The translations under genes and the position numbers were made by a program. Shown here in pieces: positions 1 to 64,000 of a DNA stretch of 64,000 nucleotides. Each line of letters begins with the position of its first letter. The stretch's first letter is position 1. Source of the stretch: Xanthobacteraceae bacterium (GTDB taxonomy: Bacteria; Pseudomonadota; Alphaproteobacteria; Rhizobiales; Xanthobacteraceae); NCBI GenBank assembly GCA_029266425.1, contig JAQSWY010000003.1, positions 1 through 64,000 on the forward strand, given 5' to 3'. The notes beneath the pieces were generated by a model, which saw nothing but the letters and a program-made list of their open reading frames with translations, had not been told where the DNA came from and made no database searches.

Positions 1-213
1 GGTCTGGACCTTGTCGCCCATGAAGACGTCGCCGTCGACCTGGAGCGTGCGCCGCCCGGTGGTGCCTGCCGCTGCCGCCGCAGGCACGACATAGACCGCG
101 GTGCCGCTCGCCGTGATGGCGGACGCGGAGTCGACCGCGACGACAGTCAATATGGATGCGAACATACAAATGCTCGCACATCGCCCCAAGTACTTATAGA
201 ATTGAACGCGCAT
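1..213 (-). CDS. Secreted FecR-like protein, N-terminal fragment (runs off left edge)
   Basis: Reverse-strand reading from CAT at 211-213: MRVQFYKYLGRCASICMFASILTVVAVDSASAITASGTAVYVVPAAAAAGTTGRRTLQVDGDVFMGDKVQT. Signal peptide followed by a FecR-like N-terminal pattern similar to the neighbouring FecR protein; absent from the ORF track because it is open at the edge. Confidence 0.55.
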   Translation of the reverse strand, partial: MRVQFYKYLGRCASICMFASILTVVAVDSASAITASGTAVYVVPAAAAAGTTGRRTLQVDGDVFMGDKVQT

Positions 214-498
214 GACGGAGCCCCCCGTTTCATTGATGCTCATGAAGGAATCGACCGTGATCAGGCGCTCAACGCGAAATCCACGCTCGGTGAAGTAGTG
301 ACCATAGCAAGGGTTCGCGCTTATAGCGAGGAACGATCATTCACTACTTTGCATATTGGTAACTGCACGCGCGTTCGACCGGGCACCGGACCTTGACGGC
401 GCCAGACGTCCTCCCACGGGCAGTCTCGTCGTGCTGCCCATCAGCACAACCACCCTGTGGTCCGGCTCATTCCATCCAAACGGAAAGGGCTCCAGGCT

Positions 499-1242
499 CT
501 ACCCGCCCCCACCCGCGGGAAGGGCCTCGGTCTGCCCCTTGAGAATGCCGCCGGACCGCAGGCCGGGGAATAGCGTGTCGCGTGTGCGATCGTTCTCGAA
601 GCGGTGGCCGAACAGCGGCCATGACGTCAGGCCCGCCTTCTGGTAGATGCGGCCGTCCCAGGCCTTCGGCCCGTCGATGGTGCCGCCCTGCCCGATCACC
701 ACGGCATCGCCGGGCTTGGTCACCGCCACGCAGCGCCCGCCCTTGACGCACACGTCGGTGGCGCCCTCGGTGAGGATCACATAGAGCTTGCCGTCCTGGT
801 AGCGCACATCGATGACGGTGCCGCGCACGCCGATGACCGCGAGCGGGGTCTTGACCTCGTAGCGTCGCGGGTCGGACGCACCGGAGACGAAGCGCAGCGC
901 GCCCTTCGACAGATTGACCGCAACGCTGGTGGCGCTTCCCGAGGCATCGAACACGAAGCGATCGAGCGTCACCTCCGACGACGGACCGATCGAGAGTGCG
1001 GTCTCGTCGCGGAACAGCAGCTGCGTCGACGCATTGCCGGCGGTGCGGATGACCTCGTTCTGGCGAACCCCATCGCCGGTCGACAGCCGGCGCTGATCGC
1101 CCGGCAGCGATCCGGTGACCTCATTAAGCACCGCCGCCGCGACGCCGATGCGGCTCTGCGCCATTGCCGGTGATTCGCCGGCAAGTGGGACGCCCAGCGA
1201 GGCGGCCATTACCGCGCAAAACGAAGCAAAAAGGCGCGGCAT
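499..1242 (-). CDS. FecR domain-containing periplasmic protein
   Basis: MPRLFASFCAVMAASLG signal peptide, then LSTGDGVRQNEVIRTAGNASTQLLFRDETALSIGPSSEVTLDRFVFD...YEVKTPLAVIGVRGTVIDVRY, typical of FecR. Start chosen downstream of the maximal ORF. Confidence 0.85.
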   Translation of the reverse strand: MPRLFASFCAVMAASLGVPLAGESPAMAQSRIGVAAAVLNEVTGSLPGDQRRLSTGDGVRQNEVIRTAGNASTQLLFRDETALSIGPSSEVTLDRFVFDASGSATSVAVNLSKGALRFVSGASDPRRYEVKTPLAVIGVRGTVIDVRYQDGKLYVILTEGATDVCVKGGRCVAVTKPGDAVVIGQGGTIDGPKAWDGRIYQKAGLTSWPLFGHRFENDRTRDTLFPGLRSGGILKGQTEALPAGGGG

Positions 1243-1414
1243 CGAGGCCCCCGGGCAGACGCGATTCCAAGTTGATGTGGAAATAAAAGCACATTGCGCG
1301 AGAAGTTGCGACTCATCCGCGCTTTGCGGGTCGTCAACATGGTACGGATGCTCCCCATCGTGGCAGGTAGCCGGTTCGGGCGGGAGTCGGCATGGCTGGC
1401 GATAGGAAACACGC

Positions 1415-2749
1415 ATGCGGGGGCCGGGGGAGACGGGAATGGAACGGCAACGGAATAAGTCGTTCCCCACCCGGCGCACGCTTTGTCTGTGCGCCCTGGC
1501 GCTGGTCGCCTCGGTGAGCGCACGGGCCGATGAATTGTCGGACCTGTCGACGCGGATCATGGCCAATCCGGCCAATATCGCCACCAGCTTGGAATATGCC
1601 AAGCTCGCCGAGACAAACGGCAAGCCGCGATGGGCGCTCGCCGCCTATGAACGTGTCCTGATGCTCGACCCCACCAACACGGAAGCCTGGCAGGGACTGA
1701 GCCGCGTGCGCTGGCACATGGAGCCGGCGACGACGGTCTGGACCCTCGACGGCGGCGTGTTCGTCGATACCAACCCCTATCGGACCGGTGCGTTCGACGT
1801 TTGGGGCGATTCGCCCAATCCCTATCTGTACGTCTTCTCGGCCTACCCCGAGAAGACCGACACCTTCTACCTCGCGGGCGTGTCGATGCGCGACGACCGG
1901 CCGGCGGGCGACTTGCGCTGGCGGACCACCGCCCGCGTCGAGCAGCAGATGTGGGTCGACAATTCGCAACTCGACGGCGGCTATGTCACCGCGGCATCCG
2001 GACCGATGTTCCAGCTCACGCCGCAGATCGCCGTGCGCCTGGCGTCGATGGCGACGTTCTCGTGGCTGAACAACGGGCTCGACAGCATCGAGATGCCCAA
2101 TCCCTGGTACCCTGATTGGTCATCGGACAAAACGATCGAGTACGGCCCCGGCGGCGACGATCCCGTTCGTTTCTGGGAAGTCGGCGGACTGATCGGCTTC
2201 GAGGGCTATCTCAACGGCGCGATGCAGCGCGTCGACATCAGCGTCGGTTACCGCACCTATGGCGAGGCCTATAGCTCGAGCGAAGGCATGGTGGTCGGCG
2301 TGGTCGGCCGCTTCACCCGCCCGAATGCCATCGTCCAGGGCGACGCATTCACCATGCAGCCCTGGTTCCGCTGGGCCGATCTCGGCGAGCCGAGCGACCG
2401 CGACGAGTATATTTACTGGGACGGTGTGCGCTCCGGCTCGATCACCGAGGCCGGCGTGAAGTTCGGCTACTCCAAGCCCCTCACCTCCTGGCTCACCGCG
2501 GTCGGCACGATGGAAGTCGATTATCGCGAGACGCGCTTCTCCTGGGAGAACGATCCCTGGGGGTACCGGCCGAAGAACAGCTTGCAGGAAGTCGTTTTCG
2601 CTCCCGGCATCGCGCTGGTGCTGCCCGACTTCTTCCGTGACGGGCTCGATCTGCGGTTCGAGTATGTTTATGAATATACCGACACCAATGCCGACAATGG
2701 CGAGATTGCCGCGCAGACCTTCGGCACCAGCTTCGCCTATCGCTTCTAG
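1415..2749 (+). CDS. TPR-containing outer-membrane beta-barrel-like protein
   Basis: Signal peptide; TPR-like YAKLAETNGKPRWALAAYERVLMLDPTNTEAWQGLSRV; aromatic-rich alternating strands ending TFGTSFAYRF. Start may be the internal Met at 1439. Confidence 0.75.
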   Translation: MRGPGETGMERQRNKSFPTRRTLCLCALALVASVSARADELSDLSTRIMANPANIATSLEYAKLAETNGKPRWALAAYERVLMLDPTNTEAWQGLSRVRWHMEPATTVWTLDGGVFVDTNPYRTGAFDVWGDSPNPYLYVFSAYPEKTDTFYLAGVSMRDDRPAGDLRWRTTARVEQQMWVDNSQLDGGYVTAASGPMFQLTPQIAVRLASMATFSWLNNGLDSIEMPNPWYPDWSSDKTIEYGPGGDDPVRFWEVGGLIGFEGYLNGAMQRVDISVGYRTYGEAYSSSEGMVVGVVGRFTRPNAIVQGDAFTMQPWFRWADLGEPSDRDEYIYWDGVRSGSITEAGVKFGYSKPLTSWLTAVGTMEVDYRETRFSWENDPWGYRPKNSLQEVVFAPGIALVLPDFFRDGLDLRFEYVYEYTDTNADNGEIAAQTFGTSFAYRF

Positions 2750-2951
2750 AGCACTCCCCGTTCGGACGGAGCCGCCCGGACAACGGGAAAGCGCTCTGAT
2801 TTCAGCAACCTAGGACATCTTCCGCAGAAGTTGACTGCCTTTGCGTCAAGAACATGTTCCAGTATATTCAATCTGGAGCACTTCCTTATTGCTCGGATGA
2901 TTCCGTCCGGACGTAAGGGGCTCTGGAGGCGCGGCGCGCGTTGGAGACCCG

Positions 2952-5177
2952 ATGATTCGCCGGCATGCACCCTATGCAGCCGCCGTCACGCTTCCGCTCC
3001 TAGCGGCGCTCGCGCTCATTGTCTGGCAGCCGCGCTTCTACAGCATCATCCGCAACAATCTGTTCGACCTCTATCAGCAGGTGCGGCCGCGCGCCTGGTC
3101 GCCGGACCTGCCGGTGCGCATCGTCGACATTGACGACGCCTCGCTCGCCGCGCTCGGCCAATGGCCCTGGCCGCGCACCCGCATCGCCGAGATGATCACC
3201 CGTCTCACCGAGAACGGCGCGGCGGCGATTGCCTTCGACGTGATGTTCGCCGAGGCCGATCGCACCAGCCCGGACGCCCTCGCGGCGCAGCTGCCGGCGG
3301 GACCAACGCGCGATACGGTGGCGCAGGCGCTGCAAGGCCTGCCGGACAATGACTCGCAGCTCGCCGAGGTGGTGCGCTCCTCGCCCGTCGTGCTCGGCAT
3401 GGTGCTGACGCCCAATCAGCGGGATGCTCCACCCGCGGTGCCGATGAAGTTCGGCATCGCCGCCGCCGGCGACAACCCGCTGCTGTTCGCGCCGAAGCTG
3501 GAGGGCGCCGTGCTGCCGCTGCCGCAGCTGGTGGAGGCGGCCTCCGGCCTCGGCGCGCTCAACTGGCTGCCCGACGGCGACCAGATCGTGCGCCATGTGC
3601 CCGTCTTCCTGCGCTTCCGCGACCAGCTCGTGCCGAGCCTCGGGGCGGAAGCGCTGCGGGTGGCGCAGGGCGCCTCGACCTATGTGGTGCGCTCCTCCAA
3701 TGCCAGCGGCGACGAAGCCTTCGGTACGCACACCGGCATCCTGGCGGTGCGGATCGGCGCCATCGAGACCCCGACCGATGCCTCCGGCGAGGTGCGGCTG
3801 CGGGTCGGCCCGACCGAGCCGGGGCGCTTCATCTCCGTCGCGCGCCTGCTCGCCGGGGCGATCCCGCGCGAGGAGATCGAGGGCCGCATCATACTGGTCG
3901 GCTCCAGCGCCGCGGGCCTGCTCGACCTGCGCGCCACCCCGCTTAACGCCGCCGTTCCCGGCGTCGAGATCCAGGCGCAGTTCATCGAACACCTGGTGAG
4001 CGGGGCCCGGCTGGCGCGGCCCGACTGGGCGATCGGCGCCGAGCTGGTGCTGGCGGCGCTTCTCGGCATCGCCATGGCGGTGACGCTGCCTTTCGCCGGG
4101 GCGTTGGGCGGCGCGATCGCGGGCGGCCTCGTCGTCGGCGCGCTGTTCTTTGCGAGCTGGTGGGCCTTCGGCAACTTGGACCTGCTGCTCGATCCGCTCG
4201 GCCCGGTGATTGCCGCGAGCGCCGTCTATGTCGGCGGCACCATCCTGCTCTACAGCGCCGAGCAGCGGCAGAAACGTTGGGTGCGCGACGCCTTCGGACG
4301 CTTCGTCTCGCCCGCGGTGATCGAGCAGCTGGCCTCCGATCCGGCGCGCCTCGTGCTCGGCGGCGAGACCCGCACCCTCACCGTCATGTTCACCGACGTC
4401 CGCAGCTTCACCTCCATATCGGAACGCATGGACGCGCAGGAACTGACGCGCTTCATGAACCGCTATCTGACCCCGATGACCGACGTCGTCCTGGCGCAAG
4501 GCGGCACGCTCGACAAATATATCGGCGACGCCATCATGGCGTTCTGGAATGCGCCGCTCGACGATCCGGCCCATGGCGCCCACGCCGCCCGCGCCGCGCT
4601 CGCCATGCTCGACGAACTTGTGCAATTCAATCGCACACTGCGTGAAGAGGCGGCCGAGAAGGGTGAAGCGCCCATCGAAGTGCGCAACGGCATCGGCCTG
4701 GCGACGGGTGATTGCTGCGTCGGCAATCTCGGCTCCAGCAAGCGGTTCGATTATTCCGCCCTCGGCGACACCGTCAATCTCGCTTCCCGGCTCGAGGGCG
4801 CGACCAAATTCTACGGCGTCGCAGTGCTGGCGACGCAGACCACCCGCGACCTCGCCGATGGCCTTGCCTGGCTCGAGGTCGACCTCACCCGCGTGAAGGG
4901 CCGCACCCAGCCGCAGCGGCTGTTCACTTTGGCGGGCGATGCCACCTTCGCCGGATCGCCCGCCTTCTCGGCCCTCGTAGCGCATCACGACGCCATGCTC
5001 GCGGCCTATCGCCGAGCGGACTTCGTGACCGCCGAGCGGGAAGCCGCGCGTGCGGGAGAGCTTGCTCCGCCGACCATTGCGCGGCTCTATGCATTCTACG
5101 GGGAACGTTGCCGGCTTCGTATCGGACTGGCCGTCGACGAGGCATGGGACGCGGTGACGACCCTCGAGGAGAAGTGA
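2952..5177 (+). CDS. CHASE2 domain-containing class III adenylate cyclase
   Basis: N-terminal CHASE2 (VRIVDIDDASLAALGQWPWPRTRIAEMI...AIAFDVMFAE), TM helices, then cyclase domain (LTVMFTDVRSFTSISE, GGTLDKYIGDAIMAFWNAP, RFDYSALGDTVNLASRLEGATK) with the metal, purine-specifying and transition-state residues expected of an active class III cyclase. Confidence 0.95.
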   Translation: MIRRHAPYAAAVTLPLLAALALIVWQPRFYSIIRNNLFDLYQQVRPRAWSPDLPVRIVDIDDASLAALGQWPWPRTRIAEMITRLTENGAAAIAFDVMFAEADRTSPDALAAQLPAGPTRDTVAQALQGLPDNDSQLAEVVRSSPVVLGMVLTPNQRDAPPAVPMKFGIAAAGDNPLLFAPKLEGAVLPLPQLVEAASGLGALNWLPDGDQIVRHVPVFLRFRDQLVPSLGAEALRVAQGASTYVVRSSNASGDEAFGTHTGILAVRIGAIETPTDASGEVRLRVGPTEPGRFISVARLLAGAIPREEIEGRIILVGSSAAGLLDLRATPLNAAVPGVEIQAQFIEHLVSGARLARPDWAIGAELVLAALLGIAMAVTLPFAGALGGAIAGGLVVGALFFASWWAFGNLDLLLDPLGPVIAASAVYVGGTILLYSAEQRQKRWVRDAFGRFVSPAVIEQLASDPARLVLGGETRTLTVMFTDVRSFTSISERMDAQELTRFMNRYLTPMTDVVLAQGGTLDKYIGDAIMAFWNAPLDDPAHGAHAARAALAMLDELVQFNRTLREEAAEKGEAPIEVRNGIGLATGDCCVGNLGSSKRFDYSALGDTVNLASRLEGATKFYGVAVLATQTTRDLADGLAWLEVDLTRVKGRTQPQRLFTLAGDATFAGSPAFSALVAHHDAMLAAYRRADFVTAEREAARAGELAPPTIARLYAFYGERCRLRIGLAVDEAWDAVTTLEEK

Positions 5178-5223
5178 CGCGCGTGACGAAGAGCCGGGGT
5201 GGGGCAAACGAAGGATTGGCACA

Positions 5224-6069
5224 GTGCTGAGCGTGACATTCTGGGGCGTGCGCGGTTCGGCCGTCACACCGGGGCCGAAAACGCTCAAATACGGCGGCAA
5301 CACTACCTGCATCGAGGTGAACGCGGGACCGCGACGCGTGATCATCGACGCCGGCAGCGGCATCACTGCCCTCGGTATGGCGATGCGCAAGGAGCCCCCC
5401 GGCCTGGTCGATATCCTGCTCACCCATTTGCACCACGATCACATCGAGGGGCTGTTCTTCTTTCCCCCGATATTCGTCCCCGGCACCGAGATCACGATCC
5501 ATTGCGGCAATTTGGGCGGGCAGAGCCCGGAGGCGGCGCTGCGCCAATGCTTCTCGCCGCCCTTGTTCCCGCTCAGCTTCGATGACGTGCCGGCCCGCGT
5601 GCGCTTCCGCGGATTCCGCGCCGGCGAGGAACTCGATCTCGACGGGCTCGCGGTGCGCACGCATCCGCTCCACCATCCGGGCGGCGCGACCGGCTATCGC
5701 ATCGATCATGAGGGCGCGGCGGTCGCCATATTGACCGATGGCGAGCACACCGGCGCGCGGCCCGACCCTCGCCTGGTCGAATTCGTCGCGGGCGCCGACC
5801 TCGTCGCTTATGACGCGATGTTCGAACAGGACGACTATGCGCCGCACCGCGGCTGGGGCCATTCCACCCCGCAAATGGGTGCCGCGCTGGTCCGAGCCGC
5901 CGGCGCCGGACGGCTCGCCTGCATCCATCATGCTCCGCAATATGACGATGAGCGCCTGGCCCGAATCGAGGCAGAGATCGCCGCCATCTCGCCCGGCGCC
6001 TTCCTCGCACGGGAGCAGATGCGCGTCGCGCTTTCGGTCGATGCCGAGCGGCGGGTGAGCGCAAAGTGA
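5224..6069 (+). CDS. MBL-fold metallo-hydrolase
   Basis: HLHHDH metal motif in LLTHLHHDHIEGLFFF; VTFWGVRGSAVTPG N-terminus; Lactamase_B_2-like layout; directly downstream of the cyclase. Confidence 0.88.
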   Translation: MLSVTFWGVRGSAVTPGPKTLKYGGNTTCIEVNAGPRRVIIDAGSGITALGMAMRKEPPGLVDILLTHLHHDHIEGLFFFPPIFVPGTEITIHCGNLGGQSPEAALRQCFSPPLFPLSFDDVPARVRFRGFRAGEELDLDGLAVRTHPLHHPGGATGYRIDHEGAAVAILTDGEHTGARPDPRLVEFVAGADLVAYDAMFEQDDYAPHRGWGHSTPQMGAALVRAAGAGRLACIHHAPQYDDERLARIEAEIAAISPGAFLAREQMRVALSVDAERRVSAK

Positions 6070-6286
6070 GCACCATGCACGATACGAAGCACGCGGCGCG
6101 CCCGGAGCCTGCCGGCTGACCCGAAGAGAGCTAACCCTCCTGAATAAATGAGGAAAACCAGCTTGCTTTGATCGGCGTCACCGGCCACTCTCAGTGGTTG
6201 TCGCCTCCCTTTCCGTGGCGGTAAAATTTCTGTCCGAAGGGTCAGTGATTGTCGTAAGGACACGTGCGGCGTAGCGCTGTGGACCG

Positions 6287-9200
6287 ATGATCGCTGCGGT
6301 CGGTGTGGTGATCGTGGGAACGGGGCTTTTCTCCTACATCTGGCGGAACAGCCGGCGCGAACAGGCGTTCATCCTCGCCGTCGTCGTGCTGTCTTTCCCG
6401 TTTTATTATCTCTCGCTCGACCTGCCGAAATACATCGTCACCGATGCCCTGCAGGGTCGGGCATTCACTGGGGGCAAGGAAACCGCCCGGCTGTTTCATC
6501 TCAGCCTTGATCTGCCGAGCTGGCTGGGCGGCTCGCGCATCATCTTCGAAGGCGTGCAGTTCGGCCAATTATCCTATCTGTTCGTCCTGTCAGGCCTGTT
6601 CCTGCTGCTGGTTCTGATCAACAACGTCTTCAAATACGTCATCAACATGCGTAAGGGCGCGCTCGGCGAACGCCTCTTGCAGCGGCTGCGTTTCGACCTG
6701 TTCTCGGTGCTGCTCAGCTTCAAGCCCGAGGCGATGCAGCGGGTGAATCCGTCGGAAGCGGCGACGATCATCAAGGACGAGGTCGAGCCCATCGGTGGGT
6801 TCGTGGGCGACGCCTTCGTGCTGCCGGCGTTCCTCGGCGGGCAGGCATTGACGGCACTCGCCTTCATCCTGGTGCAGAATTTCCTGCTCGGGCTGGTCGT
6901 GATCGTGATGGTCGTGGTCCAGGCCGCCATCATCCCGCGCCTGCGACGCGAGCAGATCCGCCTCGGCCGGCAGCGCCAGATCGCCTCCCGCGCCTTCGCC
7001 GGCAAGGTCGGCGAAGTGGTGGAAGCCATCAATGAGGTGACGAATCACGGCACCGCAGCGGTGGAGAGGAGCCTGGTCGCGCAGCGCCTGGAGACGCTGT
7101 TCGGCATCCGCTACAAGCTTTATGGCCGCAAGTTCGCTGTCAAGGCGCTGAACAACCTGCTCGCCCAGGTCACTCCGTTTCTCTTCTATGCGATGGGCGG
7201 CTATTTCGCCCTCACCGGACGGCTCGATCTCGGACAGCTCGTCGCGGTGATCGCCGCCTATCGTGATGTGCCGCCGCCGATCAAGGAACTGATCGACTGG
7301 GACCAGCAGCGCCTCGATGTCGACGCCAAGTTCCAGCAGGTCATGGATCAGTTCTCGCTCGGCGAGACCCCGAAAGATCAGGCGACTATACCGGTTGAAA
7401 CTGCGGCCGTCGCCATTCCCGAGAACGGCACGATCGTCGCCCAGGGGCTGACGGTCATCAGTGCCAGCGGCGACCACCTGCTCGACCGGTTGTCGCTCAC
7501 CCTGCCGCTCGGCTCGCACATCGCGATGACCGGGACGGCCGGCCAGGGCGCCGGATGCCTCGCCCAGATCCTCGCCGGACGCGTTACCGCCTTCGAGGGC
7601 AGCCTGACGATCGCGGGGACGCCGCTGGCCGCCCTGCCCGCGGAGACCCGGGGTCGCGATCTCGCTTATGCCGGCCCCGAACCGGTCGTCTTCGATGGCA
7701 CGCTGCGCGAGAACATTCTTTATGGCTTGCGCCAGGCCGGCAGAAGCGGCGGCTGGACGATCGACCACACCAGGGCCGGTGTCGCCAGTCCAATCGATCT
7801 CGAGGTCAAGCTCATCGAGGTACTGGACACGGTGGATCTCGCCGATGCGGTCTTCCGCTTCGGCCTGACGCGCCGGCTCGCATCGGACGAGCCGACGGAA
7901 CTCATCGGGCAGATTGCAGAGCTGCGCAGCGGCATCCGCGCGCGGCTTGTGGCATCCGGCGCCGAGGAGGCGGTCGAGCCGTATGATCCGGCTAGCTACA
8001 CCCGGAATGCGACCATCGGCGAGAACGTGCTCTTCGGCGTGCCGATCGACACCGCATTCTCCGGTGCGCGCCTCGCCAGCCACGCATTGACGCAGCAGGT
8101 GCTCAACCAGTGCGCCCTGACCGAACCGCTGATCCGCATGGGCCGGTTCATCGCCGCGACCATGCTCGAAATCTTCAGCGATCTCGATCCCGACCATGTG
8201 CTGTTGGAGCAGTTCGCCTTCATCGGTGCCGACGAATTCCCGGAGTATCGCGACATTCTCGCCCGCATCGAAGCCGGAACGGCCGACGAAGCCGACAGTC
8301 TCCGGCTGATGGGTCTTGCGCTACTTTATATCGAGCCGCGTCACCGGCTCGGCCTGCTCGACGCCGATCTCGAGCAACGCATCCTCGCGGCGAGGCACGC
8401 CTTTCGTGCGCAGGCCGAGGCGACGCCGGAGGTGGCCGACGCGATCGCCTTTTACGATCCGCGGCTCTATTGCAGCGCCGCGCCGCTACGCGACAATCTG
8501 CTGTTCGGCCTGCTGGCGCAGGTCGCGGCGTCGGTGCGCGTCATCAATGCCATCCGCCAGACCCTCGCCGAATTCGGGCTGGACCACGAAATCTATTCCT
8601 GGGGTCTCGAACAGCCCGCGGGCTATGGCGGCCGGCTCCTGTTCCCGGCGGAGAAGGCGCAGGTCGGGCTGGCCCGCTGCCTGATCAAGCAACCCCGGAT
8701 CCTGGTCCTGAACAACGCGCTCGGCTCCTTCAGCCCCGCCGAAGCGAACACGCTCATCGCGAGTATCCGGACGGCAATGGTGGGGCGGACGATGATCGTC
8801 GTCGGCCGGGAGTTCGCCGACGAGCAGCACTTTGACATGCATGTCGCCTTCCAGGGATCGAAACTGGTGCCGAAGATCGACGCGCTCGCGCCGGCGACCG
8901 ACCGGTCGACCGGTGCGGACGGCAGGCTGGAGAATGAGGAGCTTGCGGCGCTGCGCGCGGTCCCGATCTTCGCCAATCTCGATGTGCCACGCCTCAAGCT
9001 GCTGGTGTTCACCAGTGAGCGCATGCATTTCGCTCCCGGCGAGATCCTGTTCCACCAGGGCGACGATTCCGACGCGGCTTATGTCGTCGTCAGCGGAACC
9101 GCCGATGTCGTGATCGATGGGCCAGACGGCCCGGTCGTCGTGTCGACCGTTGGCACCAACGCCATCGTCGGCGAAATGGGCATCGTCACTGGCGATCCGC

Positions 9201-9388
9201 GCTCGGCGACGATCGTCGCGAAGACGCCGCTCATCGCCCTGTGCCTGCGCAAGGAGGTCTTCGTGGCGCTCCTGGCGGAGTTCCCGGACATGTCGCTGTC
9301 GGTCACGCGGCTGATGGTCAAGCGCCTGCAGGAAAACCTCACCAAGCTGAGCCGGCGCGAGCGCGAACCGACCAAATCCCAGACCTGA
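6287..9388 (+). CDS. ABC transporter-like membrane protein with degenerate nucleotide-binding domain and C-terminal cyclic nucleotide-binding domain
   Basis: 1033 aa; ABC transmembrane-like N-half; degenerate Walker A (GTAGQGAGC) and Walker B (ILVLNN); C-terminal cNMP-binding domain with cassette-like VGEMGIVTGDPRSATIVA. Confidence 0.88.
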   Translation: MIAAVGVVIVGTGLFSYIWRNSRREQAFILAVVVLSFPFYYLSLDLPKYIVTDALQGRAFTGGKETARLFHLSLDLPSWLGGSRIIFEGVQFGQLSYLFVLSGLFLLLVLINNVFKYVINMRKGALGERLLQRLRFDLFSVLLSFKPEAMQRVNPSEAATIIKDEVEPIGGFVGDAFVLPAFLGGQALTALAFILVQNFLLGLVVIVMVVVQAAIIPRLRREQIRLGRQRQIASRAFAGKVGEVVEAINEVTNHGTAAVERSLVAQRLETLFGIRYKLYGRKFAVKALNNLLAQVTPFLFYAMGGYFALTGRLDLGQLVAVIAAYRDVPPPIKELIDWDQQRLDVDAKFQQVMDQFSLGETPKDQATIPVETAAVAIPENGTIVAQGLTVISASGDHLLDRLSLTLPLGSHIAMTGTAGQGAGCLAQILAGRVTAFEGSLTIAGTPLAALPAETRGRDLAYAGPEPVVFDGTLRENILYGLRQAGRSGGWTIDHTRAGVASPIDLEVKLIEVLDTVDLADAVFRFGLTRRLASDEPTELIGQIAELRSGIRARLVASGAEEAVEPYDPASYTRNATIGENVLFGVPIDTAFSGARLASHALTQQVLNQCALTEPLIRMGRFIAATMLEIFSDLDPDHVLLEQFAFIGADEFPEYRDILARIEAGTADEADSLRLMGLALLYIEPRHRLGLLDADLEQRILAARHAFRAQAEATPEVADAIAFYDPRLYCSAAPLRDNLLFGLLAQVAASVRVINAIRQTLAEFGLDHEIYSWGLEQPAGYGGRLLFPAEKAQVGLARCLIKQPRILVLNNALGSFSPAEANTLIASIRTAMVGRTMIVVGREFADEQHFDMHVAFQGSKLVPKIDALAPATDRSTGADGRLENEELAALRAVPIFANLDVPRLKLLVFTSERMHFAPGEILFHQGDDSDAAYVVVSGTADVVIDGPDGPVVVSTVGTNAIVGEMGIVTGDPRSATIVAKTPLIALCLRKEVFVALLAEFPDMSLSVTRLMVKRLQENLTKLSRREREPTKSQT

Positions 9389-9454
9389 TCCGGCCCGCAC
9401 GCCCATCGCGGGTGGATCGCGCCGCGCGGCTGTGATGCACTTCACTCCTGAGCA

Positions 9455-9468
9455 TTTGTCCGCACAAA
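9455..9468. promoter_or_regulatory. Putative GntR operator (TTTGTCCGCACAAA)
   Basis: Near-perfect palindrome upstream of the cupin-tctCBA operon; matches three other sites in the locus. Confidence 0.6.
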
Positions 9469-9520
9469 GCGCAGTCAAATTGCCCGCTCGCGTTTACAAC
9501 GATAGCCCAACCGTATAAGC

Positions 9521-9534
9521 ATTTGTCCGGTCAT
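9521..9534. promoter_or_regulatory. Putative GntR operator (ATTTGTCCGGTCAT)
   Basis: Imperfect copy of the TTTGTCCGGACAAA palindrome, 66 bp after the first site. Confidence 0.55.
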
Positions 9535-9764
9535 TTGCCCCTATAGCTTGGCGTCGCGCTATGCGCTGCGCCCGGCGAATGTCCGAACTGATCACGGTCC
9601 GGAAACAGCATGCCCGACCAAGCAACAATCCAGGACATGCCATCTGGAAGGCGGCTTCGCACGCCGTTCCGATCGTTCCGGCCGATGATGGGCACGTGGC
9701 CCGCCAGCGCGGGGAACGCTCGGAGCGCTCGCGTGGCGTCGCCGCAACAAGAGGAGGAGACCGC

Positions 9765-10232
9765 ATGTCCGCTGAGGCCAAGGCCACATCCACCAGCACG
9801 ATTAACGAGGGCGCGATCAAGGCCGGAGACGGCGCCTATCTCTTCGATCTGCCTAACCTCGCCAAGATGGGAGCCGGCGAAAACTATTCCACGTCCTTCG
9901 GTTCTGTTGTCGAGGGCGAGCGCATCCAGATCGGCCTCATGAGCAAGCCGCGCGGTACCGGCGCTCGTCCCCATTCGCACCCCAATGAGCAGTGGAACTA
10001 TGTGCTGAAGGGCAAGCTGCGCGTCTATATTGAGGGCGAGGAAGAGCGGATCGCCGGTCCCGGCACCCTCATCTATTTTCCTGCCAACAAGATCCACGCA
10101 ACGGTCGCCCTTCCCGACGAAGATGTTGTCTTCTTCGTCGCCAAGGATCTCTCCTACGGCATCGCCGGCATCCCCGCGGACGGCATTCCGTCCGGCCCGC
10201 ATTATGACAAAGGCTTCGCACCGAAGCGCTGA
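9765..10232 (+). CDS. Cupin domain-containing protein
   Basis: Cupin motifs ARPHSHPNEQWNYVLKGKLRVYIEGEEERIAGPGTLIYFPANKIHATVA; GAGGAGGAG Shine-Dalgarno just upstream of ATG 9765. Confidence 0.88.
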   Translation: MSAEAKATSTSTINEGAIKAGDGAYLFDLPNLAKMGAGENYSTSFGSVVEGERIQIGLMSKPRGTGARPHSHPNEQWNYVLKGKLRVYIEGEEERIAGPGTLIYFPANKIHATVALPDEDVVFFVAKDLSYGIAGIPADGIPSGPHYDKGFAPKR

Positions 10233-10308
10233 ACGGCTCGTTCGCGAACACGGAACGGCATCGGCAGACGCGAATAACGCGCGCCGACACGATGGAAGAG
10301 GAAACGCC

Positions 10309-11289
10309 ATGATGAAACTCGCTGCCGGCGCGATCGCCGCGCTGATGTCGGTGGCGGCCACGGTCGCGATAACGCCCGTCGCCAACGCCCAGAGCTACCC
10401 GACCAAGCCGATCGAACTCGTCTGCTCGACCTCGCCCGGCTCCACCGCGGCCCAGTGGTGCCAGTTGATGGCGCAGATCCTGGCCAAGCCCGACGTGCTC
10501 GGAAAGCCCGTGAACGTCGCCTATAAGGGCGCCGGCTCAGGGAATGAGGCCGCGGTTTACACGCTGCAGCGCCCAGCCGACGGCTATACGCTGCTGCACG
10601 CGAGCGCCAGCTTCAGCGGCTACATGAACCTGCCGACCTTCTCCGCCAAGCCGGACGACTTCGAGTTCCTCGCCAGGATCGAGAAGTTCATCTACGTGCT
10701 CGCAGTGCCAACCGACAGCAAGTACAAGACCTTCGTCGAGCTCGTCTCGGCCGCCAAGGCCGCGCCCGGCACGATCGCCGTCGCCGGCAACAAGATCGGC
10801 TCGATCCACCACAAGCACATCATCGCCGCCTTCAAGGCCGGCGGCGCGCACGTGAACCACATCCCCTATGAGGGCTCGGGCGATGCAGTCCGCGACCTGC
10901 TTGGCGGCCACGTGCCGGTCGGCCTCGGCTCCATCGGACAGATCCAGCCACATGCGGAAGCCGGCAAGCTGCGCCCGCTGGTGGTGTTGAACGAGAAGCG
11001 CTCGCCCGCCATGCCCGATGTGCCGACCATCCAGGAACTCGGCTACGTCTATCCGATCTCGCATCAGTGGCAGGGCATCTTCGTCAAGAAGGGCACGCCC
11101 GAGGCGGTGAAGGCAAAGCTGCGCGAGGCGTTCGGCAAGGTGGTCAACGGACCCGAATATGCCGACTATCTGAAAAACAGCCCGCATGTCGAAAAGGCGT
11201 TCGATACCGACGGCGCCGCGCTGCAGAAGTCGTTCCAGGACGAGCTGAACGACTATCGCGGCTTCATGCAGGCCAACGGCATTCTTTGA
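10309..11289 (+). CDS. tctC: Tripartite tricarboxylate transporter substrate-binding protein (Bug/TctC family)
   Basis: Signal peptide then AQSYPTKPIELVCSTSPGSTAAQW...GGHVPVGLGSIGQIQPHAEAGKLRPLVVLNEKRSPAMPDVPTIQELGY. Confidence 0.92.
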   Translation: MMKLAAGAIAALMSVAATVAITPVANAQSYPTKPIELVCSTSPGSTAAQWCQLMAQILAKPDVLGKPVNVAYKGAGSGNEAAVYTLQRPADGYTLLHASASFSGYMNLPTFSAKPDDFEFLARIEKFIYVLAVPTDSKYKTFVELVSAAKAAPGTIAVAGNKIGSIHHKHIIAAFKAGGAHVNHIPYEGSGDAVRDLLGGHVPVGLGSIGQIQPHAEAGKLRPLVVLNEKRSPAMPDVPTIQELGYVYPISHQWQGIFVKKGTPEAVKAKLREAFGKVVNGPEYADYLKNSPHVEKAFDTDGAALQKSFQDELNDYRGFMQANGIL

Positions 11290-11378
11290 GGTCGCGCCGC
11301 TCCTGCACCCGCGCCGGCCGTGAGGCTGTCGCGGGTGACCGGCGCCGGACATTGCGCATTCGAGATTGGTTGGTTGGC

Positions 11379-11876
11379 ATGATCACCTTCAGCAGACGTC
11401 GGGCAGAGGCCGCGACCGCACTGGTGCTGCTCGGCGCCATCGTTTTGCTGTTCGTCCACACCTTCAGCTTTGCGCCGTCACCGATGCGCGGCTATCCGGG
11501 CGCGGCTTTCATGCCGCGGCTGATCCTTATCTATGCGGGCATCTTCGTCCTGCTCTGGCTGGCGCGGCTGCTGCTGTGGCGCACCCCGGTGGTCGACGAA
11601 CTCGGCATCGAGCGCGACGACACCGTCGAGTTCGAGTACCGCGACTACCTCATCACGATCGCCGCTGTTCTCGGCTTTGTCGTTGCGCTCGATTGGGTGG
11701 GATTCGAGGTCGCCTGCTTCGTGTTGCTGGTTCTCCTGTTCCTCGGCCGAATACCCAATCTGGCCCTCAATCTCCTCGTATCGGCACTGACGACGATCGT
11801 GTTCTATGCGGTGTTCGTGCTGCTGCTGAACGTCACCGTGCCGCTCGCTTTTCTCCCTGCCTATATCTCGTTCTGA
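11379..11876 (+). CDS. tctB: Tripartite tricarboxylate transporter small membrane subunit TctB
   Basis: Four-TM small membrane protein between TctC and TctA genes. Confidence 0.85.
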   Translation: MITFSRRRAEAATALVLLGAIVLLFVHTFSFAPSPMRGYPGAAFMPRLILIYAGIFVLLWLARLLLWRTPVVDELGIERDDTVEFEYRDYLITIAAVLGFVVALDWVGFEVACFVLLVLLFLGRIPNLALNLLVSALTTIVFYAVFVLLLNVTVPLAFLPAYISF

Positions 11877-11880
11877 GGGT

Positions 11881-13407
11881 GTGGCCGTGGGTGTGCTGTT
11901 CGACAATTTCCTTCCCGCACTCTACCTGGTGCTGGCGCCGAACAATCTGCTGATCATGACGATCGGGATCATTGTCGGCACCATACTTGGCGCGCTGCCG
12001 GGCTTCGGCGCCGCCCAGGCGCTGGCGCTGATGTTCCCGTTCACCTTTGGCATGAGCCCGGAATCGGGAGCGCTCTTCTTCATCGCCATCTATGCGGCGG
12101 CGGAATATGGCGGCTCGATCCCGGCCATCCTCATCCGCACCCCCGGCACCACGGCGGCGGCCATCACCGTGCTCGACGGCTATCCGATGGCGCAGCAAGG
12201 CAAGGCCAGCCGCGGACTCAAGATCTCGCTCTATACCGGTGTCGTCGGCAGCATCGTGAGCAGTTTCATCTTCCTGTTCGCAGCATCGAGCCTCGCCTGG
12301 GTCGGGCTGCAGTTCGGGCCGAGCGAGATGTTTGCGGTCGGCATCTTCGGCCTGTCGATCATCGGAAGCTTCTTCGGCGACAGCCCGGTGAAGGGCTTCA
12401 TCGCCACCGGCATAGGGCTGTTCCTCGCGACCATTGGCAGTTCGGGATTCGCCGGCCTGCGCTTCACCTTCGACCAGCCCGCGCTCATGGACGGCGTGCC
12501 GTTGCTGGTGGTCATCATCGGCGTGATGGCAATTCCGGAAGCCTTCAGCCTGATGATGGCGCGCAAGGGCGATGACCCGGAACTCGCCAAGATGACGACC
12601 GGCGACATCGAGGCCAATCGCGTCGGCTGGAAGGTGATGAAGGACCTCACCCCGACCATGGCCAGGGCGACCTTGATCGGCACCGCCGTCGGCGCGATCC
12701 CCGGCCCCGGCGCCACGGTCTCGTCGCTGCTCGCCTATAGCGAGGAAAAGCGCTGGTCGAAGTACCCCGAGAAGTTCGGCACCGGCATTGACGAGGGCGT
12801 TGCCGCGCCGGAGACGGCGAACAATGCCGTCGTCGCGGGATCGCTCATTCCCTCGCTGGCGCTCGGCATTCCGGGATCCGGCGCCATCGCCATCCTGCTC
12901 GGCCTGCTCATCAGCAAGGGCGTGGTGCCGGGGCCGCTGCTGTTCACCAAGGACAGCCCGCTGGTGATGGCGGTGTTTCTCGGCCTGATCGCCTCGGCAT
13001 TGCTAATGCTGGTGGTCGGCATTGCCGGTGTGCGCATCTTCGCGCAGGTCGCGCGCATCCCGCGCTACATACTGGCGCCGTTCGTACTGATGCTGCTCAT
13101 CATCGGCACGTACTCCTATCAGAACTACGCCGCCCACGTGGTCATGGCCCTGGCGCTCGGCGCGGTCGCCTTTTGGCTCGAGAAAATCCGCGTTCCGGTT
13201 ATCCCGATCGTTCTGGCATTCGTGATGGGGCCAATCATCGAATCCAATCTCAACCGCGCGATGGTGATCCATGGCGGCGATCTCGGCTTCTTCCTCACCC
13301 GGCCCATCACCATCGCCATCCTGCTGCTGGCGCTGGCGACGGCAGTATTGGGGTTCCTGCGCTCACGACCGCCGGCAAGCGCAGCGGGCGAGCCCGTGAC
13401 CCAATAG
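11881..13407 (+). CDS. tctA: Tripartite tricarboxylate transporter large membrane subunit TctA
   Basis: GTG start; GTILGALPGFGAAQALALMFPFTFGM and IPGPGATVSSLLAYSEEKRWSKYPEKFGTGIDEGVAAPETANNAVVAGSLIPSLALGIPGSG are TctA hallmarks. Confidence 0.95.
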   Translation: MAVGVLFDNFLPALYLVLAPNNLLIMTIGIIVGTILGALPGFGAAQALALMFPFTFGMSPESGALFFIAIYAAAEYGGSIPAILIRTPGTTAAAITVLDGYPMAQQGKASRGLKISLYTGVVGSIVSSFIFLFAASSLAWVGLQFGPSEMFAVGIFGLSIIGSFFGDSPVKGFIATGIGLFLATIGSSGFAGLRFTFDQPALMDGVPLLVVIIGVMAIPEAFSLMMARKGDDPELAKMTTGDIEANRVGWKVMKDLTPTMARATLIGTAVGAIPGPGATVSSLLAYSEEKRWSKYPEKFGTGIDEGVAAPETANNAVVAGSLIPSLALGIPGSGAIAILLGLLISKGVVPGPLLFTKDSPLVMAVFLGLIASALLMLVVGIAGVRIFAQVARIPRYILAPFVLMLLIIGTYSYQNYAAHVVMALALGAVAFWLEKIRVPVIPIVLAFVMGPIIESNLNRAMVIHGGDLGFFLTRPITIAILLLALATAVLGFLRSRPPASAAGEPVTQ

Positions 13408-13445
13408 GATCCATCGCCGCGGAGTCTATCCGAACGGAAAGGGAT

Positions 13446-14210
13446 TTAGCGGCGCTCGAACTCGATATTGAGCGAGAAGCGGCTCTCCGGATGCACCGAA
13501 TAGGTGACCAGGAAGATCGCCCCGTCCGGCCCGCGATAACGCCGGATGATGATCAGAGCCGGATCGTTCTCCTGAGCCATCAGGGGCGCGGCGAGCTCGG
13601 CGGTGATGTGCCCGACGAAGATCTCGATCTGCGCGTGCGCCGCGCGACAGTCGAGGTGCTCCTCGATCTGCCGCACCACCGGCGCGCCGGTTGGATTGGG
13701 GAGGTCGAACACCGAGGCGAATTTCGGCAGCACATAGATGTCGAGATAGGAGATCGGCGCGCTCGATGTGCGAGTGAGCCGCATCGCCTTCAGCCGCACC
13801 CAGTGTGCGCCCACCTTGCTCTTGAGCAGCATCGCCAGCTCGGGCGAAGCCTTGATGTGATCGATCTTCAATTGCCGGCGATAGGTCTCGGACGGGTATT
13901 GCAGCAACTCCTCAATCGAGGAGAGGGTCTGCACGAAGCCTTCCCGCCGGCGGCTGGCGATGACGACGGTTCCGACACCCGGCGTCGCCTCGATCAAGCC
14001 CTGCTCGCGCAGGCCCGACAACGCCTGGCGCACGGTGAAGCGGCTGACATCGAAACGCGCGCATAATTCATGCTCGGTCGGCAAGCGAGCGCCGAGCGCG
14101 TGCACGCCGGTCTCGATCTCGCGGCGCAGCACCGCCTCGATCTCGAGATAGCGCGCACCCTGCCCCGAGGAAGCCCTCGGACCGGCATCGCCTGACTTCA
14201 CATCGGTCAT
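13446..14210 (-). CDS. GntR family transcriptional regulator (HutC/UTRA type)
   Basis: wHTH YLEIEAVLRREIETGVHALGARLPTEHELCARFDVSRFTVRQALSGLREQGLIEATPGVGTVV followed by a UTRA-like effector domain. Confidence 0.92.
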   Translation of the reverse strand: MTDVKSGDAGPRASSGQGARYLEIEAVLRREIETGVHALGARLPTEHELCARFDVSRFTVRQALSGLREQGLIEATPGVGTVVIASRRREGFVQTLSSIEELLQYPSETYRRQLKIDHIKASPELAMLLKSKVGAHWVRLKAMRLTRTSSAPISYLDIYVLPKFASVFDLPNPTGAPVVRQIEEHLDCRAAHAQIEIFVGHITAELAAPLMAQENDPALIIIRRYRGPDGAIFLVTYSVHPESRFSLNIEFERR

Positions 14211-14328
14211 CGGCCCTCACCAGTACTGCTCCCCACCAGCATCTCCGAGAATCGCGGGCAGCGACGCGTGAGACTATAGCGCCTGACGCCCGTGCGGTCC
14301 TGGGCCGCGCTGTACCTGCTCGAAGCGC

Positions 14329-14342
14329 CTTGTCCGGACAAG
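14329..14342. promoter_or_regulatory. Putative GntR operator (CTTGTCCGGACAAG, perfect palindrome)
   Basis: Perfect 14-bp palindrome between the oxidoreductase stop and the gntR start. Confidence 0.65.
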
Positions 14343-14349
14343 ACGTCGA

Positions 14350-15435
14350 TCAGAGCGCCACCAGCACGCCGTTCTTCAGGTCGTTGATCTGGGCGATGGA
14401 CTGGTTGGAGAGCGGCAGGTCGACGGGCTCGTTGATGGCAGCGGACAGGTCCGCGGCGGTATAGGATTCCATCACCATGCGGGCATGCTCGGGCGCCACC
14501 ATGACCGGCCCGTCGCGCAGCACCGCCTCGAGGAAATGGATGGTCTCCGGCCCCATCTGGCCTGCGAACACATGGTCCACCTGCTCGCCCGGCATGGTCG
14601 ACATCGGAAAGCGCGTGCCCTCGCTCACCGTGCTCAGCCAATTGTCGCGCTGGGTGTCGTCGAGGATCAGCGCGCCTTCGGTGCCGGTGATCTCGATCCA
14701 GGTGCCGCAATAGTTCGGATAGGCCGGCGGAAGGTTCCAGCCGCCGCCGACCACCACCAGCATCCCATTGTCCATGGTCACCGTGGACCACATGCAGTCA
14801 TAGGAGCCGTTGACCTCCTGCATGTAGCCATACGCGCCCTGCGAATAGACGCGCACCGGCTTCGCCGGCTCCAGCAGCCAGAACACGAAATCGAGATCGT
14901 GGGTGGATTCCATCGCAGCCGGAGAGAGCTTGACCCGCGAGGCGATCTTCTTGCCGAGGCTGCGCGACAGATGCCGGCTGACCATGACGCTGACGACGCG
15001 GCCGAGCGTGCCGTCGGCGACCTTCTTCTTGGCGTAGGCGATCTTGGGATTGAAGCGCTGCGAATAGCCGATGGTGAACTTCACATGGTTGCGCCTGGCG
15101 ATCTCGATGAGTTCGCTCGCCTCCCACATCTCCAATGCAATCGGCTTTTCCAGCAGCACGTGCTTGCCGGCGCGCAAGCAGTCCCGAGCGATGGGGAAAT
15201 GAGTGTGTTCGGGCGTGGTCGAGATATAGACCACCTTGATGGCATCGTTGCCCACGATGTCCTGATAATCGAGCGTCGCCGTGGCCGGCCGGGTGAGCTG
15301 GCGCACCTCCTCCAGGCGCTCGGGGCGGATCTCGCAAATGTGCAGCTTGTCGACCAATGCCGAGCGCGACAGCGTCTCGGCACGAATGCCACCACACCAG
15401 CCGGTGCCGATCACCGCAACCTCGACCTGCCGCAT
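14350..15435 (-). CDS. Gfo/Idh/MocA family NAD(P)-dependent oxidoreductase
   Basis: VEVAVIGTGWCGGIRAETLS Rossmann start; VYISTTPEHTHFPIARDCLRAGKHVLLEKPIALEMWEASELIEIARR (EKP motif). Confidence 0.92.
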   Translation of the reverse strand: MRQVEVAVIGTGWCGGIRAETLSRSALVDKLHICEIRPERLEEVRQLTRPATATLDYQDIVGNDAIKVVYISTTPEHTHFPIARDCLRAGKHVLLEKPIALEMWEASELIEIARRNHVKFTIGYSQRFNPKIAYAKKKVADGTLGRVVSVMVSRHLSRSLGKKIASRVKLSPAAMESTHDLDFVFWLLEPAKPVRVYSQGAYGYMQEVNGSYDCMWSTVTMDNGMLVVVGGGWNLPPAYPNYCGTWIEITGTEGALILDDTQRDNWLSTVSEGTRFPMSTMPGEQVDHVFAGQMGPETIHFLEAVLRDGPVMVAPEHARMVMESYTAADLSAAINEPVDLPLSNQSIAQINDLKNGVLVAL

Positions 15436-15482
15436 CGCCTGAAGCCTCCCTGCCCGCTGTCGACGGCAATCAACCGTCGATG

Positions 15483-15498
15483 ATTTGTCCGGACATAT
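15483..15498. promoter_or_regulatory. Putative GntR operator (ATTTGTCCGGACATAT)
   Basis: Palindromic TTGTCCGGACA core about 50 bp upstream of the oxidoreductase start. Confidence 0.62.
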
Positions 15499-15554
15499 AG
15501 GAGGAATGGGACCACGTGTCCATGGCAGACAGCCATCGCCCACACTGAATCGAC

Positions 15555-15578
15555 AGCGCCGGCCTCGCGGCCGGCGCT
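15555..15578. terminator. 10-bp perfect stem-loop between the Omp and oxidoreductase genes
   Basis: AGCGCCGGCC-TCGC-GGCCGGCGCT; no clear T-tract, so terminator function is uncertain. Confidence 0.4.
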
Positions 15579-15604
15579 GGATTGCTAGTGACGATCTGAC
15601 CAGA

Positions 15605-16501
15605 TCACCACTTGTAGTTCAGGCCGGCCTTGATGGTGTGGAATTGGGTCTCCACATCGATCTTGGCACCGACCACGATGTAGTCGAAGTCGGGAGCTAA
15701 GAACTCGTCCTGTGCCTTGAACAGATTCTGCTTTCCGAGATCGACGTATAGATATTCGGTCTTGAAGGTCCAATGGTCGGTGATGGCGTATTCGAGGCCC
15801 GCCCCGATGGTCCAGCCCCAATTGGTATCCGACTTCGAGACCGAAATGCCCCCCTCATCTCCCGTGCCGTCGAAGATCGAGATACTGCCGTGCGACTTCA
15901 CCTTACCGTAAGCCGCACCGCCGGTGCCGTAGAGGAAGACGCGATCCCAGGCATAACCGAGACGGGCGCGGATGGTGCCGAACCATTCAACCTCGGAGCC
16001 GGCGCTGAAATTGACGCCGCCAAGTAGATCATCGTCCTCGAACAGATTGGCATTGCCGGAGAGCTCGCCCTCGATGCCGGACCATTGGAAGTCGGCTTCG
16101 ACGCCGATCACCCAGCTGTTCTCGAACTGGTAATTGTAGCCAATCTGACCGCCGCCGAAGAAGCCGCTGGAGGTGAGGTCGAACGCGCCCTTGAGATCGA
16201 GAGACTCATCCAGCACATATCCGGGAGGAAGATTCTCAGGTTCTCCAAAGCGCGCCGCCGCGACGTCCTCGGACTGAGCCTCACACCGGATCTCGCATTC
16301 ATACTCATCCGCGAAGGCGTGGAACGGGTAACGGAACTTGTCGCCGCCATAACCGACGTTCGCGCCGATATAGAAGCCGGTCCAGGAGAAGACCGGGATC
16401 ACAACCGGAGCCGGCGCCTTCACCGGATAGGACATATCGGCGGCGACAGCCGGAAACGCGAGCACCGCCAGACTTACAATACCAAGCGCAATAGACCTCA
16501 T
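15605..16501 (-). CDS. Outer membrane beta-barrel protein (Omp25/Omp31-like porin family)
   Basis: Signal peptide MRSIALGIVSLAVLAFPAVAA; FSWTGFYIGANVGYGG; C-terminal IKAGLNYKW. Confidence 0.9.
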   Translation of the reverse strand: MRSIALGIVSLAVLAFPAVAADMSYPVKAPAPVVIPVFSWTGFYIGANVGYGGDKFRYPFHAFADEYECEIRCEAQSEDVAAARFGEPENLPPGYVLDESLDLKGAFDLTSSGFFGGGQIGYNYQFENSWVIGVEADFQWSGIEGELSGNANLFEDDDLLGGVNFSAGSEVEWFGTIRARLGYAWDRVFLYGTGGAAYGKVKSHGSISIFDGTGDEGGISVSKSDTNWGWTIGAGLEYAITDHWTFKTEYLYVDLGKQNLFKAQDEFLAPDFDYIVVGAKIDVETQFHTIKAGLNYKW

Positions 16502-16734
16502 TTCCCGACCCCCTAAGGAAACTACCCGAGGGTCAGTGTAGTCGTGAGTCCAACTATACCAGAAGTGCATTTATGCAACACCGGCAATTATACTTTGGAA
16601 ACAAGCGGAATACTGCAACGCAGAAAGGTATCATACGGTGGATTCCCAAGTATTAATTTCTCAAAATTACCCTCATCATTTGCATAGCAATATTCGTCCG
16701 ATAATGATCTGCGCCTTCTCCCAACCGTTCGCGC

Positions 16735-17565
16735 TCAGGCACGAATCGCCGTGAACAGAAAATAGCCGATGGTGCAGAAGAGCCGTCCGCGCCCGCGCAG
16801 CTCGGCAATGGCCCCGGTCCAGTGCGCGAGGTCCTCATCGCCGATCACGCCGGCTTGCCGGGCCGAGACGCCGAGCTTTGCGAAATAGCCCGCGGCGAGC
16901 GCCTGATCAAATATCACCACGCGGGTGGCGATCTCTATCCCGGTGAAGCCAAGATCCTCCAGCATGGCCCCGAGCCTGCGGACCAGCCAGGCATTGGGAA
17001 CACCCACGTCGCATTCATGCCGCAGGATGCGCCGGACGAGCGTGCGATCGTCGACATTGATGGTGTTGGTCTCGACGTCCGGCTCGATGAGCGCGATCCG
17101 GCCACCGGCGCGCACCACGCGCCGCAATTCGGAGATCGCCCGCTCCGGATCGTCGAGATAGATGAGCAGGCGCTCGGCGCGGCCAATGTCGAAGCTCGCC
17201 TTGGTGTAGGGCAGCGCCATGGCATCGCCTTGCCGGAAGTCGATGGCCCTGCCCGCTTCGGCTGCCCGGCGCTGCGCCTCGGCGATGAAGGAAGCGCTCT
17301 TGTCGATGCCCGCCATACGCTCGCCTGGGCCGAGAAGCTGAGCCAGACGCAGGGTCTCCAGCCCGAAACCGCAGCCGACATCGAGGATCGACGTGCCGGA
17401 TGAGACACCGGTGCGCTCAATGGCGATCGATTTGAGCTCCTGCATCTCCTTCTGCGCGTCGAAGATCTCGAGCGCGCGGATGTAGTCGGCAATATCAGGC
17501 ATATCGTCGAGATGCGTGAAGCTGTGAAGCGACACTTCGTCGAGGCCGCCGCGATCGGAATTCAT
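16735..17565 (-). CDS. Class I SAM-dependent methyltransferase
   Basis: Motif I ILDVGCGFGLETLRLAQLLG; DFRQGDAMALPYTKASFDIGRAERLLIYLDDP. Longer start to 17652 possible. Confidence 0.85.
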   Translation of the reverse strand: MNSDRGGLDEVSLHSFTHLDDMPDIADYIRALEIFDAQKEMQELKSIAIERTGVSSGTSILDVGCGFGLETLRLAQLLGPGERMAGIDKSASFIAEAQRRAAEAGRAIDFRQGDAMALPYTKASFDIGRAERLLIYLDDPERAISELRRVVRAGGRIALIEPDVETNTINVDDRTLVRRILRHECDVGVPNAWLVRRLGAMLEDLGFTGIEIATRVVIFDQALAAGYFAKLGVSARQAGVIGDEDLAHWTGAIAELRGRGRLFCTIGYFLFTAIRA

Positions 17566-17685
17566 CGGCCGAACTCCCATTCTCGATCGGGGGCGAATAG
17601 CGAGCGCCGCCCCGTCCGCCTCATACTGTTTTCTCGGCGCGTGTTCGTGCAACCATTACCATCCTGGTCGCGTTGATCGCAGGCC

Positions 17686-17994
17686 ATGATCCTGCGCGCC
17701 TTACTGAGCCTCCCGGTGCTGCTCCTTCTGCTGGCACCCTCCGTGGGCGCGCACGATGCGCCGTCCGGCTGGAGCTATCCGCGTTCCTGCTGCTCGGACA
17801 GGGATTGCTATCCGCTCTTTGGCCCCGCCTTAGAGGCCGACGCCGACGGCTATCACATCAAGGCGACGGGCGAAGTCATTCCATTCACTTCGCGCCGGAT
17901 CAAGCCGAGCGGCGACGGCCTCTATCACCGCTGCTCCTGGGGCGGCGACGTGAACGCCTCGACCATCTGCCTGTTCGTCCCATCCGGTTCGTGA
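17686..17994 (+). CDS. Small secreted Cys-containing hypothetical protein
   Basis: Signal peptide; SYPRSCCSDRDCYPL and a C-terminal HRCSWGGDVNASTICLFVPSGS; 102 aa. Confidence 0.7.
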   Translation: MILRALLSLPVLLLLLAPSVGAHDAPSGWSYPRSCCSDRDCYPLFGPALEADADGYHIKATGEVIPFTSRRIKPSGDGLYHRCSWGGDVNASTICLFVPSGS

Positions 17995-17995
17995 C

Positions 17996-18033
17996 AAGAA
18001 AAAGGCCGGCCCGCGCGGTGCGCGAAGCCGGCC
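17996..18033 (-). terminator. Rho-independent terminator of the autotransporter gene (minus strand)
   Basis: Minus strand: GGCCGGC...GCCGGCC followed by TTTTTCTT. Confidence 0.6.
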
Positions 18034-18100
18034 GTTGAAGGCTTTGGGAGGAATGCCTGGCCAGGAAGGGCCGGCACCGCCGGCCCTTTGGGTAATGAGC

Positions 18101-21100
18101 CTACCAGCGGACCTTCAGGCCCGCGGTTCCGGCCCAACCCTCGACATCGCCGAAATTGTACTCGCCGCTGCCATAGAGCGCGACGCTATCGGTGAGCTTG
18201 GCATCGAAGCCGAGACCGGCATTGTACCAGGTGCCGCCAATGTCGCTGGTGAGCACGGTGCCTGCGACGTTGGTGTCGTTGTCGCCCATGAACTCGGACA
18301 GCACGTTGAACACCGCCCAGGGCGTGAAGCTCTGGCCGTTGATCCCGGCGATCGTGGTCTGGAACTGGACGCCCAGGCGACCAATCAGCGAGTCCGCATC
18401 CTCAGGGCTCACGTCCAGCCCGTAGGAGTCGGTGTAGCTGTCCTGGTCGACGTTCGCGTAGGTCAGCTGCGCCTGCGGCTGGATCACGAAGCCGCTGCCG
18501 ACATCGAAGCCGTAGCCGACCTCCGCCGAGCCACCCCACACCGAGGCGTCGGTGCTGGCCGAAATCGGCAGCGCGTCGTCGAGCAGGCGATCGGCATTGA
18601 TGTCGACATCGAGGCTGTCGTACTTGAAGACGAAGTCCGCATAGCCGCCGACACCCGGGAGAGTGCCGCCAACCTGGCGGATGGTGGCATAGGCGCCGGC
18701 GCTCCAGCCGTCGAGCTTGAGGCGGGAACGCGAGCCGAAATCGCCGTACACGTCGGCGTCCGACCAGCCATAGCCGCCAAAGGCGCCGAGGCTGACGCGG
18801 GCGTCGGTCAGGTCGAAGGTGTAGTCGGCGCCGATCTGGAAGCCCCAGGTCTCCTGATCGAAGTCCCAACCCTTGTCGACCTCATAGGAGAGGTCCGAAC
18901 CGCCGCCGCGGCCCCACACCTGGAAGCGCGGCGCAGGAGCCGGCACATAGGCCGGCGCCTTGGTCGCCATTGGAAGGTCGGCATTGCGGCCCTCCAGCGC
19001 GTCCAGCGCGCGGAGCTCGCCGAGGCGCTTATAGAGCGTATCGACGCCGGCATAGAAATGCCGCTGCGCGGCCGACGAGACCGTCACATAACCAGGCACT
19101 GATTCCAGCAGGCTCGACTGCAGGTACTCGTCGCCGGCGGTCGGGCCGGACTGCGACTGCACCAGCTGATAGCTGAAGGCGCCGACCAGCAATTCACGTC
19201 CGCCGGAGAACTGGTTCCGGGCGAGCTGGAAGCTGTCGTCCGCCGAGGCGCCGGTGACGTCGACGAGGCGGATGCCATCGCCGTCGTCATTGCCGGTGAA
19301 GGTGCCAGCGCCCTGGTTCAGGTTGTTGACATAGATGGTGGTGGTACCACCGACATTGCCGTCGATGGTCAGCAGGTCGGTCGGCGAGGCGCTGCTGTAC
19401 ACATAGCTGTCGAGCAGCAGATTGCCGCCCTCGTTGTTCGGGCCACCCAGCGTGGCGCCACCGAAATAATTGCCGACGATGTTGTGCTGATCGTCGGCGA
19501 AGCCGTCGGTCAACAGGATCGTGCCGTTATTGAGGTACGTGCTCGCGCCCTGCGCCGTGATCGTTGTATTGGTGGCGAGCCCCTGACCGGACACGTCCAG
19601 CAGGCCGCCAAAATTGGTGAGCACGCCGGCATCGTTGCCGGTGATTAGTCCGGCGTAGTAGCCGGTGCCGGACTGGAGCTCGAAATGATCCGTCGTCAGG
19701 CTCGCGTCCACGAATGCGAGCGACAGGACGGAGTCACCCCCCACCGTCACATTGCCGTCGGCAAGACCATTGGTCTCATGCCGGAAGTCATAGCTCGTCG
19801 CCGTCAGCGAGACGTTGGAATGCTCGCTGATGTTCAGGTGATCGATGCCGAGAATGGTGCCGAACTCGATGTTCGAGCCGCCATTGACGTTCATCGTGTC
19901 TTCGCCGGCGTCGGCAAGGCCGTCATCGGTTCCGTCGCCGCGAATGTCGCCGCCGAGCACGAAATTGGTGTTATTGACACCCGTGAAGGTGAAGCTGTCG
20001 TCGCCATCACCGCCATTGATATTGCCGTTGATCTGCACCAGCGCGTTCACGCCCGGGCTGAACACCAGTATGTCGTTGTCGGCGCCGGCCCCCACGCCGC
20101 CACCGATCAGGACCTTGCCGAAGCCGGTGGGCGAGAAGGTCATGGTGTCGATGCCGGTATCGCCCGTGACATTGCCGGTGATACGGACTTCACCGTCCTG
20201 GGACGGGACGAAGTCCATGGTGTCTGCACCGCCTTGACCCTCAACGTTGCCATTTATGGTGACGATCTTCTGCGTGCCGTTGGAGATGAGGCCGTTCGCG
20301 TTGAACGTGATGTGGTCGTCGCCTCCGTCGCCAAAGACACCATCGCCCGCAACCCCGGTGCCGACCGTGCCCGAGGTGAGGGTGATGATATCCCCTTCCG
20401 TGCCGCCATCGATGAGCGAGCCGATGGTCGCGCCGTTGAGCGTGATGGTGTCGACGCCTGCATTGCCGCGAACCTGCGCCGCCGAGCCGCTGAGCAGATC
20501 TATCGTGTCATCGCCGCCGCCGCCGCTGACCAGGTTCGTGATGGTGGCGCCATTGAGCGTGATCGTGTCGGCGCCGCCATCGCCGAACACATTGGCAGCG
20601 GAGCCGGACGTCAGATTCAGCGTATCGATGCCGTCATTGCCATGGATGTTACCACTGATGGTGGCGCCATTGAGCGTGATGGCGTCGTCGCCCTCACCGC
20701 CGAGCACCGCGGCTCCAGAGCCGGACGTCAGGTTGATGATGTCGCCGTCGTCACCACCTTCGATATTGCCTGCGATCGTAGCGCCGTTTAGCGCGATGTT
20801 GTCGACCCCACCGCCGCCAAGCACCGCCGCCGCGGAGCCGGAGGTCAGATTGATCGTGTCGCCCTCGGTGCCACCGTCGATATTGCCGGTGATCGTGGCG
20901 CCGTTCAGCGTCATGTTGTCCGCGCCGGCGCCGCCGAGCACCGCCGCCGCGGAGCCGGACGTCAGATTAATCGTGTCACCCTCGGCGCCGCCGTCGATAT
21001 TGCCCGCGATCGTCGCGCCGTTCAGCGTGATGATGTCCACGCCGGCGCCGCCAAGCACGGCCGCGGCCGAGCCGGAGGTCAGATTGATCGTATCGCCCTC

Positions 21101-21856
21101 GGTGCCACCGTCGATATTGCCGGTGATCGTGGCGCCGTTCAGCGTAATGATGTCCACGCCGGCGCCGCCGAGTGCCTGAGCAGCCTGTCCACCGAGCAGA
21201 TTAAGCGTATCGCCGTCGGCACCCCCATCGATATTGCCCCCGACCATAGCGCCATTCAGGGTGATGATGTCGCTACCTACATCACCGAGCACATTGCCGC
21301 TGACAGTTGTCGCAACATTGGTGCTGTTGGCGATCGTGATCTGATCGTTATCGATCCCGCCGTTCACGTCGCCATTGATCTGCACCGTGCTTCCCGGAGC
21401 CGGCGTGCCGACCACAGGTGCTGTGCCCACGCCGATGATGTCTGCACCGTCACCGCCGAGCACGCTACCGCCGACGACAATACTGCCTGATCCGACGCCT
21501 GCCGCGCCGGGTGACACGATGATGGAGTCGCCTCCGGCAAGACCCTCGACATTGCCGGTACCTAGAGTGACGGAGCCGCCGATCACCCTGACCTGGTCGT
21601 CGCCCGCAGTGCCGGTGACCGGCCCGTACGGGTTCGGGGCCTGGCTATCGCAGGTCAGATTGTTCGCTGGACCAGTACAGCCGGCGAGCGCCGCGTTAGG
21701 CCCATAGGTGAGGCCGAGAAGCCCTGTCGCCAGCGCGGTGCACAGCATCAGCGAAGCACGGCGGCTACCTACCTTCGAAACGGGAAACCGCGCTTGCTTC
21801 GAGCGAACCCGAAAAGCAGGGGTTTGGCGTTCCTCAACTCTTATCGACATTCTCAT
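18101..21856 (-). CDS. Autotransporter outer membrane protein with 39-aa repeat passenger
   Basis: Extended signal region (RRASLMLCTALATGLLGLTYGPNAALAG); repetitive passenger; C-terminal barrel FQVWGRGGGSDLSY...GSGEYNFGDVEGWAGTAGLKVRW. Confidence 0.93.
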   Translation of the reverse strand: MRMSIRVEERQTPAFRVRSKQARFPVSKVGSRRASLMLCTALATGLLGLTYGPNAALAGCTGPANNLTCDSQAPNPYGPVTGTAGDDQVRVIGGSVTLGTGNVEGLAGGDSIIVSPGAAGVGSGSIVVGGSVLGGDGADIIGVGTAPVVGTPAPGSTVQINGDVNGGIDNDQITIANSTNVATTVSGNVLGDVGSDIITLNGAMVGGNIDGGADGDTLNLLGGQAAQALGGAGVDIITLNGATITGNIDGGTEGDTINLTSGSAAAVLGGAGVDIITLNGATIAGNIDGGAEGDTINLTSGSAAAVLGGAGADNMTLNGATITGNIDGGTEGDTINLTSGSAAAVLGGGGVDNIALNGATIAGNIEGGDDGDIINLTSGSGAAVLGGEGDDAITLNGATISGNIHGNDGIDTLNLTSGSAANVFGDGGADTITLNGATITNLVSGGGGDDTIDLLSGSAAQVRGNAGVDTITLNGATIGSLIDGGTEGDIITLTSGTVGTGVAGDGVFGDGGDDHITFNANGLISNGTQKIVTINGNVEGQGGADTMDFVPSQDGEVRITGNVTGDTGIDTMTFSPTGFGKVLIGGGVGAGADNDILVFSPGVNALVQINGNINGGDGDDSFTFTGVNNTNFVLGGDIRGDGTDDGLADAGEDTMNVNGGSNIEFGTILGIDHLNISEHSNVSLTATSYDFRHETNGLADGNVTVGGDSVLSLAFVDASLTTDHFELQSGTGYYAGLITGNDAGVLTNFGGLLDVSGQGLATNTTITAQGASTYLNNGTILLTDGFADDQHNIVGNYFGGATLGGPNNEGGNLLLDSYVYSSASPTDLLTIDGNVGGTTTIYVNNLNQGAGTFTGNDDGDGIRLVDVTGASADDSFQLARNQFSGGRELLVGAFSYQLVQSQSGPTAGDEYLQSSLLESVPGYVTVSSAAQRHFYAGVDTLYKRLGELRALDALEGRNADLPMATKAPAYVPAPAPRFQVWGRGGGSDLSYEVDKGWDFDQETWGFQIGADYTFDLTDARVSLGAFGGYGWSDADVYGDFGSRSRLKLDGWSAGAYATIRQVGGTLPGVGGYADFVFKYDSLDVDINADRLLDDALPISASTDASVWGGSAEVGYGFDVGSGFVIQPQAQLTYANVDQDSYTDSYGLDVSPEDADSLIGRLGVQFQTTIAGINGQSFTPWAVFNVLSEFMGDNDTNVAGTVLTSDIGGTWYNAGLGFDAKLTDSVALYGSGEYNFGDVEGWAGTAGLKVRW
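20370..21272 (-). repeat. Roughly 8 imperfect tandem repeats of 117 bp (39 aa) within the autotransporter passenger
   Basis: Protein unit IITLNGATITGNIDGGTEGDTINLTSGSAAAVLGGAGVD repeated with substitutions. Confidence 0.9.
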
Positions 21857-22408
21857 GCCCCCAAAGGATGCCCGTCGGGACTACTGCCCGTGAGTACCTC
21901 TAGAAGAGAGCATTTACCGGCAGCAACTCATAGGCATCCAAACGGTACATATGAAATCTATTAACTCAACTGAGGATTGCAATTACGGCCATATCCTACC
22001 TTCTCGCTAATCACCCAGCAAATATGACAGATAAGGTAGCGATTTCGTGATATAATTTGTTAATTAAAATCAATCACTTAATGGCGAGCTGGTGCCATGT
22101 TGACGGTTCATACTTGCTTAACTTTGTGTAGCAAAGTCGAAATTATGGGGACCACATTCCCGCCAGGATGTGTCTTTCACGCCACGTTATGACTTCAATA
22201 TTCGAAGTATTAACCCAACTCGACGGCGAAGCCGAAGTACATAATGTGGCATTCGTTGGCCGCGGAAGCGCTGGCGTCGGAATACTGGCCTGCGTTGCTG
22301 GGAACAATTCGAATATCCTTGCATCGACGGCGTCGCCGCCCCATGCGCGATATAGCGCGGCGGAATGCCTCGAATCGCCTATGTTTCGACGGATCGGCGG
22401 AGGAATGA

Positions 22409-23008
22409 ATGGCGCTCAATTGGCGTGCCCCGGCCTGCTATGTCAGCGTGGCCGTGGCCTGCATATTCTATATCTGGGTCATGCCGCAGGTCGCGCTGAC
22501 CGACCTGTTCGCCGGCGCCGGGATCGGTGCGGCGCTGATGTGGGCACTCAATGACTGGGAGCTCCGGCAGGAGGTGAAACAGCGCCGCCGGCAAGCCGAT
22601 GGCGAGTCCGCATCCTCCCTGTTGCGGTCACGCCTGAAGGCTGCGGTGCGCGCCGCGCGCGGCCTCGAAGGCATGGGACCGACCGTCGGAGCGCCGCCGG
22701 AAGTAGACGATATAAGACGCCTTGCCCGCGCTGCCGGGGCGCTGGAGTCTCCCTCGGAGACGGCTCGCTCCTCGTCATGGCGGCACGAGTCGAAAGCCCC
22801 CTCGAAGCCGGGAACGCCGATCGACGAGTGGCGACGCGAGGTGCTCACGCGGGACATTGAAAGAATGGAAGCCCAGCTGTGCACGCGCGCCACGCAGCAT
22901 GAGGAGGACCCCTATGGTGCGCCGGACCACGCGCGGCCCGGCGGCGTCCGCCCGGAGGCGCCCGATCGCTGGCAGCGCCCGGCCCGCACCCGCTCATCGC
23001 CGCGCTGA
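22409..23008 (+). CDS. Hypothetical membrane-anchored protein
   Basis: N-terminal hydrophobic segments (YVSVAVACIFYIWVMPQVALTDLFAGAGIGAALMWALNDWE) then a charged tail; no family recognised. Confidence 0.55.
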   Translation: MALNWRAPACYVSVAVACIFYIWVMPQVALTDLFAGAGIGAALMWALNDWELRQEVKQRRRQADGESASSLLRSRLKAAVRAARGLEGMGPTVGAPPEVDDIRRLARAAGALESPSETARSSSWRHESKAPSKPGTPIDEWRREVLTRDIERMEAQLCTRATQHEEDPYGAPDHARPGGVRPEAPDRWQRPARTRSSPR

Positions 23009-23029
23009 GGGGCTCAACCCGGTCGCCCC

Positions 23030-23713
23030 TCACTCGTCGCCGGAATAGCGCTCTTCCTTCCACGGGTCGGCGTGATTGTGATAGCCGCGCTCCTCCCAGA
23101 AGCCGCGCCGGTCGCTGGCGATGAACTCGATGCGCTGCAGCCACTTGGCGCTCTTCCAGAAATAGAGATGCGGCACCACGAGGCGCATCGGGCCGCCATG
23201 CTCGCGGGTCAGCGGCGCGCCCTCCCAGCTATGGGCGAGGATGGCGTCTTCCGCCGCGAAGTCTTCGAGCTTGAGATTGGTGGTGTAGCCGTCGCGGCTG
23301 TACAGCACGACGAAACGTGTCTCAGGCTTCGGCATGACGAGATCGAGCAGGTCGCGCACCAGCACGCCCTCCCAGCCATTGTCGTAGCGCGTCCAGGTGG
23401 TGACGCAGTGGATGTCGGTGATCTCCCTCGTCTGCGGCAAGGCGAGGAAGGCATCCCAATCGAGCGCGACCGGATTCTCGACCAGGCCGAATATGTCGAG
23501 CTTCCATACGCGCGTCGGAATGTGCGGCTGGATGCCGAGATCGAGAACCGGCCAATCGCGTACCAGATGCTGGCCGGGCGGCAGCCGATCTTCCTCCGGC
23601 CGCGTCGCCTTGCCGGTGAGGAATTTCCCCTCGCGCGCCCAGCGCTGCTTGGTGGTCGTCAGCTTGCTGTCGCGGGGCAAATTCTCGTCGCGGGGCGCGT
23701 CGTCATCGGCCAT
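23030..23713 (-). CDS. Sulfite oxidase-like molybdopterin-dependent oxidoreductase
   Basis: ITDIHCVTTWTRYDNGWEGVLVRDLLDLV and LTREHGGPMRLVVPHLYFWKSAKWLQRIEF. Confidence 0.92.
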   Translation of the reverse strand: MADDDAPRDENLPRDSKLTTTKQRWAREGKFLTGKATRPEEDRLPPGQHLVRDWPVLDLGIQPHIPTRVWKLDIFGLVENPVALDWDAFLALPQTREITDIHCVTTWTRYDNGWEGVLVRDLLDLVMPKPETRFVVLYSRDGYTTNLKLEDFAAEDAILAHSWEGAPLTREHGGPMRLVVPHLYFWKSAKWLQRIEFIASDRRGFWEERGYHNHADPWKEERYSGDE

Positions 23714-23809
23714 GCTCAAACTCCAAAGCTCATCGCCCCCGCAGAATAGCATCCTCACCGGCCGCAGCGCCGCCCCTGTCCGGCGGCGCCGCGGCCTGGC
23801 TTCACCTCG

Positions 23810-24556
23810 TCACTGCCGCACTTTGGTCTTGCGGCGGCGCGATAGCATGTTGAGCCCCTCCACCGCCGCCGAGAAGGCCATGGCGGTGTAGATGTAGCCC
23901 TTCGGCACATGGGCGCCGAAGCCCTCGGCGATCAGCGTGGTGCCGATCAGCAGCAGGAAGCCGAGCGCCAGCATCACGATGGACGGATTGTGGTGGATGA
24001 AGTTGGCGAGCGGGTTCGCCGCCAGCAGCATCGCCAGCACCGCCACGACCACCGCGATGACCATGATCGGGATGTGCTCGGTCATGCCGACCGCCGTGAT
24101 GATGCTGTCGACCGAGAAGACGAGGTCGAGCAGCAATATCTGGCCGATGGCGGCGGCGAAGCCGATGTGCAGCACACCGCCATTCTCCCCGCCTTCTTCG
24201 TGGACCTCCATATTGTGATGGATCTCCTTCGTGGCCTTCCACACCAGGAAGAGGCCGCCGGCGATCAGGATGAAGTCGCGCCAGGAGAAGGCGTGGTCGA
24301 ACAGGGTGATCACCGGCTCGGTGAGTTGCACGATGAAGGCCACCGTGCTCAGCAGGCCGAGCCGCATGATGAGCGCGAGGCCGATGCCGATCCGCCGCGC
24401 CCGCGGGCGCATCTCCTCGGGGAGCTTGTTGGTGAGGATGGAGATGAAGAGCAGATTGTCGATGCCCAGCACCACTTCCATGGCAATGAGCGTGACGAGC
24501 GCGGCCCAGGCCGCGGGACTGGCGGCGAGCTGCAGCAGGTAGTCCATGGGCGTCAC
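23810..24556 (-). CDS. TerC family integral membrane protein
   Basis: [44 protein letters not shown] and [25 protein letters not shown]. Confidence 0.95.
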
Positions 24557-24824
24557 TCCGGTCCGGTCGTGGAGAGGAGCCCGCGCGCGGACGCACGCGA
24601 GTCGGGGCTGGCGCTCAAATGATACATGCTTGGTCGAACCTCACAGCCGGCGATGGCGTCGGAAAGATCCGACATCACGCAATCGCCGGCATGGCTCGCG
24701 TCAGAGGGGCCCGGATCAGGGGTCGCGCTGAATTTAGTGCAGGTCTCCCCTTGCGGCAGTAGCAAGGTAGAATGACACAATGTCGCAGCGCCCTGAGGGT
24801 AAGCTTCCGGACTGAGCCTGATCC

Positions 24825-25805
24825 ATGTCCATGCCGCCTCGTCTCCTGCTCGCCGCCGCCCTGTTGCTCGCCGCGTCCGGCATCGCCGCCGGCGAGCCCT
24901 CGCGCGCGCCGGCCGAGGCGCAGCCGGCCCAAGTGCGGGCGACCCAGGCGCAGCCAGCCCAAGCGCAGCCAGCCCAGGCCACACCGGTCGCGCCACGAAC
25001 CGAGAGCCTCGAGGACACGCTCTGCCGGCTGATCGAGCGGTCGGCGCGGGCGAACGGGTTGCCGGTGGAGTTCTTCACCCGGCTGATCTGGCGCGAGAGC
25101 AGCTTCCGTTCGGACGCCGTCAGTCCCAAGGGGGCGCAGGGTATTGCCCAGTTCATGCCCGGCACGGCGGCCGACCGCGGCCTCGCCGATCCGTTCGACC
25201 CCGAGACTGCCCTGCCCGCCTCGGCGGCGCTGCTCGCCGATCTCAGGGCGCAGTTCGGCAATCTCGGTCTCGCCGCCGCCGCTTACAATGCCGGCCCGAC
25301 CCGGGTCGAGAAATGGCTTGCCGGGCAGAGCGGCCTGCCGCTGGAGACGCAGGCCTACCTGCTCTTCATCACCGGGCGCGAGGCCGAAGATTGGGCCGCG
25401 GAGCGCCGGCCGCCGGCCAAGGGCGCGCCGGCCGAGCCGCCCGCGGTGGCGCCCCCCGATCAGCCGTCGGCGGCGGGTCTCGACTGTCACGCCACCACCG
25501 TGGCGATCCGCAAGCGCGGCGGCCCGGTGGCGCAGGAGATCGCCACCATCACCGCGCCCTGGGGCGTCCAGCTCTCCGGCAATTTCTCCAAGGCGCGGGC
25601 GCTCGCCTCGTATCAGCGGGCGCAGAAGCAATATGCGAAGGTGCTCCAAGGCACCCAGCCGATGATCATCGGTTCGCGGCTGCGCTTTCGCGGTAGCCGG
25701 GCCTTCTACCGGGTGCGTGTCGGGCAGCCGACCCGCAAGGCGGCGGACGCGCTGTGCAACCGGCTGCGTGCTGTCGGCGGCGCCTGCGTGGTGTTCCCGA
25801 GCTGA
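24825..25805 (+). CDS. Lytic transglycosylase (SLT domain) protein
   Basis: FFTRLIWRESSFRSDAVSPKGAQGIAQFMPGTAADRGLADPFDPETALPASAALLADLRAQFGNLGLAAAAYNAGPTRVEKWL; N-terminal Q/P/A-rich linker. Confidence 0.92.
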   Translation: MSMPPRLLLAAALLLAASGIAAGEPSRAPAEAQPAQVRATQAQPAQAQPAQATPVAPRTESLEDTLCRLIERSARANGLPVEFFTRLIWRESSFRSDAVSPKGAQGIAQFMPGTAADRGLADPFDPETALPASAALLADLRAQFGNLGLAAAAYNAGPTRVEKWLAGQSGLPLETQAYLLFITGREAEDWAAERRPPAKGAPAEPPAVAPPDQPSAAGLDCHATTVAIRKRGGPVAQEIATITAPWGVQLSGNFSKARALASYQRAQKQYAKVLQGTQPMIIGSRLRFRGSRAFYRVRVGQPTRKAADALCNRLRAVGGACVVFPS

Positions 25806-25913
25806 CCGGCTGACCGAGTTAGGCGGGCTTGGTCACTGGGGTGGCCGGCAAGACGGCGGCGCGTTAATCTTGCTCGGCGATGCTGATCGCCACGAGATTC
25901 GGGGGAGCGGGAT

Positions 25914-26522
25914 ATGCCGAGGCGCCAGGGTGCGACGTATGTCGCCACGCCGTTGGCCGCCCTGCTGCTGGCGATATGCGCCAATTCGGCCCACGCCGGC
26001 AGCACCAGTATCGGCGGCTCCGTCACCTTCGAACGGATGCCGGATGATTTTGACGCCTCGAAGTCGACGGATTGGGAGCTCGACGCCTCCCACACGTTCG
26101 ACAACCATTTCATTATCGGTGCGGCGGTGAAGTATTACGACACATCGAGCAGCCCCGACCACAATACCAATGTTCAGGGAAGCATCGGCTACACGCACGA
26201 TTTCGGCACCTTCGCCCTGACGGGGAGCACCGGCATCGGCCAGCACTTCATTTCGTCCGACGATTCAACCAGCTTCACCTATTACTTCTTCACGATTGCC
26301 GCCGATATCCCGATCTCCAGCACAATCGTCTGGAATGCCGTGTCGCTGCGCTACCGCAACGCCTTCGACACCGCCAATGACTACAACACGCCGGAGGTCG
26401 CGACCGGCGTCACGCTGCGGCTCGACGAGCACAACTCCGTCTCGCTCCGGCTTGAGCGAGACTGGAAGGACGAGGTGCCGTCCTACACGGCTGTAGAGCT
26501 CGGCTATAAGTACCGCTTCTAG
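25914..26522 (+). CDS. Predicted small outer-membrane beta-barrel protein
   Basis: Signal peptide; alternating aromatic strands; C-terminal YTAVELGYKYRF. Confidence 0.7.
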   Translation: MPRRQGATYVATPLAALLLAICANSAHAGSTSIGGSVTFERMPDDFDASKSTDWELDASHTFDNHFIIGAAVKYYDTSSSPDHNTNVQGSIGYTHDFGTFALTGSTGIGQHFISSDDSTSFTYYFFTIAADIPISSTIVWNAVSLRYRNAFDTANDYNTPEVATGVTLRLDEHNSVSLRLERDWKDEVPSYTAVELGYKYRF

Positions 26523-26636
26523 GCCTCTTTCTCACCCGCTTCCTTTCACCGGAACGTGAAGCCTGCCGTCGTGACCCTGGGTGAAGCGGCAACTAGCTTG
26601 CGCATCCAACCGGATACCGACGAGGAGAACCGCGCC

Positions 26637-27635
26637 ATGATCGACACCTCCCGCCGCAGCCTGCTCACCGGCGCCGCCGCGCTCGGGGCAGTCCTGCCCT
26701 TCGCCGGTGCACTGTCCACGCTCGGGGCCAGCCCCGCGGAAGCGGCGCTGCAGCCGGTCGGCCAGCAGGTGCCCGGCGTCTACCGCTACAAGGTCGGCAG
26801 CATCGAACTCACCGCCGTCAATGATGGCGTGCGCACCTTCCCGCTCGCCGAGGCCTTCGTGAAGAACGCCAAGCTCGACGAGGTCAATGCCGCGCTCGAG
26901 GCCGGCTTCATGCCGAAGGGTCAGGTCACCGCCCAGTTCAACCCGCTGCTGCTCAATACCGGCGGCAAGCTGGTGCTGATCGACACCGGCAACGGCCCGC
27001 AGGCCGGCAATGCCACGGTCGGCAAGCTCAGCGCCAATCTCGGCTGGGCCGGGGTCAAGCCCGCCGATGTGGACATCGTCATCATCTCGCACTTCCACGG
27101 CGATCACATCAACGGCCTGCGCACCGACGATGGCATGCTCGCCTTCCCGAACGCCGAGATCCTGGTGCCGGCGCCGGAATGGGCGTTCTGGATGGACGAG
27201 GGCGAGATGAGCCGCGCCCCCGAGGGCATGAAAGGCGCGTTCACCAATGTCCGCCGCGTCTTCAAGGACCTCGACAGCCGCGTCCGGCGCTATGAGTGGG
27301 ACAAGGAGATCGCTCCCGGCATCACCTCGGTGAATGCCGCCGGCCACACTCCCGGCCACACCGCTTATGTCGTCGCCTCGGGCGATGCCAAGCTGTTCGT
27401 GCAGTCCGACACGACCAACACGCCGGTGCTGTTCGTCCCGCACCCGGACTGGCAGGTGCAGTACGACATGGACGGCGCCAAGGCCGCCGAAACCCGCCGC
27501 AAGGTCTATGACATGCTGGCAGCCGAGCGCATGCAGATGGTCGGTTACCATTATCCCTTCCCGGCGACCGGCTTCATCTCCAAGGACGGAGCCGGCTACC
27601 GTTTCGTACCGGCCATGTGGAATCCGGCGATCTGA
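26637..27635 (+). CDS. MBL-fold metallohydrolase with Tat-like signal
   Basis: MIDTSRRSLLTGAAALGAVLPFAG; ISHFHGDHINGLRT metal motif. Confidence 0.92.
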   Translation: MIDTSRRSLLTGAAALGAVLPFAGALSTLGASPAEAALQPVGQQVPGVYRYKVGSIELTAVNDGVRTFPLAEAFVKNAKLDEVNAALEAGFMPKGQVTAQFNPLLLNTGGKLVLIDTGNGPQAGNATVGKLSANLGWAGVKPADVDIVIISHFHGDHINGLRTDDGMLAFPNAEILVPAPEWAFWMDEGEMSRAPEGMKGAFTNVRRVFKDLDSRVRRYEWDKEIAPGITSVNAAGHTPGHTAYVVASGDAKLFVQSDTTNTPVLFVPHPDWQVQYDMDGAKAAETRRKVYDMLAAERMQMVGYHYPFPATGFISKDGAGYRFVPAMWNPAI

Positions 27636-27738
27636 ATCGCCGGCGGGAATGGCGCCGATGGATTTGCGCGCGGGAGGCCGCTATCAATCGCGGCTTCCCG
27701 CATGACGAATTCGGATGCTCCCATGACTGAGACCTTCC

Positions 27739-27990
27739 ATGACTGACACCTTGCCCGACCGCCTCTCCTCCGACCCCAACAGCCCGTTCTACGACGCCGA
27801 GCTGCTGGAGCGCGGCATCGGCATCCGCTTCAAGGGCGCCGAGAAGACCAATGTCGAGGAATATTGCGTCAGCGAGGGCTGGATCCGGGTCGCCGTTGGC
27901 AAGGCCAAGGACCGCGCCGGCAACCCGATGACGGTCAAGCTCAAGGGCGAGGTGGTGCCGTATCTCAAGGACGCGCCGGAAGCGGAGTGA
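27739..27990 (+). CDS. DUF3297 family protein
   Basis: MTDTLPDRLSSDPNSPFYDAELLERGIGIRFKGAEKTNVEEYCVSEGWIRVAVGKAKDRAGNPMTVKLKGEVVPYL. Confidence 0.85.
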   Translation: MTDTLPDRLSSDPNSPFYDAELLERGIGIRFKGAEKTNVEEYCVSEGWIRVAVGKAKDRAGNPMTVKLKGEVVPYLKDAPEAE

Positions 27991-28008
27991 TCGCTTTCCC
28001 TAGCCAAT

Positions 28009-28144
28009 CGTCATCCCGGCCGCAGCGAAGCGGAGAGCCGGGATCGCCTGCGGCCGAGTGAACCTCCTGCCTCGACGCCAGTAGACGCGCGCGAACTTCC
28101 CGTTATCCCGGCTCTACGCCCTGCGGGCTACGGCCGGGATGACG
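28009..28144. repeat. REP/RIME-like intergenic inverted repeat (CCGGCC family)
   Basis: CGTCATCCCGGCCGCAGCGAAGCGGAGAGCCGGGATCG...TATCCCGGCTCTACGCCCTGCGGGCTACGGCCGGGATGACG. Confidence 0.75.
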
Positions 28145-28165
28145 AATGCGGTGAAGAGAGACGCC

Positions 28166-28501
28166 CTACTCCTCCGTCTCATCCTCGATCCAGGCGAGAT
28201 ATTCCGCATCGCCACCGGACACCGGGATGAACAAGATCGCTGGGGTGTCATAGGCATGGCGCGCCCTCACCGCCTGCGCCACCGGCTCGGCAAGATCCGA
28301 GCGGGTCTTCAGGATCATCACCACTTCCTCGGCGCGCTCGATCTCGCCCTGCCAGCGATAGAGCGAGATCATGCCGGGCATGATGTTCACGCAGGCCGCC
28401 AACCCGTCGGCGACGATGGCGCGGCCGGCCGCTTCCGCCTCGACGAGCGAAGGCCACGTCGTATAGACAAGCACTGTGCTATACGCGTCATCCGGCGCCA
28501 T
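28166..28501 (-). CDS. cutA: Divalent-cation tolerance protein CutA
   Basis: [58 protein letters not shown]. Confidence 0.95.
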
Positions 28502-28530
28502 TCCCTCGTCTCCCGCGCATCGGCCGTCCC

Positions 28531-29373
28531 ATGAACGAAGCCGCCCGTCCTTCCCCCGATGCCGAGACCGCGGCGGTGGCCGCTGCCCGCACCATTGAAT
28601 CCAATCGAGCATATGGCCGAATCGCCTTTGTCGCGAGTGAGGCGCAGGACGCCATCGAAGCGCGCGCCCAGCTCGTCGCCCTCTACGGCGCGGCAACGCC
28701 GGAAGAGGCGGACATCGTGGTGGCGCTCGGCGGCGATGGCTTCATGCTGCAGACACTGCACCGCTTCCGCGACACCGGCATTCCGATCTATGGAATGAAC
28801 CGCGGCTCGGTCGGCTTCCTGATGAACGCCTTCCATCTCGACGATCTGAGCGGGCGCATCGCGAAGGCGGAACGGGTGACCATTCACCCGCTGATGATGG
28901 AAGCCGTGGACGCCGCCGGCCACGTCTATCGCGCTCCGGCGATCAACGAGGTCTCGCTGATCCGCCAGTCCTACCAGGCCTCGAAGCTGCGGATTTCGAT
29001 CGACGGCAAGCTTCGGTTGGAAGAGCTGATCTGCGACGGCGTGCTGGTCGCGACCCCGGCCGGCTCGACCGCCTACAACCTCTCGGCGCAGGGGCCGATC
29101 CTCCCTGTGGGCACGCCACTCTTGGCGGTGACCCCGATCTCCGCCTTCCGCCCGCGGCGCTGGCGCGGCGCCCTGGTGCCGGATACGGCCGAGGTCGAGA
29201 TCGACGTGTTGGAAGCCGACAAGCGCCCGGTCAACGCCACCGCCGACCACTATCAGGTACTGAACGTCGTCAAGGTCAGCGCGCGGCTCGATCCGGGCTC
29301 GTCGATGATCATGCTGTTCGACCCCGATCATTCGATCGAGGAGCGCATCCTGCGCGAGCAGTTCACGTATTGA
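28531..29373 (+). CDS. nadK: NAD kinase
   Basis: [59 protein letters not shown]. Confidence 0.96.
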
Positions 29374-29388
29374 CCGAACGCCCGGACG

Positions 29389-29475
29389 TTGTCATGGCGG
29401 GGCTTGTCCCGGCCATCTCGACCTCTGATGCACCGTCAGGAATCGTCATCCCCGGCACAAGGCCGGGGATGACGT
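29389..29475. repeat. REP/RIME-like intergenic repeat
   Basis: GTCATGGCGGGGCTTGTCCCGGCCATCTCG...CGTCATCCCCGGCACAAGGCCGGGGATGACG. Confidence 0.7.
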
Positions 29476-29493
29476 GGTTCCGTGATGGAGAGG

Positions 29494-30657
29494 CTAAGCC
29501 GCCAGCCCGCCCTCCAGCGCCCGAGCCTCGTCGCGCGCGGCTTCCGCCTGCCAGCGGCGGAGCTGGTTGAGGATGTGGTCGATCTCGCCGCCGGCCGGCA
29601 TGTTGCGGTGCTGCTCCAGAACGCGCTCGACAATGCGCCGCTTGAGCCCCGGCGGCTCGTGCAGGGCATCCGCGCCGGCATCGACATAGCTCGCCTTCTG
29701 CACCACCTCCAGCGCGGTGCGGAAGGCCACGAAGGCGCCGCGCGGCAGGCCGGCCCGGTCATAGAGCGCGCGGAACGCGCTTCCCGTCCGGTCGGCGGCG
29801 AGCGCCGCCACCTTGGCGGTCGGCAGGCCCGAGAGCAGCGACACCGCCTCGAAGAACAGCCGCACATGGCCGGACAGCAGCGAGCGCAGCACCAGCGCCG
29901 AGGTGAGCTCGCCCTTGGCGCGCAGATGCTCGACGAAGGACCGCACATCCTCCGCCGGCCGCTCGTGCGCCAGATCCTGCGCGATCGCGACGGTCGCCTT
30001 CTCGCACGCCTCCTTGGTGAGGCGCGCCGCCTGCTCGGGGGGCAGCCACTCCTTCTGCACCACGAAGGCGGAGAGCGTATCGGCGACCGAGCGGATCAGC
30101 GCCTGGTGGGCTTCGGCGGGCAGGCCGTCGCGGCGCAGCAGCGCCTCGCGCAGCGCGGGCAAATGGCCGAAACGCGAGACGATGCGGCCCAGCGCGAAGC
30201 CGGGCACGTCCGATCCCTCATTCTCGATCAGGGTCAGGCAGGCATTGGCACCGCCGACTTCGGCGATGGCGGCGGCGACCGGCGCCGGCACCATCTCCCG
30301 CGAGGCGATCGCGGCCTGGCGCCAGCCATCGCCCTCACCCACCACCTCGACCAGTTCGCCGACGCTCAGCACCGGCGAGCGGGCCAGCACCAGCTCGCCG
30401 ATCTCGCCTGGCTCTGCGGCGAGCGCCAGCATGACGCCGATCGGCGCCTGCCGATGGGAAGCCAGCGTCTGGGCGAGCGCGAGGCGCACCAGCGGCGATG
30501 GATCGTCCAGCAGCAGCAGCAGCGCCGCCTCGGCGGCGCGGCGATCCTCGGGGGAGAGTTCGGAGTGGAGATAGGCCCGCGCCAGTGCGCCGGTGGCATC
30601 CGCCCGCTCAGTGGCAGGCGCCGTCTTCACCCATTTCAGGAACTGACGCACGATCAT
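29494..30657 (-). CDS. DUF2336 domain-containing protein
   Basis: Helical-repeat protein with LSPEDRRAAEAALLLLLDDPSPLVRLALAQTLA...IGELVLARSPVLSVGELVEVVGEG. Confidence 0.82.
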   Translation of the reverse strand: MIVRQFLKWVKTAPATERADATGALARAYLHSELSPEDRRAAEAALLLLLDDPSPLVRLALAQTLASHRQAPIGVMLALAAEPGEIGELVLARSPVLSVGELVEVVGEGDGWRQAAIASREMVPAPVAAAIAEVGGANACLTLIENEGSDVPGFALGRIVSRFGHLPALREALLRRDGLPAEAHQALIRSVADTLSAFVVQKEWLPPEQAARLTKEACEKATVAIAQDLAHERPAEDVRSFVEHLRAKGELTSALVLRSLLSGHVRLFFEAVSLLSGLPTAKVAALAADRTGSAFRALYDRAGLPRGAFVAFRTALEVVQKASYVDAGADALHEPPGLKRRIVERVLEQHRNMPAGGEIDHILNQLRRWQAEAARDEARALEGGLAA

Positions 30658-30742
30658 GGCAGCGGCCCACGCGATCATTACACGAGGGGTACTATGCGCC
30701 TGCCCGATTTAAGAAAGCGTTGACCATAAGACGGGCCAGGTC

Positions 30743-31822
30743 CTACTGCGCGGTCACCTCGATATCGGAATCCTTGCCGGGTTCGACATTGAATTCCTTG
30801 GTGTAGGTCTTGCCGTCATTGCGGGCGATGGCGACGTAATCGCCCTCGGCAAGCACGAAGACCGGGAAGGCACCCACCGATTCCTTGATGGTGTCGCCGC
30901 CGGGCGTCAGCACCGACCATTGCGTGTCCGGCAGGGCATCGCCGCCGACGTTCTTCACCAGCTTCAGCGTGATCTCGGCGGCGCGATGATGGATGGTCGC
31001 GTCGGTGAGCTTGCCGGGCTGCACGTTCAGGTCCGCCTGGATCACCGCATTGGCGTCGCCATAGGTTGAGACGACATAATAATTGCCGGACGGCAGCACG
31101 ATCAGGTCGCCGGTATTGGCGCCGCGGAAGAACGGGCGGCTCGATGTCCTGCCCTGCAGGAAGCTGCCCTCGAAGATGTCGAAGGTCACCTTCTGCCCCG
31201 GGATCGGCTTGTCATTGACGTCGCTCTGCAGCTTCACCCCGCCCGCCGAGAGCACCATCTGCTCGCGCCGCGACGAGGCGCCGACCATGACGCGCTTGGC
31301 GGCGCTGGCGAGCCCGTAGGAGACATGGATCACATAGCCACCGGGCGACAGGAAGAACACCGGCGCCGGCTCCACCGCCTCCGCCACCAGCGGATAGGCG
31401 CCGGAGGCTTCTGGCTTGTCGGCGAAGACGCGCCAGACGAGACCGCGCGGAATGAAGGGGTCCGCATCGCCGAAGCGGGCGCTCACCCCGATTGCTGCCT
31501 TGCCCGCCGGCGGCTGCGGCAGGACAGTGTGCGGATCGCCGCTGCTGGGCGGGGGTGGCTGCCCGCCGGGATTGAGCAGCGTCTGCGGCGTGAATCCCCC
31601 GCCCGCGCCCGGACGCGGCGCGGCCGGCGTGCCGGTGAAGGGCAGCACCTGGGTGAACGCCGGCGCCCGATTCTGTCCGCCCGGCTGCTGGGCGGCGGCC
31701 GGCATCGCCCCGAGCACGGCCACAACGCCAAGCGCCGCAAAAAGGCCAAGCGCCGCCGCAATCCGGAGCGGCGCGCGGAGCTGACGTTGGGGCATTGATA
31801 TGAGGGCGACGATCAGCGGCAT
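30743..31822 (-). CDS. Conserved hypothetical secreted protein
   Basis: Signal peptide (GLFAALGVVAVLGAMPAAAQQ), proline-rich linker, long extracytoplasmic beta-rich region; start may be 31795. Confidence 0.7.
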   Translation of the reverse strand: MPLIVALISMPQRQLRAPLRIAAALGLFAALGVVAVLGAMPAAAQQPGGQNRAPAFTQVLPFTGTPAAPRPGAGGGFTPQTLLNPGGQPPPPSSGDPHTVLPQPPAGKAAIGVSARFGDADPFIPRGLVWRVFADKPEASGAYPLVAEAVEPAPVFFLSPGGYVIHVSYGLASAAKRVMVGASSRREQMVLSAGGVKLQSDVNDKPIPGQKVTFDIFEGSFLQGRTSSRPFFRGANTGDLIVLPSGNYYVVSTYGDANAVIQADLNVQPGKLTDATIHHRAAEITLKLVKNVGGDALPDTQWSVLTPGGDTIKESVGAFPVFVLAEGDYVAIARNDGKTYTKEFNVEPGKDSDIEVTAQ

Positions 31823-31933
31823 GACAACCTTGTGGTGCCTCCAAACCGGGGCGAATTCAAGTCATTGCTATTGCCCCGGCGCTTGGTCCGATGCCGTGGC
31901 CGTGCTACCGCGAAACGCCTCAAGGAAGAACCC

Positions 31934-32497
31934 ATGATCGACGCATTGACTCTGCTCCGCACCCGCAAGAGCCCGAAAATATTCGACCTTGCCGCTCCCG
32001 GCCCGGGCGCATCCGAGATCGACGCCATGCTCGCCATCGCCTCGCGCGTGCCGGACCATGGCAAGCTGGCGCCATGGCGCTTCGTGGTGTTCGAGGGCGA
32101 GGCGCGCGAGCGCGCAGGTGCGGCCATTGCGGAGGTCTTCCGGCAGGACAGTGCGGATGCCGACGAGGACCGCATCGCGATCGAGCGCACCCGGCTCACC
32201 CGCGCCCCGGTCGTGATCGCCGTGGTGTCCCGGGCCGGCCCGCACGTCAAGATCCCGGAATGGGAACAGCTGATGTCGGGTGCCGCCGCCGCGACGCTGC
32301 TGGTGCTCGCCGCCCATGCGCACGGCTATGCCGCGACCTGGCTCACCGAATGGTACGCCTATGATCCGCGCACCCGCGCCGCCTTCGGCCTTTCGGAGAA
32401 TGAGCGCATCGTCGGCTTCGTCCATATCGGAACGCTCGCCAAGGCGCAGGATGACCGCCCCCGCCCGGCGCTCGCCGATATCGTCACGAGGTTCTGA
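31934..32497 (+). CDS. Nitroreductase family protein
   Basis: LLRTRKSPKIFDLAAPGPGASEIDAMLAIASRVPDHGKLAPWRFVVFEG; AAATLLVLAAHAHGYAATWLTEW. Confidence 0.92.
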   Translation: MIDALTLLRTRKSPKIFDLAAPGPGASEIDAMLAIASRVPDHGKLAPWRFVVFEGEARERAGAAIAEVFRQDSADADEDRIAIERTRLTRAPVVIAVVSRAGPHVKIPEWEQLMSGAAAATLLVLAAHAHGYAATWLTEWYAYDPRTRAAFGLSENERIVGFVHIGTLAKAQDDRPRPALADIVTRF

Positions 32498-33096
32498 TGT
32501 TTTACGAGCCGTCGAAGCGCAACCACGGCCTGCCGCACGGTCCGCTGAAGGCCATCGTCGCCCCGCGCCCGATCGGCTGGATATCGAGCCTCGCCGCAGA
32601 CGGTACCGCCAATCTTGCCCCTTATTCCTTCTTCAACCTTGTGAGCGAGGCGCCGGACGTGGTCGCCTTCTCCAGCGATGGGCGCAAGCACTCGGTCGAG
32701 AACATCGAGGCGACCGGCGAGTTCGTCTGCAATCTCGCGACCTTGTCCCTGCTCGAGCAGGTGAACCTCACCTCCAAGCCGATCGCGCCGCACGAGAGCG
32801 AGTTCGAGCTTGCCGGGCTTGAGCGCGCGCCCTCGCGCCTCGTCAAGCCGCCTCGCGTAGCTGCCTCGCCCTGCGCGCTCGAATGCGTCTGGACCGAGAC
32901 CATCGAGGTGAAGGCACGCGGCGGCGTGCCGTCCGGCAATTTCCTGGTGTTCGGCGAAGTGGTGGGCATCCATATCGATGACAGCTTCATCGAGAACGGC
33001 CTCCTGCGCACCGCGCTCCTGCAGCCGCTCGCCCGCCTCGGCTATTTCGACTATTCCTGGGTCGCCGAAGCTAAGTCGCTGCCGCGCCCCAGATAA
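32497..33096 (+). CDS. Flavin reductase family protein (FMN-binding)
   Basis: LKAIVAPRPIGWISSLAADGTANLAPYSFFNLVSEAPDVVAFSS; start overlaps the upstream stop codon. Confidence 0.92.
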   Translation: MFYEPSKRNHGLPHGPLKAIVAPRPIGWISSLAADGTANLAPYSFFNLVSEAPDVVAFSSDGRKHSVENIEATGEFVCNLATLSLLEQVNLTSKPIAPHESEFELAGLERAPSRLVKPPRVAASPCALECVWTETIEVKARGGVPSGNFLVFGEVVGIHIDDSFIENGLLRTALLQPLARLGYFDYSWVAEAKSLPRPR

Positions 33097-33330
33097 GCCG
33101 CGCATACAGACTTCATTCATGACGCAGTGTTTATCTGGTGCCGCACGCTGGAGGTGTAGCGTATTCCGGGCAGTGGCAAGGAACTCTGCAAGGCGCTCCA
33201 AGTTTCCCTATCGGCAAGCTGGAACACCTTGAAAGCAAATCATTTTCCGTGCGTGTCCCGCCTGCAATACCCGAAGCACGTTCTCGCCGGTAACATCGAA
33301 TCGACAGTTCCCCCAGAGGCGTTCCCCTCC

Positions 33331-34050
33331 ATGTCCGACGTCAATCGCCGTTTCTTCCTCGCCGGTCTGCCGATTGCTGGCCTTGCTCTCGGCCTCGGTG
33401 CCTGCAGCCAGACCTCCTCGGCGAACCGGGCGACGCTCACGAACCCGATCGCCTACACCCCGCTGTCGCCGATGCCGAGCAGCGCGTCGATGTACGGCCC
33501 GGTGCAGGATCGCTTCCCGATCGACGCGGTGGATACCTCGGACATCAATCCGATCTATCTGCGTCGCGAGGTCGACTACACCGGCCGCGAGGCGCCCGGC
33601 ACCATCGTCATCGATCCCAGCGCGCACTTCCTCTATTACGTGATGCCGGGCGGGCGGGCGATGCGTTATGGCGTCGGCGTCGGCAAGGAAGGCTTCGGCT
33701 GGTCTGGCTCGGCGACCATCAATTCCAAGCAGGAATGGCCGGACTGGTACCCGCCCAAGGAAATGATCGCCCGCCGTCCCGACATCAAGCCGCAGCTCAC
33801 CCAGCTGCAGAGCGGCATCGGCATGCATGGCGGCCCCGGCAACCCGCTCGGCGCCCGCGCCATGTATCTGTGGCAGAACGGCAAGGACACGCTCTTCCGC
33901 ATCCACGGCACCGTCGAGCCGAACACCATCGGCAGCAATGTCTCGTCCGGCTGCATCCGCATGATCAACCAGGATGCCATCGACCTCTACAACCGCGTCG
34001 CCATCGGCACCAAGGTCGTGGTGCTCGGCAGCGGGTCGAGGACCTCCTGA
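33331..34050 (+). CDS. L,D-transpeptidase (YkuD) with lipoprotein/Tat-like N-terminus
   Basis: HGGPGNPLGARAMYLWQNGKDTLFRIHGTVEPNTIGSNVSSGCIRMINQDAIDLYNRV; NRRFFLAGLPIAGLALGLGAC. Confidence 0.94.
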   Translation: MSDVNRRFFLAGLPIAGLALGLGACSQTSSANRATLTNPIAYTPLSPMPSSASMYGPVQDRFPIDAVDTSDINPIYLRREVDYTGREAPGTIVIDPSAHFLYYVMPGGRAMRYGVGVGKEGFGWSGSATINSKQEWPDWYPPKEMIARRPDIKPQLTQLQSGIGMHGGPGNPLGARAMYLWQNGKDTLFRIHGTVEPNTIGSNVSSGCIRMINQDAIDLYNRVAIGTKVVVLGSGSRTS

Positions 34051-34076
34051 CGGCCTGAGCTTAGTCCAGGATCGAC

Positions 34077-34163
34077 CGTCATCCCCGGCCCCGTGCCGGG
34101 GATCTCGATTCCTGGCCGAGCATCGGGAACCGAGATGGCCGGGACAAGCCCGGCCATGACGGC
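34077..34163. repeat. REP/RIME-like intergenic repeat
   Basis: CGTCATCCCCGGCCCCGTGCCGGGGATCTCG...CGAGATGGCCGGGACAAGCCCGGCCATGACGG. Confidence 0.7.
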
Positions 34164-34255
34164 GTAGATCGGGTCAGGCTCCGAAGCGCCTCCGTCGGAT
34201 TACGGTTGCAGCGGGCCTGCTGCAGTGCAACGCTGCCCTGAGGGGCAGGTTTTTC

Positions 34256-34897
34256 ATGAGCGGGCGAATCATCACACTGGCCCAGCAGAAGGGCGGCTCG
34301 GGCAAGACGACGGTTGCGGCGCATCTCGCCGTGGCGCTCTCGCGGACCAAGGCGCGGGTGGCCCTGCTCGATTGCGACCCGCAGGGGAGCCTGGGGGAAT
34401 GGTTCGAGGCGCGCGAGGCGCGCCTCGGTGAGGATGGCACCGGGCTCGATTTCCGCACCGCCAGCGGCTGGGGCGCCCGCCGCGAGGCACGCAGCCTTGC
34501 CCGTGACTATGACATCGTCGTCATCGACACCCCGCCGAAATCCGACATCGAATCCCGCCCCGCGATCGAGGCCGCCTCGCTCGTCGCGGTACCGGTGCAG
34601 CCGACGCCGATCGACCTCTGGGCGACGCAGCCGACGCTGGAGATGATCGCCAAGGAGGGCGCCCCCTCGCTGCTGATCATCAACCGCGCCTTGTCACGCG
34701 TGGCGCTCACCGAGGAGATCAGCGAGGCGATCCGCACGCTCGGCCACCCGGCGGCGGAGACAAGGCTCGGCAACCGCGTCGCCTTCGCCGCCAGCATGGG
34801 CGACGGCCGCACGATCCTGGAGACCGCGCCCGGCAGCAAGGGCGCACTCGAGGTCGAGGCGCTGGCCGCGGAGATCCGGCGGCACATCGGGGCGTGA
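34256..34897 (+). CDS. ParA/MinD-type ATPase (orphan)
   Basis: IITLAQQKGGSGKTTVAAHLAVAL, VALLDCDPQGSLGEW, DIVVIDTPP. Confidence 0.92.
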   Translation: MSGRIITLAQQKGGSGKTTVAAHLAVALSRTKARVALLDCDPQGSLGEWFEAREARLGEDGTGLDFRTASGWGARREARSLARDYDIVVIDTPPKSDIESRPAIEAASLVAVPVQPTPIDLWATQPTLEMIAKEGAPSLLIINRALSRVALTEEISEAIRTLGHPAAETRLGNRVAFAASMGDGRTILETAPGSKGALEVEALAAEIRRHIGA

Positions 34898-34924
34898 GGT
34901 CGCCTTCTCCGTCCTTCCAATCCG

Positions 34925-35057
34925 CGTCATCCCGGAGGGCCGCAGCGAGCCGGGATCGCGAACGACCCGGATCGCCTCCTTCGCCTTGAATAAGCGGAAG
35001 GTGCTTCGAACCTTCACGCGATCCCGGCTCTACGGCTTCGCCTCGGCCGAGATGACG
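34925..35057. repeat. REP/RIME-like intergenic repeat
   Basis: CGTCATCCCGGAGGGCCGCAGCGAGCCGGGATCG...CGATCCCGGCTCTACGGCTTCGCCTCGGCCGAGATGACG. Confidence 0.7.
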
Positions 35058-35079
35058 GTCTGGGTGAAGGGCAAAGGCC

Positions 35080-37044
35080 TCATGCCGCCGCCTTTTCCCT
35101 CACCACGTCCGGCGCGGTCGCCTCCACGACCAGGGACGCCAGCGCCTCGTCGAGCGTCATCGTCGTCTGGTTCGGCGAGCCGAGGCGCCGGATCGAGACG
35201 GTGCGCTCCGCCGCCTCCTTGCGCCCGACCACGATCAGCGCCGGCACCTTGGCCAGCGAATGCTCGCGGACCTTGTAGTTGATCTTCTCGTTTCGCACGT
35301 CGAGCTCGGCCCGCAGGCCGGCCTTCTTCGCCAGCGCGACGATCTCCTGCGCGTACTCGTCGCCCTCGGAGGTGATGGTCGCCACCACCGCCTGAGTCGG
35401 CGCCAGCCAGAGCGGGAAATGCCCGGCGAAATGCTCGACCAGGATGCCGGTGAAGCGCTCCATCGAGCCGCAAATGGCGCGATGGATCATCACCGGGGTC
35501 TTCTTACTGCCGTCGGCATCGACATAGAAGGCGCCGAAGCGCTCCGGCAGGTTGAAGTCGACCTGCGTCGTGCCGCACTGCCATTCGCGGCCGATGGCGT
35601 CGCGCAGCGTGTATTCGAACTTCGGCCCGTAGAAGGCGCCCTCGCCCGGCAAGATGGCGGTCTTGATGCGGTTGGACTGGGACGCGATCTGCTCCAGCAC
35701 CCGGCCCATCACCTCCTCGGCATGGTCCCACACCTCGTCGGTGCCGACGCGCTTGTCGGGGCGGGTCGAGAGCTTCACGATGATCTCGTCGAAGCCGAAA
35801 TCGGCATAGGTGGAGAGGATCAGATCGTTGATCTTCAGGCACTCCGCCGCCATCTGCTCCTCGGTGCAGAAGATGTGGGCATCGTCCTGGGTGAAGCCGC
35901 GCACCCGCATCAGCCCATGCAGCGCGCCGGACGGCTCGTAACGGTGCACTGCGCCGAACTCGGCAAGGCGCATCGGCAGGTCGCGATAGCTCTTCAGCCC
36001 ATGCTTGAAGATCTGCACATGGCCGGGACAGTTCATCGGCTTCAGCGCGAACACGCGCTCATCGTCAGTGCCGTCGCCCGCGGACTGCACCTTGAACATG
36101 TTCTCCTTGTACCAGCCCCAATGGCCGGAGGTCTCCCATAGCGACTTGTCGAGCACCTGCGGGGCATTGACCTCGGCATAGTCGGCCGCGAGGCGTCGGC
36201 GCATATAGGAGACGAGGCCCTGGAACAGGGTCCACCCCTTGGGGTGCCAGAACACGACGCCCGGCCCCTCCTCCTGGAAGTGGAACAGGTCCATCTCCCG
36301 CCCGAGCCGGCGGTGGTCGCGCTTCTCGGCTTCCTCGAGCTGGTGGATATAGGCGTCGAGCTCTTCCTGGGTGCGCCACGCGGTGCCGTAGATGCGGGTC
36401 AGCATCGGGTTGTTGGCATCGCCGCGCCAATAGGCGCCGGCCACCTTCATCAGCTTGAAGGCGCTGCCGATCTTGCCGACGCTCGGCATGTGCGGGCCAC
36501 GGCAGAGGTCGAACCAGGTGCCCTGCTTGTAGATCTTGATCGACTGGTCGGCCGGGATCGCATCCACCAGCTCGACCTTGAACGCCTCGCCCTTCTCGGC
36601 GAAGACGCGCTTCGTCTCGTCGCGGCTCCACACCTCCTTGGTGAAGGGCGCGTCGCGGGCGATGATCTCGCGCATCTTCTTCTCGATGGCGGGGAAGTCC
36701 TCCAGCGAGAACGGCTCGTTGCGGAAGAAGTCGTAATAGAAGCCGTTCTCGATCACCGGGCCGATCGTCACCTGGGTGCCCGGCCACAGCTCCTGCACCG
36801 CCTCGGCCAGCACATGCGCGGCATCGTGCCGGATCAGCTCCAGCGCTTCCGGGCTCTCGCGGGTGACGAGCTCGAATTTTGCGTCCGTGGTGATGGGATC
36901 GGACAAATCCGCCAGCGCGCCGTCGAGCTTCATGGCGAGCGATTTCTTGGCGAGCGATTTGGCGATGGATGAGGCGACCTCGGCTCCCGTGGTGCCGGGA
37001 ACGAATTCACGCACGGCGCCATCGGGGAAGGTGAGATGGATCAT
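35080..37044 (-). CDS. thrS: Threonine--tRNA ligase
   Basis: [23 protein letters not shown] domain; [73 protein letters not shown]. Confidence 0.98.
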
Positions 37045-37116
37045 AGCTTTTCTCCTGCCCACTCCTGCGAACCACGCAGGTAGGCTTGTTGGTCAGCGAT
37101 CTTCGGTCCGCTGTAT

Positions 37117-37470
37117 TCAGTCGGCTTTGCGCACCCAGCTCGATGGCCGGCGCGCATAGCGCCACGGCATATACCAGGCGGCATTTGGCGGCAATTCGAC
37201 AGGCACCGCCTCGAATCCGGAGCCGCCCCACGGGTGGCAGCGGCAGACGCGGCCCGCCGCCATCCAGCCGCCGGCCCAGGCGCCATGGGTCGCGATCGCC
37301 GTATCCGCATATTCGGAGCAAGTCGGCAAATAGCGGCATTGCCGGCCCATGAAGGAGGAAAGCGTATAGCGGTAGGCGAGGATCGGGACGCGCAGAAGGG
37401 TGCGCGGAGCGGCGGCGATACAGCGCGATATCATCTCGCAATAGCCGCGAATGTTCATGTCATGAACCAA
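37117..37470 (-). CDS. yidD: Membrane protein insertion efficiency factor YidD
   Basis: LAYRYTLSSFMGRQCRYLPTCSEYADTAIATHGAWAGGWMAAGRVCRCHPWGGSGFEAVP. Confidence 0.95.
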   Translation of the reverse strand: MVHDMNIRGYCEMISRCIAAAPRTLLRVPILAYRYTLSSFMGRQCRYLPTCSEYADTAIATHGAWAGGWMAAGRVCRCHPWGGSGFEAVPVELPPNAAWYMPWRYARRPSSWVRKAD

Positions 37471-37545
37471 CCCTGCGCGCTGCAGCCCGAGATCGGGAAC
37501 ATCGCACCATCTGCCGCATTATCGAACGAGCGCTCTCAGGACCGG

Positions 37546-38001
37546 ATGCCCATCATAATGCGTCGCTTACTCATACCGGCCGCCTTCTCGGCGTTCCTGG
37601 CCGCCGGCAGCGCCCTCGCCCAGCCCGCCCCCGCGACCGCCCCGCAGCCGCCCGCCAAACCGGCGGAACCCCTGCCGCCCGCCAAGCCGGACGCACCGGA
37701 CGCCGCGCCGGATGAGCCGAGCGTCGATGCCGGCGACAGGGACATGCAGCGCGTGGCGGCGTGCAAGGAGCGCGCGCTTGCCAGGCTGAAACAGCAATCC
37801 CCCGAGATTGACGACATCTTCATCGATGTCGACGGACTCACCATCGCCGACGCCGACGGCAAGCTCGGCGACACCGCGGTGAAGGGGGTATTGATGGGTG
37901 AGGCCTACATACAACGCGACCGTTCCGACCGGGCGAATCGTTTCCTCTGCCTCACGGGTGTGAACGGCGAGGTGCTGTTCACCTTCTTCACCGAGCGATG
38001 A
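37546..38001 (+). CDS. Hypothetical secreted protein with Pro/Ala-rich linker
   Basis: Signal peptide, PAKPAEPLPPAKPDAPDAAPDEP linker, then a small globular domain. Confidence 0.65.
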   Translation: MPIIMRRLLIPAAFSAFLAAGSALAQPAPATAPQPPAKPAEPLPPAKPDAPDAAPDEPSVDAGDRDMQRVAACKERALARLKQQSPEIDDIFIDVDGLTIADADGKLGDTAVKGVLMGEAYIQRDRSDRANRFLCLTGVNGEVLFTFFTER

Positions 38002-38015
38002 GAATGCCGGCTGCC

Positions 38016-38477
38016 TCACTCGGCGGCGGCAACTTGCCTTCCGCCACTTTGCTTCGCCTCGATCTGACTGATCGCATCGACCACCGCGTCGAAGGTGAGC
38101 ATGGTCGAGGCATGGCGCGCCTTGTAGTCGCGCACCGGCTCCAGCACCGCGAGCTCGGCCCAGCGCCCGTCGGGCGGCGCGCCGTTCTCCTTCAACATGC
38201 GACGCATCGTCTCGCGCACCGAGCGCAGCTCGTCCGCGGTCGAGCCGACGACCAGCCCGGCCATGATCGAGGACGACGCCTGCCCGAGCGCGCAGGCGCG
38301 CACTTCGTGGGCGAAATCTGTCACCTTGCCGTCGCGCATCGAGACGTCGACGGTCACTGTGGAGCCGCAAAGCCTGGAATGCGCCGTTGCACTGGCACCG
38401 GGCGCTGCGAGCCGGCCGAGCCGCGGTATGTCCGCCGCCAGCTCGATGATGCGCCTGTTGTAGACTTCGTTCAGCAT
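38016..38477 (-). CDS. IscU/SufU-like iron-sulfur cluster assembly scaffold
   Basis: MLNEVYNRRIIELAADIPRLGRL...HSRLCGSTVTVDVSMRDGKVTDFAHEVRACALGQASSSIM. Confidence 0.88.
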   Translation of the reverse strand: MLNEVYNRRIIELAADIPRLGRLAAPGASATAHSRLCGSTVTVDVSMRDGKVTDFAHEVRACALGQASSSIMAGLVVGSTADELRSVRETMRRMLKENGAPPDGRWAELAVLEPVRDYKARHASTMLTFDAVVDAISQIEAKQSGGRQVAAAE

Positions 38478-38710
38478 GCCGTGATCGTCCCTCCGCGCCC
38501 TGAGTTTCAGCGCGAATATTGCGGGCCTTTGCCAGTCCCCTATATAGGAGAGGCAGTTCGCGGACGAAAGAAGCCGAAAGGCGCCTTCGCGGCGGATAAA
38601 GTCAACGTGCGTGGTCGGGCGGCCGGATGGCGCTGCGGCATGTGCATGGCGATAATAACCGGTGACACCCCGGCGCTCCGGTACAAACGCGCCGTCGAAC
38701 GGAGTTCGTC

Positions 38711-39340
38711 ATGGATGCCGTGCTGAAATCCCTGATGCAGCGTGCCCAGAGCGAGGCGGACGCCAAAAAGCGTCCTTCGCGCGAAGAAGCCGAAGCCGCC
38801 GTGCGTACCCTCATCGCCTGGGCGGGGGACAATCCCGATCGCGAGGGCCTGATCGAGACGCCGAAGCGCGTCGTGCGCGCCTATGAGGAGCTCTATTCCG
38901 GCTATCGCATTCCGGAAGACGCCATCCTCGACCGCACCTTCGGCGAGATCGGCAATTTCGACGACATGGTGCTGGTGCGCGATATCGTCTTCTACTCGCA
39001 CTGCGAGCATCACATGGTTCCGTTCGTCGGCAAGGTGCACATCGGCTATTTCCCGGTGGACCGTGTCGTCGGCCTGTCCAAGATGGCGCGCGTCGTGGAG
39101 CTCTATGCCCGCCGCCTGCAGACGCAGGAGCACTTTACCTCGCAGATCATCACCGCCATCGACGAAACGCTGAAGCCGCGCGGTGTCGCCGTTATGGTCG
39201 AAGCCGAGCACATGTGCATGGCGATGCGCGGCGTGCAGAAGCCCGGCACCTCGACGGTGACGACCCAGTTCACCGGGGTGTTCCGCGACGATCCGCAGGA
39301 ACAGGTGCGCTTCATGAGCATGCTGCGCTTCGGCCGCTGA
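38711..39340 (+). CDS. folE: GTP cyclohydrolase I
   Basis: [67 protein letters not shown]. Confidence 0.97.
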
Positions 39341-39356
39341 CGAGGCGACGCGGCCC

Positions 39357-39839
39357 GTGAGCGACAGCCAGCTTTACGCCACTCTCACAGAGAAGGCCGC
39401 GATCGAGGAAGGCGAGCGCCTCGCCCCGAAATTCGACGCGGCCGGCCTCGTCACGGCGGTGACGGTCGACGCCGACAAGGGCGATGTGCTCATGGTCGCG
39501 CATATGGATGCGCAGGCTTTGGCGCTGACCATCGAGACCGGCGAAGCGCACTATTTCAGCCGCTCGCGCGGACGGCTCTGGAAGAAGGGCGAGGAAAGCG
39601 GCCACATTCAGCGTGTGGTCGAGCTCAGCGTCGATTGCGACCAGGACGCCGTGGTGCTCCGCGTCCGCATGGAGGGGCCTGGCGCCGCCTGCCACACCGG
39701 TCACCGCTCCTGCTTCTTCCGCTCGATCCCGCTCGGTGCGCGCCCTTCGCCCGAACTGAAGCTCACCGTCAATGATGCCGGCAAGGTCTTCGATCCGAAC
39801 ACGGTCTATGGAAAGACCGGCGGCAAGCCGCGATTCTAG
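39357..39839 (+). CDS. hisI: Phosphoribosyl-AMP cyclohydrolase
   Basis: VLMVAHMDAQALALTIETGEAHYFSRSRGRLWKKGEESGHIQRVVELSVDCDQDAVVLRV; GTG start. Confidence 0.96.
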   Translation: MSDSQLYATLTEKAAIEEGERLAPKFDAAGLVTAVTVDADKGDVLMVAHMDAQALALTIETGEAHYFSRSRGRLWKKGEESGHIQRVVELSVDCDQDAVVLRVRMEGPGAACHTGHRSCFFRSIPLGARPSPELKLTVNDAGKVFDPNTVYGKTGGKPRF

Positions 39840-39846
39840 TATCATC

Positions 39847-39948
39847 CGTCATCCCGGCCGGGGCGCAGCGGAGAGCCGGGATCGCGTGAAGCCCCGCTCA
39901 TCACCTGCGAGCGATCCCGGATCGGCTTTCGGCCATCCGGGATGACGA
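39847..39948. repeat. REP/RIME-like intergenic repeat
   Basis: CGTCATCCCGGCCGGGGCGCAGCGGAGAGCCGGGATCG...CGATCCCGGATCGGCTTTCGGCCATCCGGGATGACG. Confidence 0.7.
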
Positions 39949-39959
39949 CTTTCCGAATG

Positions 39960-40391
39960 TCACGTCGACATGATGTATTCGCGCATCGTCTGGCTCTCGC
40001 GCTCCATCTCCGCGACGCGGTGCTTCACCACGTCACCGATGGAGATGATGCCGACGAGCCGGCCGTGATCGACCACCGGGATATGACGGAAGCGCCCGCC
40101 GGTCATGAGTTCCATCACCTCCGGAACCGTCTCGGTTCCGTTGGCCGTGATGACCTTCGCCGTCATCACGGTGGTGATGGGATCGTCCAGCCGGCCTGGC
40201 CCGTCCTTGCCGATCACGCGCACCACGTCGCGTTCGGAGAGGATGCCGACCACCTGCCCCGCCGCGTCGGTGACCACCACCGCACCGATGCGATGCTCGG
40301 CAAGCATCTGCACGGCCTCACGCAGGCTCGATTCCGGGCGTATGGTCAGAACGTCATGGCCCTTACCGTCGAGAATGGCACGCACGGTCAT
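39960..40391 (-). CDS. CBS domain-containing protein
   Basis: Two CBS repeats: SLREAVQMLAEHRIGAVVVTDAAGQVVGILSERDVVR and VPEVMELMTGGRFRHIPVVDHGRLVGIISIGDVVKH. Confidence 0.95.
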   Translation of the reverse strand: MTVRAILDGKGHDVLTIRPESSLREAVQMLAEHRIGAVVVTDAAGQVVGILSERDVVRVIGKDGPGRLDDPITTVMTAKVITANGTETVPEVMELMTGGRFRHIPVVDHGRLVGIISIGDVVKHRVAEMERESQTMREYIMST

Positions 40392-40542
40392 GTCTTCCTC
40401 CTTTCCCAATGGCTGCGGTCCTGACATCGGCGGCCGCCTGCTCGTTTTTGGGGATCCGCGCCTTCACGGCGCATGTGGAGGAATGATCCGCCGTTGCGTC
40501 ACCTTGCGCAATAGCGCAGCGGCGAGAACGCGAATTTAGCGC

Positions 40543-41310
40543 TCAATAGCCTTCGCCGCGCGGAAACGGATCGGAGCGCCGCGCCACCGGATCGAACAGC
40601 GGGAACAGCAGCAGGCCGGCGAGGAAACCGCCGATGTGCGCCTGCCAGGCGATGGTGCCCGCCTCCGCGCCCACCGGCGCGCCGAGCCCGAAGGCAAGAT
40701 TGATGGCGAACCACACTGCGACGAAACCGATCACCCTGCGGTCGCGCAGCACCACGGAAAGCGGTGCCGCCGGGCGGCGCACCACCGCCTCGAATCCGTC
40801 CGGCCGCAGGCCCTCGAAGCCGTGGGTGGCGAACACGAAGCGGATCGCCGCTGCCATGCAGCCCGAGATCGCCGCCGAGGCGCCGATCATCGGCACCAGT
40901 TCGTTTGGATGGGTGACGAGGTGCAGCGCCGCGCCCGCCGCCGCGGTGATGGCGAAGAAGGCGAGGAAACGCAGCGGGCCGAAGCGGCGCGCCACCGGGC
41001 TGCCGAAGGCGAGCATCCACAGCAGGTTCACGCCGATATGAGTGAGGTCGCCATGCAGCAGTGCATAGGTCACGAACGTCCAGATATCGGCGCCGATGCC
41101 ACCGGGCAGCACGCCCTCGGCGATGATGGACGGGTCGTAGCGCGCCGGGATGAAGGCGAAGAGCGCCAGCGTCTCGATATCAGCATCCTGCCCCATGAGC
41201 GCCCGCGCCCCATGGATCACGAGCATCAACACGGCCAGTGCGGTGATCACCGCAGGCACGTTGAACAAAGGCTGGCGCCTCAGCGCTGCTGGGTGAACCG
41301 GATCGAGCAC
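40543..41310 (-). CDS. Rhomboid family intramembrane serine protease-like protein
   Basis: FVTYALLHGDLTHIGVNLLWMLAFGSPVARRFG; MIGASAAISGCMAAAIR (GASxA-like); AHIGGFLAGLLLFPLF. Confidence 0.9.
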   Translation of the reverse strand: MLDPVHPAALRRQPLFNVPAVITALAVLMLVIHGARALMGQDADIETLALFAFIPARYDPSIIAEGVLPGGIGADIWTFVTYALLHGDLTHIGVNLLWMLAFGSPVARRFGPLRFLAFFAITAAAGAALHLVTHPNELVPMIGASAAISGCMAAAIRFVFATHGFEGLRPDGFEAVVRRPAAPLSVVLRDRRVIGFVAVWFAINLAFGLGAPVGAEAGTIAWQAHIGGFLAGLLLFPLFDPVARRSDPFPRGEGY

Positions 41311-41379
41311 GGCGGTTCACATAGGCGCGCGGCAGCCCCCCGGCAAGCGGCATCGGGTCGCTGGCCGGCTTGCGCCTGC

Positions 41380-41409
41380 AAAAAGAAAGGGGAGAGCATG
41401 GCTCTCCCC
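41380..41409 (-). terminator. Strong intrinsic terminator (minus strand)
   Basis: Minus strand: GGGGAGAGC-CAT-GCTCTCCCC followed by TTTCTTTTT. Confidence 0.75.
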
Positions 41410-41520
41410 GGTTTGTACGGACCGCGTCCGGCGTCGCCGCCGGCTCCTGTCGCGTGCCGCCTCCCCTTATCCGGGGCGCCGTGATCGAGCACGGCGCCGT
41501 GCAAACAGTGGATGACCGAC
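41380..41520 (-). ncRNA. Candidate structured RNA / attenuator leader upstream of the rhomboid gene
   Basis: Long-range pairing of 41411-41420 with 41497-41506 encloses three hairpins (41428-41443, 41463-41476, 41477-41496), directly followed by the intrinsic terminator on the minus strand. Confidence 0.45.
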
Positions 41521-41841
41521 AAGGTAGGCCATTGGCCTCGCCGCGCCAAGCAAGCGAATCGTCAACCAGCCATTAACCTTAATCGCCACCTGCGGTATCG
41601 GGGGAATGAGCACGCCTGCCAATCTTGTCCGGGAACCGCTGATTGCGGCGAAAATTGGCAGTCGCCGTTACGCCGCGTTAAACTGCCTGTGACTAGCTTT
41701 GCCAGAGCCTTATCCACTCGGGCGAGGTCATCGGGGCGACACTGCGGAGCCCTCGTTTCAACGGGCTGAGGCTTGCTGCGCAAGGGTTGTGATATCCTTG
41801 CGGAACATGCCTCGGGCTTCAGGATAGGTTTTTGCCGCCTC

Positions 41842-42453
41842 ATGATTGAGAGCCCGCGCGCGCTCCTGCTGCCGCTGTCCGACGAGCGCCGTCGCCATCA
41901 GCGCGTGCGGGTCGCACTGCTCGGCCGCTTCATGCTCGAGGATCGGCGGGAATTCCCGTGCCAGACGATCAACATGTCCCCAGGTGGCGTCGCCATCTCC
42001 GCGCCCGTCATTGCCCGCGTCGGTGAGCGGGTGGTCGCCTATCTCGACCATGTCGGGCGCATCGAGGGCGTCGTGGTGCGTCAGTTCGACAGCGGCTTCG
42101 CCGTGTCCATCTGGGCGACCTTGCGCCGGCGCGACAAGCTCGCCGACCAGCTCACCTGGCTTGCCAACCGCCAGCTACTCGGCTTGCCCGAGGATCGCCG
42201 CCACGAGCGGACGACGCCGCGCGACACGCTCTCCACCGTCACCTTCCCGGACGGCACCGAGATCAATTGCCGCGTCATCGACGTCTCGCTCTCGGGCGCC
42301 GCCGTCGCCTCCGACCTGCGCCCGGCGATCGGCACCATCGTGATGCTCGGCAAGACGAAGGGCACCGTGGTCCGCCATATCGAGCAGGGCTTCGCCGTCG
42401 AGTTCGCCCGCGGCGGCGTCGATGAGAGCGACGCCGAGCCGCCGCGCTACTGA
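41842..42453 (+). CDS. Tandem PilZ-domain protein
   Basis: RRRHQRVRVALLGRFMLEDRREFPCQTINMSPGGVAISAP (RxxxR and NxSxxG), second copy RRHERTTPRDTLSTVTFPDGTEINCRVIDVSLSGAAVA. Confidence 0.9.
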   Translation: MIESPRALLLPLSDERRRHQRVRVALLGRFMLEDRREFPCQTINMSPGGVAISAPVIARVGERVVAYLDHVGRIEGVVVRQFDSGFAVSIWATLRRRDKLADQLTWLANRQLLGLPEDRRHERTTPRDTLSTVTFPDGTEINCRVIDVSLSGAAVASDLRPAIGTIVMLGKTKGTVVRHIEQGFAVEFARGGVDESDAEPPRY

Positions 42454-42789
42454 GCGCCCTTCCCCGCGCACGAGAACCCGTCGAAGCTGCTTCATCGTCC
42501 CGTGGCGCTCACGCCAGGGATCCTATCCTCGCTGCCGAGGCGCTCGCGATGCCCCGGAATACCGCGCCGGCTGGTCCGGCGCCTTCCAGGAAGCGCGACC
42601 GAAGGTCGCGTTTGCGGGATCGTGCCAGCCGCCCGAGGCGTAAATCCTTCCTCTCTACAAGTGGTTAACGGCAAGCAAAACAGACGTTAACAATTTCTGT
42701 GGAATGTATGTCCGAATCATCGCTTCAGCTTAGATCGGAATAAAAAGCTTTGTGTCAGTATCCATCCATCGACAGGGGATGGGTACGCG

Positions 42790-43437
42790 ATGATAAAGAG
42801 GCTCGAACGAGCCCTGGTCGCGGCGATGCTGGCAACGGTCTTGGCTTCGAGCCTGGCCGGCACCGCGCGGGCGCAGGCGAATGATCGGTTGGCGATGCTG
42901 ACCGAAGGCACCGGCAACATAACGGCGGGGCGGGCGGCATCGGCACCGGTCGGGTATGTGCAGTTCTGTGCCAAGAACCCGGCGGATTGCGGCCGCGGCA
43001 ACGGCCGTGGCGGCCGCATACAACTCGACGCCGCCGAATATGCGCAGCTGCGCCAGGTCAATGACCAGATCAACGAACGCATCCAGCCGCTGACCGATCT
43101 GGAGCATTATGGCGAGGTCGAGCGCTGGACCTATCCGGATGACGGCTACGGCGACTGCGAGGACTATGTGCTGCTGAAGCGCCGCACATTGATCTCGCTG
43201 GGCTGGCCCGCCGAGACGCTGCTCGTCGCCGTGGTGCGCGACAAGAAGGGCGACGGCCATGCCGTGCTCATGGTCGCCACCGACCATGGCGACCTCGTCC
43301 TGGACAACCAGGAAGCCGAGATCCTACCCTGGTATGAGACCGGCTATCGCTATGTGAAGCGCCAGAAGCAGGGCGACCCGGATGCCTGGGTCTCGCTCGG
43401 CGATATCGGCGCCCCGGCGACCGTCGGGCGGAACTGA
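42790..43437 (+). CDS. Transglutaminase-like cysteine peptidase (BTLCP family, LapG-like)
   Basis: DDGYGDCEDYVLLKRRTLISLGWPAETLLVAVVRDKKGDGHAVLMVATDHGDLVLDN (Cys-His-Asp); signal peptide. Confidence 0.93.
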   Translation: MIKRLERALVAAMLATVLASSLAGTARAQANDRLAMLTEGTGNITAGRAASAPVGYVQFCAKNPADCGRGNGRGGRIQLDAAEYAQLRQVNDQINERIQPLTDLEHYGEVERWTYPDDGYGDCEDYVLLKRRTLISLGWPAETLLVAVVRDKKGDGHAVLMVATDHGDLVLDNQEAEILPWYETGYRYVKRQKQGDPDAWVSLGDIGAPATVGRN

Positions 43438-43487
43438 ACAGGGTTACCGTCCGGTCAACCTATCCCCATCCCCAGACCGGACGCCTC

Positions 43488-43520
43488 AAGCCGGCTCCTC
43501 CCAGGAGCCGGCTTTTTCTT
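43488..43520 (+). terminator. Rho-independent terminator
   Basis: AAGCCGGCTCCT-CCC-AGGAGCCGGCTTTTTCTT directly downstream of the BTLCP gene. Confidence 0.85.
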
Positions 43521-43545
43521 AGGTGAGCCAGGGTTACGGCAAGGA

Positions 43546-44076
43546 TCAGCCGACGGGGACGAGCCCGGCGGCGAAGCGCCGCCAGTTGCGCACATAATGC
43601 GCCGCGGTGCCGTGGATGCGCGCCACCATGGCCTCGTCGAGGGTGCGGATCACCTTGCCCGGCGCGCCCACGATCAGCGAATTGTCGGGGAATTCCTTGC
43701 CCTCGGTGATGAGGGCGCCGGCGCCGACCAGGCTGTTCGCGCCGATCTTCGCGCCGTTCAGCACGGTGGCGCCCATGCCGATCAGGCTGTTCGGTCCGAT
43801 CGTGCAGCCATGCAGCATCGCCTTGTGGCCGATGGTGCAGTCGGCGCCGATTGTCATCGGGTATCCAGGATCGGTGTGCAGCACGCACAATTCCTGGATA
43901 TTGACGCGGGCGCCGAGGTCGATCAGCTCGTTGTCGCCGCGAATGACGGTGCCGAACCAGACGCTCGTCTCGTCGCCGAGCCGCACATTGCCGATTACCG
44001 TGGCGGTCGGCGCGATCCAATGGCGTCCGGCCTCGGGGAATTCGGGCGCCTTGCCGTCGAGCTGGTAGATCGGCAT
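43546..44076 (-). CDS. Gamma carbonic anhydrase family protein
   Basis: Left-handed beta-helix hexapeptides: WIAPTATVIGNVRLGDETSVWFGTVIRGD...TIGHKAMLHGCTIGPNSLIGMGATVLNGAKIG. Confidence 0.94.
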   Translation of the reverse strand: MPIYQLDGKAPEFPEAGRHWIAPTATVIGNVRLGDETSVWFGTVIRGDNELIDLGARVNIQELCVLHTDPGYPMTIGADCTIGHKAMLHGCTIGPNSLIGMGATVLNGAKIGANSLVGAGALITEGKEFPDNSLIVGAPGKVIRTLDEAMVARIHGTAAHYVRNWRRFAAGLVPVG

Positions 44077-44083
44077 GCCGGCC

Positions 44084-44296
44084 TCAATCCTCGAGGTCGG
44101 TGTCGAGAATGGCCATCTGGAAATTGTAGGACAGGTCGCCGTCTTCCTTGTCCTCGAACAGGACGCCGACGAACTCGTCGCCGATATAGACTTCGGCGGA
44201 ATCCTTCTTCTTGGGACGCGCGACGACCTTGATCTGCGCATTGCCGAACAGGCGGCGCATATAGGTCTGGACGCGCTCGAGGTCTTTCTTTTCCAA
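44084..44296 (-). CDS. DUF3126 family protein (probable TTG start)
   Basis: LEKKDLERVQTYMRRLFGNAQIKVVARPKKKDSAEVYIGDEFVGVLFEDKEDGDLSYNFQMAILDTDLED; TTG at 44296 gives a 70-aa protein. Confidence 0.8.
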   Translation of the reverse strand: MEKKDLERVQTYMRRLFGNAQIKVVARPKKKDSAEVYIGDEFVGVLFEDKEDGDLSYNFQMAILDTDLED

Positions 44297-44411
44297 GGCC
44301 GTGCTCCTGCCAGCGTGTGCGAACCGGTCGTGTGAACGACGCCCGCACGCTTGCCACGGCAGCGGCGCGGGCGCAACCGCCCGCGGCCGGCTCATCCCAA
44401 ACGGATGTCGT

Positions 44412-45260
44412 TCAGATCGCGTCGCCGATGAAGGGCAGGTCGAACATCTGGTTCATGGTGCGCGCCGGCTCGGCACAGCCCGCTTCGCCCACCACCTTGG
44501 CCGGCACGCCGGCGACGGTGGAGTTCGGCGGCACCGGCTTCAGCACCACCGAACCGGCGGCAATGCGGGCGCAGCGGCCGACCTCGATATTGCCGAGCAC
44601 CTTGGCGCCGGCGCCGATCAGCACGCCGCGGCGGATCTTCGGATGGCGGTCGCCGGTCTCCTTGCCGGTGCCGCCGAGCGTGACGCCCTGCAGGATCGAG
44701 ACGTCGTCCTCGATCACCGCGGTCTCGCCGACCACGATGCCGGTCGCATGGTCGAAGAAGATGCCGCGGCCGAACGGCGCCGCCGGATTGATGTCGACCT
44801 GGTTCACCGCCGAGGAGCGGCTCTGCAGATAGGCGGCGAAGTCACCCCGCCCGTTCTGCCACAGCCAGTGCGCCAGGCGGTGGGTCTGGATGGCGTGGAA
44901 GCCCTTGTAGTAAAGCACCGGCTCGATCGCCCGCGCGGTGGCGGGGTCGCGATCGCACACCGCCATGATGTCGGCCCGGATGGCGACGCCGAGCGAGGGA
45001 TCGGCCGAGAAGGCGTCGTCGAATGCCTGCCGGATCAGTTCGCCCGGCACGTCCATATGGTCGAGCCGCTGCGAGATGCGGTGCGCCACCGCGCGCTCCA
45101 GCGAATGGTGGTAGAGCACGGTCGCGAAGATGAAGCTGGCAAGCGCCGGCTCGCTGGTCGCGATCTCCTCGGCCTCCGCGCGGATGCGCGACCATACCGG
45201 ATCGAGCTTCTCGACGGAGCGTGCGGCCGTATCGACCAGCTGAAAACTGTTCTGCGCCAT
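44412..45260 (-). CDS. cysE: Serine O-acetyltransferase
   Basis: FQTHRLAHWLW-like QTHRLAHWLWQNGRGDFA; VDINPAAPFGRGIFFDHATGIVVGETAVIEDDVSILQGVTLGGTGKETGDRHPKI. Confidence 0.97.
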   Translation of the reverse strand: MAQNSFQLVDTAARSVEKLDPVWSRIRAEAEEIATSEPALASFIFATVLYHHSLERAVAHRISQRLDHMDVPGELIRQAFDDAFSADPSLGVAIRADIMAVCDRDPATARAIEPVLYYKGFHAIQTHRLAHWLWQNGRGDFAAYLQSRSSAVNQVDINPAAPFGRGIFFDHATGIVVGETAVIEDDVSILQGVTLGGTGKETGDRHPKIRRGVLIGAGAKVLGNIEVGRCARIAAGSVVLKPVPPNSTVAGVPAKVVGEAGCAEPARTMNQMFDLPFIGDAI

Positions 45261-45721
45261 TATGCGATGTCCCGAGCGTTCGGCCTTGTGGCCGGATTTT
45301 GGCGGCTTTTCTAACATAGCTGGGGTGTCGCGCCTATTCCGTCCAGTCCGCGCCGGCCGCGCGCCTCACGCAGCGCGGAACGAAGCGCGGAACGAAGCGT
45401 CGATAAGGCCGGAGACGGCCCGCGGAATCGTCACATGAGATGCCGGAACCGTCACATCAAGGAGCGCTGCCCGCGGGGTTGTGATGTCTGGGGACTGTCC
45501 GCCAAGCCCATCGGCGTCGGGTAGAGTGCCAGACGCATCGGCAGGCAGGTCATCACATCCCGGGGCCGTTGAGCCCGTACTCAGAATGAGGCGGCAGAAG
45601 GAAATACCGACTCCAATCCGAGAGAGCGAGGGGATTCAGTGTATCAGCATCCACCCCTAACATTTTGCGGTACATACATTTTTCGTCACTCTTGAATCTT
45701 TTTCTCAAGAGCCGTTCGGGC

Positions 45722-46474
45722 TCAAGGCCGCGCCTCCAGGAAGTCCAGCACCGCCTGCTTGAACACCTTGTCGCCAACCGCCAGCATGTGGTCGCGGTCA
45801 GGAATGTCGATCGCCTGCGCCCAGGGGATCAGCTCCGCCAGCTGGCGGCCGTCCCCGGCGATCTCGTCCCGGGTGCCGACCGCGATGAGCGTGGGCACGG
45901 CGATGCGCTCCACATCCTCGCGCTCCAGCCGTTGGCGCGTGCCATAGATGCAGGCGGCGAGCGCCTGCCGGTCGCTCTTCGTCTGCTCGGCGAAGGCGCG
46001 GAACATCCGCCCGGTCTCATCGGTGACGTCGCCGAGCGAGGGCGCCAGCAGCGCCTCGGCGATGGTCTCGGGCAGGCCGACACCCTCGACCAGCTTGATG
46101 CCGATGCCGCCGAGGATGAGAGAGCGCACCCGCTCGGGCGCGGCCAGCGCCGCATAGGCGCCGATCCGCCCGCCCATCGAATAGCCCATGAGGTCGGCGC
46201 GCCGAAGCCCGAGATGATCGAGGAGGGCCAGCGCGTCCCCGGCCATCAGGCTCGGATGATAGAGCGCGCGGTCGTAGAGCTTGGCCGAGGCGCCGTGCCC
46301 GCGATTGTCGATGGCGATCACCCGCCGCCCGGCTCGCGTGAGGGTCGAGATCCAGCCGGGGCCGACCCAGTTGATCTCCTTGGTGGAGCCGAAGCCGTGG
46401 ATCAGGAGGATCGGCTCGCCCTCCCCCTCATCGAGGAACGCGAATTCGATGCCGTCGTGCTGGAAGGTGGGCAT
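45722..46474 (-). CDS. Alpha/beta fold hydrolase
   Basis: GEGEPILLIHGFGSTKEINW, RRVIAIDNRGHGASAK, LMGYSMGGRIGAYAAL. Confidence 0.93.
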   Translation of the reverse strand: MPTFQHDGIEFAFLDEGEGEPILLIHGFGSTKEINWVGPGWISTLTRAGRRVIAIDNRGHGASAKLYDRALYHPSLMAGDALALLDHLGLRRADLMGYSMGGRIGAYAALAAPERVRSLILGGIGIKLVEGVGLPETIAEALLAPSLGDVTDETGRMFRAFAEQTKSDRQALAACIYGTRQRLEREDVERIAVPTLIAVGTRDEIAGDGRQLAELIPWAQAIDIPDRDHMLAVGDKVFKQAVLDFLEARP

Positions 46475-46582
46475 GGGTCTCGTGCGGCCGTTGAAAGGAC
46501 GGGGCACGCTAGACAGGCGGGACAACCATGCCAAGCCTCGGAGCTTCATTGCTGATGCGCTGCGGCCGCGCGGCCGCACCGA

Positions 46583-47395
46583 CTAGGCCGGGATCGCCCG
46601 CATCTCGGCGAGATGCAACTGCGCGCGGCTCCTCTTCACGACTTTCAGGAGCTTGTCCGCCGGAGCGGCGTCGGTGACGAGAATGTCGACCTCGTCGAGG
46701 TTACCCAGGCGCACCAGCGCGCGGCGCCCGAATTTGCTGCTGTCGATCGCCAGGATCACGCGACCGGCCTGCTGCATCGCCGCCCGGACGGCCGCGACCT
46801 CCGCATAATCGTCGTCGCCGATGTCGCCGTCCTCGTCGATGCCGCTGACCGAGATGATGACGAAGTCGAACTTGAACGCCTGGATGAACTCCGCCGAATT
46901 CTGGCTGAACACACCGCCGTCGACCTGGCGGACGAAGCCGCCCGGCACCGCGATGGTGAAGTCCGTGCATTCGCTCAGCGTGGTCGCCACACGGAGGCTG
47001 TAGGTTACCACCCGCAGACCCTTGCGCCCGACCAGCGCCCGCGCCACCGCTTCGCACGTTGTCCCGGTGTCGATGAAGACGGAGGCATGGTCGGGCAATA
47101 GGCCGGCGACGCTCCGGCCGATCGCCTCCTTGCGCTCGGCATTGGCGACACGCCGCTGGCGATAGACGAGTGGATCGAGCGGCGTCGACGCGATGGCACC
47201 GCCGTGCAGGCGCCGGACCTTGCCCTGGAGCTCCAGCGCCATGACGTCCCGGCGCGCCGTCTGGGTCGTCACCGAGAAGTGGCTCGCGATCTCTTCGATC
47301 GATATGTAGTGGTTCTGCTCGAGATAGCGGACGAGATAGGCGCGCCTTCGCGCCTTCTTGTTATCGTCGTCGGCTCCGTGGTCCTCAGCCTGCAT
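46583..47395 (-). CDS. DeoR/GlpR family transcriptional regulator
   Basis: RRAYLVRYLEQNHYISIEEIASHFSVTTQTARRDVMALELQGKVRRLHGGA; DeoRC sugar-phosphate-sensor-like C-terminus. Confidence 0.95.
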   Translation of the reverse strand: MQAEDHGADDDNKKARRRAYLVRYLEQNHYISIEEIASHFSVTTQTARRDVMALELQGKVRRLHGGAIASTPLDPLVYRQRRVANAERKEAIGRSVAGLLPDHASVFIDTGTTCEAVARALVGRKGLRVVTYSLRVATTLSECTDFTIAVPGGFVRQVDGGVFSQNSAEFIQAFKFDFVIISVSGIDEDGDIGDDDYAEVAAVRAAMQQAGRVILAIDSSKFGRRALVRLGNLDEVDILVTDAAPADKLLKVVKRSRAQLHLAEMRAIPA

Positions 47396-47431
47396 CACGA
47401 CTCTCAGTGAACTCGCACATAGATAACAATC

Positions 47432-47467
47432 GACCCGCACGGCGTCCAACATGGCGCCGTGCGGGTC
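47432..47467 (-). terminator. 13-bp perfect stem-loop downstream of the EEP autotransporter
   Basis: GACCCGCACGGCG-N10-CGCCGTGCGGGTC, followed on the minus strand by GATTGTTATC (weak T-tract). Confidence 0.55.
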
Positions 47468-47532
47468 GCGTCTCACGCCTGGCTGGGGGGCGATAGGCGG
47501 GTGTGTCCACCCGCCTTGGCAGGCGCGGGCCG

Positions 47533-50500
47533 TCAGAAGCGGATGCTCAGGCGGCCGGTGACACCATTGTCGCCGAGGCCCGAGCCGAACTGGCCCGAAT
47601 AGCTGACGCCGAGCGTCGCATTCGGCGTCGCCGCGAAGTCCAGTCCGGCACGAACGATGGCAACATCCTCGGCGATCGGCGCGCCGCGGATGGCGAAGTC
47701 CTCGCCGCCGGCAAACGCCAGGACCGACTCCGGCACGACATCGCCCGAGGCATGCTGCCAGCCGAGCGTTCCGTGCAGGGTGGCGACGGTGGCACCGATG
47801 TCGAAGCTGGTGGAGGCCCGGGCGCCCAGCGTGGTGAACAACGTGTCGAGATCGCCGGACGAGCCGTCGAGCGCCGTGGCGCCGCCGTCCTCGCTGAAGC
47901 CGTCATTGCTGAAATGGACATAAGCCAGGCTGAGGAAGGGCTCGAGCGCTGCCTTTGCCATCTCGAACCGATACGCGACCTCGCCGAACACCTGCGTCGT
48001 CGACGCATCGTAGTCCGACGACAGCTTCTCGTTGAACTCGGGGATGACCAAGTGCCGCGAGGTGTCGATGCTGTGCCAAGTATAGCCGGCGCCGAGGCGG
48101 ACGGCGAAAGGACCGGAGCGCGAGCCGGCATAGAAGCCGAGATGGAGATTGTCGCTGTCGCCGTTGGAGGCGAGGTCGTCGAGATCGACCGAGGTCTGGC
48201 TGTAGCCGGCGAGCAGGCCGACCCGCCAGCTGTCGCCGACCGCCGCGTCCGCGCCGGCGAACAGGCCGCCCACATTGCTGCTCAGCCCCGAGGCATTGCC
48301 GTCGCTGTCGACCTCCGCCCATGAACCGAACGACTGGCCCCACACCGCAAAGCCGTCGGTGTCAGCGGCAACCGGCTGCGGGCCGGCCTTGTCGTAGCTG
48401 AGCACCGAGATGTCCTCGCCCGCCCGTTCGCCCGCGGCAGAGCGCAGCCGCTCGTTCACCGCGTCGCGCAGGAAGCGGCTATTGTCGATGAGCACGCCAT
48501 AAGTGGAGGCATGCACGTCGCCGCCGATCTGCGCGAAGGTCGAGCGGGCCGTATCCTCGTCGAGCATGACGATGGCATCATAGAGCGGCGTGCCGTAGCC
48601 GAGACTCTCGGCGCCGCGTGCCGCGGAGCGCTGGTTGAAGGTGCTGCCGACCTTGTCGAAGGCGGTATCGTTGCGCTCCAACGTCAGCACGACATTGGTG
48701 GCGCCATAGGCGAGCGTCGGATCGAGGAAGGCGAAGTTCGACGTCACCTCGCCGAACTCGCCCTCGACCCCGCCGGCCGAGTTGATGATGGTGTAGCTGG
48801 TCTCCGGCCGGTAGTCGCCGTCGGCGCCGATGCTCATCACCGTGCCGCCCTCGATCGTGGTCTTGCCGGTGACGGCGATGAGATCGCTCTTGCCCTCGGC
48901 ATTGACCTCGACCTCATAGGCCGAGCCGCTGGCGAAGGTGAGGTCTCCGGCGACGTTGAGCGTGCCGATCGAGCTGCCCGGCGCGATGGTGCCGCCCGAG
49001 GCGATCTTGAGATTGCCGACCGTGCCGGTGCCGGCAAGCGCGGCGCCATCGAGCACGGTGGTCAGCGAAGACGTCGCGATCGAGCCGTTGACCACGAGCA
49101 GGCCGTCCTTGACCACCGTCCCGCCGGTATAGGTGTTGGTGCCGAACAGCCCCAGAGCGCCCTCGCCGAGCTTGGTCAGGCTCCCCTCGCCGGAGATCAC
49201 GCGGGCGATTGCGACCGCATTGGCGCCCTCGGCGACCTCGATGGCGCCGCCGCCGGCCTCCAGCACCACCGCGCGATCGAGAACCGCCATCGACGTACCG
49301 GCAATGCGCAGCGTGCCGTTGTTAAGATGCAGGCTCGCCGCCGAGGTGCCGAGCGCCGCGTCCTCGTCGACAATGACGGTGCCGCCGTCGGTCACCAGCG
49401 TCTCGCCGATGAAGCTGTGGTCGTCGATGCAGTATTCGACGATCGCCTGCTGCAGGCGCGGATCCGTGCTCTTGCAGTCGAGCAGCGTCTTCTTCTCCGC
49501 CTCCGTCAGGTCGGTGAGGCTCGGCTTGCCGTCCTCGTCCGAGATCTGGCCGAGATAGACGTCCGTGCGCATATTGTTGCGCGTGAGATAGAACTCCTTG
49601 TTCTTCTCCTCGAAGACCGTCGCGTCGGCACCCCAGACCAAGCGGGTCTTCTCGACCGTCTTATTGTCGACCGTCTCGGTATAGGTCTCCAGCGCCGGGC
49701 CGATCCACTTCAGCGTGTGCGCCACCGGCTCATGGTCGGAAATCGGAACCTTGGTGCCGTCGGGCTTGGTGACATAGACGTCCTTGATCACACCGGAATA
49801 CGGGTCATCCGAATCATCGACGATGGTGTACCACTTCCCGAAGGGCCGCGACGCCAGGAAGTGGTCGATCTTCACCCGGTGCCAGCTCCCCCATGTATTG
49901 GTATCGTCCTCACCAGCGGACGGCCACGTCGTGCTGCCGTCATTCAATTCGTGCGGCTCGAAATCCTCGCGGTCCCTGTCGGTCTGGAGCAGCATGTACT
50001 GCTTTTTGAGGATATTCATCGTCTGGGGCGTATTGCCTTCGATCGGATAGGTTTCGTCGGCAAAAAGGCCCGACGGTATTGTCGCGGAATCGATCGCCGA
50101 GGAGCCTTTTCCCTTCCAGTCCGCAATGAACTTGTCCAACGCCACGTCGTCCGTCGCGTATTGGCGGAGAAGATTATAGTAGAATGAATTACTGGGATTC
50201 TTCGTGTAGATGCGGAGTAGCAATTCCTGCTGGCTGATCGAGTGGAGACCGCGCTCGGATACGTCTCCGCCATTGAAATCGCCAACGAGGATGATCGGCG
50301 TGTCCGCGCCCTTGGCCCACGTATTCAACGCCCTGGCTTCAGCCATGCGCCGGTTCGGAGTATCGCTGTAGTCGAGATGAACGCTGCCGATTACCGTCTC
50401 GGGTCGCCCGCCGTCTGCATTGGCAACCGTATAGCTTACGAAACGTCCCTGCGTGGAGAGGCCCGGGGAAGTATAGGTGCCGAAGGTTCCCGGCAACCGG

Positions 50501-50829
50501 GATATCACCCCGACATCACCGATCTGGATGCCGCCATAGGTACCCAGTCCCGCATTCTGCAGGATGCCGGGAATATCCGTCACATACCGGCTGCTGTTGA
50601 CCTCCTGGAACGCGAGGACATCGAAATTGCCGTTGATCATGAAGTCGGCGGTGACTCCGGGAGTCTGCTTGAACTGATTCCAGATGTTCAACGTCAGGAT
50701 GCGAAGCGTTCCATCCTCGGCTCGCGCCGGCGCGGCGGCCAGCGCCACAAGTGCCACGCCGCACAAGAGACGAGCGCTGAAATCAAGAAGTCGGAATTGA
50801 CGTTTACGACCTATATTTCCGGAAACCAT
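47533..50829 (-). CDS. Autotransporter with N-terminal endonuclease/exonuclease/phosphatase (DNase I-like) passenger
   Basis: EEP motifs LTLNIWNQF, LAFQEVN, GSVHLDY, ILVGDFN, ISDHEPV; PATR-like TNTYTGGTVVKDGLLVVNGS...GSSIGTLNVAGDLTFASGSAYEVEV; C-terminal barrel ending GVTGRLSIRF. Confidence 0.92.
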   Translation of the reverse strand: MVSGNIGRKRQFRLLDFSARLLCGVALVALAAAPARAEDGTLRILTLNIWNQFKQTPGVTADFMINGNFDVLAFQEVNSSRYVTDIPGILQNAGLGTYGGIQIGDVGVISRLPGTFGTYTSPGLSTQGRFVSYTVANADGGRPETVIGSVHLDYSDTPNRRMAEARALNTWAKGADTPIILVGDFNGGDVSERGLHSISQQELLLRIYTKNPSNSFYYNLLRQYATDDVALDKFIADWKGKGSSAIDSATIPSGLFADETYPIEGNTPQTMNILKKQYMLLQTDRDREDFEPHELNDGSTTWPSAGEDDTNTWGSWHRVKIDHFLASRPFGKWYTIVDDSDDPYSGVIKDVYVTKPDGTKVPISDHEPVAHTLKWIGPALETYTETVDNKTVEKTRLVWGADATVFEEKNKEFYLTRNNMRTDVYLGQISDEDGKPSLTDLTEAEKKTLLDCKSTDPRLQQAIVEYCIDDHSFIGETLVTDGGTVIVDEDAALGTSAASLHLNNGTLRIAGTSMAVLDRAVVLEAGGGAIEVAEGANAVAIARVISGEGSLTKLGEGALGLFGTNTYTGGTVVKDGLLVVNGSIATSSLTTVLDGAALAGTGTVGNLKIASGGTIAPGSSIGTLNVAGDLTFASGSAYEVEVNAEGKSDLIAVTGKTTIEGGTVMSIGADGDYRPETSYTIINSAGGVEGEFGEVTSNFAFLDPTLAYGATNVVLTLERNDTAFDKVGSTFNQRSAARGAESLGYGTPLYDAIVMLDEDTARSTFAQIGGDVHASTYGVLIDNSRFLRDAVNERLRSAAGERAGEDISVLSYDKAGPQPVAADTDGFAVWGQSFGSWAEVDSDGNASGLSSNVGGLFAGADAAVGDSWRVGLLAGYSQTSVDLDDLASNGDSDNLHLGFYAGSRSGPFAVRLGAGYTWHSIDTSRHLVIPEFNEKLSSDYDASTTQVFGEVAYRFEMAKAALEPFLSLAYVHFSNDGFSEDGGATALDGSSGDLDTLFTTLGARASTSFDIGATVATLHGTLGWQHASGDVVPESVLAFAGGEDFAIRGAPIAEDVAIVRAGLDFAATPNATLGVSYSGQFGSGLGDNGVTGRLSIRF

Positions 50830-51269
50830 GTGCCTGTCCCACCAATATGAGCGCATGAGCAGGCATGGCTCCGAAACTCTTCACGAGTCTTCGAAACCTG
50901 AGAGCCAACACCCGCCGCCCTGGAATGTTTGTTTGGCATACTCAAATGTCACTTATGTAACATTCTGCCCGCCACATTGACCGGCGACGGCTCAGCTCGT
51001 CGGGCGGCGGACGTCGTCATCGGGCGCCGGCCAAGGACCGTAAAGCATTATGATCTTGTGATATTCCGGCCTGGGAGCAAGATCGTGCGCCTGGCCCAGC
51101 GGGCGAGCGCGCCGGGCGATGTCGCTCCGGAAGCCGAATACTGTTGCGGCAGCGCCACTCGATCGGCCGCAGCGGCATGCCTGAGCGGAATCGTCGGCTG
51201 AGGGGACGATGCCCCAACTGCCGGGCAACAGGTGTCGTAAAGGCCGGAAGCTCTCTTGGCGAAGCCGCC

Positions 51270-52277
51270 TCAGACAGGCAGCAGGGCGCTGCCTTGCCCC
51301 AGGATGGAAGCGGCGGCGGATTTTCTCCGCCACAACGGCCGCACCATCTCGACCACCGCGGAATTGAACGAGGCGATCAGGCCGAACAGGTTGACCACCG
51401 CCGCCAGGATCCACCAGGCGAGTTTGGCGAATGCCTTGGTGACGTAGAGCGCGCCTCGCCCCAGCGTCTTCACGATGGCGAGCGTCTGCCCGCCCTTCAC
51501 CTCGGCAAGTCGGCGCAGCCGCGCCGCGCCGGCGGCATCGTCGACATGGCGGATGCCCAGCAGCGTCGCCCGCGTGCCGGCCTTGCCCTGCACCGTACCG
51601 ATGTCACGAACGAGCCGCAGCGCCGGCCCCTTGGCGCCGCGCCGCAGCAGGCCGGCGAGGTCGTCGGCGAGGCGGAGGCCGAGCACGCCGGCGCGCCGTG
51701 CACCCTTCAGCGCGCTCAAGCCGGCGCGCACCGGGAGCGAGGCGCCGAAGGTCGCGTAGGTGGCGGTCGTGGCGGCAATTCCCACCGCGGAGAGGCCGAG
51801 GATCAGCTCGTCGACATTCTCGCCCTTGGCCCAATGGATCGCCTCTCGCCCGGCATCGCGCAGATCGCCCCAGACGGTGAGGTCGCCGGCGGTGGCGCCG
51901 GCGAGCCCGGCAAGGTCGTCCGCCCGCCCGGTGAGGAAACCGCGGCCGAAGCGGCCGGCATTGTTCAGCGCCTGCGCCGCCGTGCCGGCTGCCACCATTG
52001 TCCGGGCCCGCTGCGTGGCGGCGACCGGGATTCCCCGCGCATCGGCAAGTGCGATGAAGCTCTGCGCCAGCTCGGCATCATTTGCGGCGAGCGCCGATTC
52101 GATCTCGCCGGCGACGCGCTGCTCGGTCAGCACCTCGTCGAGCTCGAGATCGGCGATCCGCGCCGCGTCGTCCCGTGCCGTCGCATAGGCGAGCGCCTGC
52201 CGGCCCATGGGCACGACCCAGTGCGCCGCGCCCGCAAAGGCGAGCAGGAAACCGAGGGCAGCGATGAGGCGGGACAT
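51270..52277 (-). CDS. Hypothetical membrane protein
   Basis: N-terminal TM MSRLIAALGFLLAFAGAAHWVVP and further hydrophobic segments; no family recognised. Confidence 0.65.
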   Translation of the reverse strand: MSRLIAALGFLLAFAGAAHWVVPMGRQALAYATARDDAARIADLELDEVLTEQRVAGEIESALAANDAELAQSFIALADARGIPVAATQRARTMVAAGTAAQALNNAGRFGRGFLTGRADDLAGLAGATAGDLTVWGDLRDAGREAIHWAKGENVDELILGLSAVGIAATTATYATFGASLPVRAGLSALKGARRAGVLGLRLADDLAGLLRRGAKGPALRLVRDIGTVQGKAGTRATLLGIRHVDDAAGAARLRRLAEVKGGQTLAIVKTLGRGALYVTKAFAKLAWWILAAVVNLFGLIASFNSAVVEMVRPLWRRKSAAASILGQGSALLPV

Positions 52278-52429
52278 AAGCGCGGCAATCCGAGACGAGC
52301 CAAGCCTTTGCAGGCCCGCCAGATATGATGCGGCATTGTGGCAATCGGAAGGGTTCCCTTGCCCTTTGATCCCGCACGCGGAACGGCTATGGTCCGCGCA
52401 AACTAGAGCAAGGCACGAGACACGAGACC

Positions 52430-52678
52430 ATGGCGGGCCACGTCGTTCCCCATTTCCACAATTCCGCGGGCGTCCCGGCGATCCGCATCGGCGCCAAGGA
52501 ATTCATGTGCGTCGGCGCCAAGCCGCCCTACGACCATCCGCATGTCTTCCTCGACATGGGGTCGGACGACGAGATCGTCTGCCCATACTGCTCGACGCTG
52601 TACCGTTTCGATGCCGGCCTGCACGGCACCGACACCAACCCGCCGGGGTGCCTCTATGAGACGCCTGCCGCCGCCTGA
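52430..52678 (+). CDS. Zinc-finger domain-containing protein (NDUFS6/complex I 13 kDa-like)
   Basis: GAKEFMCVGAKPPYDHPHVFLDMGSDDEIVCPYCSTLYRFD (Cys/His set ending in CPYC). Confidence 0.88.
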   Translation: MAGHVVPHFHNSAGVPAIRIGAKEFMCVGAKPPYDHPHVFLDMGSDDEIVCPYCSTLYRFDAGLHGTDTNPPGCLYETPAAA

Positions 52679-52689
52679 GCGGTGAGGAC

Positions 52690-53874
52690 TTGCCAACACG
52701 TGCCATCGTCGTCGCCGGTGCCGGAATAGGCGGGCTTGCTGTCGCGCTGGCGGCAGCGCGCGCGGGCTACATCGTCACCGTGCTGGAGCGCGCCATCGAG
52801 CTGGAAGAGGCCGGCGCCGGCGTCCAGCTCGCCGCCAATGCCACGCGCTGCCTCGATTTTCTCGGGGTGCTGGACCGGCTGCGCAGCACCGCGGTACGTC
52901 CCGAAGCATTCCAGGTCATTGATGGGCGCAGCGGCGGGCGCCTCGCCGAGGCCCGTATGGGCCGGGACGCCCAGACGCGCTTCGGTGCCCCCTTCCTCGT
53001 CATCCACCGCGCCGATCTCCAGGCCGCGTTACTGGCAGCGGTGAAGGACGAGCCGACCATCGATCTGAGGCTCGGTCGCACGGTGGAGGAATTCGCCGTC
53101 CATGCCGGAATCGTCACCGTGCTGGCCAATCATGGCGGGGATACCGAGGAGCACCGGGCCCACGCGCTGATCGGTGCCGACGGCATCCGCTCCACGGTGC
53201 GCGACCGGCTCGGCGGACGGGGCGCGCCGGTGTTTCGCCATCGCGCCGCCTGGCGCGCCACCGTGGACACCGAAGAGCTGCCCGCGCGCTTCACCGAGCC
53301 GGTGGTCCGGCTGTTCCTCGGCCCCGACGCCCACATCGTCAGCTATCCGGTACGCGGCGGCGGTGCGGTCAATCTCGTCGCCATCACCACCGATCGCCGA
53401 CCTTCGCACGGCTGGGGCATCGGTGCCGCACCGGAAGAACTCGCCGCCCCCTTCGCCAGATGGCATGGCGAGGCGCGCACGATCATCGCCGCGCCGGAGC
53501 GCTGGCTGCGGTGGGCATTGTTCGATCTCGATCCGCTCACCAGGAGTTGGGGCAGCGGCCCGGTGACGCTGCTCGGCGATGCCGCGCACGCCATGCTGCC
53601 CTTCCTCGCCCAGGGCGCGGCGCAGGCGCTGGAAGATGCCTGCGTGCTCGGCATCACCCTCGGCGAGGCCGGCGATGACATCGCCGCCGCGCTCAGGGTC
53701 TATGAGCAGCGCCGCCTCGGCCGCGTCACCCGCGTGCAGCAGGCCGCCCGTACCGCCGACCGCATCTATCATCTCGGCGGCCCGGCCCGGCTCGCACGCG
53801 ATACGGTGCTGCGCGCCCGTTCCGGCGGCGCGCTGCTGGAACGCTATGGCTGGATCTATCGCTGGGGGCCGTGA
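52690..53874 (+). CDS. FAD-dependent monooxygenase (salicylate hydroxylase-like)
   Basis: IVVAGAGIGGLAVALAAARAGYIVTVLERA; HALIGADGIRSTVRDRLGG; VTLLGDAAHAMLPFLAQGAAQALEDACVLG; TTG start. Confidence 0.93.
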   Translation: MPTRAIVVAGAGIGGLAVALAAARAGYIVTVLERAIELEEAGAGVQLAANATRCLDFLGVLDRLRSTAVRPEAFQVIDGRSGGRLAEARMGRDAQTRFGAPFLVIHRADLQAALLAAVKDEPTIDLRLGRTVEEFAVHAGIVTVLANHGGDTEEHRAHALIGADGIRSTVRDRLGGRGAPVFRHRAAWRATVDTEELPARFTEPVVRLFLGPDAHIVSYPVRGGGAVNLVAITTDRRPSHGWGIGAAPEELAAPFARWHGEARTIIAAPERWLRWALFDLDPLTRSWGSGPVTLLGDAAHAMLPFLAQGAAQALEDACVLGITLGEAGDDIAAALRVYEQRRLGRVTRVQQAARTADRIYHLGGPARLARDTVLRARSGGALLERYGWIYRWGP

Positions 53875-54043
53875 GAAAGCGCCGGTGTATGCGGGCGGGA
53901 CAAGCCCGGCCCTGACAACGAAATAGGTGTCATCGGCGAACACGGATCAGCCTCCGAGGAGCCAGGAACATATAGAGAACATTTTCCTTGCGCCCTGAGC
54001 GGAATCATCCTTTCATCCGCCTCCCGATTGCGGAGACAGTGTC

Positions 54044-54589
54044 ATGGCGATCAGAGGCGGACCGCGCGCCGGCGAGCTGGGCGTGACCTTGATTGTGCGC
54101 GACGTAGCGGTAGCGGCGGAGTTCTATCGGGTCGTTCTCGGCGCCGAGGTGATCCGGCACCACGGATCAGGGCCCGAGGTCGACGCGGTGGAGATGCGGC
54201 TCGGCGAGGCCAGTCTCGTCGTGACCAGGGAGAACCCGCGCTACCGCGAGGCGCAGCGTCCGGACTGGCCATGCTCTCCCACCTCCGCGGGGGCCGCGAC
54301 ATCGTTCTTCACCGTCCACGTCACGGACGTTGACGCCGTGCTGGCGCGCGCCATCGCCATGGGCGCCTCGCCGCAGGCCCGCGGGGCGCGGCCGGAGGAC
54401 GTCTACTGGGGCGACCGCGTCGCGCAGTTCCACGATCCCTCGGGTCATGTCTGGCGTATCCAGACCCGGCTCGAGGGTAAGGAGCCCGACGATCTGCCGG
54501 CGCAGCTTGCTGCAGCGAAGGCAGGGTATCGCGGGAGCAATGCAGCGGCTGGTGCTAAACTACCACGTCATCCTGAGGTGCGAGCGTAG
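54044..54589 (+). CDS. VOC family (glyoxalase/bleomycin resistance-like) protein
   Basis: GVTLIVRDVAVAAEFYRVVLGAEVIRHHGS...VYWGDRVAQFHDPSGHVWRIQTRLE. Confidence 0.9.
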   Translation: MAIRGGPRAGELGVTLIVRDVAVAAEFYRVVLGAEVIRHHGSGPEVDAVEMRLGEASLVVTRENPRYREAQRPDWPCSPTSAGAATSFFTVHVTDVDAVLARAIAMGASPQARGARPEDVYWGDRVAQFHDPSGHVWRIQTRLEGKEPDDLPAQLAAAKAGYRGSNAAAGAKLPRHPEVRA

Positions 54590-54681
54590 CGAGCCTCGAA
54601 GGATGCTGAAGCAGGACTACGAGCATCGGTAACGAGCATCCTTCGAGGCTCGGGCTTCGCCCGAGCACCTCAGGATGACGT
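54565..54681. repeat. REP-like inverted repeat (CGTCATCCTGAGGTGC family)
   Basis: ACGTCATCCTGAGGTGCGAGCGTAGCGAGCCTCGAAGGATGCTGAAG...GAGCATCCTTCGAGGCTCGGGCTTCGCCCGAGCACCTCAGGATGACGT. Confidence 0.85.
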
Positions 54682-54711
54682 GGGTTGATTAGCGAACGTG
54701 ACCCCGTCACC

Positions 54712-55512
54712 TCACCGCAACCGCGGCGCCGGCGCCCTGCCCTCCACCAGCAGCAGGTCGCTCTCGTCCTTGAGGTTCACGCCGGTGAGCTGGCGCACCA
54801 GCGCCTCCCTCAGCAGCCAGGCCAGCTTGAAGGCGGCATGCTCGTGCGACAGCCCCTCGCCGCGCACATTGGAGATGCAATTGCGCTCGGCGTCGCTGCG
54901 CCCGACCTTCGGTGCGAAGGTGAGATAGAGGCCGAGGCTGTCCGGCGAGGAGAGGCCCGGCCGCTCGCCGATCAGCACGGCAACGGCGCGTGCCTTGAAG
55001 AGCTCGCCCACCTCGTCGCCGAGCGCCACCCGCGCCTGGCTGGCAACGACGATTGGCGCGAGGCTCCACCCCGCCTCGGCAATCCAGCCCTTGAATGCGG
55101 CAAGGAATGGCACCGCCTGCACATGCACGGCGGTCGAGGACAGCCCGTCCGCCACGACGATGACGAGGTCGACCGGGCCGCCGTTCCGGACCTTCAGCAT
55201 GTCGCGGCTCTCCGCCGAGAGCTTCCGCCCGAGGTCCGGCCGGCGCAGATAGGCGTCGCGCGCCGGCGCGGCGGAGGCGACATGCAGCGTCTCCAGGCCA
55301 AGCCCGGCGACCCCCATTTCAACGGCATCGGCATCGAACTGGGTGTGCACCGCGTCGCGAGCCTGCGCATGGGCCAAGGCAAAGCGCAGCACCTCGCCGG
55401 TCGGCAGGCCGGAGCCGGCCCGTCCGAGCGCGATGCGCGCCGGCGTCATGCTCGCGAGCTTGCGCCAGGAATCCTTGAGCACGTAAGTGACGGCCGGCGT
55501 GTCGTCGCTCAT
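54712..55512 (-). CDS. eutC: Ethanolamine ammonia-lyase light chain EutC
   Basis: TPARIALGRAGSGLPTGEVLRFALAHAQARDAVH; VVADGLSSTAVHVQAVPFL; GERPGLSSPDSLGLYLTFAPKVGRSDAERNCISNVRGEGLSHEHAAFKLAWLL. Confidence 0.97.
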   Translation of the reverse strand: MSDDTPAVTYVLKDSWRKLASMTPARIALGRAGSGLPTGEVLRFALAHAQARDAVHTQFDADAVEMGVAGLGLETLHVASAAPARDAYLRRPDLGRKLSAESRDMLKVRNGGPVDLVIVVADGLSSTAVHVQAVPFLAAFKGWIAEAGWSLAPIVVASQARVALGDEVGELFKARAVAVLIGERPGLSSPDSLGLYLTFAPKVGRSDAERNCISNVRGEGLSHEHAAFKLAWLLREALVRQLTGVNLKDESDLLLVEGRAPAPRLR

Positions 55513-56897
55513 GCGGCAAGGCCCTTGGCGGCGGCGAGCAGCGGATGGCCGGCGGTCTGCGGACGCAGCCGCCCGTCCGGCCCGGTGATGCCCATCTCCA
55601 TCAGCCAGGCCGCAAACTCCGGGGCCCGCTTCAGGCCAAGCACGTCGCGCAGATAAAGCTGATCGTGGAACGAGGTGGACTGATAGTTCAGCATCACGTC
55701 GTCCGCCCCGGGAATGCCCATGATGTAGGTGACACCCGCCGCGCCGAGCAGCGTCATCAGCGTGTCCATGTCGTCCTGGTCAGCCTCGGCATGGTTGGTG
55801 TAGCAGACGTCGCAGCCGAGCGGCACGCCCATCAGCTTGCCGCAGAAATGGTCCTCGAGGCCGGCGCGGATGATCTGCTTGCCGTCATAGAGATATTCCG
55901 GCCCGATGAAGCCGACGACCGTGTTCACCAGCAGGGGTTTGAACGGCCGGCACACCGCATAGGCGCGTGCCTCGATGGTCTGCTGGTCGACCCCGTGATG
56001 GGCGTTTGCGGAAAGCGCCGAGCCCTGCCCGGTCTCGAAATACATGACATTGTCGCCGACCGTGCCGCGTTTGAGCGACAGCGCCGCCTCGCGCCCTTCC
56101 TTGAGGATCGCGAGGTCGATGCCGAACGAGGCGTTAGCGGCCTGCGTCCCCGCCACCGACTGGAAGACAAGGTCGACCGGCACGCCGCGATTGATCACCT
56201 CCACCGAGGTGGTGACATGGGTGAGCAGGCAGCCCTGCGTCGGAATGGCGAAGCGGGCGATGATGTCGTCGACCAGCTTCAGCAGGTCGGTCAGCACCGG
56301 TATGCTGTCGGAGGCCGGATTGATGCCGATCACCGCATCGCCGCAGCCATAGAGCAGCCCGTCGAGGATCGAGGCGGTGATGCCGGCGGGGTCGTCGGTC
56401 GGGTGATTGGGCTGGAGCCGCACCGCCATGGTGCCGGGCAGACCGATGGTGTCGCGGAACCGCGTGACGACGCGGCATTTCCTGGCGACCGCGATCAGGT
56501 CCTGGTTGCGCATGATCTTGGAGGCGGCGGCGGCGATCTCCGGGGTGATGCCAGGCGCCAGTGCCGCGAGCGCCTCCGGCGTCGCCGCATCCGACAGCAG
56601 GAAGTCGCGGAAATCGCCCACGTTCATATGAACGATCGGCCGGAACGCCGCCGCATCATGGGTGTCGATGATGAGGCGGGTCACCTCGTCGGTCTCATAG
56701 GGCACGAGTGCTTCGGTGAGGAAGGTCTCGAGCGGCACATCGGCGAGGCACATGCGGGCGGCGACATTCTCTTCCGCCGAGGTCGCGGCGATACCCGCCA
56801 GCATGTCGCCGGAGCGCAGCGGCGTCGCCTTGGCCATCAATTCCTTCAGGTCGGCGAAGACGTAGCTGCGTGGTCCGATCACGTGCCGATACGCCAT
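55509..56897 (-). CDS. eutB: Ethanolamine ammonia-lyase heavy chain EutB
   Basis: GDMLAGIAATSAEENVAARMCLADVPLETFL; FIGPEYLYDGKQIIRAGLEDHFCGKLMGVPLGCDVCYTNHAEADQDDMDTLMTLLGAAGVTYIMGIPGADDVMLNYQSTSFHD. Confidence 0.98.
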   Translation of the reverse strand: MAYRHVIGPRSYVFADLKELMAKATPLRSGDMLAGIAATSAEENVAARMCLADVPLETFLTEALVPYETDEVTRLIIDTHDAAAFRPIVHMNVGDFRDFLLSDAATPEALAALAPGITPEIAAAASKIMRNQDLIAVARKCRVVTRFRDTIGLPGTMAVRLQPNHPTDDPAGITASILDGLLYGCGDAVIGINPASDSIPVLTDLLKLVDDIIARFAIPTQGCLLTHVTTSVEVINRGVPVDLVFQSVAGTQAANASFGIDLAILKEGREAALSLKRGTVGDNVMYFETGQGSALSANAHHGVDQQTIEARAYAVCRPFKPLLVNTVVGFIGPEYLYDGKQIIRAGLEDHFCGKLMGVPLGCDVCYTNHAEADQDDMDTLMTLLGAAGVTYIMGIPGADDVMLNYQSTSFHDQLYLRDVLGLKRAPEFAAWLMEMGITGPDGRLRPQTAGHPLLAAAKGLAA

Positions 56898-57131
56898 GGC
56901 ATCCTCGCTGCGGCCGCCTTGCCCGAAACTCCGGCATGCCGCGATACAGGCATTCTAGGACAGGCACGGCGCGTGCCAAGTCCGGCTTTAGCGAAGCCCT
57001 GCCCCGGCTTTGGCAAAGCTCTTGTCCGGCTCAAGTAAGGCTCCAGCGTTGCCATAGCGACGCTTCGCCGGCTGGACGCCGCCCGCCGGGCCCGCTACCA
57101 CGCCGGCCGAATTGAACGGCGCGGAGCGACA

Positions 57132-57875
57132 ATGGCCACCTTCATCCTCATCCATGGCTCCTGGCACTGGGGCGGCTGCTTCGTGAAGGTGGCGAACATT
57201 CTCGGCGCGAATGGCCATGCGGTCATAACGCCCGACCTCACCAGCCACGGCTTCGACCCGACGCCGACCCATGCGGTAACCGAAATCGCGACCTATGCCG
57301 CGCCAGTGCGTGCGGCACTGGAGCGGGTAGACGGCAAGGCAATCCTGGTCGGTCACAGCGTCGGCGGCGCCACCTGCACCTGGCTCGGCGAGGAGATGCC
57401 GGCGAAGATCGCCGCGCTGGTCTATCTCACCGGCTTCATGGCGCCGGCCGGCAAGACCGCTCGCGACTTCGTCATGAACCCGACCTATCTGAAGGACCCG
57501 GCCATCGTCGAAAGCCAGGGCATGCTGCGGCTCGGCAAGGAAGGACTCGGCCTCGACCTTTCCAAGCACGAGTTGATCGCCCGCTCGCTGTTCTCCGACT
57601 GCTCAGCCCACGACATCAAGGTGGCGCTGGCGAACCTCGTGCGCGTCACCCCGCACGCCCCCTTCACCGCCATCTCGCCGATCACCAATGGGCGCTACGG
57701 CAAGCTGCCGCGGCATTATATCGAGTGCCTTGAGGATCGCGGCCTGCCGCTCGCCGTGCAGCGCGAGATGCAGGCGGCGGTGCCCGGCGCCACTGTGCAT
57801 CAATTGAAGACCGGCCACTCGCCTTTCCTCAGCGCACCGGACAAGGTGGCCGAAATCCTGATGAGCATCGCCTGA
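57132..57875 (+). CDS. Alpha/beta fold hydrolase (methylesterase/hydroxynitrile lyase-like)
   Basis: FILIHGSWHWGGCFVKVANILGANGHAVITPDLTSHG; ILVGHSVGGATCTWL. Confidence 0.92.
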   Translation: MATFILIHGSWHWGGCFVKVANILGANGHAVITPDLTSHGFDPTPTHAVTEIATYAAPVRAALERVDGKAILVGHSVGGATCTWLGEEMPAKIAALVYLTGFMAPAGKTARDFVMNPTYLKDPAIVESQGMLRLGKEGLGLDLSKHELIARSLFSDCSAHDIKVALANLVRVTPHAPFTAISPITNGRYGKLPRHYIECLEDRGLPLAVQREMQAAVPGATVHQLKTGHSPFLSAPDKVAEILMSIA

Positions 57876-57884
57876 GGGGCGCCC

Positions 57885-58580
57885 ATGAAGGTCATCGGCC
57901 TGATCGGCGGCATGAGCTGGGAAAGCTCGGCGCATTATTACCGCATCATCAACCAGGAGACGCGCGAGCGGCTCGGCGCCGTGCATTCGGCGCGCAGCCT
58001 GATGTGGTCGGTCGATTTCGGCGAGATCGAGCGCCTGCAGCATGACGGCCGCTGGGAGGAGTTGACCGCCGAGATGATCGACGCCGCGCAGCGGTTGGAA
58101 CGCGGCGGCGCGGATTTCATCGTGCTCTGCACCAACACCATGCACCGCATGGCCGGCGAGATCGAAGCCGCGGTCGCCATCCCGCTGCTGCACATCGCCG
58201 ACCCGACCGCCGAGCGGATCAAGGCCGCGGGCTTCACCAGGATTGGCCTGCTCGGCACCGCCTTCACCATGGAGCAGGATTTCTACAAGGGCCGGCTCAC
58301 GGAGAAGCACAGCCTCGACGTGCTGGTGCCGGACGCGGACGACCGGCGCATAGTGCATGAGGTCATCTACAAGGAACTGGTGGCCGGCGTGGTCCGCGAG
58401 GACTCCCGCGACGCCTATCGCGCCGTCATCGCCCGGCTCATCGAGCGCGGCGCGGAGGCGATCATCCTCGGCTGCACCGAGATCATGCTGCTGGTGAGCG
58501 CGGAAGACAGTGCCGTGCCGCTGTTCGACACGACAGAGATCCACGCGGTGGCGGCGGTGGATCGGGCGCTGGCGGGCTGA
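57885..58580 (+). CDS. Aspartate/glutamate racemase family protein
   Basis: KVIGLIGGMSWESSAHYYRIINQETRERLG; DFIVLCTNTMHR; AIILGCTEIMLLV. Confidence 0.95.
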   Translation: MKVIGLIGGMSWESSAHYYRIINQETRERLGAVHSARSLMWSVDFGEIERLQHDGRWEELTAEMIDAAQRLERGGADFIVLCTNTMHRMAGEIEAAVAIPLLHIADPTAERIKAAGFTRIGLLGTAFTMEQDFYKGRLTEKHSLDVLVPDADDRRIVHEVIYKELVAGVVREDSRDAYRAVIARLIERGAEAIILGCTEIMLLVSAEDSAVPLFDTTEIHAVAAVDRALAG

Positions 58581-58673
58581 CCATCGGAGTTCTTCATACA
58601 CCCCATGAATACATCTCGTTTCCCGATCGATCGTTGACGGATTATAAGGCGCCGCACAATCAAGGAGCGTGCC

Positions 58674-59633
58674 ATGACCTCCGCGACCACGACGAACGCC
58701 TCGCGCACTTTCCTGCCGCTGCCGGTACTGGTGGCGCTGTTCTGCGTGCTGTGGTCTTCGGCGTTTGCGGGGGCGAAGCTGGCTTTGCTGGACTGCCCGC
58801 CGCTGCTGCTGCTCTCGTTCCGCCTGCTGCTCGCCGGCGGCATCATGCTGGGGCTGGCCTGGGCCATCGACGGGCGGCCCACCATGCGCCGTCGCGATTT
58901 CCTGGCGCTGCTCTTCATCGGCGTACTGAACAATGCGGTCTATCTCGGCTTCAACTGGACGGCGCTGACCTTCACCTCCTCCGCCTACACTGCCGTATTG
59001 ACCAGCTGCCTGCCTCTGATCGTCGCGCTCGCTGCCGGACCATTGCTGGGCGAGAAGCTGAACCTTGCCAAATGGTTCGGCATCATGCTCGGTCTCCTCG
59101 GCGTCGTCATCGTGCTGCGCTCGCGGCTCGAGGGCGGGCACGAAAGCCTCACCGGCACCCTGCTGGTCGGCGTCGGCGTCACCGCGCTTTCCGCCGGCAC
59201 GCTGGCCTTCAAATATTTCGCGCCCCGCGGCGGGGTGTGGACCGGCACCGCCATACAGGGCCTCGCCGGCGGCGTGGTGCTCGCCCCGTTCGCGCTCGCC
59301 AGCGAGAGCCTCGCGGATGTGCACGTCACGGTGAACCTGATCGGCGGTCTCGCCTTCCTGGTCGTCGGCGTGTCGATCGGCGGCTATGGGCTGTGGTTCT
59401 ATCTGCTCACGCGCTCCAGCGCGACGGCGGCCTCCAGCCTGCACTTCCTGATGCCGCCGCTCGGCCTGTTCTTCGGCTGGCTGCTGCTGGGCGAGGCGGT
59501 GCCGCCGCTCGACATACTCGGCATCGTCCCGATCGCGCTCGGCATCTGGCTGGTGACGCGCCCAAGCCGGGCTGCCACCAGGCCGGTTCAGGCGGAGACA
59601 GCGGCGCCCTGCATCTCCGCGAGCAATTCGTAG
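58674..59633 (+). CDS. DMT/EamA family transporter
   Basis: 10-TM pattern; LFCVLWSSAFAGAKLAL, ... AASSLHFLMPPLGLFFGWLLLGEAV. Confidence 0.93.
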   Translation: MTSATTTNASRTFLPLPVLVALFCVLWSSAFAGAKLALLDCPPLLLLSFRLLLAGGIMLGLAWAIDGRPTMRRRDFLALLFIGVLNNAVYLGFNWTALTFTSSAYTAVLTSCLPLIVALAAGPLLGEKLNLAKWFGIMLGLLGVVIVLRSRLEGGHESLTGTLLVGVGVTALSAGTLAFKYFAPRGGVWTGTAIQGLAGGVVLAPFALASESLADVHVTVNLIGGLAFLVVGVSIGGYGLWFYLLTRSSATAASSLHFLMPPLGLFFGWLLLGEAVPPLDILGIVPIALGIWLVTRPSRAATRPVQAETAAPCISASNS

Positions 59634-60637
59634 GAGCGCTGCTTCGCCGCGAAATCGTGGATGTGCGAGGTGATCATCAGTTCGTCGGCCTGCGTCTCCT
59701 CCACCATGCGCTCCAGCGCTTCCGCGACACGGGCCGGTGAGCCGACGATCAGCTTGTCGCGGTTGCGGCGGATGTAGACGCGGTCGGCCTCCGTATAAGG
59801 ATAGGCCGCCGCCTCTTCCGGTGACGGGATCGGCCCGTAATCCCCCCTCGCCCGCTTCAGATGCGCGAGATCGGCACTGGAGGCGAGACGCTCCGCCTCC
59901 TCGTCGCTCTCGGCGCAGATGACGGCGAGAGCCAATATGGCGTGGGGCTTCGCCAGCCGGTCGGAAGGCTGGAAGCCGTCGCGATAGGCCAGCATGGCGT
60001 CCATCGCATCGTGGGTGGCGAAATGATGGGCAAAGGCGAAGCCGACCCCGATCTGCGCCGCCAGCCGTCCGCCATAGCCGCTGGAGCCGAGCATCCAGAT
60101 CGGCGGCAGCTTCACGTCGACCGGCATCACCTGGATCTTGCGGAACGGATGGTCCGCCGGCCAATCGCCGGTGTCGAACGCCATCAGCTCCTTCAGCCGG
60201 TCGAGGAAATCCTCGCCGGGATCAGCGTCCTGCCGGCGCCGCAGCGCGATCGAGGCGAGTTGGTCGGTGCCCGGCGCGCGGCCGAGCCCGAGATCGATGC
60301 GGCCGGGGAACAGCCCCTCCAGCACCTTGAATCGCTCAGCCACCATCAGGGGCGCATGGTTCGGCAGCATGACACCGCCGGCGCCGACCCGCATGCGTTC
60401 CGTCGCCGCCGCGATCTGGCCGATCATGATGTCCGGTGCGCCGGAGGCCACCGAGGGCAGATTGTGATGCTCTGCCACCCAGAAGCGGGTGTAGCCCAGC
60501 CGGTCGGTGAGGCGGGCAAGCTCGATGGTGTTGCGCAGCGCCTGCGGGCCGCTGCTGCCGGACGAGACGAAGGACAGGTCGAGCACGGAGAGCGGAATCG
60601 GGCGAAGCGCTGTCATGGAAGTGAGGGCCTGTTTCAT
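59588..60637 (-). CDS. LLM class flavin-dependent oxidoreductase
   Basis: PIPLSVLDLSFVSSGSSGPQALRNTIELARLTDRLGYTRFWVAEHHNLPSVASGAPDIMIGQIAAATERMRVGAGGVMLPNHAPLMVAERF; start 60637 or 60616. Confidence 0.94.
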   Translation of the reverse strand: MKQALTSMTALRPIPLSVLDLSFVSSGSSGPQALRNTIELARLTDRLGYTRFWVAEHHNLPSVASGAPDIMIGQIAAATERMRVGAGGVMLPNHAPLMVAERFKVLEGLFPGRIDLGLGRAPGTDQLASIALRRRQDADPGEDFLDRLKELMAFDTGDWPADHPFRKIQVMPVDVKLPPIWMLGSSGYGGRLAAQIGVGFAFAHHFATHDAMDAMLAYRDGFQPSDRLAKPHAILALAVICAESDEEAERLASSADLAHLKRARGDYGPIPSPEEAAAYPYTEADRVYIRRNRDKLIVGSPARVAEALERMVEETQADELMITSHIHDFAAKQRSYELLAEMQGAAVSA

Positions 60638-60642
60638 TGCAC

Positions 60643-60755
60643 CCTCATCCTGCGGCGCGAGCGCAGCGAGCCTCGAAGGATGCTCATTGGGCGCCTTCGC
60701 CCTCACGCGAGCATCCTTCGAGGCTTGGGCTTTGCCCAAGCACCTCAGGATCAGG
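60643..60755. repeat. REP-like inverted repeat (CATCCTGAGGTGC family)
   Basis: CTCATCCTGCGGCGCGAGCGCAGCGAGCCTCGAAGGATGCTC...GAGCATCCTTCGAGGCTTGGGCTTTGCCCAAGCACCTCAGGATCAGG. Confidence 0.8.
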
Positions 60756-60844
60756 TGGCTCCCTGGCGGGAGCGAGTTCTCGGTCATTGGTGAGGTAGTC
60801 ACGCAATTCTATCGCGCAAGATAGAATCCAGGAGACCCATTGAG

Positions 60845-60928
60845 GTTGCGACGATCAATATTGACGGGTTGCACCTCACTGCATATGGGTTGCGCCCATA
60901 GCTTTGCGGCATAGATATCAAGCGCAAC
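60845..60928. promoter_or_regulatory. Putative PutA operator cluster (four GTTGC(A/G) motifs)
   Basis: GTTGCG 60845-60850, GTTGCA 60868-60873, GTTGCG 60889-60894 (+) and CGCAAC 60923-60928 (-); resembles the GTTGCA operator known for E. coli PutA. Confidence 0.6.
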
Positions 60929-60944
60929 CTAGCGGGAGACGGGC

Positions 60945-63900
60945 ATGGCGACGACCACCATCGGCGTGAAGGTCGACGAGGAACTCCGCCACCGCCTGAA
61001 GGTCGCCGCCGAAAAGCACGGCCGCACCCCGCACGCCGTCATCAAGCAGGCGATCGCGGCAGCGTTGGAGCGCATGGAGCAGGGCCTGCCGCCTGAAGGT
61101 GGCGAGGAGACCCCCGCCCCACTCGCCGCCGCCCCCGCCGGCAACCCCTTCCTCGATTTCGCCAGCAGCGTGCTTCCGCAGACCGTGCTGCGCGCCCGCA
61201 TCACCGCGGCCTATCGCACCCCGGAGCCCGAGTGCGTGCCGCTGCTGCTCAGCGAGGCCACGCTCTCGAAGGAGGAGGCTGCGAGCACCAGAGCCCGCGC
61301 CCGCAAGCTCGTGAGCGCGCTGCGCACCAAAGGCCAGCAAGGCGCGGTGGAGGGGCTGATCCACGAATATTCGCTCTCCTCCCAGGAGGGCGTCGCGCTG
61401 ATGTGCCTTGCCGAGGCGCTGCTGCGCATTCCCGACCGCGCCACCCGCGACGCGCTGATCCGCGACAAGATCGGCCATGGCGACTGGCAGTCCCATGTCG
61501 GGCAAAGCCCGTCGCTCTTCGTCAATGCCGCGACCTGGGGCCTCGTCGTCACCGGCAGGCTCACCGGCACCGCCAGCGAGAGCGGCCTCTCCGGCGCGCT
61601 GACCCGGCTGATCGGCCGCGGCGGCGAGCCGCTGATCCGCAAGGGCGTCGATGTCGCCATGCGGATGATGGGCGAGCAGTTCGTCACCGGCCAGACCATC
61701 TCCGAGGCGCTGGCGAATTCCCGGCGCATGGAGGCGAAGGGCTTCCGCTATTCCTTCGACATGCTTGGGGAAGCCGCCACCACCGCGGCGGACGCGGCGC
61801 GCTATTATGCCGACTATGAGCAGGCCATCCACGCCATCGGCAAGGCTTCGGGCGGGCGCGGCATCTATGAAGGGCCGGGCATCTCGATCAAGCTCTCGGC
61901 GCTGCACCCGCGCTATGCCCGCGCCAAATATGACCGCGTCATCAATGAATTGCTGCCCCGTGTGGCATCGCTCGCCCGGCTTGCCCGGCAGTACGACATC
62001 GGCCTCAACATCGATGCCGAAGAGGCCGACCGGCTGGAGCTCTCGCTCGATCTGCTCGAGGCGCTGTGCTTCGACGAGGCGCTGAGCGGCTGGAACGGCA
62101 TCGGCTTCGTGATCCAGGCCTACCAGAAGCGCTGCCCCACCGTAATCGACTTCCTGATCGATCTCGCCCGCCGCAGCGGCCGGCGCATCATGGTGCGCCT
62201 CGTGAAGGGCGCCTATTGGGACAGCGAGATCAAGCGCGCTCAGGGAGATGGGCTGGAGGGCTTCCCGGTCTATACCCGCAAGGTGCACACCGACGTTTCG
62301 TACCTCGCCTGCGCCCGCAAGCTCTTGGCCGCGCCCGACGCGGTGTTCCCGCAATTCGCCACCCACAATGCGCAGACGCTCGCAGCCGTAATGGAGATGG
62401 CGGGCGCGAACTATTATGGCGGCCAGTACGAGTTCCAGTGCCTGCACGGCATGGGCGAGCCGCTCTATGAGGAAGTGGTCGGCAAGGAGAAGCTGAACCG
62501 GCCCTGCCGCATCTATGCCCCGGTCGGCACCCACGAGACGCTGCTCGCCTATCTGGTGCGGCGCCTGTTGGAGAACGGCGCCAATTCCTCCTTCGTCAAC
62601 CGCATCGCCGACGAGGATGTCTCGATCGACGAGCTGATCGCCGATCCAGTGGAGGTCGCCCGCGCCATCGAGCCGCTCGGCTCGCCGCACCCGCGCATCG
62701 CCGCGCCCGCTGACCTGTTCGGCGCCGAGCGCCGCAACTCCGCCGGGCTCGATCTTTCCAACGAACAGCGCCTCGCCTCGCTCGCCGCGGCGCTGCTCGC
62801 CGCGTCCGCCGCCCCGATCAAGGCGGTGCCGCTGCTCGGCGACGGCCCGGCTGTTGGCACCGCGCGGACCATCCTCAACCCCGCCGATCATCGCGACGAG
62901 GTCGGCACAGTTGAGGACGCGACGCCCGAAATCGCCGCCCGCGCCATGGAACTGGCCGCCGGCGCACTGCCGATCTGGCAGTCGACCCAGCCTGCGGACC
63001 GCGCCCAGTGCCTCGCCCGCGCCGCCGACATCATGGAAGCGCGGCTGCCCTCGCTGCTCGGTGTGATTGTCCGCGAAGCCGGAAAATCATTGCCGAACGC
63101 GATCGGCGAGGTGCGCGAGGCGGTCGATTTCCTGCGCTATTACGGCGCGCAGGTGCGCGACGGCTTTTCCAATGACACCCACCGGCCGCTCGGCCCGGTG
63201 GTCTGCATCAGCCCGTGGAACTTCCCGCTCGCCATCTTCACCGGTCAGGTCGCGGCCGCGCTCGCCGCCGGCAATACGGTGCTGGCGAAGCCTGCCGAAG
63301 AGACCCCGCTGATCGCCAGCCTCGCGGTGAACATCCTGCGCGAGGCCGGCGTGCCGCCCGGCGCGGTGCAGTTGCTGCCCGGCGCCGGCGATGTCGGCGC
63401 GGCGCTGGTGGGCGATCCCCGCACCCGCGGGGTGATGTTCACCGGCTCCACCGAAGTCGCCCGGCTGATCCAGCGCCAGCTCGCCTCGCGGCTCAGCCCC
63501 GAAGGCCGCGCCATCCCCTTGATCGCCGAGACCGGCGGGCAGAATGCGATGATCGTGGATTCCTCCGCGCTCGCCGAGCAGGTAGTCGGCGACGTCATCA
63601 CCTCCGCCTTCGATTCCGCCGGCCAGCGCTGCTCGGCGCTGCGGGTGCTATGCCTGCAGGAGGATGTCGCCGATCGCATCCTCGCCATGCTGAAAGGCGC
63701 GCTGAACGAACTTGCACTCGGCAATCCGGTGCATCTTTCCACCGACACTGGCCCGGTCATCACCGGCGAGGCCAAGGGCACGATCGAGGAGCACATCGCC
63801 GCCATGCGCGAGGCCGGCCGCAGTGTCGAGCAGCTCGACATGCCGGTAGAGTGCGCGCACGGCACCTTCGTGCCGCCGACCTTGATCGAGATCGGCTCGC

Positions 63901-64000
63901 TCGCCGAGCTGAAGCGCGAGGTGTTCGGCCCGGTGCTGCACGTGCTGCGCTTCAAGCGGGCGCAGCTCGACAAGGTGATCGACGAAGTCAATGCCACCGG
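60945..64000 (+). CDS. putA: Trifunctional transcriptional regulator/proline dehydrogenase/L-glutamate gamma-semialdehyde dehydrogenase (runs off right edge)
   Basis: My translation: MATTTIGVKVDEELRHRLKVAAEKHGRTPHAVIKQAIAAALERMEQG (RHH domain), then the PRODH and ALDH (VVCISPWNFPLAIFTGQV) regions in the same frame. Missing from the ORF track because no stop lies inside the window. Confidence 0.95.
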   Translation, partial: MATTTIGVKVDEELRHRLKVAAEKHGRTPHAVIKQAIAAALERMEQGLPPEGGEETPAPLAAAPAGNPFLDFASSVLPQTVLRARITAAYRTPEPECVPLLLSEATLSKEEAASTRARARKLVSALRTKGQQGAVEGLIHEYSLSSQEGVALMCLAEALLRIPDRATRDALIRDKIGHGDWQSHVGQSPSLFVNAATWGLVVTGRLTGTASESGLSGALTRLIGRGGEPLIRKGVDVAMRMMGEQFVTGQTISEALANSRRMEAKGFRYSFDMLGEAATTAADAARYYADYEQAIHAIGKASGGRGIYEGPGISIKLSALHPRYARAKYDRVINELLPRVASLARLARQYDIGLNIDAEEADRLELSLDLLEALCFDEALSGWNGIGFVIQAYQKRCPTVIDFLIDLARRSGRRIMVRLVKGAYWDSEIKRAQGDGLEGFPVYTRKVHTDVSYLACARKLLAAPDAVFPQFATHNAQTLAAVMEMAGANYYGGQYEFQCLHGMGEPLYEEVVGKEKLNRPCRIYAPVGTHETLLAYLVRRLLENGANSSFVNRIADEDVSIDELIADPVEVARAIEPLGSPHPRIAAPADLFGAERRNSAGLDLSNEQRLASLAAALLAASAAPIKAVPLLGDGPAVGTARTILNPADHRDEVGTVEDATPEIAARAMELAAGALPIWQSTQPADRAQCLARAADIMEARLPSLLGVIVREAGKSLPNAIGEVREAVDFLRYYGAQVRDGFSNDTHRPLGPVVCISPWNFPLAIFTGQVAAALAAGNTVLAKPAEETPLIASLAVNILREAGVPPGAVQLLPGAGDVGAALVGDPRTRGVMFTGSTEVARLIQRQLASRLSPEGRAIPLIAETGGQNAMIVDSSALAEQVVGDVITSAFDSAGQRCSALRVLCLQEDVADRILAMLKGALNELALGNPVHLSTDTGPVITGEAKGTIEEHIAAMREAGRSVEQLDMPVECAHGTFVPPTLIEIGSLAELKREVFGPVLHVLRFKRAQLDKVIDEVNAT

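Follow-up and report, generated by a model that had tools for sequence, protein, structure and literature searches.

An ABC exporter-like protein family of Alphaproteobacteria with a non-canonical ATP site and a conserved cyclic-nucleotide-binding partner domain

The window is a stretch of 64,000 nucleotides from a Xanthobacteraceae bacterium. An open reading frame on the forward strand (6287..9388) encodes a protein of 1033 residues, denoted here as pseudo-ABC, which resembles an ABC exporter and consists of a transmembrane domain (TMD), a split and degenerate nucleotide-binding domain (NBD), and a C-terminal cyclic-nucleotide-binding (cNMP) domain. Three genes are located upstream on the same strand. 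The first encodes a TPR protein with a C-terminal part that is judged by eye to be outer-membrane-barrel-like (1415..2749). The second encodes a CHASE2 sensor with a class III adenylate/guanylate cyclase, in which the catalytic residues are present by eye (2952..5177), and the third encodes a hydrolase with the metallo-beta-lactamase fold (5224..6069). The HxHxDH motif of the hydrolase is intact when read by eye (THLHHDH), and the enzyme is probably a cyclic-nucleotide phosphodiesterase. The pseudo-ABC gene follows the CHASE2 cyclase and the metallo-hydrolase in the same order in genome G022, where the TPR gene is also conserved, and the same operon is retained with the closest orthologue (78% identity). 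The genes for the pseudo-ABC protein, the CHASE2 cyclase, and the metallo-hydrolase of the window apparently form one operon.

A FecR-domain gene on the reverse strand (499..1623) is divergent from this operon. FecR matches were also found at two other loci that contain a CHASE2 cyclase (L063 and L065). Downstream, positions 9561-13407 encode a cupin, a TctC-type receptor, and additional ORFs that resemble a tripartite tricarboxylate transporter and are unrelated to pseudo-ABC. A large ORF at 18101-21856 on the reverse strand is rich in repeats, and its C-terminal half is autotransporter-like.

The frame of pseudo-ABC is open across all 1033 codons, as the initial annotation had stated. The start codon is uncertain; homology begins at approximately residue 14, the true start may be as far as ~13 codons downstream of 6287, and residues 1-10 are of low confidence in the structure model. 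The ABC fold, which had been described as still recognizable, is detected by Pfam with E values of 6e-8 for ABC_tran and 1e-7 for ABC_membrane. The match to cNMP_binding (1e-20) is by far the strongest. No Pfam match to a C39 peptidase domain was obtained for this ORF. All of the features described below within the ORF are on the forward strand.

The TMD spans residues 14-356 (6326..7354) and matches Sav1866 (1e-13), TmrAB, and MsbA in a PDB profile search. A small beta element is predicted between TM1 and TM2. The fifth helix, TM5, is polar and highly conserved (K286, N289, N290, Q294, and T296). The N-terminal half of the NBD (residues 380-485; 7424..7741) was delimited using Pfam, alignment, and the structure model, and the C-terminal half (residues 771-865; 8597..8881) using alignment and the model. 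The AlphaFold model, which was calculated from an 82-sequence alignment, has a pLDDT of 86.7 and a pTM of 0.76. The best PDB matches in a fold search are P-glycoprotein (P-gp), PCAT1, and TmrAB, with target-normalised TM-scores of up to ~0.6 for half-transporters. A domain of six TM helices is joined to a RecA-like NBD, as in the type IV ABC exporters MsbA, Sav1866, TmrAB, and PCAT1 (PF00664 and PF00005), and the protein has the fold of a type IV exporter half-transporter.

The Walker A position of the NBD (residues 416-424; 7532..7558) reads GTAGQGAGC, with Ala422 in place of the Lys and Gly423 in place of the Ser/Thr. The sequence LLFPAEKAQ (residues 784-792; 8636..8662) replaces the LSGGQ signature. 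The Walker B segment with the catalytic Glu reads ILVLNN (residues 805-810; 8699..8716), with Asn809 and Asn810 in place of the Asp and the Glu, respectively. The degeneracy of these three motifs had been reported in the initial annotation and is found at exactly the positions given there. In addition, the His of the H-loop is replaced by Arg841 (8807..8809).

The Walker A and Walker B positions were compared in 161 aligned homologues. Of these, 101 rows were found with the query and are biased to it. The other 60, collected from genome samples at the class and phylum levels with a profile of the insert alone, are much less so. The loss is conserved: a canonical ATP site is present in 0 of the 161 homologues. 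The Walker A Lys followed by Ser/Thr was found in one sequence, the Walker B Asp followed by Glu in one, and all four residues together in none. LSGGQ is likewise found in 0 of the 161 homologues, and the H-loop His is retained in 19. Orthologues with canonical Walker motifs, which had been anticipated as evidence against a conserved loss, are thus absent from the alignment, and the possibility that the window copy is a degenerate exception among canonical orthologues was rejected. The same pattern, GxxxxGK[ST], is readily found in ABC ORFs that are unrelated but lie at the same loci, and in 30 of 30 MsbA-like controls. No ATP site is left in the window lineage, and that of the family as a whole is non-canonical.

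The extent of the loss differs among lineages. In lineages other than that of the window, the Walker A Lys is kept in 49 of the 161 homologues (followed by Asp or Glu in 41 of these), and a signature-like motif, L[ST]xxQRQ(K/R), is retained in many. An Asn-Glu pair (LNE) occurs at the Walker B-Glu position in 31 of the 161 homologues. Nucleotide binding or slow hydrolysis may therefore persist in the Lys-keeping and Asn-Glu lineages. The Walker B Asp of the Lys-keeping homologues is often Asn or Ser, and together with the acidic residue after the Lys this would be compatible with an exchange of Mg2+ ligands. The most degenerate members include the window clade, which has lost the Lys, the following acid, the Asp, the Glu, the His, and the signature. 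On a tree of 145 TMDs, the presence or absence of the Lys requires 18 changes and the fusion of the cNMP domain requires 3, counts that do not separate gain from loss.

The two halves of the NBD are separated by an insert (residues 486-770; 7742..8596). The additional ~240-285 residues split the NBD into a half with Walker A and a half with the signature, and carry duplicated modules. The core of the insert (residues 560-772) is not matched by Pfam, nor significantly by any PDB sequence. Assignment as a known domain was therefore rejected, and an internal duplication is seen instead. The insert holds two additional copies of the Q-loop/helical segment of the NBD itself, each with an x-loop motif that is followed by helices. 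The motif reads TLRENILYGL in the first copy (residues 472-481; 7700..7729), ATIGENVLFG in the second (residues 575-584; 8009..8038), and APLRDNLLFG in the third (residues 732-741; 8480..8509). Profile-profile comparison of the three blocks with hhalign gave E values of 2e-14, 1e-8, and 1.5e-6, and those for control blocks were 0.17 to 0.62. The Asn residues of the three motifs (476, 580, and 737) are invariant or nearly so.

Other genomes of the genus encode full-length orthologues (63-78% identity), as do Bosea and its relatives. Pairwise dN/dS values are 0.12-0.33 overall and less than 1 in every domain. This comparison, another of the checks that had been proposed, indicates purifying selection. 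In a family sample drawn by profile, the mean pairwise identity is 52% for the TMD, which is the best-conserved part of the family, 35 and 40% for the two NBD halves, and 39% for the insert. In 30 alphaproteobacterial MsbA-like controls, the corresponding values are 37% for the TMD and 58% for the NBD. The order of conservation in the family is reversed relative to the MsbA-like controls, with the TMD more conserved than the NBD.

The cNMP domain of the window protein spans residues 880-1020 (8924..9346), with the phosphate-binding cassette GEMGIVTGDPRSAT at residues 962-975. The assignment to PF00027 is based on the profile match and on the cassette pattern GE...R[ST]A. Across the family, the pocket residues Gly, Glu, and Arg are present in 154, 144, and 152 of 154 sequences, respectively. 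The domain is either fused to the exporter-like protein (29 loci) or encoded directly downstream on the same strand (124 loci), and these two arrangements account for 153 of 160 loci. For the other 7 loci, the domain is 559 nt away in one, a contig end cuts another, and no domain was detected in five. From these pocket residues, the fused or adjacent domain is predicted to be ligand-competent. Cyclase or metallo-hydrolase neighbors are found at 45 of the 160 loci, mostly those of relatives of the query.

Members of the family were identified in 79 of 240 sampled Alphaproteobacteria genomes (~1/3), and the matches in a phylum-level draw are confined to the same class. Two MAG records that are labeled Betaproteobacteria/Rhodoferax (L085 and L130) hold members and may be misbinned. 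Shadow frames dominated a clustering of the raw neighboring ORFs, which was set aside as evidence; a codon-position filter on these ORFs revealed glycosyltransferases. The genes for pseudo-ABC and the cNMP domain are next to such enzymes in most of the class. A GT28-like enzyme (GT28a; PF04101; divergent) is found less than 600 nt from the pair formed by pseudo-ABC and its cNMP domain in 77 loci. It is followed in the cluster by a GT4 enzyme (PF00534) and then by a second GT4 enzyme and a second GT28-like enzyme. An S-adenosylmethionine methyltransferase (PF12692) is encoded near the pair in 43 loci, mostly downstream on the same strand. A GT28-like family that co-occurs with pseudo-ABC contains the strongly conserved motif YSHDTFGLGHLRR (L203 3180-4565(-), L077 6531-7835(-), alignment A4) and matches PF04101 and TIGR00661 weakly. 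A DUF3095 protein (PF11294) is encoded downstream of the pair at one locus (L116 13344-15287(+)).

Among the 240 Alphaproteobacteria genomes, pseudo-ABC and GT28 are both present in 75, only pseudo-ABC in 4, only the glycosyltransferase in 2, and neither in 159; the Fisher p value for this co-occurrence is not corrected for relatedness, kinship inflates the association, and linkage accounts for part of it. In several genomes, the two genes are far apart, yet both are present. Within the genus of the window, both glycosyltransferases are found in 8 of 8 genomes with the family and neither is found in 6 of 6 genomes without it. GT28 is present in all 9 of the checked genomes that contain a window-type copy or a near relative, and most of these also have a second, unfused copy near GT28. 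In two Alsobacter genomes, the single family copy is on a different contig from the glycosyltransferase.

The family is linked to glycosyltransferase genes, and the window copy itself is unlinked. The genome of the window (G000) contains an unfused copy on contig C219:114667-133803 (L044 and L297), together with a PF12692 methyltransferase, glycosyltransferases, and a class III cyclase that carries a 2Fe-2S domain (Fer2). This makes the window copy a fused paralogue that has diverged, and a glycan role for it would be an extrapolation from the remainder of the family, since no glycosyltransferases lie beside it. On contig C36:52349-55345 (L045) there is a third copy, fused and deeply diverged (28-33% identity), which has a relative in G022. 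A divergent clade is also found in G214 and G398, with as many as three copies in one genome.

The combination of a non-canonical ATP site, an intact cNMP sensor, and co-occurrence with glycosyltransferases suggests a transporter that would be switched by a signaling nucleotide rather than driven by ATP. The reading that we favor, with a little less than even confidence, is that the family may function as an ATP-hydrolysis-independent pseudo-exporter under cyclic-nucleotide control, probably serving an envelope glycan pathway. Two copies would form a homodimer in which the NBDs, enlarged by duplication, act as a non-hydrolytic scaffold. A cyclic nucleotide bound to the C-terminal domain, and not ATP turnover, would switch or assemble the membrane part, and transport of the substrate through this part would run downhill or be coupled to an ion. 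Across most of the class, the neighboring GT28/GT4 enzymes would make the cargo, either an envelope glycan or a glycolipid. For the window copy, the cNMP signal would be made by the CHASE2 cyclase of the operon and removed by the metallo-hydrolase. In its most specific form, this proposal describes a widespread alphaproteobacterial translocator that has the body of an ABC exporter but no longer hydrolyzes ATP. A cyclic nucleotide would open or assemble it, and it would act in the synthesis or export of an unrecognized and possibly methyl-modified surface glycan; the window paralogue would be under the control of a CHASE2 cyclase and a phosphodiesterase of its own. This complete version is unlikely to be correct in every part.

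The suggestion in the initial annotation that the NBD has become a scaffold possibly gated by cNMP is partly supported, with a family-wide loss, purifying selection, and an intact cNMP pocket all consistent with it; the loss proved to be graded across lineages. That annotation did not include the loss of the H-loop, the insert with its duplication, the conserved TMD, the encoding of the cNMP partner by a separate gene in most species, or the association with glycosyltransferases.

A somewhat unlikely alternative is a membrane receptor or scaffold that carries out no transport. The TMD would anchor or orient glycosyltransferases, or sense the state of the lipid or the periplasm, and the cNMP domain would relay the signal. 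An ATP site that is dead throughout, a TMD that is conserved best, the constant pairing with a cNMP domain, and the enlargement of the NBD with a duplicated module are all compatible with this role. SUR1, an ABC protein that acts as a regulator, provides a precedent. In CFTR (a channel) and SUR1 (a channel regulator), the ABC fold serves gating and not pumping. Both are full transporters of eukaryotes and contain one or two nucleotide sites; the likeness to pseudo-ABC is in the ABC fold, with no sequence closeness claimed. The full exporter topology is kept, however, with its polar and highly conserved TM5, and an export step would fit the co-occurrence with genes for glycan synthesis.

An unorthodox exporter that is still driven by ATP is improbable. 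Its Mg2+ ligands would have been swapped (Walker A Ser/Thr to Asp/Glu and Walker B Asp to Asn), and a different catalytic route would be used. The acidic residues after the retained Lys, the Asn-Glu pairs, and the signature-like motif of other lineages are in accord with such an enzyme, but the window clade has lost the Lys, the acid, the Asp, the Glu, the His, and the signature together, and conservation is lower in the NBD than in the TMD.

Still less probable is a heterodimer in which pseudo-ABC is the degenerate half and a canonical ABC protein, encoded elsewhere, is the other. Degenerate-site ABC heterodimers are common, but they keep one full composite site (PMC7756269). A composite site takes the Walker A motif from one subunit and the signature from the other, and both are gone here; both composite sites would thus be broken and rescue by a partner is unlikely. 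At the examined loci, no gene for a canonical type IV exporter is a recurrent direct neighbor; the nearby canonical ABC ORFs lie at distances of kilobases, most of them on the other strand. The three copies of the family in the genome of the window are all non-canonical. A pseudogene or an assembly or sequencing error, which might be suspected from the fragmented assembly and its 7.5% contamination, is effectively ruled out by independent orthologues with the same residues, open frames, dN/dS values that indicate purifying selection, and conserved synteny.

The family was compared with known systems. The glycan flippases PglK, MsbA, and NdvA use the exporter fold for glycans or glycolipids, and all are driven by ATP; their relation to pseudo-ABC is through gene association only. 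Unlike the type IV exporters, the family is without a canonical ATP site, contains the duplicated insert in the NBD, and conserves the TMD more than the NBD. The degenerate-site transporters TAP, TM287/288, CFTR, and Pdr5 have also lost catalytic residues under selection (PMC7756269). Each of these keeps one working site per transporter, whereas the pseudo-ABC family appears to be without any.

HetC and LmrA serve as precedents for the favored reading. HetC is an ABC exporter that requires both its cNMP domain and its ATPase Glu, and its CRP-like domain bound ppGpp (PMC10986499). The presence of a cNMP domain therefore does not imply independence from ATP, and conservation of the pocket does not identify the ligand. 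The combination of an ABC exporter with a CRP-like ligand domain, which is essential for function in HetC, is shared with HetC and the NHLM-type exporters (PMC10986499). HetC differs in having an N-terminal cNMP domain, a C39 peptidase, and the essential ATPase Glu; here the cNMP domain is C-terminal or encoded by a separate gene, and Asn810 occupies the position of the Glu. The membrane domain of LmrA alone was reported as a secondary-active translocator that is ion-coupled without an NBD (PMC6155054). That case is an artificial truncation, whereas pseudo-ABC keeps an NBD that is predicted to be non-catalytic. No description of the pseudo-ABC family was found in the open-access literature, and absence there is weak evidence.

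ABC transporters are defined by their ATP site. In the family described here, the ABC body is kept and the membrane part is protected while the site is lost, which offers a natural test of the role of an NBD without ATP. To our knowledge, few direct, non-transcriptional outputs of cyclic nucleotides are known in bacteria, and the strict pairing with a cNMP domain suggests an output of this type. The near-perfect co-occurrence with a set of glycosyltransferases points to a concrete pathway in which the family may act.
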